A stretch of 32,079 bases of DNA from a virus. Positions 1-32,079 of the stretch are shown piece after piece. Numbering within the stretch: the first letter of the stretch is position 1; every line of letters begins with the position of its first letter. The position numbers were made by a program, and so were the translations under genes. The stretch is from the IMG/VR virus record IMGVR_UViG_3300047386_000392, positions 1-32,079 of that record; one strand, written 5' to 3'. The notes beneath the pieces are model-generated. The model did no database searches and was not told the origin of the DNA. It saw nothing but the letters and a program-made list of their open reading frames with translations.

Positions 1-2
1 CG

Positions 3-386
3 GCAACAGGGGCTATGGTAAACGCACCAACGCGTGTTCAATCTGCCGGCTACTTATCAACCGGATCTGCTACATCTAAATTTGGCGGCAATCGAATAAG
101 GTTTTCTGGGATTGCATCCCAAGCCACATCGTCATCTCTATTTGGTGGTAACAGAGTTGCATTCGGCGCACTATCTTCTGGCCCGTCTGGGCAAGCAATT
201 TTGAGCGGCACGGCAATTCGAACATCTGGCGCAAAATCTGCCGCGCTTTCTACTGCTCTAATTTCTGGTCGATTGAAGTGGGAGCTAGACGCAGTTGATC
301 AAGAGACATGGGTTGATCAACCAGTCGATAATGAAAATTGGGTCGAGCAATCTGTTAGCGCAGAGACTTGGACGCCAATCGCATAG
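3..386 (+). CDS. C-terminal part of a phage tail protein (5' end cut off by window)
   Basis: The frame is open to the left edge, so this is the end of a longer gene; an internal Met codon lies at position 15 but nothing suggests it is the start. The visible part is Ser/Gly/Ala-rich with a repeated FGGNR motif spaced about 26 residues apart, and ends in a repeated Trp block (ETWVDQ, ENWVEQ, ETWTPIA). Such low-complexity repeats followed by a Trp-repeat tail are typical of phage tail fibre or tail-surface proteins, and the genes downstream are tail genes. The exact role (fibre, adhesin or decoration) cannot be told. It is probably separated only by missing sequence from the partial gene at the other end of the window. 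Confidence 0.6.
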   Translation, partial: ATGAMVNAPTRVQSAGYLSTGSATSKFGGNRIRFSGIASQATSSSLFGGNRVAFGALSSGPSGQAILSGTAIRTSGAKSAALSTALISGRLKWELDAVDQETWVDQPVDNENWVEQSVSAETWTPIA

Positions 387-449
387 CCTGGCCAAGCCAG
401 AGAGGTGATTTTGTTCGCCGTCAGTTAATCTTAAAAAAGTTAATTAACG

Positions 450-908
450 ATGATCGAAATTATGGCGCTTGCCGCCACTGTAACCCAGATTGGATCTAGT
501 CTTTCAACGGCGATCGGAGCCGGCAAGGATATTGCCAGCTTGCTCCCCCATTTCGGTAAGCTGGCGAAGCTTGAGACAGAAATAAACCTAGCAGAGCGCG
601 GAAAGCATAAGGGGCCGCTGGGGCGCCTTACATCGAGCGAGGAAGAAGGCTTTGCTATCGCCCAGGCGAAACTAGCGCACCAGGAAACGATGAACCAGCT
701 GCGCGAAATTTGCAGCGTCTATGGCATTTGGACAGTCGTTCAAAAAGAAATGGCGGCGGCGCGCAAGCGGCACAAAGAGGCGCTTGAGGAGCAAGCAAGG
801 CGCCGCGATCAAATGTTTTGGGGGCTGAGTTTAACCGCCGGCGTTTTAATCTTTATCGCCGGATTAGCTGCGATGATTTGGGGCGCTGATGCCCTTTACA
901 ATGGCTGA
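450..908 (+). CDS. Conserved phage protein with C-terminal membrane helix, function unknown
   Basis: 152 residues. The N-terminal part is amphipathic and contains a KHKGPLGRLTSSEEEGFAIAQ segment that I recall from proteins of other marine podophages, but no function is known to me. Residues about 95-120 are strongly charged (AARKRHKEALEEQARRR), and one hydrophobic helix follows at about 123-146. The topology is a soluble helical domain anchored at its C-terminus. It sits among tail genes and could be a virion membrane-active protein or a lysis accessory; both are guesses. Neither Met1 nor Met5 (position 462) has a strong ribosome binding site, and starts in relatives favour Met5. Confidence 0.72.
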   Translation: MIEIMALAATVTQIGSSLSTAIGAGKDIASLLPHFGKLAKLETEINLAERGKHKGPLGRLTSSEEEGFAIAQAKLAHQETMNQLREICSVYGIWTVVQKEMAAARKRHKEALEEQARRRDQMFWGLSLTAGVLIFIAGLAAMIWGADALYNG

Positions 909-970
909 CCGCCAAACAGAGAAAAAACAAATATTTATTATATGATGCAAGAAAAAGCAGAGGCAGTTTT

Positions 971-1447
971 ATGACAATCAGCATTAGCAAAGCCGTTATC
1001 GGGGGTAGCGAAAATTCTTGGGGGTCCACGACTAACCAGGCTCTTGATGACATCGTTGACGTTTTAAACGGTAACACCGCCAGCACGCCCGATCTTACTG
1101 AGGGGTCTTGGAAGGTCGGCGGCACGGCTATTACTGCATCAGCCGCTGAAATAAACAAGCTGGATGGGCTTAATGCGTCAGCGGCAGAGCTTAATTACAC
1201 GGATGGCGTTACGAGCAATATTCAAACGCAGCTTAACGGCAAGTTGGGTGGGTCTAATGCTTCAGCTACAATCACGACATTAAACTCTACGACAGTCAAC
1301 GCCACAACTGTTGACCTTGGGAATTGGACAATTTCTCAATCTGGCTCAAGCTTGAAGTTTTTTTATAACGGCACGGCGCGGTTTGCGCTGTCTAGCTCTG
1401 GTGCGTTGACTGTAGAAAACGATGTAACTGCATTTGGTAGTGCGTAA
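971..1447 (+). CDS. Tail fibre protein
   Basis: 158 residues. The central segment contains INKLDGLNASAAELNYTDG, the alternating 'LDGLNAS/AELNYTDGV' repeat found in many tail fibre and tail-spike shafts of marine phages. It is followed by a Thr/Asn/Ser-rich beta-type region and a C-terminal 'LKFFYNGTARFALSSSGALTVENDVTAFGS' type fibre-tip ending. A purine-rich AGAGG lies about 8 bases upstream of the ATG. The stop codon overlaps the start of the next gene by one base (TAATG), so the two fibre genes are likely co-translated. The role in host recognition is inferred from the family. Confidence 0.8.
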   Translation: MTISISKAVIGGSENSWGSTTNQALDDIVDVLNGNTASTPDLTEGSWKVGGTAITASAAEINKLDGLNASAAELNYTDGVTSNIQTQLNGKLGGSNASATITTLNSTTVNATTVDLGNWTISQSGSSLKFFYNGTARFALSSSGALTVENDVTAFGSA

Positions 1448-2478
1448 TGACTATAACCTCTATAGATAATTTCGGTCACGCAAGCGGCGCAATATCTATG
1501 AGCGAATTGCGATCATATTATGGCCGGTCGGGCGCTGTGTCACTGAGTGGCAGCTTAAGCGGCAGCACTGGCCCAGTGCCAAGCAGCTTACCTTCTTCTG
1601 GTAGCGCGATATCAGTATCTAATTTTCGCAGCAAAAATAGAATATTGAGAAAAAAAGGTTCAACGCAAACGATTATTAGCGGGGCTTCTTGGTCGCCAGC
1701 ACAATCAGGTTGCGTTCAATACAATGTATATGTTGTTGGCGGCGGCGGCTCTGGCGGGGGGCACTCAACTGATAGCGGGCGTGAAAAGGTTGCCTCTGGT
1801 GGCGGTGCAGGTGGTACAGCTTTTCGTAGATATTCAGTTCAAGATCATGGCGTCACTTCTGCCAGTATTAGTATCGGCGCGGGCGGTGCGGGTGTTTCTT
1901 ATCCTGCTAGCAGTGGTTACGCGATCTCAGGTAGAAATGGTGGCGGTACAACGTTTAACCCCAATGGGTCTGGTCTCACTATACTTGCGTATGGCGGCTC
2001 AAGAGGATTTGCTGGAAGACAAACAGCAGCTATCGGAAATGCATCTACTACCACCGACACTAGCTCTTGGGGTACTTGTTCTAGATCATACGGCGGCAGC
2101 TCTGTTGGGGGTGAAAGTAATTACACTGGTGGTTATGGCCCCGGTTTGTCTAAAGGCAGTGACCATTCAGGTGCAACAGGCGGTGGCGCTCCCAACTTAG
2201 GATCTGGTGGCAAAAACGGGCCAGAAGTTTCGCAGTCTGGATATGCCGCCGGTAGCCGATCAGCCGCCCCGACAAAGCCTTCCGAATGGGGCAGCAATGT
2301 ATCAAATACATTCCAAGGTGGTTTTGCCGTGCAGCACTCTAGCGGTTCGGCTGGCGGCGCTGGGAACGGTTATTTGGGCGCAGGGGGCGGTGGATCTGCT
2401 TCTGAAAGGGGGGTGGGAAACAGTGGTAATGGCGGCTCTGGCGCTATATTTGTAACTTATTATGAGATAAACACATGA
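1447..2478 (+). CDS. Glycine-rich tail fibre / receptor-binding protein
   Basis: 343 residues. Residues 1-65 carry two short Ser/Gly repeats ending in ISVSNFRSK, a motif I associate with phage minor tail proteins. From about residue 95 to the end the protein is dominated by Gly runs (VVGGGGSGGG, GGGAGG, IGAGGAGV, GAGGGGSAS), the pattern of glycine-rich receptor-binding tips in which loops vary between phages. It overlaps the preceding fibre gene by one base and the next gene by four (ATGA). Long open frames exist in the other + frames here, but they are by-products of the GGN codon bias. A distal host-binding role is inferred. Confidence 0.75.
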   Translation: MTITSIDNFGHASGAISMSELRSYYGRSGAVSLSGSLSGSTGPVPSSLPSSGSAISVSNFRSKNRILRKKGSTQTIISGASWSPAQSGCVQYNVYVVGGGGSGGGHSTDSGREKVASGGGAGGTAFRRYSVQDHGVTSASISIGAGGAGVSYPASSGYAISGRNGGGTTFNPNGSGLTILAYGGSRGFAGRQTAAIGNASTTTDTSSWGTCSRSYGGSSVGGESNYTGGYGPGLSKGSDHSGATGGGAPNLGSGGKNGPEVSQSGYAAGSRSAAPTKPSEWGSNVSNTFQGGFAVQHSSGSAGGAGNGYLGAGGGGSASERGVGNSGNGGSGAIFVTYYEINT

Positions 2479-3962
2479 CGCTTGTGCCGCTTGACATCCC
2501 CGCAGGTTTTTACCGAAACGGAACTGACTTAGAGCAGTCTGGCCGCTGGCGCGATGGAAGCTTGGTCAGGTGGCGGGATAACAGCCTCAGACCAGTTGGC
2601 GGCTGGCAAGAACGCAAGACATCGTTCTGCACGAATGTAGTGCGCGGGATGCATACATGGGAAGCCAATAACGGCACTGCCTATGCGGCTGGCGGTTCTT
2701 ATAATGAGCTAAAAGCCATGACCGGCGGCGGCACTATTTATGACATTGCGCCGACCGACTTATCGACAGGCCGTGAGGACGCAGAAGTCGAGACGGGATA
2801 CGGCTACGGCTTTTATGGTAGCGGGTTTTATGGCACTCCAATTCAGCAAAACGCAAACGCTGTTCCAGAAGAAGCCACCCAGTGGAATTTAGATAATTTC
2901 GGTCAAACGCTTGTTGCGGTAAACCGCGATGACGGCCGATTGCTTCAGTGGAGTTTAAACCCAGCGGTAAAGGCTGCGCCGATCGCAAATGCGCCGACAA
3001 ACAACCTGGGCTTGGTCGTTACAGAAGAGCGTTTTATTTTTGCCTTGGGCAGTGGAAACCCGCGAAAAATCGCCTGGTGCGATAGAGAAAATTCAACCGT
3101 TTGGACGCCCTCATCTACAAACGAGGCGGGTGATATTGAGCTTGCTGACAGCGGCCAGATTATGCAGGGCATTAGAACGCGAGGACAGACGCTCATCCTA
3201 ACCGATACATCAGCGCATTCGGCGCGCTACCTGGGGCCACCCTACGTTTACGGATTTTCTCGCGTTGGAACTAGCTGCGGCGCCATTTCACGCAAGGCTG
3301 CATCAGACGTTGATGAGGGTGTGTTCTGGATGGGCCAAAAGGGCTTCTTCCGGTTTGACGGCAACCGCGTGCAAGAGATCGCATGCGATGTGCATGATTA
3401 TGTCTTTGGAGATATTAACACCGCCCAACAATCGAAAATTTGGTCTTTTCCAAATGGACAATACGGCGAAATTTGGTGGTTTTATTGCAGCGGCAATTCT
3501 ACTGAAATCGATCGTTATGTCGCCTATGACTACAAGGAAGGCCATTGGCTAATCGGCAACCTATCACGCACGGCTGGCGTTCAGCGCGGCGTTTTTCGTT
3601 ATCCATTTTTAGCCGGTCACAACGCAGACACTGACATCTATGAACATGAGGTCGGACTTAACGTAGATAGCTCATCAATCTTTGCTGAAAGCGGTCCAAT
3701 CAGCATTGGCCCTGGGGAGCAAGTCGCGAAGGTGACGAAGGTCATTCCAGACGAGCTAACCCAGGGCGATGTTAATCTGACGTTTAAGACGCGCTTTTAT
3801 CCAAATGACGCAGAGACGAGCCACGGTCCTTTCTCAACGTCCAATCCAACGCCGGTTCGATTTACTGGCCGGCAAGTGCGAATGCGCGTTGAGGGTGCGC
3901 GCTTGGCCGACTTCAGAGTTGGCAACATGCGCTTAGATATGGTGCCTGGGGGGCGAAGATAA
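2475..3962 (+). CDS. Tail nozzle-like (beta-propeller type) virion protein
   Basis: 495 residues starting MTLVPLDIPAGFYRNGTDLE and soon GRWRDGSLVRWRD. This start is shared by a large structural protein of many marine podophages. The body has Trp/Gly-rich strands with regularly spaced GG, WxxG and FxRFDG-like turns, consistent with a beta-propeller such as the T7 gp12-type tail nozzle. I assign the nozzle role from composition, size and position after the fibre and adaptor region, not from a decisive motif. The ATG overlaps the previous stop by four bases and its stop overlaps the next start by one. P22 gp10-like DNA-stabilisation protein is an alternative. Confidence 0.6.
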   Translation: MTLVPLDIPAGFYRNGTDLEQSGRWRDGSLVRWRDNSLRPVGGWQERKTSFCTNVVRGMHTWEANNGTAYAAGGSYNELKAMTGGGTIYDIAPTDLSTGREDAEVETGYGYGFYGSGFYGTPIQQNANAVPEEATQWNLDNFGQTLVAVNRDDGRLLQWSLNPAVKAAPIANAPTNNLGLVVTEERFIFALGSGNPRKIAWCDRENSTVWTPSSTNEAGDIELADSGQIMQGIRTRGQTLILTDTSAHSARYLGPPYVYGFSRVGTSCGAISRKAASDVDEGVFWMGQKGFFRFDGNRVQEIACDVHDYVFGDINTAQQSKIWSFPNGQYGEIWWFYCSGNSTEIDRYVAYDYKEGHWLIGNLSRTAGVQRGVFRYPFLAGHNADTDIYEHEVGLNVDSSSIFAESGPISIGPGEQVAKVTKVIPDELTQGDVNLTFKTRFYPNDAETSHGPFSTSNPTPVRFTGRQVRMRVEGARLADFRVGNMRLDMVPGGRR

Positions 3963-4312
3963 TGCCGTCACCCATTCTGCCACCAATCGGCTTTGACCTC
4001 ACTCAGTGGGGCTTACAGCTGACCTCTTTCCTGCAAACTAACCTAGCGAAACTGGGGTTTAAAACATCGAGCGACAACCCGTCTGAGGATGGCGTGATTT
4101 TATGGGATGCCGGCAATAAATATGTCGTTGTCAGCCTCGACGATGCGTTTCGGCAGGTAGCGACCAAACAGGCCGTACCAAGCGCCAACACTGGATCGGC
4201 CGGCGATGTCGCCGGAATGGTCAGCTGGGATGCAAATTACATCTATGTCTGCACCGGATCTCACGATGGATCGACGGCGATCTGGAAGCGGGTGGGGCTT
4301 AGCACATGGTGA
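3962..4312 (+). CDS. Small tail fibre-like protein
   Basis: 116 residues. The C-terminal 40 residues (GSAGDVAGMVSWDANYIYVC followed by TGSHDGSTAIWKRVGL) match the short 'GxxGD..G.i.wD..y.YVct..' module that ends many phage tail fibre and collar proteins. The N-terminal 70 residues are not recognised. It may be a stand-alone fibre tip, head-fibre tip or trimerisation module. The start overlaps the nozzle-like gene's stop by one base, and the end overlaps the next gene by seven, so it belongs to the tail operon. Confidence 0.65.
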   Translation: MPSPILPPIGFDLTQWGLQLTSFLQTNLAKLGFKTSSDNPSEDGVILWDAGNKYVVVSLDDAFRQVATKQAVPSANTGSAGDVAGMVSWDANYIYVCTGSHDGSTAIWKRVGLSTW

Positions 4313-4671
4313 GGCACGCGGAATTAGGGCGCTGTAAGGATTGGATTGAGGCTGCTCTGGCCAAGGGCGAGGGCACGCACGACTTCTGGGATATCGTTGA
4401 CGGCGTCTATTCTGGCCACATGCAGCTTTGGCCTCGCGCCAAAGGGTGTTTGGTTACCGAAGTCGTGGTATATCCAAAAAGAAAGATCCTTAATGTGTTC
4501 CTGGGCGCCGGTGAACTGGATGAATTATCCGACATGCACCAAGACATCATTAAGTGGGCGAAAGACAGCGGGTGCGATGGCGCCTCGATCAATGGCCGGC
4601 GCGGATGGGTTCGCGCGTTTCAAGAACACGGCTGGAAAGAAATACAAACGACAGTAGGATTGGATTTTTAA
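4306..4671 (+). CDS. GNAT-like phage protein
   Basis: 121 residues. The second half, with LNVFLGAGELDELSDMHQDI followed by GCDGASINGRRGWVRAFQEHGW, resembles the small GNAT-fold proteins common in podophage tail and internal-protein operons. The beta strand LNVFLGAG corresponds to the acetyl-CoA-binding strand, and the R-x-G-W...GW ending is characteristic. Whether it acetylates anything is unknown; several phage members are thought to be structural or assembly factors. It overlaps the preceding gene by seven bases and abuts the next ATG directly. Confidence 0.6.
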   Translation: MVRHAELGRCKDWIEAALAKGEGTHDFWDIVDGVYSGHMQLWPRAKGCLVTEVVVYPKRKILNVFLGAGELDELSDMHQDIIKWAKDSGCDGASINGRRGWVRAFQEHGWKEIQTTVGLDF

Positions 4672-5151
4672 ATGAGCGGTGGCAAGGGCGGCAGAAGCCA
4701 GCAAACATCAAATCAGGTTAATCGAGTGCCAGGTTACGCGGAAGCGATTGGCCTAAACAATCTTGAAAAGGCAGATGCCATCGCCGGCATGGGCCCGATT
4801 AGAAATTATGGACCCACGGTCGCTGCGTTCAACCCCACGCAGACCGCATCGTTTCAAAATACAGCCGACACGGCCAATGCTTTCGGCATGGGCGTGCCGG
4901 ACGATATTATGGCGGGAATGCCAGCGGCTACTGATTTTGGCGGCGGCGTAATGGGTTACTCAGCTGCACCAATCGTCGATAATTCTTTAGCAATGCTTGA
5001 GGCAAACGATCCTGGTCAGTATGCAGAAATGACAGGCATGTACATGGACCCAGTTACCGGTGCGCGCCCAACTGAGCGCCCATATGCGCCGATCAATCCA
5101 GGCATTCTGGAAAACATTTTAGACGAATACGGGAACTTGAGGATCACATAA
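4672..5151 (+). CDS. Virion-associated protein, N-terminal half of a usually longer protein
   Basis: 159 residues beginning MSGGKGGRSQQTSNQ, a disordered Gly/Ser/Gln start followed by PIRNYGPTVAAFNPTQTASF. This 'Y.G..VA.F.P.Q..AF' motif is one I know from the front of longer virion-associated proteins in marine phages. In those the segment continues into the NPY..xVID..M...NR region, which here lies in the next gene. The two are joined by a one-base TAATG overlap. I infer that one ancestral gene is split in two here. The protein is probably an internal or tail-associated component. Confidence 0.6.
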   Translation: MSGGKGGRSQQTSNQVNRVPGYAEAIGLNNLEKADAIAGMGPIRNYGPTVAAFNPTQTASFQNTADTANAFGMGVPDDIMAGMPAATDFGGGVMGYSAAPIVDNSLAMLEANDPGQYAEMTGMYMDPVTGARPTERPYAPINPGILENILDEYGNLRIT

Positions 5152-5873
5152 TGAGCAACTCAGCAAATCCAATGATGGTTCAGCCTGGACAGGCTGTCGG
5201 AACAACCGCCGCGAACACATATAATTCGGCAGTCAACGCCACGAATAACGCGATGAACTTTCAGCCTGGCACGATAGCCGGCGCGGATCTCACGCAGTAT
5301 CAAAATCCTTATCAGCAAGCTGTGATCGACAACAACTTAATGTCGATGAACCGAGCCAATCAAATGGCTCTAAACAATGTTGGCGCGAATGCATCCAATG
5401 TTGGCGCCTATGGCGGCTCACGGCACGGCGTGGCAGAAGCTCAAACAAACGCAGAGTTTCAGCGCCAGGCAAACCAGATGATCAACCAGCAAAATCAAGC
5501 TGGGTTCCAAAATGCGCAGAACATGGCGCAGTACGATATCGGCAATCAGTTTAATCAGCAAAGCGCCGTCTTGAATGCAGCTAATCAGCTGGGTGGGCTC
5601 AGCCAGCAAGGCTTTAACTATGATCAGACGATCAACCAGAACCTGGCGAATGTTGGCAATCAACAGCAAAATCTTATTCAACAGCTGATCAACGCTGGTA
5701 ATGATCAGTATGGAGGCATCACTGGATATGCGCAAAATATGCTAAGCTTGCCTTTCCAGGCGATGGGCGCGGCGCCGATGTCCACAAGTGGCACGACAAC
5801 CAGTTCGGCTACGAAGCAGCCAGGCATTTTTGATTATCTAACAGCATTTTCATCAATGGGTGGGGCGCGCTGA
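5151..5873 (+). CDS. Asn/Gln-rich internal virion (ejection-type) protein
   Basis: 240 residues, extremely rich in Asn, Gln and Ala. The recognisable block is NPYQQAVIDNNLMSMNRANQ, followed by NASNVGAYGGSRHGVAEAQT and long NQ-rich helices (QRQANQMINQQNQAGFQNAQ). This block is shared with internal or DNA-transfer type proteins of many marine podophages. Predicted character is a helical, low-charge polymer that may pack inside the head with DNA. It overlaps both neighbours by one base. Function as an ejection protein is inferred from position between the tail genes and the next two large helical proteins. Confidence 0.65.
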   Translation: MSNSANPMMVQPGQAVGTTAANTYNSAVNATNNAMNFQPGTIAGADLTQYQNPYQQAVIDNNLMSMNRANQMALNNVGANASNVGAYGGSRHGVAEAQTNAEFQRQANQMINQQNQAGFQNAQNMAQYDIGNQFNQQSAVLNAANQLGGLSQQGFNYDQTINQNLANVGNQQQNLIQQLINAGNDQYGGITGYAQNMLSLPFQAMGAAPMSTSGTTTSSATKQPGIFDYLTAFSSMGGAR

Positions 5874-6961
5874 TGAGCGGAATTCTAACCAATCTTTTGA
5901 AACCAGAAAATATGGATCGGCTCGCGCTGGGCTTTAATCAGCTGCGTATGGAGCCGGATGCTGGTTTGGCAACGACAATCCAAAATCGTCAGGCGCTGCG
6001 CCAACAGCAACAGGGGCGTGACGCGGCAATGGAATTTTTCCAGGGCAAGCCAGGCGCTGATGCATATATCGCTGCCCTGGGCGCTGGGGCAGACGGCCCA
6101 AGCACGATCCAAAGCTTTATCACCGCGCAGAACGCCGCGGCGCGCAGCAATGTCGGTAAGGTCGATCGAAATTCATCAATCGCGTTTTTGCGGAAGAAAG
6201 AAGCCGAAGGAGATACAGAGGCCGGCCGGATTGCAGATTTGATTGAAGCCGGTGGGAGCGCCTCTCAGCTTCTTGGTATTTATTACCAGGGAGAAGTGTC
6301 TGGTAAAGCAGTGCAGGGTATAAAGGAATTTGGTCGTGGCCTTTCAAAAGTTACAACAAAAAACAACACGTTTAAGTATTTTCAAAATGGTGTTGAGCTA
6401 ACTGATCCCGCTGCGATCAAACAAGCTATCGCAGCTGAAAAGGCATTTGACAATGAACAAGCTGGCGACAAGAAGCGAGCAGAGGCAGAGGGTAGAGGCG
6501 AAGGAACTCAAATTGTAGACCAGCGCGCGGCCATTCAAGGCGTTGCCAATATGTTTAATAGCTCGAAGGAATTAATTGCCAAGCTATACAACCACCCAGG
6601 CATGGCGTCGGCTACCGGCACAGTAAACGGCGCAAGGGGTTTAGGAACCTTTGGAGCCAACAACGCGGCAAAAGAATTTATAACTTTGCACAACCAGCTA
6701 GCCGGAAAAATCTTTTTAGCAGCTTTCGCTGGATTAAAAGGTGGCGGTCAAATTACAGAAATAGAAGGGCAAAAAGCCACCGAAGCTTTGTCTAATGTCA
6801 ATAGACAGTTAGATCCACCAGCCTACAGAAATGCGCTAGAGCAATATTTATTAGACTTACAATCACAGGTGTTACGTCTGGAAGAGGAATTGCAATTAAT
6901 GATCTCCAGAGGTGACCGACCAGCCTTAGAAATGCCAAGCTTTGAACCGGATTTAGAATAA
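5873..6961 (+). CDS. Internal virion protein, predicted helical
   Basis: 362 residues, mostly alpha-helical, with a charged linker near the middle (EKAFDNEQAGDKKRAEAEGR), a hydrophobic IFLAAFAGLKGGGQITEIEG segment around 280-300, and a C-terminal helical region ending in SQVLRLEEELQLM. The ITEIEG and AL-N..R..G-type motif resembles DNA-transfer proteins of P22/Sf6-like and marine podophages. Start and stop overlap neighbours by one base, so it is translated with the adjacent internal proteins. DNA-ejection function is an inference. Confidence 0.6.
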   Translation: MSGILTNLLKPENMDRLALGFNQLRMEPDAGLATTIQNRQALRQQQQGRDAAMEFFQGKPGADAYIAALGAGADGPSTIQSFITAQNAAARSNVGKVDRNSSIAFLRKKEAEGDTEAGRIADLIEAGGSASQLLGIYYQGEVSGKAVQGIKEFGRGLSKVTTKNNTFKYFQNGVELTDPAAIKQAIAAEKAFDNEQAGDKKRAEAEGRGEGTQIVDQRAAIQGVANMFNSSKELIAKLYNHPGMASATGTVNGARGLGTFGANNAAKEFITLHNQLAGKIFLAAFAGLKGGGQITEIEGQKATEALSNVNRQLDPPAYRNALEQYLLDLQSQVLRLEEELQLMISRGDRPALEMPSFEPDLE

Positions 6962-8661
6962 TGGAAATTTCAATACGCGAGCTACGCAAGCGCCCAAAAT
7001 ATCAGACTGAACGTATCCAAGCGATGTCAGATGAAGAGTTTGCCAGCAAATATATTGCGGCGATGAAAAGAGACGGTGTTGATGTTACGGTCACCGGTAT
7101 AGACGATCCAGAAGCGCCTGACACAAACGTATTCGAGGATTTGACCAAGGCTATAGGTGCAGGGGCTAACAGCGCCCTGGCCGGCATTATCGGCCTTCCT
7201 GGCGCGCTTACAAACACTGTCGAGATGGGAATGGATAAGCTAGGCCTGGGAAGCCGTGATACGGATAACCGCGCGTTTGGTTTTCCAGAAGCGACAGCTG
7301 CGATTAACCAGGTGCGTGAAAAGCTGCCACCATTCCTGGCCGGCACAGACCCAAACTTTCAGCCGCAAACGCGCGCGGGTCGTTACTTAAAAACCGGATC
7401 AGAATTGGCTGCATCTGGCGGCGCTGGTGGAGCGCGGAAAATGGCGCAGCAAGTGCTTGCACCAACACTTTTGTCAGAGGGTGGCAAAGAGGCGTTTGAG
7501 GGGTCTATCTTGGAAACGCCGGCGCAAATAGCAGGGCTGATGGTGGGCGGGAAGGCGCTAGATGTCGCGGAAAACGCCCTGGCCGGCGGCAAGGTCGATC
7601 CTAGACGATTAGAGGCCGTAGACACGCTGAGAACCGCTGGCATTGAGCCAACAGCTGGTCAGGCCACTGGACAGCCCAGCCTTGCGTTTGCTGAAGAAGC
7701 AACGCGGTCTGGCCAAGCAAAACGACAAGGTGCTGTTGATCAATTTACTGACGCCGCGATTACACAAGCAATCCCCCCATCGTTTCGGGATAGGGTTCAG
7801 TTTGAACCAGGCATGATGCCCCAGGGTAAAATGGAAAAGCTGCGCAAAACGCTGACAGACACGATGGATGATTTAGCCGCGCGCAACTCTGTTCCGATCA
7901 CGACTGAGTTATTTGAAGAAGTTTTTGAGGTCGCTCAAGATTACAAAAAGAAACTCAGCACCAGTGAAAAATCTCCATACTTTGAAAAGCTGGCTGAAGA
8001 GATGGTCGATCTGGCCGGCGCTGGTCAACTAAGGGGTGCTGAGTTTCAGCGCATCAGAAGCGATCTAAGTGAGCTAACAACTAAAGACGGTATCACCAGG
8101 AGCGCAGCTGTAAAAGTGATCCGCGCGCTTGAGGACGCAATGGGCAAGCAGATTGCCAAGGGCCGTAATACTGAAGATATTGCTTTGTATCGAGATGTTC
8201 GCAAAGGCTATAGCGATCTGATGGTGCTAGAGGACGCGGCGAAAAAGAATAAAGATGTTGAGTTTAACATCACGCCCTCTGCGCTTGCGATCGCTGCCAG
8301 AAGCAAAGACAAACAATCGTATGTCTATGGCCGCGATACGTTCTCTGATTTGTATCGCGCCGGTAATACGATTTTAACGCGCGCTGATAACCCCAGCGGT
8401 ACGGCAAACACACTAAAGGCAATGGCGCCTTACGCTGCTCCTGTTGCAGCTGGTGCGCTCACTGGCATGGCAACAGGTATCAATCCATTAACGGCGATGG
8501 CTGGTATGGCTATGGTTCCCCTGGCGCGCAACAAAGCTTTGCAGAGCAATGTTGCTCAAGAATATTTTAAGCGCACTATGCGGCCAGGAGAGAAAGCCCC
8601 AACAGCTAGCGTACCAGGCATCCTGGTCGGGCTCCAGGAGCTACAACAACAGATGCGCTAA
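6961..8661 (+). CDS. Large internal virion / DNA-transfer protein
   Basis: 566 residues. The N-terminal 30 residues are charged (ISIRELRKRPKYQTERIQAM). A small-residue hydrophobic segment lies at about 62-80 (AIGAGANSALAGIIGLPGAL), a long charged helical middle at 260-440, and a hydrophobic Ala/Gly/Met stretch near 480-525 (PYAAPVAAGALTGMATGINP). This pattern of two membrane-prone segments around a helical body fits a protein ejected into the host envelope. No lytic transglycosylase motif was seen. It is the last gene of the tail operon; its stop overlaps the convergent repressor gene by four bases, with no terminator between. Confidence 0.6.
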   Translation: MEISIRELRKRPKYQTERIQAMSDEEFASKYIAAMKRDGVDVTVTGIDDPEAPDTNVFEDLTKAIGAGANSALAGIIGLPGALTNTVEMGMDKLGLGSRDTDNRAFGFPEATAAINQVREKLPPFLAGTDPNFQPQTRAGRYLKTGSELAASGGAGGARKMAQQVLAPTLLSEGGKEAFEGSILETPAQIAGLMVGGKALDVAENALAGGKVDPRRLEAVDTLRTAGIEPTAGQATGQPSLAFAEEATRSGQAKRQGAVDQFTDAAITQAIPPSFRDRVQFEPGMMPQGKMEKLRKTLTDTMDDLAARNSVPITTELFEEVFEVAQDYKKKLSTSEKSPYFEKLAEEMVDLAGAGQLRGAEFQRIRSDLSELTTKDGITRSAAVKVIRALEDAMGKQIAKGRNTEDIALYRDVRKGYSDLMVLEDAAKKNKDVEFNITPSALAIAARSKDKQSYVYGRDTFSDLYRAGNTILTRADNPSGTANTLKAMAPYAAPVAAGALTGMATGINPLTAMAGMAMVPLARNKALQSNVAQEYFKRTMRPGEKAPTASVPGILVGLQELQQQMR

Positions 8662-9209
8662 AACGTATTCTTTTTTTGCTGTACGTTACGACCGATGTGC
8701 ACCAGGGCGCCGACAACCTCAAGCTCGTCGGCTTCAAACCAACCTATGTTATCTATGGTGGGGTTCAGACAGGATAGCCAAACCCGATCGCCGGCTTGAA
8801 TGTCTGGGTGGGAGTAAAACATCGCCCAGTCTTTTTCAAAGCGGAATAAGTAGTAACCCTCAATTCGCGGATCGGTTTGATCTTTATCAAAAAATAAACT
8901 GTCACCCTTTTGAGCGAAGGGCTCATTCCGACTAGAATTGCACGCAACACGCGCCAGGTTTGTCCACCCCATCATAAACCCTCGATCGTACTGAAACATT
9001 TCTGCGCTTTCTAAGTCTTCGACCTGACAGCGGGGATTTTGCGCGTTTGTCGTTTGTCCAAACGCCTGTTTGATTTTAAACATCGTTTTTGCCTGGGGAA
9101 CGACATCAAAATTTTCAACACGCGATAAAACCGCTGGAGCAATCCCAGTTAGCTCAGCCAACTGAGCCTGGGTCATGCCTCTTTTTTCGCGTTCTTTCTT
9201 TACATCCAT
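8658..9209 (-). CDS. CI-like phage repressor (XRE HTH plus S24-like C-terminal domain)
   Basis: 183 residues. Residues 10-33 (GMTQAQLAELTGIAPAVLSR) are a clear XRE-type helix-turn-helix. From about 85 to 175 the sequence follows the LexA/CI C-terminal fold: SSRNEP, then KGDSLFFDKD, IEGYYLFRF, LNP and DELEVVGALVHIGR. The position expected to hold the catalytic Lys appears to be Phe131, so self-cleavage may be lost. AGGGG precedes the ATG at good spacing. It diverges from integrase and probably maintains lysogeny. A candidate promoter on this strand has TTGAAA and ATTAAA 17 bases apart (about 9234-9262 on the + coordinates). Confidence 0.85.
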   Translation of the reverse strand: MDVKKEREKRGMTQAQLAELTGIAPAVLSRVENFDVVPQAKTMFKIKQAFGQTTNAQNPRCQVEDLESAEMFQYDRGFMMGWTNLARVACNSSRNEPFAQKGDSLFFDKDQTDPRIEGYYLFRFEKDWAMFYSHPDIQAGDRVWLSCLNPTIDNIGWFEADELEVVGALVHIGRNVQQKKNTF

Positions 9210-9488
9210 GACTTTCCCCTGCGGAAACTTTACTTTAATTGACGTTATTCTCAGAGTTTCAAAAATAAGTCCAGAAAAACCTCTATTTTTTTGAAAATTT
9301 TTCTTTTAAGTAATTGAAATCATTTAATAACTATATAATCAGCGATGCTGTAGGGTTAATTTTAAACTATTGTTTTTAAACAATTAAATAAAAATAACGC
9401 CAATAGTTTCAATTGCAGTTTCAAAAAACAGCCTTGAAATACTTATCTGTACAGCCTATCTTCAGGTAAGTTACCAAGGGGGAAAGTT
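9210..9488. promoter_or_regulatory. Divergent control region between repressor and integrase, possible attP
   Basis: AT-rich, non-coding, 279 bases. Inverted repeats seen: AAACTATTG 9364-9372 with CAATAGTTT 9401-9409; a TTGTTT-TT-AAACAA palindrome 9370-9383; TTTCAA-N9-TTGAAA 9419-9439; and ACTTATCTG 9441-9449 with CAGGTAAGT 9463-9471 (one mismatch). AGTTTCAA occurs directly at 9255, 9405 and 9417. A TATAAT lies at 9334-9339 on the + strand without a good -35. These are candidate operators and integrase arm sites. Placement next to int makes this the likeliest attP region, but no core can be named without the host sequence. Confidence 0.6.
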
Positions 9489-10526
9489 ATGAAAGCTCGC
9501 AAGTTTAAAGGTCACGTTTTACCGCCATATGTTTATGTGAAAAAGAAGGATTATTTGTACTTCATAAAAGACGGCAATTTGTGCCCACTGCCAAACGATC
9601 CATCAACAACTGAATTTTATGAGTTGTACCTTGCTTGCTTAAAAGACGAAATTACGGGGAGCAAACAAACGATGGGCGAATTGTCGTTGGCTTATTTTGC
9701 GTCTGAAAAATACAAAAAGCTCGCCAGCAACACCGCCAGCGATTATCGTTCAAAAACAAAATGGCTGCTTGAGCGTTGCGAAAATATCCAGGTCAAAAAG
9801 ATTACGCGCAAAGATATCATTGCGCTGCGCGAGGCGCGCAAGGAACAGCCAGCGACCGCGAATAAAACGCTCGCCGTAATGAAGGTGCTGTTAGAATATG
9901 CGCTCGACTTGGGTTGGATAGATTTCAACCCTGCAAAAGATGTCGCTAAAGTAGAGACAACGACAGAGATGCGCGTGCCCTGGACGGACGAAGAAATCGC
10001 CGCGTTCCACGAGTATGCAGATCCACGCTGCTCATTGATCCTGGAGCTATGTCTAAACACCGGCCAGCGCCTCGATGACGTTCTGTCAATGCGCTGGTCA
10101 CAAGTAACAAACGATCCAATCGCCGGATATGGCATTGCCGTCGATCAGCAAAAGACCGGTGCCCATGTTTTCATCCCCTTTACCGATCGTCTCCAAGAAA
10201 TGATCCAGCGACTGAACAATCAAATCGATCAGCGCGGTTCAGATTACATTGTAGTAAATACTGCGCGCCCAAACGAAAAGCTGCACAAGACTTCTGTTCA
10301 GCTGCCGATGCGCAAGGTGCGCGATAAGATCGGCGTCAAAAAGACATTGCACGATCTGCGCCACACTTGCGCGCATCGCCTGGCTGAAGAGGGTCTTTCA
10401 GATGAATTGATCATGGCGATCACCGGTCACGGCTCAGCTGAGATGGTGCGCCACTACTGCAAGGCCGCTGCGCAGCGCCGGCGCGCCGGTGACGCGATCA
10501 AGGCTATGAATAAAAAAGCAGCCTAG
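9489..10526 (+). CDS. int: Tyrosine site-specific recombinase (integrase)
   Basis: 345 residues. Layout: an N-terminal arm-type segment (1-60), a SAM-like core-binding domain about 62-150 (TMGELSLAYF... NTASDYRSKTKWLLE... TANKTLAVMKVLLEYALDLGWIDFNPA), then the catalytic domain. Catalytic residues visible: Arg194 (TGQRLDDVL), Lys222 (QQKTGAHVFIPF), His288-x-x-Arg291 (HDLRHTCAHRL), His314 (ITGHGS) and Tyr323 (MVRHYCKAA). The set is complete, so the enzyme should be active in integrating and, with a directionality factor, excising the phage. Strong GGGGGAAAG ribosome site before the ATG. The stop overlaps the convergent small gene by three bases. Confidence 0.96.
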   Translation: MKARKFKGHVLPPYVYVKKKDYLYFIKDGNLCPLPNDPSTTEFYELYLACLKDEITGSKQTMGELSLAYFASEKYKKLASNTASDYRSKTKWLLERCENIQVKKITRKDIIALREARKEQPATANKTLAVMKVLLEYALDLGWIDFNPAKDVAKVETTTEMRVPWTDEEIAAFHEYADPRCSLILELCLNTGQRLDDVLSMRWSQVTNDPIAGYGIAVDQQKTGAHVFIPFTDRLQEMIQRLNNQIDQRGSDYIVVNTARPNEKLHKTSVQLPMRKVRDKIGVKKTLHDLRHTCAHRLAEEGLSDELIMAITGHGSAEMVRHYCKAAAQRRRAGDAIKAMNKKAA

Positions 10527-10687
10527 CTCCAATCGATAGAGCCGGCAGGGGCGTCATCACCGATGGCGCCCTTGTCTAGTACAAGCTCGATTTTCTTGCC
10601 GTCCAGGACAACCTTATAAACCGTGCGCCCATCCTTCTCTAGCAGCCGGATTGCATCGAGCGCCTTTTCGTTTGTCTTGATGTTCAT
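10523..10687 (-). CDS. Small hypothetical protein (54 aa), last gene of early operon
   Basis: Translates to MNIKTNEKALDAIRLLEKDG then RTVYKVVLDGKKIELVLDKG and a short acidic end. It looks like a real small alpha/beta protein: a helix followed by two beta strands. The ATG overlaps the upstream gene's stop as ATGA, and GAGG sits about 9 bases upstream. Its stop overlaps the integrase stop on the opposite strand. Position next to int and its size would allow an excisionase-type role, but no HTH or winged-helix signature is evident, so the function is left open. Confidence 0.7.
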   Translation of the reverse strand: MNIKTNEKALDAIRLLEKDGRTVYKVVLDGKKIELVLDKGAIGDDAPAGSIDWS

Positions 10688-10962
10688 TCTTCTGCCTCGA
10701 TCCGGCTTTTGTATCGGTACATCACCTCGATAACGCGCTTGCGGTTCATGCCCTTGAAGCTCATGCGCTTGATGATCTGCTCTGCATCCTTGCCCTGGCG
10801 CGCCATGTGAATGATCTCTTTGGTCGTATCGATCATCTCGCGCCCTCCCTGCTTAAAATAGCCTGGCGTGTTTTGCTTCAGCTTTTCAGATGTTCCATCA
10901 CGCTCACGCGCGCGCTGACGCTCGATCTTTGCAAGCTCCAACCACTTAATTGCTGCCGACAT
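10684..10962 (-). CDS. Small hypothetical early protein, basic
   Basis: 92 residues with many Arg/Lys (AKIERQRARERDGTSEKLKQ) and a C-terminal half (ARQGKDAEQIIKRMSFKGMN then RKRVIEVMYRYKSRIEAEE) that could form a helix-turn-helix-like pair, suggesting nucleic-acid binding. I do not recognise a family. AAGGAG lies 7 bases before the ATG, which directly follows the stop of the upstream gene. It is in the middle of the overlapping early operon and overlaps the next gene by four bases (ATGA). Confidence 0.75.
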   Translation of the reverse strand: MSAAIKWLELAKIERQRARERDGTSEKLKQNTPGYFKQGGREMIDTTKEIIHMARQGKDAEQIIKRMSFKGMNRKRVIEVMYRYKSRIEAEE

Positions 10963-11373
10963 TTAAAGCTCCTTTTTTTCGACTTCTCTTAATTTGGGAA
11001 GCCTGTATTTTTTGATGTGTCCTGGTCCGGTTGGAAGCCGCACCAGGCGCTTCTTTCTCACCAGGTCACCGATCGCCGCCTGGACCGATCGGTTGCTGAT
11101 CTTGGTTTCCAGGCTGATGTCGTGACAGCTGCAAACGCCAAGCTTTTTGACCGCATCCACGATGTTGTCTTGCTTGCCCCTGGCGCTCTCTGAAACGTGC
11201 CCTTCGGGATCGTCGTAGTAGACAGACATATTGCGGCGCATTCGGCTATTCTCAACATCGACCAAGGGGCGCAGCTGCTCAGCATACAGCTGCTCAATCA
11301 GCTTTGATCGGGTGCGCTTCAGCGCCTCGATCTGGTTGGTTAAAGAGAGTATCTCTTCCTTTGTGTGCGTCAT
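10963..11373 (-). CDS. Hypothetical early protein with N-terminal coiled coil and winged-helix-like C-terminus
   Basis: 136 residues from the chosen ATG (MTHTKEEILSLTNQIEALKR). A longer frame starts at 11421, but that N-terminus (SWTSSATLVCFASF) reads as antisense sequence of the neighbour. Residues 5-35 form a heptad-like coiled coil. Residues about 70-125 (DNIVDAVKKLGVCSCHDISL ETKISNRSVQAAIGDLVRKK RLVRL) look like a winged helix-turn-helix: helix, helix with SNRSVQAAI, then a basic wing. DNA binding is inferred. Its start overlaps the end of the upstream gene by 80 bases, which is unusually long, so the true start could be further in. Confidence 0.65.
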   Translation of the reverse strand: MTHTKEEILSLTNQIEALKRTRSKLIEQLYAEQLRPLVDVENSRMRRNMSVYYDDPEGHVSESARGKQDNIVDAVKKLGVCSCHDISLETKISNRSVQAAIGDLVRKKRLVRLPTGPGHIKKYRLPKLREVEKKEL

Positions 11374-11662
11374 CGTAAAGCTCGCAAAGCAGACAAGCGT
11401 AGCCGATGATGTCCACGACACTATCGCGCTTGTACTGATTGATCAGGCGGCTCAGCTTCAAGTCCATCATCATCAGACAGACTTCCCAGGGCTGAACCTG
11501 TCGGCCAAAAGTTTGGCTCCAACGCTCCGCAAGGCGCGTAAAATTCTCTAATCCCCCGTAATCTTTTTCGCGGTCACCGCAAATAAAATCCAAGGCTTCC
11601 AGGGCCGGCGCTACGCGCGCAGCCTTCTGCTCAAATCGATCAAACCCCGATTGTTCGGTCAT
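11294..11662 (-). CDS. DUF6378-like phage protein
   Basis: 122 residues. The core GDREKDYGGLENFTRLAERW ... WEVCLMMMDLKLSRLINQYK RDSVVDIIGYACLLCELYDD matches the pattern I know from DUF6378 proteins (GDR..DYG...NF..IA..W; M.LKLARL......DS.VDI.GYA.L), common in phage early regions and suggested to be related to MazG-like nucleotide hydrolases. The ATG at 11662 was chosen because GGAG sits 7 bases upstream, better than the in-frame ATG at 11689. It overlaps the upstream nuclease gene by 23 bases. Enzyme activity is not established. Confidence 0.75.
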   Translation of the reverse strand: MTEQSGFDRFEQKAARVAPALEALDFICGDREKDYGGLENFTRLAERWSQTFGRQVQPWEVCLMMMDLKLSRLINQYKRDSVVDIIGYACLLCELYDDAHKGRDTLFNQPDRGAEAHPIKAD

Positions 11663-12104
11663 AGATTTTCTCCAGCTGTCTCTTTTCATTCACGCGCGCC
11701 ATGATCTCGCGCACAATTTCTGCAAAGCCTTCCAGGTCGCTTTCCCAGATCGTTTCTTTGTGGAAATCTTCGTTGCCCATCGCATCAGCCAGCGCAGCTA
11801 AAGAGACAGCCACACGCACCGGTTTGCGGTCATATTGATAAACGACAGCCCAGTGCTTCTTTGCTTGGTCAGCGGCCTTCTGGGCCTGTCTGATCCATGC
11901 TGGCTGAGGGCCATTTCCTTTTGCGTATCGCTTGCATTCAACAATAAATGGGAACTCTGGATCTGAACAAATAACATCTCCCAAATCGCCCTGCCGATAT
12001 TGCTCGATATCTCTTTTAAATGTCATCGACATGCCAAAGAGAAGAGTGAAATCCTGGCATATCTTTCGCTCGAAAGTTTTGCCTTTTTTGTTCCCATCAA
12101 CCAT
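11640..12104 (-). CDS. PD-(D/E)XK nuclease, Holliday-junction-resolvase-like
   Basis: 154 residues. Motifs in order: GKTFERKICQDF with Glu12, GDLGDVI with Asp43, and FIVECKRY with Glu56 and Lys58, the E...D...ExK arrangement of PD-(D/E)XK nucleases. A following helix (AWIRQAQKAADQAKKHWAVV) and strand (YDRKPVRVAVSL) complete the core fold and resemble Hjc-like or phage resolvase-type enzymes. It may resolve branched DNA during replication or recombination. It starts inside the end of the upstream gene (8-base overlap) and overlaps the DUF6378-like gene downstream. Specificity cannot be told. Confidence 0.78.
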   Translation of the reverse strand: MVDGNKKGKTFERKICQDFTLLFGMSMTFKRDIEQYRQGDLGDVICSDPEFPFIVECKRYAKGNGPQPAWIRQAQKAADQAKKHWAVVYQYDRKPVRVAVSLAALADAMGNEDFHKETIWESDLEGFAEIVREIMARVNEKRQLEKIYDRTIGV

Positions 12105-12285
12105 TGGCCGGCTCCGGCCGCTTTAAGGGCCGTATGGTGTAGAGGGGCGCCAGGGATGGCATTGGGATAGCCACCCGCACACACTGCTCTGGAAGGCGCT
12201 GATATGCCTTGTTCTGATGCGCGTGTGACACACAATCATCAAAGCTGGCAAAAGTCAGCATTGCTACAAAAACAACGTCAGTCAT
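12097..12285 (-). CDS. Small hypothetical early protein (62 aa)
   Basis: The likely product starts MTDVVFVAMLTFASFDDCVS and contains AHQNKAYQRLPEQCVRVAIP. It looks like a strand-helix-strand mini-domain, with Cys residues that could be structural. A longer frame from 12360 exists, but the start at 12285 is supported by the ATGACTGA overlap with the Cys-rich gene upstream, the same junction used between the first two genes of this operon. I recall similar short proteins from other phage early regions but know no function. Confidence 0.7.
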   Translation of the reverse strand: MTDVVFVAMLTFASFDDCVSHAHQNKAYQRLPEQCVRVAIPMPSLAPLYTIRPLKRPEPANG

Positions 12286-12409
12286 CGTCACCATATCCCC
12301 CATAATCGCGCCAATCGCCGGCGTAATCCTCATCCTGGCACTCAGAGCAAACCTCGCCATCGTCGCAGCGAGCGCAGCCGTCAGCCTCTATCAGCCACCC
12401 GTCATCCAT
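12278..12409 (-). CDS. Cys4 (zinc-ribbon-like) acidic mini-protein, 43 aa
   Basis: Reads MDDGWLIEADGCARCDDGEV then CSECQDEDYAGDWRDYGGYG and DDD. Four cysteines in CxxC-x5-CxxC spacing (C12, C15, C21, C24) suggest a single zinc-binding knuckle; the rest is very acidic. A near-ideal GGAGGAG lies 9 bases upstream of the ATG. Its start overlaps the preceding coiled-coil gene by 19 bases, and its stop forms ATGACTGA with the next start. These points make it a real gene despite its size. An acidic zinc mini-protein could act as a DNA mimic or protein-binding inhibitor; this is a guess. Confidence 0.72.
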   Translation of the reverse strand: MDDGWLIEADGCARCDDGEVCSECQDEDYAGDWRDYGGYGDDD

Positions 12410-12600
12410 TTAATTTTCTCCTCCAACTCTAAGTTGTGAGCCATGACCTCAGACAGACTTTGGTTTAAGCGCCCATTTTCTAGGCGCTGACGTTTGATCT
12501 TTTTGCGCATGTCATTTGTACGGCCAAACATTTCGGTCAGCTGCTCGTTCTTTTTTGATAGCTCAGCCTGGAGCCGCTCGATCGTTTCCAAGTCAGTCAT
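12391..12600 (-). CDS. Small coiled-coil early protein
   Basis: 69 residues from the ATG at 12600: MTDLETIERLQAELSKKNEQ, then LTEMFGRTNDMRKKIKRQRL and heptad-spaced Leu through NLELEEKIKWM. Almost the whole chain is a predicted coiled coil. A longer frame starts at 12645, but the ATGACTGA overlap with the Cro-like gene supports 12600. No family recognised; possibly an oligomeric partner of another early protein. Confidence 0.72.
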   Translation of the reverse strand: MTDLETIERLQAELSKKNEQLTEMFGRTNDMRKKIKRQRLENGRLNQSLSEVMAHNLELEEKIKWMTGG

Positions 12601-12787
12601 CGCGCTGCATCCAATCTGCAAAGGTGACTGCGCCCTTCGTGACATCTTGGATGCGAACGATCGCGGATCTACTCGGCACTCGATCGCCAGAAAGCCAGCG
12701 GCTCACCGTGCCAGGTGCAAAGCCGGTTAGCTCCACAAAATCGCGTTGCCGGCTTTTCGATAAATCCAAATATTCTTTAAGCGTCAT
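12593..12787 (-). CDS. Cro-like helix-turn-helix regulator, first gene of the early operon
   Basis: 64 residues: MTLKEYLDLSKSRQRDFVEL then TGFAPGTVSRWLSGDRVPSR. Residues 12-36 form a clear XRE/Cro HTH (RQRDFVELTGFAPGTVSRWL), followed by SAIVRIQDVTKGAVTFADWM, the short C-terminal extension typical of Cro-type proteins. It lacks any C-terminal sensor domain. It is the promoter-proximal gene of the leftward early operon, just below a divergent region with matching palindromes, so autoregulation and antagonism of the CI-like repressor are likely. Confidence 0.82.
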   Translation of the reverse strand: MTLKEYLDLSKSRQRDFVELTGFAPGTVSRWLSGDRVPSRSAIVRIQDVTKGAVTFADWMQRDD

Positions 12788-12933
12788 GTGCCTGCTCTTT
12801 ATAAACTTTATCTTTTTGACACAACTTTGCGTGTCGTTTTTTGATTATTTGCCTCGATGGCAAAAATACACATTGACGACAAAAGGTCAACTAAGCTAAT
12901 GCTAAAGTTGTCAAAAAACAAAAGAGCAGAGAA
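12788..12933. promoter_or_regulatory. Divergent early promoter/operator region
   Basis: Between the Cro-like gene (-) and the first replication-side micropeptide (+). Leftward promoter: -35 TTGACC (complement of 12885-12890), 16-base spacer, -10 TATTTT (complement of 12863-12868). A rightward promoter could use TTGACG at 12873-12878 with GCTAAT at 12895-12900. The palindrome TTGAC-N8-GTCAA at 12873-12890 covers both -35 boxes. A second palindrome of the same 5-8-5 architecture, GACAC-N8-GTGTC, lies at 12818-12835 in the leftward leader. A further TTGACA on the - strand lies at 12909-12914. These are the best operator candidates for the CI-like and Cro-like proteins. Confidence 0.6.
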
Positions 12934-13020
12934 ATGAATAGAAAAACAATAATTAAAGATGCACTCGGCGCGTTGTCGATTTTTGGCAGTCTCTTTATCG
13001 CTTTGAGCATACTGACATGA
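12934..13020 (+). CDS. Single-pass membrane micropeptide (28 aa)
   Basis: Reads MNRKTIIKDALGALSIFGSL then FIALSILT. Basic N-terminus followed by one hydrophobic helix (about residues 11-28), so an N-in membrane peptide. The stop overlaps the next ATG as ATGA, and the gene is the first on the rightward transcript from the divergent promoter. The ribosome site is only a purine run (GAGCAGAGAA). Small size leaves doubt, but overlap, position and the clean membrane signature support it. Function unknown. Confidence 0.5.
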   Translation: MNRKTIIKDALGALSIFGSLFIALSILT

Positions 13021-13193
13021 GCGGCGAAATCGCAAAGCGCATCAAGCGCGTGGGCCAATTAATCCAGGAAAAAGTCAATCAAGAGGTTCAAAACAACCTT
13101 TTGCATGACGAATTGTTGATGCGCGCGTGCGAAGTTCAACAGCTGGCCGATATTCTTTTAGAACAGGCGAACACAAAAAATGAACGGCTTTGA
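13017..13193 (+). CDS. Small helical hypothetical protein (58 aa)
   Basis: Reads MSGEIAKRIKRVGQLIQEKV then NQEVQNNLLHDELLMRACEV and QQLADILLEQANTKNERL. Nearly all of it should be amphipathic helix. Four-base ATGA overlap with the micropeptide upstream and a 14-base overlap with the exonuclease gene downstream place it in the replication operon. No family recognised; a small accessory or anti-host protein is possible. Confidence 0.6.
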   Translation: MSGEIAKRIKRVGQLIQEKVNQEVQNNLLHDELLMRACEVQQLADILLEQANTKNERL

Positions 13194-13950
13194 AAAGTTT
13201 GGCATTGGCCATTTAAGCGCGTCTTCTATCAACCTGGCAAAGAACGCGCCCGATGTCTGGATGGCGCAAAAGCTTGCCAAGAAAAGATTTCCTGGTAGCC
13301 CCGCAATGACCAGGGGCATCGCAATTGAGGACGCTGTTGTTGCCGCGCTGGCAACTAACGTCACGGTTGAGCAAGCCATTGAGATGGGTCACGCGCGCTT
13401 CGACAAACAATATCCGATCGGCGACATTAAATCGACCAAGGAGCGCGCGACGATAGATCCATCAGTGCGGCTGAGCGTCGAGGCTCTGCAAGAATATGGC
13501 AAGCCTGACTTTGACCAGGCGAAGGCCGGATCTTTCGGCCAAGATAAAATCTCAATTGCGACACGCCTGAACGATGGCTCTGCGATTGAGGTGATTGGAT
13601 ATCTCGATCTTGTCTATGCGCAGCACGGCCTAGTCATTGATCTTAAAACCACCGGCCGTATGCCCAGCGTAATGAGCGCGGAGCATCAGTTACAGCGCGC
13701 AATTTATGCGCTCGCACGCGGCAACCAGGTCGTAAAGTTTTTATACGTTACGCCTAAGAAATTCTTGTTCCTGGAAGATGGCGATCCCACCACAATTTTA
13801 AAGACCGCCAAAGTCCAGATCCAGCGCCTCAATGACTTTCTGCTGACATGCGAAAGTGTTGAGCACGCGCTCGCAATCGTTCCGCACAATCCAGACAGCT
13901 TTTACTGGAACGGCGCGGAAGAAACCCGAAACGAACTGTTTAAAACATGA
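13180..13950 (+). CDS. RecB/Cas4-like PD-(D/E)XK exonuclease
   Basis: 256 residues. Motifs: TRGIAIEDAV with Glu50, EVIGYLDLV with Asp143, LVIDLKTTGR with Asp154 and Lys156, and HQLQRAIYAL (Gln170...Tyr176), which together are the E / D / DxK / QxxxY signature of the PD-(D/E)XK_1 (RecB nuclease, lambda-exo-like) family. The product likely degrades or processes double-stranded DNA ends for recombination or replication. The gene is followed 13 bases later by a candidate ssDNA-binding protein, a common pairing. No iron-sulphur Cys cluster of Cas4 type is visible. Confidence 0.85.
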   Translation: MNGFEKFGIGHLSASSINLAKNAPDVWMAQKLAKKRFPGSPAMTRGIAIEDAVVAALATNVTVEQAIEMGHARFDKQYPIGDIKSTKERATIDPSVRLSVEALQEYGKPDFDQAKAGSFGQDKISIATRLNDGSAIEVIGYLDLVYAQHGLVIDLKTTGRMPSVMSAEHQLQRAIYALARGNQVVKFLYVTPKKFLFLEDGDPTTILKTAKVQIQRLNDFLLTCESVEHALAIVPHNPDSFYWNGAEETRNELFKT

Positions 13951-13963
13951 AAGGGAAAAACAG

Positions 13964-14635
13964 ATGATTATCGATATGGGCAACAACTCTGGCTCCGGCA
14001 CCGACCTTTACTTTGGTTGGGCTCAAAAGCCAGGCATCAATTTTAACCACAGCCAGGTGTTTTACACCAACATGTCCGGCCAGCCAAAAGAGGTCGTTGA
14101 TGTCTCCCAGGGGCTTGTCCTGGACACGACTGAGCTACGCACGGGTTGGCAAGACAGTGATACAAACAAGTGGCAGTTTAACGCCTCAGTCTCGCAAATG
14201 GCGCCAAAGCCTGGCGAAAACTGGAAAAAAGGTTTTGCGATGCCCCTAGCAGTTGGTGCCGGCAAGGTCGCCATGTGGATGGCCAGCGGTGCAGCTGCCT
14301 GGGATATGATTGGTTACCTGGGACCACAATTGTCTCAGTGCCCAGAGGTCGGCCAAGTACCGCTGGTGATGTATGAGGGGCCAGCGGAAGGTCGCTATGA
14401 GAAATTTACCTGGGTCTATCCCAAGCTGAAGGTCCAAAGCTGGATGCCGCGTCCTGAGAGCCTCTCAGCGCGCACGGCGATTGACATGGGCACCCCTGCG
14501 CCTGTCAGCGCCATGCCAGCCCCACCAGCGCCTGGAATGATGCCACCGGCAACACCAGCCCAGGCACTGCCGCCTATGCCAGCGTCAACCCCACCAGCGC
14601 CAGCTGCGCCGGCATCAGGCACAACGTACTTCTAA
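13964..14635 (+). CDS. Candidate ssDNA-binding / recombination accessory protein
   Basis: 223 residues from the ATG at 13964, preceded by AAGGG at good spacing; a longer frame from 13856 would overlap the exonuclease and is unlikely. The first 165 residues are aromatic- and Gly-rich beta-type sequence (TDLYFGWAQKPGINFNHSQV, WQDSDTNKWQFNASV). The last 55 are a flexible Pro/Ala/Met tail (PAPVSAMPAPPAPGMMPPAT). A beta-barrel plus low-complexity tail between an exonuclease and a primase-helicase suggests a single-strand-binding protein, but no family motif proves it. Three strong hairpins follow the stop. Confidence 0.6.
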   Translation: MIIDMGNNSGSGTDLYFGWAQKPGINFNHSQVFYTNMSGQPKEVVDVSQGLVLDTTELRTGWQDSDTNKWQFNASVSQMAPKPGENWKKGFAMPLAVGAGKVAMWMASGAAAWDMIGYLGPQLSQCPEVGQVPLVMYEGPAEGRYEKFTWVYPKLKVQSWMPRPESLSARTAIDMGTPAPVSAMPAPPAPGMMPPATPAQALPPMPASTPPAPAAPASGTTYF

Positions 14636-14752
14636 TTTGCGCGCTTTCCTCCCTGTGCGCGCAAATGCGCCGCGCTGATTTTTGTAGGGTTTGATCAGCG
14701 CGGCTACTTGGCCGGTGGGCCTCATCTTTCTCCAATGACACTCCCACCGGCC
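14636..14752 (+). terminator. Three consecutive perfect hairpins
   Basis: Fills most of the 146-base gap after the candidate SSB gene. Hairpin 1: TTTGCGCGC 14636-14644 with GCGCGCAAA 14657-14665 (9 bp, 12-base loop). Hairpin 2: GCCGCGCTGAT 14669-14679 with ATCAGCGCGGC 14694-14704 (11 bp). Hairpin 3: GGCCGGTGGG 14710-14719 with CCCACCGGCC 14743-14752 (10 bp), followed by CTTTTAAAA. Hairpin 3 looks like an intrinsic terminator or attenuator that would lower primase-helicase expression relative to the abundant SSB candidate. Hairpins 1 and 2 lack U-tracts and may protect the upstream mRNA or form an origin structure. Confidence 0.75.
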
Positions 14753-14781
14753 CTTTTAAAAAATAAAAACGAGCAGAAGCG

Positions 14782-16713
14782 ATGGACATGAAAGAAGCCA
14801 TTAAAGAATACACAAAACGGGGCTGGAAGATATTTCCGGTTGAGCAAAACGGCAAGCGACCAGCGAAGCGCAACAACGGCGCAATGCTGAGCTACACAGA
14901 TGCGAGCACCGATGCAGATGCGCTGATCGCGTATTTCGAAGCGCATCCAGACGCTAACCTGGGGCTCAACCTAGTTGATAGCGGCCTGGTCTGCATCGAT
15001 GTCGATGATTATAAAACAGACTGTAAATTCCAAGAATTTATGGTCGGCAAAGACATGCCACCAACGCTGACACAAAAGTCGGCATCCGGCGGCACGCACT
15101 ATCTTTTCGAGGACGATAAGGTCGATCAATTTCCTGGCGAGATGTGCCAACAGGTAGATATCAAGCATAAGGGATATATCCTGATCGAACCCAGCCGGAT
15201 AGATGGCAAGCCTTATGTATGGCAGACCGATGATGCGCCAGCAAAGCTGCCATCCTGGGTGCCCCGCAAGTCAACTGCGCCGCTCCTGGAGCAAGGACAG
15301 ACAGGACAAAAACTGGACATGTCCAGCTTGTCCGGCATCCACATAGATTTGGCGCGCGGCACCGTGAACCCAAGCGATCTCATTGCGCAGATCCAAAGCG
15401 GCAATAACTGGCACAACAACATCGTCACTCTGGTGGGCTACTACGTTAGCCAGGGATGGTCAGCAAACCAGGTGCATGATGTTACCGATGGATTGACCCT
15501 GTCAGGCTGGTCGGTGGATCAGACGCGCCGTGAGGTGCAGATGGCGTATGATGGCGCTGTCAGCAAAGGTTACATGCCGATCGTGCCCAAGGCGCCAAGC
15601 GAGCTACTCAAAGCACCCGCAACCGCACCACTAAAAGCACAAGTAAGCTCGCAGCTGCTCTATCCTGGCGATGCCAGGCCCATCCTGACATCCAATTATT
15701 TGGTCAAGCGATGGCTCGATCGAGGCACGACCAGCGTGATCTACGGCGAAAGCAACATAGGCAAGAGCTTCTTCGTGATGGACATGTGCTACTGCGTGGC
15801 GGCTGGCATTGACTGGCACGGCTACAAGACAGTGCAAGGGCCGGTCCTCTACCTGGCCCTGGAGGGCGGTCTAGGGATGGCCAACCGGCTGTACGCCATC
15901 CAGCAAAAATACGGACGCAATAACGTACCACTTGCTGTCAGGCGTGCGCCGCTCGATATGCTCAACAGCGACGAGGATCTGCAAACGCTGGGCGCGCTAA
16001 TCCAAGAGGTCCAGGATCAATACGGCCAGCTGGCCATGATTGTGATCGACACGCTCTCCAGGGCGCTTGCTGGCGGCGATGAGAATAGCTCAACCGACCT
16101 GGGGCGCATGGTTAAGGTTTCAGACGCCGTGGTCGAGCAATCCGGCGCGCATGTGAGCATGGTGCATCACTCCGGCAAGGACCAATCACGCGGGGCGAGG
16201 GGGCATAGTTTGCTTCGGGCGAGCGTATCGACCGAAATCGAACTGACCAAGATGGACGGCGTCAGCTTTGCAACGGCCACCAAGCAGCGTGACCAGGAGC
16301 CAGCTGAGCCATTCGCTTTCGTCTTAGACAGCATGGATCTAGGGCAAGACCAGGACGGTGATCAAGTGACCACGGCAGTGGTCAGAGCAGCGTCAGAAGA
16401 GGATGCCCAAGAAGCCAAGCAGAAGAAGCGGCCAGGCGGCAAAAACCAAGTAACGATTTGGAACGCGTTCAAGCAGCTGAAAGCCGACAATGTTGGGCAA
16501 TCCAATCCTGGTGGCACGGGGTGGCCAGAGATTGGCGCATTTTGGTGCATCGAGGCCGACCAGCTGCGGGATTTCGCCAGGGGCAAGATGAGCGCACAAA
16601 ACAGCCGGTCAGCATATGACCAGGCGCTTAATGCGCTTCTGCAAAGCGGCCTGATGGCCATGAATGAAAATCATATCTGGATAACAACAAAGGAAGGAAG
16701 ACATCGTGTCTAA
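14782..16713 (+). CDS. Primase-polymerase / RepA-like helicase fusion
   Basis: 643 residues. N-terminal prim-pol domain (about 1-160): GWKIFPVEQNGKRPAKRNNG, DANLGLNLVDSGLVCIDVDD with the catalytic Asp73-x-Asp75 pair, SASGGTHYLF with His106, and VDIKHKGYILIEPS. C-terminal RecA-like AAA_25/RepA helicase domain (about 300-560): Walker A GESNIGKS at 322-329, VLYLALEGG, Walker B LAMIVIDTLSRAL with Asp423, and VSMVHHSGKD near 459-467. It should make primers and unwind DNA at the phage origin; no phage DNA polymerase was found, so elongation is probably by the host enzyme. The end overlaps the next gene's GTG start. Confidence 0.93.
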   Translation: MDMKEAIKEYTKRGWKIFPVEQNGKRPAKRNNGAMLSYTDASTDADALIAYFEAHPDANLGLNLVDSGLVCIDVDDYKTDCKFQEFMVGKDMPPTLTQKSASGGTHYLFEDDKVDQFPGEMCQQVDIKHKGYILIEPSRIDGKPYVWQTDDAPAKLPSWVPRKSTAPLLEQGQTGQKLDMSSLSGIHIDLARGTVNPSDLIAQIQSGNNWHNNIVTLVGYYVSQGWSANQVHDVTDGLTLSGWSVDQTRREVQMAYDGAVSKGYMPIVPKAPSELLKAPATAPLKAQVSSQLLYPGDARPILTSNYLVKRWLDRGTTSVIYGESNIGKSFFVMDMCYCVAAGIDWHGYKTVQGPVLYLALEGGLGMANRLYAIQQKYGRNNVPLAVRRAPLDMLNSDEDLQTLGALIQEVQDQYGQLAMIVIDTLSRALAGGDENSSTDLGRMVKVSDAVVEQSGAHVSMVHHSGKDQSRGARGHSLLRASVSTEIELTKMDGVSFATATKQRDQEPAEPFAFVLDSMDLGQDQDGDQVTTAVVRAASEEDAQEAKQKKRPGGKNQVTIWNAFKQLKADNVGQSNPGGTGWPEIGAFWCIEADQLRDFARGKMSAQNSRSAYDQALNALLQSGLMAMNENHIWITTKEGRHRV

Positions 16714-16999
16714 TATGTTTCTGGTGCGTGAACTATTGGTTGAGGCCAAGAAGCGCACCGCTAATCAAGAAGTGATCGATCTGATCGACCAGGCCATTGC
16801 AAATAGTTACCGCGAATATGTGAAGAAGAGAGCGCCGTGCGAAACCCAGCGCATCACCAGGCACTTAGCCAATCAGATCCTGAATGACTACTACACAAAC
16901 GAAAGGCAAAGCTGCTTAACCCTAGCCAATAAGTGGAAAGTTAATGCCGGCAGAGTGAGCGAGTTGATCAGTGGCAAGCATGAATACTCAGGTGTATGA
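16706..16999 (+). CDS. Small HTH protein, possible origin or operator binder
   Basis: 97 residues, GTG start chosen because AAGGAAGGAAG lies just upstream at the right distance; it overlaps the helicase stop by eight bases. Residues 67-92 (RQSCLTLANKWKVNAGRVSE then LISGKH) match the 'LA.kw.Vn.grVSeI..Gk' helix-turn-helix of phage DNA-binding proteins. The N-terminal half is helical. Its stop codon lies inside the first of a dense set of palindromes, so it may bind them. That link is inferred from position only. Confidence 0.75.
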   Translation: MSNMFLVRELLVEAKKRTANQEVIDLIDQAIANSYREYVKKRAPCETQRITRHLANQILNDYYTNERQSCLTLANKWKVNAGRVSELISGKHEYSGV

Positions 17000-17080
17000 A
17001 ATGTATTTTTCATACACTTTTCATATCCTACGCAAAGCGTATGAAACGTATAAAAACCCTATAGGGTTTATACGTCATAC
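16992..17080. repeat. Palindrome cluster with iterated GTATGAAA, candidate origin or operator
   Basis: Three nested or adjacent inverted repeats in about 90 bases. (a) GTGTATGAAA 16992-17001 with TTTCATACAC 17008-17017, perfect, 6-base loop. (b) TACGC-AAA-GCGTA 17029-17041. (c) A long hairpin 17039-17080 centred on CCCTATAGGG (17057-17066), with ACGTATAAA and TTTATACGT arms and outer GTATG/CATAC, only two AA bulges on one side. GTATGAAA recurs in both orientations (16994, 17008, 17039). Directly downstream of the prim-pol/helicase and an HTH protein, this fits a replication origin or operator; a transcript-ending role for (a), which is followed by TTTTC, is also possible. Confidence 0.65.
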
Positions 17081-17100
17081 ACAGCGCCAGGTTTTCGAGC

Positions 17101-17700
17101 ATGGCTAGAGGGGCGTATAAGGCCAAGGGAAAGGCCAGGACAAAGAAGTTCGATCGGTTACTGGAACCGGCCGCGACTAAGGAAGAGATTGAGGTTGACC
17201 TGGCGATAGCCGGCTTCGATCGCTGGGTGCAGCATCTTAATCAGAAGTGGGGCGTCGATCGACTGGTGCAGCTGGTGGAGCCTGAGATGGCTCATAGGTA
17301 TGGCCAGGCATTGGGCGCGCTGAATGATGCACTCAATGCATGTGATGCAGCCCAGGCAAGGCACTGCGCTGATGATTGTATTAGGGGCATGATCAAGATG
17401 GATGAGATGGCAACGTCTGTCGGCGCAGTCGGGGCAGACGCTAGCTACTGGGAGTTTGAGGTGGACGGCGTGCGCGCAGCGATCTTACTCGACCAGGATG
17501 CATGGCCGAAGGTAGCAGCTGATCGGCCTGACCTTGAGCTAATCACACTGCATGAGGTTGGCGTGTATTACGCGCACTGGCGCAAGAGCAAGTTGGGGGA
17601 AGCGACAGGTGCAGTGAAGGCTGCATTTCCTTCGGCTCAGGTGACTAGCCTGGACCTTCCAGAGCGTGATCCAGCTGACGATCCTATCCCGTTTAGCTAG
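17101..17700 (+). CDS. Hypothetical protein with SSB-like acidic C-terminus
   Basis: 199 residues. Very basic first 20 residues (ARGAYKAKGKARTKKFDR), a helical body with AGFDRWVQHLNQKWGVDRLV and ARHCADDCIRGMIKMDEMAT, then a mixed alpha/beta region (YWEFEVDGVRAAILLDQDAW, LELITLHEVGVYYAHWRKSK). The end, ERDPADDPIPFS, resembles the DDDIPF tip by which bacterial SSB recruits replication proteins. No known family. Its place between the replication operon and the terminase suggests a DNA-metabolism role. The ribosome site is weak (GAG or AGG). Confidence 0.72.
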   Translation: MARGAYKAKGKARTKKFDRLLEPAATKEEIEVDLAIAGFDRWVQHLNQKWGVDRLVQLVEPEMAHRYGQALGALNDALNACDAAQARHCADDCIRGMIKMDEMATSVGAVGADASYWEFEVDGVRAAILLDQDAWPKVAADRPDLELITLHEVGVYYAHWRKSKLGEATGAVKAAFPSAQVTSLDLPERDPADDPIPFS

Positions 17701-17990
17701 GACCAGGGATTTGCACATTGGCGCAAATCCGCGCGCGTGTACGCGAGACGGGCTGCATATAGCACCAAACATAACTGTGTATGCTGTATAGTCCCAATGA
17801 TATCAGTGGGTTACGGGGTATGGTTTCAAAAGGGTTTCAAAAGCGGCCGATTTCCAGGCGAATTCGGAATTTTACCCCCCCCCTGGGGGGGTGCTTGGCT
17901 GAAAAGCTGGGCAAGTAATCACGCACAGAATTTTCGCCAAACAATGCGCTGAAAAAAATTTTTGCGTAAATTGGAAAAAAAGGATCTTTT
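17701..17990. promoter_or_regulatory. Non-coding region before the terminase genes
   Basis: 290 bases without a convincing gene. Contents: hairpin GGATTTGC 17707-17714 with GCAAATCC 17723-17730, and palindrome CGCGTGTACGCG 17734-17745 (possible end of the replication transcript); a TATAGT -10-like box at 17787-17792 without a clear -35; a tandem 11-base repeat GGTTTCAAAAG at 17822-17832 and 17833-17843; and a C9-T-G7 snap-back at 17875-17891. An AT-rich leader with AAGGA leads to the terminase start. It probably holds the late promoter and its regulator site. Confidence 0.55.
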
Positions 17991-18428
17991 ATGGCAGGGA
18001 AGAAAAAACATCGCACCCTCATGGCTATTATCGATGAAACCGGCGGTGTCGAAAAAATTTTTGAGGAAATTTCGAACGGGCGCACCATTGCCTCGATCGC
18101 CCGTGAATTCCAAGTATCGCGAAACATGCTTTCCGGCATCCTCAACAAATCGGAATATCGGACCCAGCTGCGTGAGGCGCAACGCCAGGGCGCGGAACAG
18201 CTAGCAGACGCCGCTCTGGAGATCGCTGACAACGTGCCGGAAGAGAGCGCCGCAATATCTAAGGCGCGCGAGCGGATAGCCGTGAGGAAGTGGATCGCTT
18301 CCGCAATGGATCCTGATCGCTGGAACACGACCAGGGCCAATCAACAGGTCCAGGTGAACATTCACGCGCAGCACCTGGATGCGCTTAGAAAAGTGCAGAG
18401 CGAGGTGATCGACCATGAAGGCGACTGA
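17991..18428 (+). CDS. terS: Terminase small subunit
   Basis: 145 residues. Residues 28-58 (SNGRTIASIAREFQVSRNML then SGILNK) form a helix-turn-helix, as expected for recognition of the packaging site. The following part (AEQLADAALEIADNVPEESA, then KARERIAVRKWIASAMDPDR W) is the oligomerisation segment typical of small terminases of this type. It sits directly before the large subunit with one small gene between. AAGGA is well placed upstream. It overlaps the next gene by 14 bases. Confidence 0.85.
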   Translation: MAGKKKHRTLMAIIDETGGVEKIFEEISNGRTIASIAREFQVSRNMLSGILNKSEYRTQLREAQRQGAEQLADAALEIADNVPEESAAISKARERIAVRKWIASAMDPDRWNTTRANQQVQVNIHAQHLDALRKVQSEVIDHEGD

Positions 18429-18633
18429 GGTGATGGATTATCTGCGCTGGGCTGATGACTTTGCCCTGGTATGCCGCAAGGACGATCGTCTGGTGACGCT
18501 GAGTGATATTGGTGAGCAGGGGATGTATCACATGCTGATCCTGGCGGCTGATTGCTTGTCTCAGGAGATTGAAGAGGATTTTGATGAGCTATTAGAGGCG
18601 ATGCACGAGGCTGACGAGGCTACGATCCACTGA
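18415..18633 (+). CDS. Small acidic protein between the terminase genes
   Basis: 72 residues, acidic (LSQEIEEDFDELLEAMHEAD), mostly helical. GAGGTGA lies 6 bases before the ATG. It overlaps the small terminase gene by 14 bases and the large terminase start by one, so all three are translated together, suggesting a packaging accessory or simply an operon passenger. No family recognised. Confidence 0.75.
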   Translation: MKATEVMDYLRWADDFALVCRKDDRLVTLSDIGEQGMYHMLILAADCLSQEIEEDFDELLEAMHEADEATIH

Positions 18634-20039
18634 TGCCGGAAATTAATGCATTTGAGGATTTTGTGCGGCGCTACCGCAATCGGCCAGTCTTGTTCGTCCA
18701 GGAAGTTTTGAACTGCGAGCCTGACCCCTGGCAGAAGGAATTGATGAACGCGATTGCCAGCGGCGAGCGCCGTTGCAGCGTTGCTTCGGGTCATGGCGTT
18801 GGAAAATCTACTGGCACATCGTGGTTGATGTTGTGGTTCTTGCTGACCAGGTTTCCGGTGAAGGTTGTCGTAACGGCGCCGACATCCAGCCAGCTGTTCG
18901 ATGCGCTGTTTGCGGAATTGAAGAGATGGGTTCGGGAGATGCCGGAGCCGTTGCAAAAGCTTTTAAATGTTAAGAGCGATCGTGTCGAGTTGATAGCGGC
19001 GCCTAGCGAGGCTTTTATTGCGGCGAAGACTAGTCGTAAGGAAAGCCCAGAGAGTTTGCAGGGCGTACACTCAGATCATGTACTTTTGTGCGCCGATGAG
19101 GCGTCTGGGATACCGGAGGAGGTGTTTTCGGCATCCGCTGGATCGATGTCTGGTGAGCATGCTCACACGATCTTGTTGGGCAATCCTACGCGCGGCTCTG
19201 GGTTTTTCTATGACACGCACCATCGTCTTCAAAAAAACTGGTGGACCAGGACGGTGAGTTGCCTGGATAGCCCCAGGGTTTCATCTGAATATGTTGAGGA
19301 GATGCGCGAGCGATATGGCGAGGGCACGAATGCCTGGCGCACGCGCGTAACTGGCGAGTTTCCGGTCCATGATGACGATACGGTGATCCCGCTGCACTTG
19401 GTTGAGAGCGCGATGCATCGTGACATTGAGGCGGCTGACGGCGTGACGGCGGTTTGGTCGCTCGATGTTGCGCGGATGGGCGACGATGCGAGCGTGCTGT
19501 GCAAGCGTGTCGGTCGGGTTGTGACTGACATGCGCGTCTGGCGCAAATTGGATCTGATGCAGCTGTCTGGATCGGTGATGGCTGAATATGAGGCGTTGCC
19601 TCCAAGTGAGCAGCCAGGGCAGATATTTGTGGATAGCTCGGGATTGGGCGCTGGAGTGGCTGACAGGCTCACTGAGTTGGGTTTGCCGGTCCAGGGGATC
19701 AATGTGTCCGAAAGCCCCTCTATGGGCACTCAGTACCTCAATTTGAGGGCAGAGCTTTGGTTTCGTTTGAAGGCGTGGCTAGAGGCGCGTGATTGCCGCC
19801 TTCCGCGCGATGAAAATCTATTAAGCGAACTTTCTGCCCCTAAGTATAGCTTCACCTCATCCGGTAAGATAAAAATCGAAAGTAAGAGCGATATGAAGTC
19901 ACGCGGGATGAAGTCACCCGACATGGCTGACGCGCTTTGTTTAAGCCTCTCTGGGGATGCGGCGATTGCGCTGCACGGGTCATCTGGGGCGTCGAGATGG
20001 AACAAGCCTATACGGCGAAATCTACGAGGTGTCGCGTGA
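18633..20039 (+). CDS. terL: Terminase large subunit (packaging ATPase/nuclease)
   Basis: 468 residues. ATPase: Walker A SGHGVGKST at 52-60, Walker B VLLCADEA around 150-157 with Asp155-Glu156, and coupling motif LLGNP at 181-185. Nuclease (RNase H fold): VWSLDVARMGDDAS with Asp278, QIFVDSSGLGAG with Asp334, and SPDMADAL with Asp430/Asp433. All key residues of the family are present and the length is usual, so it is a complete motor that translocates DNA into the prohead through the portal and cuts the concatemer. The stop overlaps the next GTG start (GTGA). Confidence 0.96.
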   Translation: MPEINAFEDFVRRYRNRPVLFVQEVLNCEPDPWQKELMNAIASGERRCSVASGHGVGKSTGTSWLMLWFLLTRFPVKVVVTAPTSSQLFDALFAELKRWVREMPEPLQKLLNVKSDRVELIAAPSEAFIAAKTSRKESPESLQGVHSDHVLLCADEASGIPEEVFSASAGSMSGEHAHTILLGNPTRGSGFFYDTHHRLQKNWWTRTVSCLDSPRVSSEYVEEMRERYGEGTNAWRTRVTGEFPVHDDDTVIPLHLVESAMHRDIEAADGVTAVWSLDVARMGDDASVLCKRVGRVVTDMRVWRKLDLMQLSGSVMAEYEALPPSEQPGQIFVDSSGLGAGVADRLTELGLPVQGINVSESPSMGTQYLNLRAELWFRLKAWLEARDCRLPRDENLLSELSAPKYSFTSSGKIKIESKSDMKSRGMKSPDMADALCLSLSGDAAIALHGSSGASRWNKPIRRNLRGVA

Positions 20040-20104
20040 ACTACGGTAAGAAACCAAAGCCTAAGAAGAAGCCCAAGGGCAAAAAATCAGGCATGTTTAA
20101 GTAA
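20036..20104 (+). CDS. Lys-rich micropeptide (22 aa)
   Basis: GTG start within the terminase stop (GTGA). Translates to MNYGKKPKPKKKPKGKKSGM then FK: 11 of 22 residues are Lys. I recall comparable 'MNYGKK..KKK' peptides after terminase genes in marine phages, which supports its reality. Its stop overlaps the next ATG (TAATG). Very short, so some doubt remains. Possibly neutralises packaged DNA or is a minor virion component. Confidence 0.5.
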   Translation: MNYGKKPKPKKKPKGKKSGMFK

Positions 20105-20256
20105 TGTCTCTCTACGAGAACATTCAGAAAAAGCGCAAGCGCATAAAGGCCGGATCTGGCGAGCGGATGCGCAAGGCTGGATCTCCTGGCGCGCCGACTG
20201 CCAAGGCTTTTAAGGCTGCGGCTAAGACGGCGAAGAAAAAAGCCAAGAAGAAATGA
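20104..20256 (+). CDS. Basic small phage protein (50 aa)
   Basis: Reads MSLYENIQKKRKRIKAGSGE then RMRKAGSPGAPTAKAFKAAA and a Lys-rich tail. The 'MSLY.NI..KR.RI.AGSGE.MR..G..GAPT...F..AA.TAK' pattern is one I recognise as a widespread small phage protein of unknown function next to head genes. One-base overlap upstream and ATGA overlap downstream. Net charge is very high, suggesting nucleic-acid contact. Confidence 0.75.
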   Translation: MSLYENIQKKRKRIKAGSGERMRKAGSPGAPTAKAFKAAAKTAKKKAKKK

Positions 20257-20444
20257 TTTTCGGTGCGCTCTTTTTGCTGTGTTCGCAAACTGAGTGCATG
20301 ACGGTTGGCAGTCCGGCTTTTGGGTCTAGAGAGCAGTGCGAGCAAATGGTGCAGAGATTTGGGTTGCAAGCGATTTCCCGCAAACATCCTGGCTATGCGA
20401 TTGTCGATTATCGGTGTGTGAGTTTTTTGGATGAGCAAGCGTAA
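20253..20444 (+). CDS. Small Cys-containing protein with hydrophobic N-terminus
   Basis: 63 residues: MIFGALFLLCSQTECMTVGS, later SREQCEQMVQRFGLQ and VDYRCVSF. The hydrophobic start with Cys10 could be a short signal or lipobox-like sequence, leaving a small secreted domain with an even number of Cys (C15, C29, C55 plus C10). A lytic-phase periplasmic product is possible. ATGA overlap with the preceding gene, 14-base overlap with the next. No family recognised. Confidence 0.65.
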   Translation: MIFGALFLLCSQTECMTVGSPAFGSREQCEQMVQRFGLQAISRKHPGYAIVDYRCVSFLDEQA

Positions 20445-20679
20445 GAGTGGACCAAGCCTGTCGGTCGGGCGCGGCGAGAAGCTTTCGGTAAAGCGCGGTG
20501 GCGGTCTGACTGCTAAGGGGCGCGCGAAATATAACAAGGCTACGGGGTCAAATCTAAAGGCACCGGCGCCTAAGCCTAAGACCAAGAAGGACGCGGCCAG
20601 GAAGAAATCATTCTGCGCGCGGTCGGCTGGTTGGACGGGTGAGCGCGGCAAGGCTGCAAGAAAAAGATGGAAGTGCTAG
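20431..20679 (+). CDS. DUF6321-like basic phage protein
   Basis: 82 residues, very basic: MSKRKSGPSLSVGRGEKLSV then KRGGGLTAKGRAKYNKATGS and KKSFCARSAGWTGERGKAAR KRWKC. The 'GGLTAKGRAKYN..TGSNLKAP' and 'SFCARS..W' patterns match a conserved phage family that I recall as DUF6321, function unknown, possibly nucleic-acid binding. It sits in the row of small basic genes after the terminase and its stop directly abuts the next ATG. Confidence 0.75.
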   Translation: MSKRKSGPSLSVGRGEKLSVKRGGGLTAKGRAKYNKATGSNLKAPAPKPKTKKDAARKKSFCARSAGWTGERGKAARKRWKC

Positions 20680-21321
20680 ATGGCTGAGAAAAAGAAAGAA
20701 TACATATCGTTTTCGGACATGTTTGATGGCGGTGGTGCTGGTCAGTCTGGCCCAGAATTTGAGGGCGGCGGGATCATTAGCGCGATCGGCAATAGCCTGG
20801 GCGGTCCTAAAATCTTTGGCGGTGCGTTTGCGAGCGGCGATGACGCGCCTGGCGGTGGCACGCGGATCAAGCACGAGCAGCCGGTTGGAATGTTTACCGA
20901 TGCGTTTGACGGCGGTGGTTTTGGTTATTCTGGCGATTATTTCGAGGGTGGCCCTTACTCGATGATAGCTAATATCCTGGGCATAAATCCGATGGGGTCT
21001 GAGAACCTTGCGCAGACTGTTGCGCAAAATCCGCAACCGCAACCGCAACCGCAAATGCCATTTGCAACAGCGACAAATCTTGGTGACACGAATGATCCGC
21101 TTGCGGCGATAAACCAGCCGGCAGGGTTCCCTGGAATGGCTGATACATCTGGACCAATTGCAAGCGGCATCCCGACCTTTTCTGAGTTTACTGAAGGTCC
21201 AGGCATTAAGTTTTTAAACGCCAGAACGCAAATGCAGATGTATGACGCGCTCTATGGTCGATCGCAGCCGGCGCCATCGTATTTCACTGGAATGGACGCT
21301 AGCGGGGGAATGCGGGTATGA
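20680..21321 (+). CDS. Hypothetical protein with internal Gly/Asp repeat
   Basis: 213 residues. Two copies of a module of about 35 residues: FSDMFDGGGAGQSGPEFEGG (residues 11-30) and FTDAFDGGGFGYSGDYFEGG (about 72-91), each followed by a hydrophobic I-x-x-I-x-N-x-L stretch. Then come a PQPQPQPQ spacer and a less complex C-terminus. The repeats suggest a structural or assembly role. GGAAG lies before the ATG; four-base overlap with the next gene. No known family. Confidence 0.7.
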   Translation: MAEKKKEYISFSDMFDGGGAGQSGPEFEGGGIISAIGNSLGGPKIFGGAFASGDDAPGGGTRIKHEQPVGMFTDAFDGGGFGYSGDYFEGGPYSMIANILGINPMGSENLAQTVAQNPQPQPQPQMPFATATNLGDTNDPLAAINQPAGFPGMADTSGPIASGIPTFSEFTEGPGIKFLNARTQMQMYDALYGRSQPAPSYFTGMDASGGMRV

Positions 21322-23612
21322 GCATTTACGATCAGCTGACTGGCGCGGCTCAAAATTACCAGGATTTTAGAAAGCGCGGTGGTTTTACTCCCCAGCTGTA
21401 CGGCATCATAGAAAACATCGGTGATACTGCCAGCTATTTTCTGAGCCCCAGAGGGCGCCAAGCGGCCATGAACGTGGTCGAGGTTGGCGATATGCTTAAT
21501 CCGGTCGGTGACACGCTCGATGGGATGCAAATGGCTGGTGAGGGCGATTATGTGGGCGCTATGGCCAACGTGGCTGGCCTTGCGATCCCAGCTGCCATTG
21601 TAGCGAAATACGGCCCTCAGACGGCGCTTGCAGCGGGTAAGGCAATCCAGGAAACCTTGACCGGCACCGGCGATAGCTTGGGCCAGGTCGGCGCTGATGT
21701 TTATGAGGCATTTATCCAGCGTATGAACCAGCCTGGCGAGATGCCGGCGGTTGGCAGTAACCTGGGGAATATTCCTACTTTCAATTTGCGAGATTTAATT
21801 GGAGCGCGTGTAGGCACGACTGTTGCTGACTTAACAAAAGCTGGCGATGATTATCGTGGTATTGATGCTTCAATAATTGATGAGCCTGAGCCTATGATGG
21901 GTGGCCCTGGTTATCCTTTGCTGCCAAGCAGTTTAGAAAATAATTTAATTTGGGCATCTGATGGCAAGCATGTTCAAACTAAAAAGTTAGCTCAGAAACC
22001 AGATGTTGTTGCAGTTACGGCAATGAACCCGTTGAGCCATCAATCAAATCGAAGCTTTTCAAATGCAACTTTAAAAACCATGCAAGCATATGTGCGCGAT
22101 GGAAGGTTAGAAAAAGCAAATATCGATCAATTAAATAAAATGGTACGCGCCGGCACAAATGATGCGAAAAACTCAGTGCCTGGTCTTGATAAATTCCCAG
22201 GATTTGACAGCCCAAATATCAATAAATTTATTGAAGGCGCAACTTTTGAGCAGCGCAAGCGGATCACACAAATATTAGGAACAAAGAAGGCGCTGGATTT
22301 GGGCGCTCCTAACGTAAACCGAATTACGCAAGAAACATTGGATGATAGATTTGCCGGCTCAAGCCAAGGCGACAGCGTTTTATTTATCAAGCCTGATTTA
22401 AGCTTAGATCCTGTGAATTTAGAGGCAGAAGGTTTGCCTCAACACCCCTCTTATCGATATGGGATTATGGGTGAAGTTTTGGGGCAATTGGATCAACCGC
22501 TTTCAACATTTAATTTATTTTCAAAATTTTGGAATGATGCTGGAATTAGTGAACGCGGTAGTGCGTTTAACAAAGGTGGCCGAAGAAAATTTGATATGAC
22601 TTTGCCGATCGAAGAAATTACCGGCGATAGGGTGAAACAGCTTGAAGAATTGATGCAGATTGAGGCTGCGTCTGGAAAAAGATTTTCAAATTCTGATGTT
22701 CGTGTTTTAAAAAATAGTATTGTGGGCGCCTGGAGATCATCTTTAGATAAAGTAACCGATGGGGGCATGTCACCGCAACTTTTTGCGGATGCTATTGAAA
22801 ACAGCAAGTACAAACCAGCCTTAACAAATTACACCGCAGCTGATGTGGCCAAAGGTAAGAAGGAAGGTACTTTCGAAGCCTTCCAGCTGGGCGATGATGA
22901 TTTATTTTTTGGCATCGATAAGGCGCCAGATTATAGCTGGATGGGTGTAGATGCTCAGCCTGGCGACAAATCTCTTGTCGGAGTTGTAAGCAATACTCCA
23001 GGCTTAAAGGGGCAAGCGGTGCCGGCTGTAATGGCCAAGGCTATTGAAGAAGGTGTTACGATGCTTGACGCTTTCGCGGTAAAGTCAGGTCGTTTCCCAG
23101 AAGGCTTTTTGCCAAATTATTATTCTCAATTTGGGTTTGAAGAGGCTGGAAGGATACCTTTCAGTAAAGAGTTTTATATTGAAGATCACGGCGAACAGGC
23201 GTATAAGGATTTGCTCCAAGCCTGGAAGTCAGATGGTTGGAGTGAAGACCAGGGATTTCCTGACCTGGTCGTAATGCGATGGAGCGGAAATGATGCAGAC
23301 AGAGCAAACGCGGCGGCAAGCATTCGTGGAGCAAGTGCGCAAGGTACTAGGCCCACAGCTGGGGGATTTGTCGCAGAAGCAGAAGGATCTTCTGGATCTG
23401 GGGCTGGACAAGCTGTTCGCCAAGAACCGGCCAGTGACGGACGAGGAACTGGAAGGCCAGCTGGAGCTAGTGGAGCTAGCAGCGCCCAGGGAACTGGAAG
23501 CGGCGTACAAAGTATTTTCGGCTTAACTGAAGACCAGCTTAGAAACAGAGGTTTAACCTCATCTGATCTTTTTGATTTGCAAGGCGTGCTTGGCACTTTA
23601 GGCGCACGCTGA
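21318..23612 (+). CDS. Large putative virion protein with GNAT-like C-terminal domain
   Basis: 764 residues. An N-terminal helical region has a hydrophobic AGLAIPAAIVAKYG segment near 90. The middle (about 210-560) starts LENNLIWASDGKHVQTKKLA and resembles large polyvalent or MuF-associated phage proteins. Near 565-650, AVKSGRFPEGFLPNYYSQFG ... and PDLVVMRWSG resembles the GNAT-like 'L..FY...GF.E..R..F......PD.V.M' module. Residues about 662-731 are a Gly/Ser/Ala/Gln linker in which a second gene is encoded in another frame. The last 33 residues look ordered again. Probably packaged in the head; assignment is by resemblance only. Confidence 0.65.
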   Translation: MSIYDQLTGAAQNYQDFRKRGGFTPQLYGIIENIGDTASYFLSPRGRQAAMNVVEVGDMLNPVGDTLDGMQMAGEGDYVGAMANVAGLAIPAAIVAKYGPQTALAAGKAIQETLTGTGDSLGQVGADVYEAFIQRMNQPGEMPAVGSNLGNIPTFNLRDLIGARVGTTVADLTKAGDDYRGIDASIIDEPEPMMGGPGYPLLPSSLENNLIWASDGKHVQTKKLAQKPDVVAVTAMNPLSHQSNRSFSNATLKTMQAYVRDGRLEKANIDQLNKMVRAGTNDAKNSVPGLDKFPGFDSPNINKFIEGATFEQRKRITQILGTKKALDLGAPNVNRITQETLDDRFAGSSQGDSVLFIKPDLSLDPVNLEAEGLPQHPSYRYGIMGEVLGQLDQPLSTFNLFSKFWNDAGISERGSAFNKGGRRKFDMTLPIEEITGDRVKQLEELMQIEAASGKRFSNSDVRVLKNSIVGAWRSSLDKVTDGGMSPQLFADAIENSKYKPALTNYTAADVAKGKKEGTFEAFQLGDDDLFFGIDKAPDYSWMGVDAQPGDKSLVGVVSNTPGLKGQAVPAVMAKAIEEGVTMLDAFAVKSGRFPEGFLPNYYSQFGFEEAGRIPFSKEFYIEDHGEQAYKDLLQAWKSDGWSEDQGFPDLVVMRWSGNDADRANAAASIRGASAQGTRPTAGGFVAEAEGSSGSGAGQAVRQEPASDGRGTGRPAGASGASSAQGTGSGVQSIFGLTEDQLRNRGLTSSDLFDLQGVLGTLGAR
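23290..23526 (+). CDS. Nested gene in the +1 frame of the 764-aa gene (78 aa)
   Basis: Starts ATGATG with GGAG at 23281-23284, five bases upstream. Translates to MMQTEQTRRQAFVEQVRKVL then GPQLGDLSQKQKDLLDLGLD KLFAKNRPVT and DEELEGQLELVELAAPRELE. This looks like a folded helical protein with alternating charged and hydrophobic positions, whereas the host frame over the same bases is a low-complexity Gly/Ser/Ala linker. That contrast and the good ribosome site argue that this frame is translated. It lies just before a membrane-anchored helical gene and the lysis genes. Function unknown. Confidence 0.62.
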   Translation: MMQTEQTRRQAFVEQVRKVLGPQLGDLSQKQKDLLDLGLDKLFAKNRPVTDEELEGQLELVELAAPRELEAAYKVFSA

Positions 23613-23836
23613 TGGAACTCCTCAATCAAATAATGACTTGGGTCGTGGCACCGGTAGCCGGCTACGTTTTCCTTCTGCACAAGACTGTGCAGGGCAACAG
23701 CGTTAAGATCGCTGTTCTAAACGCAGAGATAGCCAATCTGCGTGAGCTACATGGACGGGAAGTAAAGGACATGAAAGTGAGCATGGAGCGCATTTTCGAG
23801 AAGCTAGACAACATCGAGCAAGCACTGCGCAAGTAA
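23612..23836 (+). CDS. Membrane-anchored coiled-coil protein, possibly lysis-related
   Basis: 74 residues: one N-terminal membrane helix at about 6-23 (QIMTWVVAPVAGYVFLL), then a continuous coiled coil (IAVLNAEIANLRELHGREVK ... MERIFEKLDNIEQALRK). This topology is that of an i-spanin or holin-associated protein, but no motif settles it. It overlaps both neighbours by one base and precedes the holins by one gene. Confidence 0.7.
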   Translation: MELLNQIMTWVVAPVAGYVFLLHKTVQGNSVKIAVLNAEIANLRELHGREVKDMKVSMERIFEKLDNIEQALRK

Positions 23837-24228
23837 TGTTTGATCCGCTGTCTGGGCGGGGCACTGCATCACGAACTGGTCGCGCTGGAGAATACCTCGC
23901 CGCGCATTTCTTTGAGCGAAAAGGATTTACGGCCACGCTGGCATCAGCGGTGGGCTTTGATTTAGTTGTCGCCAAGCAGGGAAAAGTGTTCCTGGTTGAG
24001 GTAAAAGCACGGTTGAAGACGAAAGTAGACCGACCAAATCAGATGCGTTTTAAACTTACATCTAATCAAATCGAGGCCGATGCGTTTTGCTTTGTAAACT
24101 TGCGTGAGCAGCTGATGCTGTTTCGCAAAATTGATGATGTCCGGCACAAAAACCAGGTCACGCTTTTGGTCAAAGATTTCACAGAAAAAAATATGCACGA
24201 CAGCTTTGCGGAGATTTTTGAGCAATGA
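23836..24228 (+). CDS. PD-(D/E)XK nuclease (resolvase/YraN-like)
   Basis: 130 residues. Motifs: TGRAGEYLAAHFFERKGF with Glu19, AVGFDLVV with Asp42, and KVFLVEVKARL with Glu55-x-Lys57, giving the E...D...ExK core of the PD-(D/E)XK fold. The short size resembles YraN-like or archaeal Holliday-junction-resolvase-like proteins. It is unusually placed within the lysis module. It could trim branched DNA before packaging. Overlaps both neighbours (one and four bases). Confidence 0.75.
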   Translation: MFDPLSGRGTASRTGRAGEYLAAHFFERKGFTATLASAVGFDLVVAKQGKVFLVEVKARLKTKVDRPNQMRFKLTSNQIEADAFCFVNLREQLMLFRKIDDVRHKNQVTLLVKDFTEKNMHDSFAEIFEQ

Positions 24229-24431
24229 CGATAGCATTTGAACGCATACTAGCCTGGAAGCTTTTACCCCGAATTATGATGTTGGTTATGTGCGTGATGT
24301 ATATACGCGTGATCGAGTGGTTCATGTCTTTGCCGCAAGGCGAGGTTTCAACGCAAGCAACGGCACTGACAGCAACGGTTACCGGCGCGATGACTGGCGC
24401 CTTTGCGGTTTGGCTGGGGCATGAGAAATGA
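24225..24431 (+). CDS. Holin-like small membrane protein (two TM helices)
   Basis: 68 residues with two predicted membrane helices, about 11-33 (LLPRIMMLVMCVMYIRVIEW) and 46-65 (ALTATVTGAMTGAFAVWLGH). The conserved look of 'AWKLLPR..M' and 'TGAMTGAFAVWLGHE' is shared with small marine-phage membrane proteins annotated near endolysins. Overlaps the next gene by four bases. Likely forms part of the membrane lesion for lysis, perhaps as holin or antiholin with the next gene. Confidence 0.72.
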   Translation: MTIAFERILAWKLLPRIMMLVMCVMYIRVIEWFMSLPQGEVSTQATALTATVTGAMTGAFAVWLGHEK

Positions 24432-24805
24432 GTTTTTTAAAAGATCTTATCTCGCCGGCGACTGAGCTAGCCGGTAAATTTATCCAGGATAAAGACCAGG
24501 CGGCAAAGCTTGCGTTTGAGCTATCCACAATGGCCGATAGGCACGCCCAAGAGGCTCTCCTGGCGCAGTTAGAGATTAACAAAGCGGAAGCCGCCGGAAA
24601 CTGGTTCCAGGCGTCCTGGCGACCTCTCTGCGGCTATGTGTGCGTCCTGGGCCTGACAGTAAACTTTTTAATATCTCCCATAGCAGCTGGCTTTGGCCTG
24701 ACCATCCCCCAGGCCGACCTTTCAGTAATGCTTCCGATTTTAACGGGGATGCTTGGGCTTGCTGGAATGCGGTCCTGGGAAAAGAGCAAAGGAATATCCA
24801 AGTGA
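24428..24805 (+). CDS. 3TM-type holin (GTA holin family-like)
   Basis: 125 residues. An amphipathic N-terminus (LKDLISPATELAGKFIQDKD) is followed by a charged helix, then RPLCGYVCVLGLTVNFLISP (about 66-89) and a Leu/Met/Gly-rich segment (97-114), ending RSWEKSKGISK. The layout 'W.aSWRPl.g......' followed by two close membrane helices is typical of the holin family found in gene transfer agents and alphaproteobacterial phages. It precedes the endolysin with a GTGA overlap, so holin and endolysin are co-translated. Confidence 0.85.
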   Translation: MSFLKDLISPATELAGKFIQDKDQAAKLAFELSTMADRHAQEALLAQLEINKAEAAGNWFQASWRPLCGYVCVLGLTVNFLISPIAAGFGLTIPQADLSVMLPILTGMLGLAGMRSWEKSKGISK

Positions 24806-25278
24806 GTTTTAAATTCAGCAAGCGCAGCCTCGATCGGCTAAAGGGCGTTCACCCAAAATTGGTTGAGGTTGCCAAGATGGCGATCAAAACGACTGATGTT
24901 GATTTCGGCATAACGTGCGGCCTCAGAGATATGAAAACTCAAAAGGCGCTAAAGGCAGCTGGCCGGAGCCAGACGCTAAACAGCAAGCACTTGAAGCAAG
25001 ACGATGGGTTTAGCCACGCCCTGGATTTGGTCGCTTATGTGGATGGTGAGGTTTGCTGGGAAAACGCGGTTTATGAGCGCCTGGGCGATCACATCCTAAA
25101 AGCAGCAAAGCATGTTGACCTGCCCTTACGGTGGGGGGGTGGTTGGCACCTCTGGGACGCGCGCACACGCAACAGCTGCGAGGAAGTATATATGGAATAC
25201 GTCCGGCTGCGTACACAGGCCGGACGTAAGGTTTTCTGCGATATGCCGCATTGGGAAATCGGTCGAGAAGACGATTAA
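24802..25278 (+). CDS. Endolysin: M15-type L-alanyl-D-glutamate peptidase
   Basis: 158 residues using the GTG at 24802 (overlapping the holin stop as GTGA, with AAGGA upstream); an ATG at 24640 lies inside the holin gene in another frame and is unlikely. Zinc-peptidase motifs: SKHLKQDDGFSHALDLV with ligands His63 and Asp75, WGGGWHLWD, and DMPHWEI with catalytic Asp147 and ligand His150. The fold is VanY/M15C. It should cut the cross-linking peptide of Gram-negative murein at lysis. There is no signal peptide, so it needs the holin. Confidence 0.9.
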   Translation: MSFKFSKRSLDRLKGVHPKLVEVAKMAIKTTDVDFGITCGLRDMKTQKALKAAGRSQTLNSKHLKQDDGFSHALDLVAYVDGEVCWENAVYERLGDHILKAAKHVDLPLRWGGGWHLWDARTRNSCEEVYMEYVRLRTQAGRKVFCDMPHWEIGREDD

Positions 25279-25475
25279 TCCTTGGGAAATTCTGGTGGCC
25301 GATAGCCGGCCATCATCCATTCCATGACGCGGATGGCAATCGGGTTTACGGGCCTGGTGCCATCGTCGGTTTCCCACTTTCGGATGGTCCGGCCATTGAC
25401 GTTAAGAATATGACCTAGCTCCTCTTGCGTGAGGGCCAGGTCGTAGCGGTGTTCTTTGAATTTAGCTGGGGTCAC
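25275..25475 (-). CDS. XRE-family HTH regulator
   Basis: 66 residues from a GTG start that overlaps the upstream gene's TGA as GTGA. HTH at 15-36: LTQEELGHILNVNGRTIRKW. The sequence after it (RPVNPIAIRVMEWMMAGYRP) resembles small phage and chromosomal XRE proteins of toxin/antitoxin and mobile-element type. It is the last gene of the leftward small-gene island and may control the island's promoter, where a palindrome sits inside the spacer. Convergent with the endolysin with four bases overlap. Confidence 0.82.
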   Translation of the reverse strand: MTPAKFKEHRYDLALTQEELGHILNVNGRTIRKWETDDGTRPVNPIAIRVMEWMMAGYRPPEFPKD

Positions 25476-25651
25476 GAGTTAAGCCATTCATCATAAGTTT
25501 TAAGCGGCGCACCATTGCGCGTGATATCACCACCTTTGCCATCATCTGCGCAAGAAAGATAGATTTCATATTCGGCATTGTTAGAACCGCGATACCGCGT
25601 TTGAGTTGCTTGGGGCTTGAGTGTGCCGTCTGTGTAAATTCCGGTTTCCAT
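25472..25651 (-). CDS. Small hypothetical protein (59 aa)
   Basis: Reads METGIYTDGTLKPQATQTRY then RGSNNAEYEIYLSCADDGKG and GDITRNGAPLKTYDEWLNS. AAAGGA lies 7-8 bases before the ATG. The stop overlaps the GTG start of the XRE gene. Beta-type sequence with a C-terminal LKTYDEWL motif reminiscent of short phage proteins of unknown role. The gene just upstream ends in a strong hairpin. Confidence 0.7.
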   Translation of the reverse strand: METGIYTDGTLKPQATQTRYRGSNNAEYEIYLSCADDGKGGDITRNGAPLKTYDEWLNS

Positions 25652-25671
25652 AATAAATCCTTTGTGAGTTA

Positions 25672-25696
25672 TGGGGCCGAAGCCCCAGGTGATTAA
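25672..25696 (-). repeat. 3'-hairpin repeat, copy 1
   Basis: 25-base sequence identical to the one at 26031-26055. On the - strand it carries the TAA stop of the upstream gene followed by GGGGC-TTCG-GCCCC, a 5-bp GC stem closing a C(UUCG)G tetraloop, one of the most stable RNA hairpins. No U-tract follows, so it is more likely an mRNA-stabilising or processing element than a full terminator. Confidence 0.85.
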
Positions 25697-25989
25697 ATTT
25701 CTTCTAAAGCTTTTGCGACCTGGTCACCTGTTACAAACCAATCGCTTACGCTGCCCTCAAGATTGAGGCCGCGTGACCCTTGAATGGTTGAGACGTAATA
25801 TCTCGATACGAATTGACCTAAGATTTCGCCTTCTGGTGATTTGTTAAAATCGTAGCGAGCATCATAAAACTCTACCAACGGCTCATCTTCATCGTGGGTC
25901 AGACAATTGTTGAGCCCATATGCTTCGCCTTTAAAAACAATTCTTGAGTTGAATGGTACGTTGTTTGTGTTGTTGCCTAGATTTGTCAT
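25693..25989 (-). CDS. Hypothetical phage protein (98 aa)
   Basis: 98 residues. The region VEFYDARYDFNKSPEGEILG then QFVSRYYVSTIQGSRGLNLE resembles a conserved small family in marine phages ('FYD.RY...GQFVSRYYV.T......L.L.G.V..W.V......' pattern) with no known function. AGGAGG sits 7 bases before the ATG. It is flanked by the same 5' and 3' hairpin repeats as the next gene upstream (26052-26243), although the two proteins do not look alike. Confidence 0.75.
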   Translation of the reverse strand: MTNLGNNTNNVPFNSRIVFKGEAYGLNNCLTHDEDEPLVEFYDARYDFNKSPEGEILGQFVSRYYVSTIQGSRGLNLEGSVSDWFVTGDQVAKALEEI

Positions 25990-26005
25990 GTTGGCCTCCT
26001 AGCCG

Positions 26006-26024
26006 TAGTGGGCTTCATTGCCCT
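26006..26024 (-). repeat. 5'-leader hairpin repeat, copy 1
   Basis: TAGTGGGCTTCATTGCCCT on the + strand, identical to 26260-26278. On the transcribed strand it forms GGGC-AATGAA-GCCC just upstream of the ribosome binding site of the gene starting at 25989. Candidate translational control element or leftover of a duplicated gene leader. Confidence 0.8.
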
Positions 26025-26030
26025 GGTGGG

Positions 26031-26055
26031 TGGGGCCGAAGCCCCAGGTGATTAA
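26031..26055 (-). repeat. 3'-hairpin repeat, copy 2
   Basis: Identical 25 bases to 25672-25696, again containing the stop codon of its gene (26052-26243) plus the GGGGC-UUCG-GCCCC stem-loop. It is followed six bases later, in the direction of transcription, by copy 1 of the 5'-leader repeat, so one gene's tail and the next gene's leader form a back-to-back pair of hairpins. Confidence 0.85.
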
Positions 26056-26243
26056 TCCCAGATAATGTCTGAACCGCGTTTCCCGATTAAAGCGCGGATT
26101 GTCTGGCCGTATTCTTGATCCCAATCCGCTCCTAACGCGTCTTCTAGGGCATACAGAAATTTTGCTGCGGAGTAGGTTGTGCCAGTGCGGCCAACATACT
26201 TGCGGCTCTTATCAAGTGCGGTTTGAAAAACTGTATCGATCAT
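26052..26243 (-). CDS. Small hypothetical protein (63 aa)
   Basis: Reads MIDTVFQTALDKSRKYVGRT then GTTYSAAKFLYALEDALGAD and WDQEYGQTIRALIGKRGSDI IWD. It looks like a compact helical domain with a central Gly-Thr-Thr turn. AGGAGA precedes the ATG. First gene of the leftward island, directly behind the promoter at about 26285-26314 and the 5'-leader hairpin. No family recognised. Confidence 0.75.
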   Translation of the reverse strand: MIDTVFQTALDKSRKYVGRTGTTYSAAKFLYALEDALGADWDQEYGQTIRALIGKRGSDIIWD

Positions 26244-26259
26244 TTTGTCTCTCCTGAGT

Positions 26260-26278
26260 TAGTGGGCTTCATTGCCCT
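26260..26278 (-). repeat. 5'-leader hairpin repeat, copy 2
   Basis: Same 19 bases as 26006-26024, here between the island promoter and the ribosome site of the first gene. The GGGC/GCCC stem is short (4 bp) but is conserved exactly in both copies. Confidence 0.8.
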
Positions 26279-26284
26279 ATACAT

Positions 26285-26314
26285 GTTATATAGGCCCATT
26301 GGGCCTAATTACAA
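26285..26314 (-). promoter_or_regulatory. Promoter of the leftward small-gene island with palindrome in the spacer
   Basis: On the - strand: -35 TTGTAA (complement of 26309-26314), then -10 TATAAC (complement of 26285-26290, 18-base spacer) or TATATA (26287-26292, 16-base spacer). The spacer is almost exactly filled by the perfect palindrome TAGGCCCATTGGGCCTA (26291-26307, 8-1-8). A protein bound there would block RNA polymerase, so this is a strong operator candidate; the XRE protein at the island's end is the obvious local regulator. The portal gene starts in the other direction about 100 bases away. Confidence 0.62.
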
Positions 26315-26416
26315 GAGCGGCAAGTCAATAAAAGTGAAAATAAGTTAAAAAAACCGCCATCCAGAGTATTTTTTTTCGCCAAATGTTACGGCTTAGAAAA
26401 TTTTTGGGGTGAATGC

Positions 26417-28531
26417 GTGGCTGAGCTTGAAGAAATGACTGACGAGGAGCTAGAGAGCATTGTCTCGACAGCCGTAAAAGACGCCGTTGAATTTATCGAC
26501 GCTGAGATCACGCCGCGCCGCGTGCTGAGCCAAGAGATGTTTGACGGCCAGACGCGCGTGGGATCTGAGGAAGGTCGTTCATCTGTCGTGCGTTCTGTGA
26601 TCCGCGACACGGTGCGTGCGGTCAAGCCAAGCTTGATGCGGATCTTTGCCAGCAACGATAAGGTCGTGCAATTTGAGCCCGTAGGCCCAGAGGACGTTCA
26701 GACGGCCGAAATGGCCACGCAGGCGATCAATTATATATTTGAGCAGAGCAACGCCTATCGGCTGCTCGATGACGCTTTCCAGGACGCCCTGGTCAAGAAG
26801 TGCGGCATTCTCAAAGCGTATTACGAGGACAACGATGAGCAAACTATTCACGACTATACGGGGCTCGATCAGCAAGCTTTTGACTTCCTTGAAAGCCAGC
26901 CTGATGTCGATGTCCTCTCAACTGTCATTGAGACAAAAGTTGAGATTGGCCCTGACGGTGTTGACGTTGAGGTTCCAGTTATTGATGCACGCATTGCGCG
27001 CCGCAAAAGATCGGGTCAGATCAAAGTAGAGAGCGTGCCGCCGGAAGAATTTTTTATCAACCGTGACGCGCGCAGCATCGATGATTTTTACGTTTGCGGC
27101 CACCGCACAGAGATGCGTGTCGGTGACCTGGTTGCGATGGGTTACGATTTCGATGAGGTCAGCGATTTGACCGGCCTGTCGGATGCAACTGATACCCGCG
27201 ACCTGGAGAAATCTGCGCGGCGTGGATTTTACACCAATGACGATGATGACGATCCCGGGCGAGATCCGACGATGCGCCTGGTCGCGGTGACTGAGGCGTT
27301 TATGCGCGTTGATCCATTTGGCACCGGCATTCCATCACTCTACCGTTTTGTCCTGGGCGGCGGCGCCTACAAGATGCTGAGCGCAGAGCCGTGCGATCGC
27401 GTGCCGTTTGCTGTTTTTGAGGTTCAGCCGGAGCCGCACACATTCTGGGGCACCTCGATCGCTGATTTGCTGATGGATGACCAGGACAGCGCGACATCTA
27501 TCCTGAGAGGCATCCTGGACAACGTGGCGATGACTAATACGCCGCGCCTCACGGTCACAAATGACGCCAATATTGATGATGTCTTAAACAACGAAATTGG
27601 CGCCGTTATCAGGCAGAGAGTGCCCAACAGCGTGCAAACGCTCAGCGTGCCATTTGCCGCCGGCCAGACGCTGTCTGCGCTGCAATATGTCGATCAAATG
27701 GTCGAAACCAAAACCGGCGTAAAATCTGACAGCCAGCTGCACCAGGACGCGCTGCAATCGACCACTGCCCTGGCGGTTCAAAGCCAGATGCAAAGTGCAG
27801 CTGCGCAGATCGAAACGATGGCGCGTAACCTGGCCGAAGGCGGCATGAAGCAGTTATTCAAGCTGTTACTACATCTGTATATACACAACACCGATGGCGC
27901 CCAGATGATGCGCTTGAATAATAGCTTTCAGCGCATGGACCCAACGTCCTGGACCGCTGACATGGATCTAACTGTCAATGTGGGCCTGGGAACCGGTCGG
28001 GAAGATGAGCGGCGCGCTGCGCTGATGCAAGCGATGCAGATGCAGCAAACCATCTTGCAGACAATGGGGCCGCAAAATCCCCTGGTAACCTTGAGCCAGT
28101 TTCGTAACACCCTGGCCGATCTTCTGGGATCTAGTGGCATCAAAAACAGCGATCGGTACTTCCAGCCGCTAACGCCGGAAATGGAGCAACAGCTGGCTGC
28201 TCAGCAAGCCCAGGCGGCACAAGCTCAGGCGGCTCAAATGCAGCCGCCAGATCCGACCCAGGGGCTGATGCAGATCGAGCAGATGAAAGCGCAGAATAAA
28301 ACGCAGAGCGAGATGATGCGTCTGCAATTGGATGCGCAAAAATTCCAGGCCGATCAGCAAATGAAAGAGCGCCGCATGGTTCTCGATGATGACCTGGCAA
28401 GAGATAAGATGGTTCAAGATTTGGCGGTAAAGGTCGCCGCTATTTTGGGCCAGTACGGCACGGCGGTTGATACCGCATCGATAAAGCAAGAGCAGAATGC
28501 GCAGCGGGAGTTAGATGGATTTAGCAACTAA
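26417..28531 (+). CDS. Portal protein (P22-like)
   Basis: 704 residues, GTG start (an out-of-frame ATG just before it is immediately stopped). Recognisable portal features: RSSVVRSVIRDTVRAVKPSL near the N-terminus, VESVPPEEFFINRDARSIDD around 215, TFWGTSIADLLMDDQDSATS around 345, and ALQSTTALAVQSQMQSAAAQ around 455, all in the order seen in P22/podophage portals. The C-terminus (about 590-690) is Gln/Ala-rich coiled coil, like the barrel of long portals. It forms the dodecameric DNA gate at the capsid vertex. It overlaps the next gene by 17 bases. Confidence 0.9.
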   Translation: MAELEEMTDEELESIVSTAVKDAVEFIDAEITPRRVLSQEMFDGQTRVGSEEGRSSVVRSVIRDTVRAVKPSLMRIFASNDKVVQFEPVGPEDVQTAEMATQAINYIFEQSNAYRLLDDAFQDALVKKCGILKAYYEDNDEQTIHDYTGLDQQAFDFLESQPDVDVLSTVIETKVEIGPDGVDVEVPVIDARIARRKRSGQIKVESVPPEEFFINRDARSIDDFYVCGHRTEMRVGDLVAMGYDFDEVSDLTGLSDATDTRDLEKSARRGFYTNDDDDDPGRDPTMRLVAVTEAFMRVDPFGTGIPSLYRFVLGGGAYKMLSAEPCDRVPFAVFEVQPEPHTFWGTSIADLLMDDQDSATSILRGILDNVAMTNTPRLTVTNDANIDDVLNNEIGAVIRQRVPNSVQTLSVPFAAGQTLSALQYVDQMVETKTGVKSDSQLHQDALQSTTALAVQSQMQSAAAQIETMARNLAEGGMKQLFKLLLHLYIHNTDGAQMMRLNNSFQRMDPTSWTADMDLTVNVGLGTGREDERRAALMQAMQMQQTILQTMGPQNPLVTLSQFRNTLADLLGSSGIKNSDRYFQPLTPEMEQQLAAQQAQAAQAQAAQMQPPDPTQGLMQIEQMKAQNKTQSEMMRLQLDAQKFQADQQMKERRMVLDDDLARDKMVQDLAVKVAAILGQYGTAVDTASIKQEQNAQRELDGFSN

Positions 28532-28754
28532 GGCAGCGCGCGTCAGAAGCTTTCTGCAAGATGACGTTTTTAAGGATCTGATTAGCAAGCAAAAGCAAGA
28601 TCAGATCGACATATTTTTGAACCCAGGAAGTAGCCTGGATCAAATAGACGAGGCGCGCCGTCAAGTGCGCGCAATTGAGGATCTGATCAGCGGAATGCGT
28701 AGCGTTCTGACTGACGCCCAGATCGTCGAAAGAAAGACTAAAAAAAGAGGCTAG
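28515..28754 (+). CDS. Small helical head-operon protein
   Basis: 79 residues, predicted all-helical: MDLATKAARVRSFLQDDVFK then DLISKQKQDQIDIFLNPGSS LDQIDEARRQVRAIEDLI. Small helical genes between portal and scaffold occur in many podophages with unclear roles. It starts 17 bases inside the portal gene and ends four bases before the scaffold's GTG. No family name recalled. Confidence 0.75.
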   Translation: MDLATKAARVRSFLQDDVFKDLISKQKQDQIDIFLNPGSSLDQIDEARRQVRAIEDLISGMRSVLTDAQIVERKTKKRG

Positions 28755-28758
28755 CACC

Positions 28759-29700
28759 GTGGATAACACGACTGGCGAATTAAATCCCGCCGACCCAAGA
28801 TCGGTCGCGGAACATCTGTTAGTAAGTACAGAACCACAAGGCGAAGCAACTCCAGAGGAGACTTCAGAAGAGATTGTGGAAGAGGTTGAGGCGCAAGCTG
28901 AAACTGAAGTTGAGGATGAGGAATACGCAGAAGAAGAAGCGACACTTCCAGACGGACCCGAAGAAAGTTTTTTCAAAGTCAAAGTTGACGGCGAAGAGCG
29001 CGAGGTAACCGAAGAGGAACTGAAACGCGGATATTCTGGTCAGAGATACATCCAGGAAAAGATGCGTGAGGTCGCAGAGGCTCGAAAGCAAGTCGAGGCT
29101 CAAGCCGCCCAAGCGCAGCAAATGGAACAGCGTTACGCAGAAGCAATGAAAGCTTACGCGGAGCGGCTGCAAACGACAGAGCCAACGCCGCCAGACATCA
29201 AGATGCGGGAAACCGATCCTCTTGGCTACCTGGAGCAGATGGAAGACTACAGGCAAGAAGTCGATGCGCGACAGAAACTGCAATATGAGCAGCAAGTCCA
29301 AGCGCAACGCGAGCAGCAACTAGCTGCGCAGCAAAAGGCAGAATATGTGAAGGCACAGACGGCAGTCGTGCTGGAGCAAATCCCAGAGTTGCGCGACAAG
29401 GAAGCTGCACCCAAGGCCATCGAAATGATGATGGAAGAGGGGCGCAGAAGAGGCTTTTCAGACGCTGAACTTAAAGGGGAAAGTGATCCCCGATTTGTGA
29501 TGGCGCTGCATGAATTAGCCAAAGTGCGAGCCCAGGGAAACCTGGGAACTGGTCGTGAAGTAAAGCGCGGAGCGATCAAGCCTGGAGCAAAAAAATCTGT
29601 CGTAAGCCAATCCAAGAAGCGAGCAGACGTAGCGCGTCAACAATCCAGGAAGACCGGCAAAACAGAAGATATCGCCGCCTTCCTTCTGACCAAAGGATAA
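28759..29700 (+). CDS. Scaffolding protein
   Basis: 313 residues, GTG start with GAGG upstream. Very acidic N-terminal 80 residues (EETSEEIVEEVEAQAETEVE), then FFKVKVDGEEREVTEEELKR GYSGQRYI, a short motif common in phage scaffolds. A long Gln/Ala/Glu coiled coil (95-210) and a basic C-terminus (KRGAIKPGAKKSVVSQSKKR) follow. An acidic start, coiled-coil middle and basic capsid-binding tail directly before the capsid gene is the usual scaffold pattern. Confidence 0.85.
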   Translation: MDNTTGELNPADPRSVAEHLLVSTEPQGEATPEETSEEIVEEVEAQAETEVEDEEYAEEEATLPDGPEESFFKVKVDGEEREVTEEELKRGYSGQRYIQEKMREVAEARKQVEAQAAQAQQMEQRYAEAMKAYAERLQTTEPTPPDIKMRETDPLGYLEQMEDYRQEVDARQKLQYEQQVQAQREQQLAAQQKAEYVKAQTAVVLEQIPELRDKEAAPKAIEMMMEEGRRRGFSDAELKGESDPRFVMALHELAKVRAQGNLGTGREVKRGAIKPGAKKSVVSQSKKRADVARQQSRKTGKTEDIAAFLLTKG

Positions 29701-29706
29701 AAGAAA

Positions 29707-30672
29707 ATGGCAGTTAACAGCAATACCGTCGAAACTTTCGACGTCACGACGCTTCGTGAGGATCTTCAAGAAGCGTTAGAAATGGTGTCTGCAACAGATG
29801 CTCCATTTATGTCTGCAATCGGCAAGCGCAGCGTTTCAAATACTTTATTCGAGTGGCCTGAAATCAGCCTGGCGGCTGTGAACGGCTCTAACCGTGTTGC
29901 GGAAGGGGAAGCATCCCCAGGTAACGATGCAGCTACTCTACCTATACGGGTGCAAAACTACACACAAATTAGTGATAAAATGGTAGAGGTATCTGACACA
30001 GCGGAAGCCGTGAATGGTGCGTCTGACGCTCAGTCAATCGCAGAGCAAGTCGCCTTAAAGTTGAAAGAGCTTAAGCGCGACATGGAAACCATGCTCACAT
30101 CGAATGTGGCCGCGGCAGCTGGGTCATCTGGTACAGCGCGCACGACAGCTGGCTTGGGTGCCTGGGTAAAAACCAACACCAACAAAGGCACCGGCGGTGC
30201 AGAGCCAACAACATCAGGATCTGGCAATGCCGGCTATCCTAATGCGGCCCGTACTGACGGCACATTGCGCACCATCACTGAAGCGATGATGAACGATGTC
30301 GTAAAGCAGTGCTGGGATGAGGGTGCAGAGCCAACCTTGATGATGGTTGGATCAGCGGTGAAGCAGAAGGTTTCTTCTACTTTTACCGGAAACGCCACTC
30401 GCTACAAGGATGCTGACGATGCGCGGCTTCAGGGTGCGATTGATGTCATCAGCACTGATTTTGGTGAAATTTCCCTTGTTCCCAATCGCTTTTCACGCGC
30501 TAGAGATGCCTGGATCCTGGACCCGAATTACGCACAAATCGCGTATCTCCAGGAAACCAAGCAGCAAGACATTGCCCGTACTGGTCACGCTACTCGCAAG
30601 CTGATCAGCTGCGAATATGGCTTGCAAGTGACTGAAAAAGGTCACGGCTTGATCGCTGACGTGCAAGGCTAA
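29707..30672 (+). CDS. Major capsid protein (DUF5309 / SU10-like HK97 fold)
   Basis: 321 residues starting MAVNSNTVETFDVTTLREDL. Landmarks of this capsid family: APFMSAIGKRSVSNTLFEWP, an RVQNYTQISDKMVEVSDTAE segment, ELKRDMETMLTSNVAAAAGS, EPTLMMVGSAVKQKVSSTF, and FGEISLVPNRFSRARDAWIL. Order and length fit the SU10-type HK97-fold capsid protein. The ATG follows the scaffold stop by six bases, and a strong hairpin follows the stop, as expected for the most highly expressed gene of the operon. Confidence 0.93.
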   Translation: MAVNSNTVETFDVTTLREDLQEALEMVSATDAPFMSAIGKRSVSNTLFEWPEISLAAVNGSNRVAEGEASPGNDAATLPIRVQNYTQISDKMVEVSDTAEAVNGASDAQSIAEQVALKLKELKRDMETMLTSNVAAAAGSSGTARTTAGLGAWVKTNTNKGTGGAEPTTSGSGNAGYPNAARTDGTLRTITEAMMNDVVKQCWDEGAEPTLMMVGSAVKQKVSSTFTGNATRYKDADDARLQGAIDVISTDFGEISLVPNRFSRARDAWILDPNYAQIAYLQETKQQDIARTGHATRKLISCEYGLQVTEKGHGLIADVQG

Positions 30673-30678
30673 AAACAA

Positions 30679-30710
30679 AGGCGCCTGGGGCAACCTGGGC
30701 GCCTCTTTCT
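30679..30710 (+). terminator. Hairpin after the capsid gene (terminator or attenuator)
   Basis: 11-bp stem (30679-30689 with 30694-30704, two G-U pairs) closed by a GCAA loop of the stable GNRA type, followed by CTTTCT. The interrupted U-tract suggests partial termination, reducing expression of the genes after the capsid gene, or protection of the capsid mRNA 3' end. Confidence 0.75.
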
Positions 30711-30726
30711 AACACTGAGGTTTTTT

Positions 30727-30999
30727 ATGTTTGTAAAAGAACAAGACGGCAAAGTTTACATCAAAACGACTGAAAATGCGCAGCCGATTTTAGACGCTGT
30801 TCAAGATCAGCGCGCCATGCATGCAGAGATACCTCGCTTTAAAGACCGCGCGCGCCTGGTCGGCACGATCCCTGGCACCCTGGCGGCGCAGTGGTCGCTT
30901 GAGTGCAAGAGCGCACCAGGCACAAAAGAGTTTCTCGAGTATGTAAAAAAGAAACTGCAATCGGGCGACTATTCAAAGTTGATTGTGGAAGGCTACTAG
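30727..30999 (+). CDS. Hypothetical protein after the capsid gene (90 aa)
   Basis: Reads MFVKEQDGKVYIKTTENAQP, then ILDAVQDQRAMHAEIPRFKD and ends KKKLQSGDYSKLIVEGY. TGAGG lies 7 bases before the ATG. The stop abuts the adaptor's ATG. Small proteins in this spot are seen in related podophages; a head-completion role is possible but no motif supports it. Confidence 0.75.
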   Translation: MFVKEQDGKVYIKTTENAQPILDAVQDQRAMHAEIPRFKDRARLVGTIPGTLAAQWSLECKSAPGTKEFLEYVKKKLQSGDYSKLIVEGY

Positions 31000-31620
31000 A
31001 TGGCAATCACCACTTATTCAGAATTACAAGCATCGATCAGCGATTGGTTAAACCGGTCGGATCTGACATCCCAGATCCCCGATTTTATCGCGCTGGCTGA
31101 AGCTGACATGAACCGGCGCATCCGGCACTGGCGAATGGAAAAGCGCGCCAATGCTGAATTAGATACTCAATATTCAACATTGCCAGCCGATTTTATTGAG
31201 CCTGTGAGGCTCTCAATTACTTCTGGTGACACTTACAAGCTTGAGGCCGAAAGCCAAGCGCAGCTGCTTGATAGACGGGCCCAGGCGGGCAATACAGCTG
31301 GGCTACCTAAGTATTACGCACTGACGGGCGGTAATATTGAAGTGTTTCCCAGCCCAGACAGTAATTACACGCTCGAAATGTTGTATATTTCGCAGATCGA
31401 GGCTCTGTCGGGGTCAAATGCCTCGAATTGGATTTTGCAGTATTTTTCGGATTGTTATTTGTACGGATCCCTGGTGCATTCGGCGCCATTTTTGGAGCAA
31501 GATCAAAGAATAAGCATATGGGTCGCGCTTTACGACAAAGCGATAGACGGAATTCTTGGCCAAAATGAAAATGCAAAATTCGGCGGCTCTGGGCTGCGAG
31601 TGAAAATTAGGAGCTACTGA
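31000..31620 (+). CDS. Head-tail adaptor (tail tube A-like)
   Basis: 206 residues: ITTYSELQASISDWLNRSDL, IPDFIALAEADMNRRIRHWR, LPADFIEPVRLSI, PKYYALTGGNIEVFPSPDSN YTLEMLYISQIEALS, and NWILQYFSDCYLYGSLVHSA. This order is the hallmark of the SU10/T7 gp11-like adaptor family that sits between portal and nozzle. The position after the capsid gene fits. The stop overlaps the next ATG by one base. Confidence 0.85.
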   Translation: MAITTYSELQASISDWLNRSDLTSQIPDFIALAEADMNRRIRHWRMEKRANAELDTQYSTLPADFIEPVRLSITSGDTYKLEAESQAQLLDRRAQAGNTAGLPKYYALTGGNIEVFPSPDSNYTLEMLYISQIEALSGSNASNWILQYFSDCYLYGSLVHSAPFLEQDQRISIWVALYDKAIDGILGQNENAKFGGSGLRVKIRSY

Positions 31621-32033
31621 TGAGTTTTACAGATTATCTGGAAGATAAAATTTTAGATCATGTGTTTGGCGGCAACGCTTACACCGCCCCAACAACCCTT
31701 TACGTTGGGCTTCATACGAGCGCCGACAGTGACAGCGCGGCTGGCACAGAGGTTTCTGGCGGTGGATATGCACGACAAACCGCGGCATTCACAGTTAGCG
31801 GCACAAACCCGACTGAGGCGGCAACAACCGCTGCGATAGAATTTCCAACTGCAACAGCGGATTACGGCACGGTTACCTATGCAGCAATTTACGATGCTGT
31901 AACCGGCGGCAATCGTTTGGCATGGGCGCAGCTTACAGATCCTAGTGATTTTACGACTGCTTTGCCAAAGCTAATTGAAAGCGGCGATGTGTTTAGAATT
32001 TCATCTGGCAACTTGAAGGTAAGGCTCGACTAA
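31620..32033 (+). CDS. Minor tail / decoration-like protein
   Basis: 137 residues: MSFTDYLEDKILDHVFGGNA then YTAPTTLYVGLHTS, GGGYARQTAAFTV, FPTATADYGTVTYAAIYDAV TGGNRLAWAQL, and DVFRISSGNLKVRLD. The 'YVGLHTs.p......EVsGGgYaR' pattern identifies a widespread phage family usually annotated as a tail fibre or minor tail protein. One-base overlaps on both sides place it in the virion operon. Confidence 0.8.
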   Translation: MSFTDYLEDKILDHVFGGNAYTAPTTLYVGLHTSADSDSAAGTEVSGGGYARQTAAFTVSGTNPTEAATTAAIEFPTATADYGTVTYAAIYDAVTGGNRLAWAQLTDPSDFTTALPKLIESGDVFRISSGNLKVRLD

Positions 32034-32079
32034 TGGCAACCATCGTAACCCGCGCTGGCAAAGGCTCACCGCTAACCCA
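32033..32079 (+). CDS. Start of a tail protein cut off by window end
   Basis: Only 15 codons are visible: MATIVTRAGKGSPLT. This start is characteristic of a marine-phage fibre or tail protein family ('GSPLT..E.DaNF..L'). The ATG overlaps the previous stop (TAATG). The frame does not match the open frame at the left edge if the ends are simply joined. Confidence 0.65.
   Translation, partial: MATIVTRAGKGSPLT

Follow-up and report, generated by a model that had tools for sequence, protein, structure and literature searches.

To our knowledge, lysis cassettes apart, tailed phages have few convincing long nested genes on the same strand, and gene callers have a bias against genes that overlap. 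Phage genes that lie out of frame within larger ones are a known kind. Viral overlapping genes can arise by overprinting (reviewed in PMC8227390), an example being E within D of phiX174. For embedded spanins, one proposed route to embedding is that an upstream gene loses its stop codon and then runs on over its downstream neighbour (PMC6139136). An HNH endonuclease lies out of frame inside a mycobacteriophage DNA methylase (PMC12613952), and one GNAT family occurs in phage polyvalent proteins (PMC5512222).

We analysed a stretch of 32,079 nt (positions 1 to 32,079 of IMG/VR record IMGVR_UViG_3300047386_000392), hereafter the window. The record is that of a temperate tailed phage, with an integrase, a DNA primase/helicase, TerL, an SU10-type portal, a scaffold and a major head protein. 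Comparison with related sequences indicates that a genuine overlapping gene is very probably present, in which the +1 frame of the C-terminal linker of a modular effector would encode a small, soluble, acidic four-helix protein (77-96 aa). The nested frame was under purifying selection in every relative examined, and one stand-alone copy was found. Standard gene finders are expected to miss the small nested gene.

The host gene and its locus

The host gene (21318..23612, + strand) encodes a 764-aa modular protein of the polyvalent type. Its N-terminal module (aa 1-152; 21318..21773, +) is common to close relatives with different C-terminal cargoes. It is followed by a cargo segment (aa 153-655; 21774..23282, +) ending in a GNAT acetyltransferase-like domain at about aa 505-655, an assignment based on sequence matches and on fold matches (best Foldseek E 3e-3, probability 1.00). 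The host's own domains fell below the Pfam cut-offs. The Gly/Ser/Ala linker that the first-pass annotation had read over the nested ORF is indeed there: the host residues concerned (aa 658-736) are rich in these three amino acids, and aa 671-736 (23328..23525, +) are predicted to be disordered (pLDDT about 20), on the same bases as the nested gene. A C-terminal tail follows (FGLTEDQLRNRG...; 23526..23609, +), and in relatives the nested frame runs on into this region.

The gene occupies a cargo-swap site between the gene for a 213-aa protein and a conserved 74-aa gene, in phages whose portals are 88-97% identical. The site holds either the common N-terminal module with one of at least three C-terminal cargoes or a different gene with metallopeptidase/LPD23 matches. 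The N-terminal module was 75-85% identical in L004, L005 and L011 and about 66% identical in L007, with unrelated cargo thereafter. The first three loci have one cargo in common, L007 has another, and the cargo of the window (aa 153-764) is its own. In L008, L010 and L015 this locus is occupied by an entirely different 539-aa gene, which matches LPD23 and DUF6782, and same-locus relatives also matched DUF7178, below cut-off. Portal-based relatives that lack the cargo were considered as evidence against the nested gene and rejected as such, the absence of this cargo showing only that it is exchangeable. Disparate domains, exchangeable modules and a packaging neighbourhood, with the genes lying between TerL and the portal, all agree with a polyvalent protein. 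The first-pass annotation had called the host a virion protein; its packaging in the virion and injection are plausible, as suggested by the position of its gene only. The second gene downstream of the host (23836-24228) is a candidate for a short PD-(D/E)XK-type nuclease; its product gave weak matches to Mrr_cat, UPF0102, YraN and Holliday-resolvase, and a diverged form (31% identity) occurs in L007, L008, L010, L011 and L015.

The nested reading frame

The nested gene (23290..23526, +) has 78 codons from its first ATG and 77 from its second (23293), ends in TAA and lies wholly within the host ORF in the +1 frame, with the coordinates, frame and containment that the first-pass annotation had given. 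That annotation had also placed a GGAG five bases ahead of the ATG pair. Both the site and the pair are present, but the start kept across relatives is the second ATG and not the first, and the Shine-Dalgarno-like (SD-like) GGAG (23281..23284, +; identified by sequence match) stands 8 nt before it. The window copy lacks about 20 C-terminal residues relative to the rest of the family (93-96 aa from the conserved ATG). GC at codon positions 1, 2 and 3 was.74,.31 and.69 in the nested frame, an ordinary coding profile, and.69,.74 and.31 in the host frame over the same bases. This signature, though suggestive, was rejected as stand-alone proof, as the low GC3 of the cargo and the Gly/Ser/Ala composition can mimic it. 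The nested product was modelled as four helices (mean pLDDT 79.7), and on reading the nested sequences we saw neither a hydrophobic N-terminus nor a cysteine lipobox. The family comprises predicted four-helix proteins of about 96 aa that match no known family and whose function we can only infer.

Within this one genome, the length and openness of the nested ORF are not beyond chance. When the host linker of the window was recoded synonymously, the +1 frame was still open in 57% of trials. Host codons ending in TA or TG, the sole source of +1 stops, are rare in a Gly/Ser/Ala linker. Openness was rejected as proof of a nested gene. The minus strand over the same region is likewise open (164 aa). 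A longer nested ATG ORF of 158 aa (1724-2200, +) lies out of frame within a 343-aa ORF (1447-2478). It had no phage match by tblastn, and its host ORF had no PHROG.

Relatives and conservation of the start

Direct searches with the nested protein of the window gave no match in phages, plasmids, IMG/VR, GTDB genomes, Pfam, PHROGs, NCBIfam or the PDB. Relatives surfaced only through the host C-terminus: IMG/VR was scanned with host aa 480-764 and then with small alignments of the nested protein and of the cargo. The scans were IMG/VR-heavy, and near-identical contigs were collapsed. Besides the window, they yielded 17 distinct phage loci carrying this effector segment, at about 55% identity to the window. 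The selection set comprised 16 distinct host-nested pairs including the window, and L122 and L127 were added for the start-site check (18 sequences). L121, from a Pirellulaceae MAG, was dropped as too frameshifted. Cargo identity between the window and L082-L110 was 54-57%, and nested protein identity between the window and the distant phages was 54-63% (E 2e-24), the window being the most diverged member of the family. The N-terminal parts of the cargo relatives differ from that of the window. The L083 gene has a small HTH protein (TerS-like) on one side and TerL on the other. In L102 (2847-7406) the host gene is extended to 1519 aa, and the nested gene lies in mid-gene, followed by a further module.

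Wherever the host gene extends to its C-terminus, the +1 frame is open, over 93-96 codons (77 in the window copy). Over the overlap this frame was open in all 16 distinct sequences, whereas none of 432 upstream windows of the alignment exceeded 9 of 16, and the +2 frame was open in none of the 16. Homologues with the host linker and a stopped nested frame, which the first-pass annotation had named as the outcome that would refute it, were thus absent from the aligned overlap (0 of 16). Three of the relatives (L107, L109 and L110) were retrieved by host-only patterns lying about 480 codons upstream and still kept the nested frame, so its retention is not an artefact of retrieval. The start ATG CAG AC was invariant in all relatives. 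The SD-like site 8 nt before this ATG, found by sequence match, was also conserved, as GGAG in most relatives and as GGAA in L082, L107 and L110; the nested gene thus has a putative translation start of its own.

Selection in the two frames

Substitutions changed their rhythm at the overlap. In the codon alignment, differences per codon pair at host positions 1, 2 and 3 were.199,.132 and.550 upstream and.328,.180 and.165 in the overlap. Fitch counts for the 16 pairs, made on a tree built from the upstream part (500 upstream and 78 overlap codons), gave 1.40, 0.85 and 4.70 changes per codon upstream versus 2.82, 1.51 and 1.33 in the overlap. The lowest value for host position 3 among 423 upstream windows was 4.15; the drop starts at the overlap, within which the most variable codon position switches to the nested third position. 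The same pattern was obtained for the window alone against all others.

The first-pass annotation had proposed overprinting with the nested frame under selection and a tolerant host frame, to be checked by comparing synonymous and non-synonymous change in both frames. Apparent dN/dS (Nei-Gojobori, with the usual caveat for overlapping frames) was 0.275 in the nested frame, 1.24 in the host frame of the overlap and 0.069 in the host frame upstream, so constraint over the overlap was stronger in the nested frame and the proposal was supported. Frame and protein are conserved and the nested frame is under purifying selection, as expected of an embedded gene. Fourfold sites differed in 61.5% of comparisons upstream; within the overlap the figure was 11.5% for the host frame and 31.1% for the nested frame. 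The nested value is still below that upstream, being 0.07 in the first 13 codons and about 0.4-0.5 later. The host frame thus retains a degree of constraint, chiefly where the overlap begins, and over the linker proper it is the freer of the two.

Alternative explanations

A high-GC Gly/Ser/Ala linker could leave the +1 frame open automatically and give it a coding-like composition. The frequency with which recoded linkers stay open, the other long nested ORFs in the window and a cargo GC3 that is low anyway, making the GC pattern weak by itself, all speak for such a chance frame. However, the nested protein sequence is conserved in all relatives, substitutions cluster at nested third positions, and host synonymous sites are frozen precisely across the overlap; this position-specific pattern in 16 sequences refutes a chance open frame, which we consider extremely improbable. 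We give equally little credence to a conserved RNA structure or packaging signal, rather than a protein, as the source of the synonymous constraint. Host synonymous positions are strongly conserved over some 240 nt, which speaks for such an element, but the changes follow the nested codon rhythm, keep the nested amino acids and introduce no stops. RNAalifold predicted a weak structure (covariation term -0.36), with a double change in 1 of 30 pairs and no RNA covariation over the overlap.

The first-pass annotation had offered ribosomal frameshifting at this place as its alternative. A shift at aa 650-658 would give a host-nested fusion and no free small protein; the host could supply the N-terminal part, and in L087 and L092 the nested frame is open for 78-87 codons upstream. 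Against this, in 14 of the 18 sequences a nested-frame stop stands 5-8 codons ahead of the invariant ATG, the window included (TAA at 23272..23274, +), the sequences conserve an in-frame ATG together with an SD-like site, there is no obvious slippery run, and the stand-alone copy described below retains SD and ATG without the host part. Frameshifting is thus disfavoured, and we consider it very unlikely. Internal initiation is favoured because of the upstream stops together with the conserved ATG and its SD-like site. Ribosomes would start afresh at the conserved ATG behind GGAG, and one mRNA would yield both the large effector and the small protein. Overprinting, also proposed by the first-pass annotation, is supported as far as the overlap itself goes; its usual direction does not hold well, since the ends of free GNATs, codon use and the GC profile suggest that it was probably reversed. 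In the classical order the nested gene would have originated within a linker that already existed. That the shorter and more narrowly distributed frame is usually the newer one in viruses speaks for this order, as does the lack of a stand-alone source family in Pfam, PHROGs, NCBIfam and the PDB. Nevertheless, the nested product is predicted to be structured and has an ordinary coding composition, whereas the linker is disordered with poor codons, and free GNATs end exactly ahead of the overlap. We regard a linker-first origin as rather unlikely, though it is the most serious of these alternatives.

Which frame is older

The free GNATs of Streptomyces phage Saftant (gp74) and Pseudomonas phage PCS5 end 2-4 residues past the strand aligned to host PDLVVMRW, which is directly ahead of the nested SD and start. 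Since the nested gene starts at the point where free GNATs stop, the Gly/Ser/Ala linker is probably the more recent and the nested gene the older of the two, as far as sequence comparison can tell. In most relatives, though not in the window, synonymous codon choice in the nested frame agrees with the preference of the gene itself more closely than does that in the host frame. As the simplest account, we suggest that the nested gene originally lay just downstream of the GNAT domain as a separate gene. The effector frame would have lost its stop and been read out of frame over the small gene, and the read-through extension would now be the disordered Gly/Ser/Ala linker and tail. No genome with the ancestral, non-overlapping order (GNAT stop, then small gene) was found among the relatives. 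Read-through over an older neighbour, turning that gene into a flexible linker, would be a testable route to overlap, in which the frame usually taken for the new one is instead the older.

Stand-alone and relic copies in bacteria

The search for stand-alone homologues of the 78-aa protein, which the first-pass annotation had suggested, gave one, reached through the phage relatives and not by direct search. It is a 308-bp copy of the nested gene in a Yoonia sp. MAG (L120:5990-6297), with 95% identity to L110. It runs from the SD region to shortly beyond the nested stop, lacks the GNAT and the remaining host gene, and has a TAA ahead of the host frame. Since its ends coincide with the SD and the stop and the host gene is missing, the nested gene was captured as a unit. 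About 7.5 non-synonymous and 4.5 synonymous differences show no clear purifying selection since the copy diverged, and the chromosomal copy may be decaying. No further intact copy was found among 397 genomes of the same family as Yoonia, and a look for the empty site of the insertion in 56 other genomes of the genus did not recover its flanks. The genes around the copy included no recognised defence system, with weak ZorB-like and PtuA-like matches only. A weak, short chromosomal match with two stops (G327/L130; L131, reverse strand; G327:C157:5649-5819; E 1.2e-5) adjoins ordinary chromosomal genes and may be a decayed relic of the nested family; it was left out of the analysis.

Function of the nested protein

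The nested protein had no match in Pfam, NCBIfam, PADLOC, PHROGs or the PDB, and Foldseek with its model gave nothing significant in the PDB or BFVD. By these searches it resembles no known antitoxin family, unlike the small partner expected of a GNAT toxin-antitoxin pair. Because it almost always travels with the same effector segment, the small protein might act with the effector, for example by helping it to fold or to be packaged, or by neutralising it in the producing cell. This co-occurrence is enforced by the overlap itself, and the Yoonia copy shows that separation is possible. A fuller reading is speculative and, taken whole, unlikely: an effector and a dedicated partner (neutraliser or chaperone) would occupy the same bases, the effector having lost its stop and extended across the partner gene, and the pair would move between phages as one cassette. 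If so, the partner gene would be the coding source of the effector's disordered linker, and the inseparable cassette would have been grafted onto different N-terminal modules (the window versus L083, L091 and L102).

Comparison with known systems

Within the libraries searched, three features are new: the family, its placement inside a polyvalent effector, and a direction of overprinting that is likely reversed. The case offers strong per-position evolutionary evidence, a small-protein family absent from those libraries and one stand-alone copy.

The locus resembles the polyvalent proteins in its several modules, its place in the packaging and head gene region and its swappable effector domains, GNAT included; no nested gene is described there, and the word "overlapping" is absent from the text (PMC5512222). 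The HNH endonuclease inside a methylase (PMC12613952) is likewise encoded by a small gene lying out of frame within a larger phage gene; that protein is a homing-type endonuclease, whereas the nested protein here matches no endonuclease family. With lambda Rz/Rz1 the locus has in common a complete small gene embedded in the +1 frame of a larger phage gene and commonly left unannotated. Products of the Rz1 type are lipoproteins whose partner is an inner-membrane protein. The nested product here is instead predicted to be soluble and helical, with no lipobox or transmembrane stretch, its host is an effector of cytosolic type, unlike the inner-membrane spanin partner, and the family is unrelated, so the pair is not an embedded spanin. 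As in phiX174 E/D, two proteins are encoded by the same bases in different frames, with one frame dominating selection. Unlike E/D, the disordered product of odd composition is here the C-terminus of the larger gene, and it is the small nested protein that looks older.
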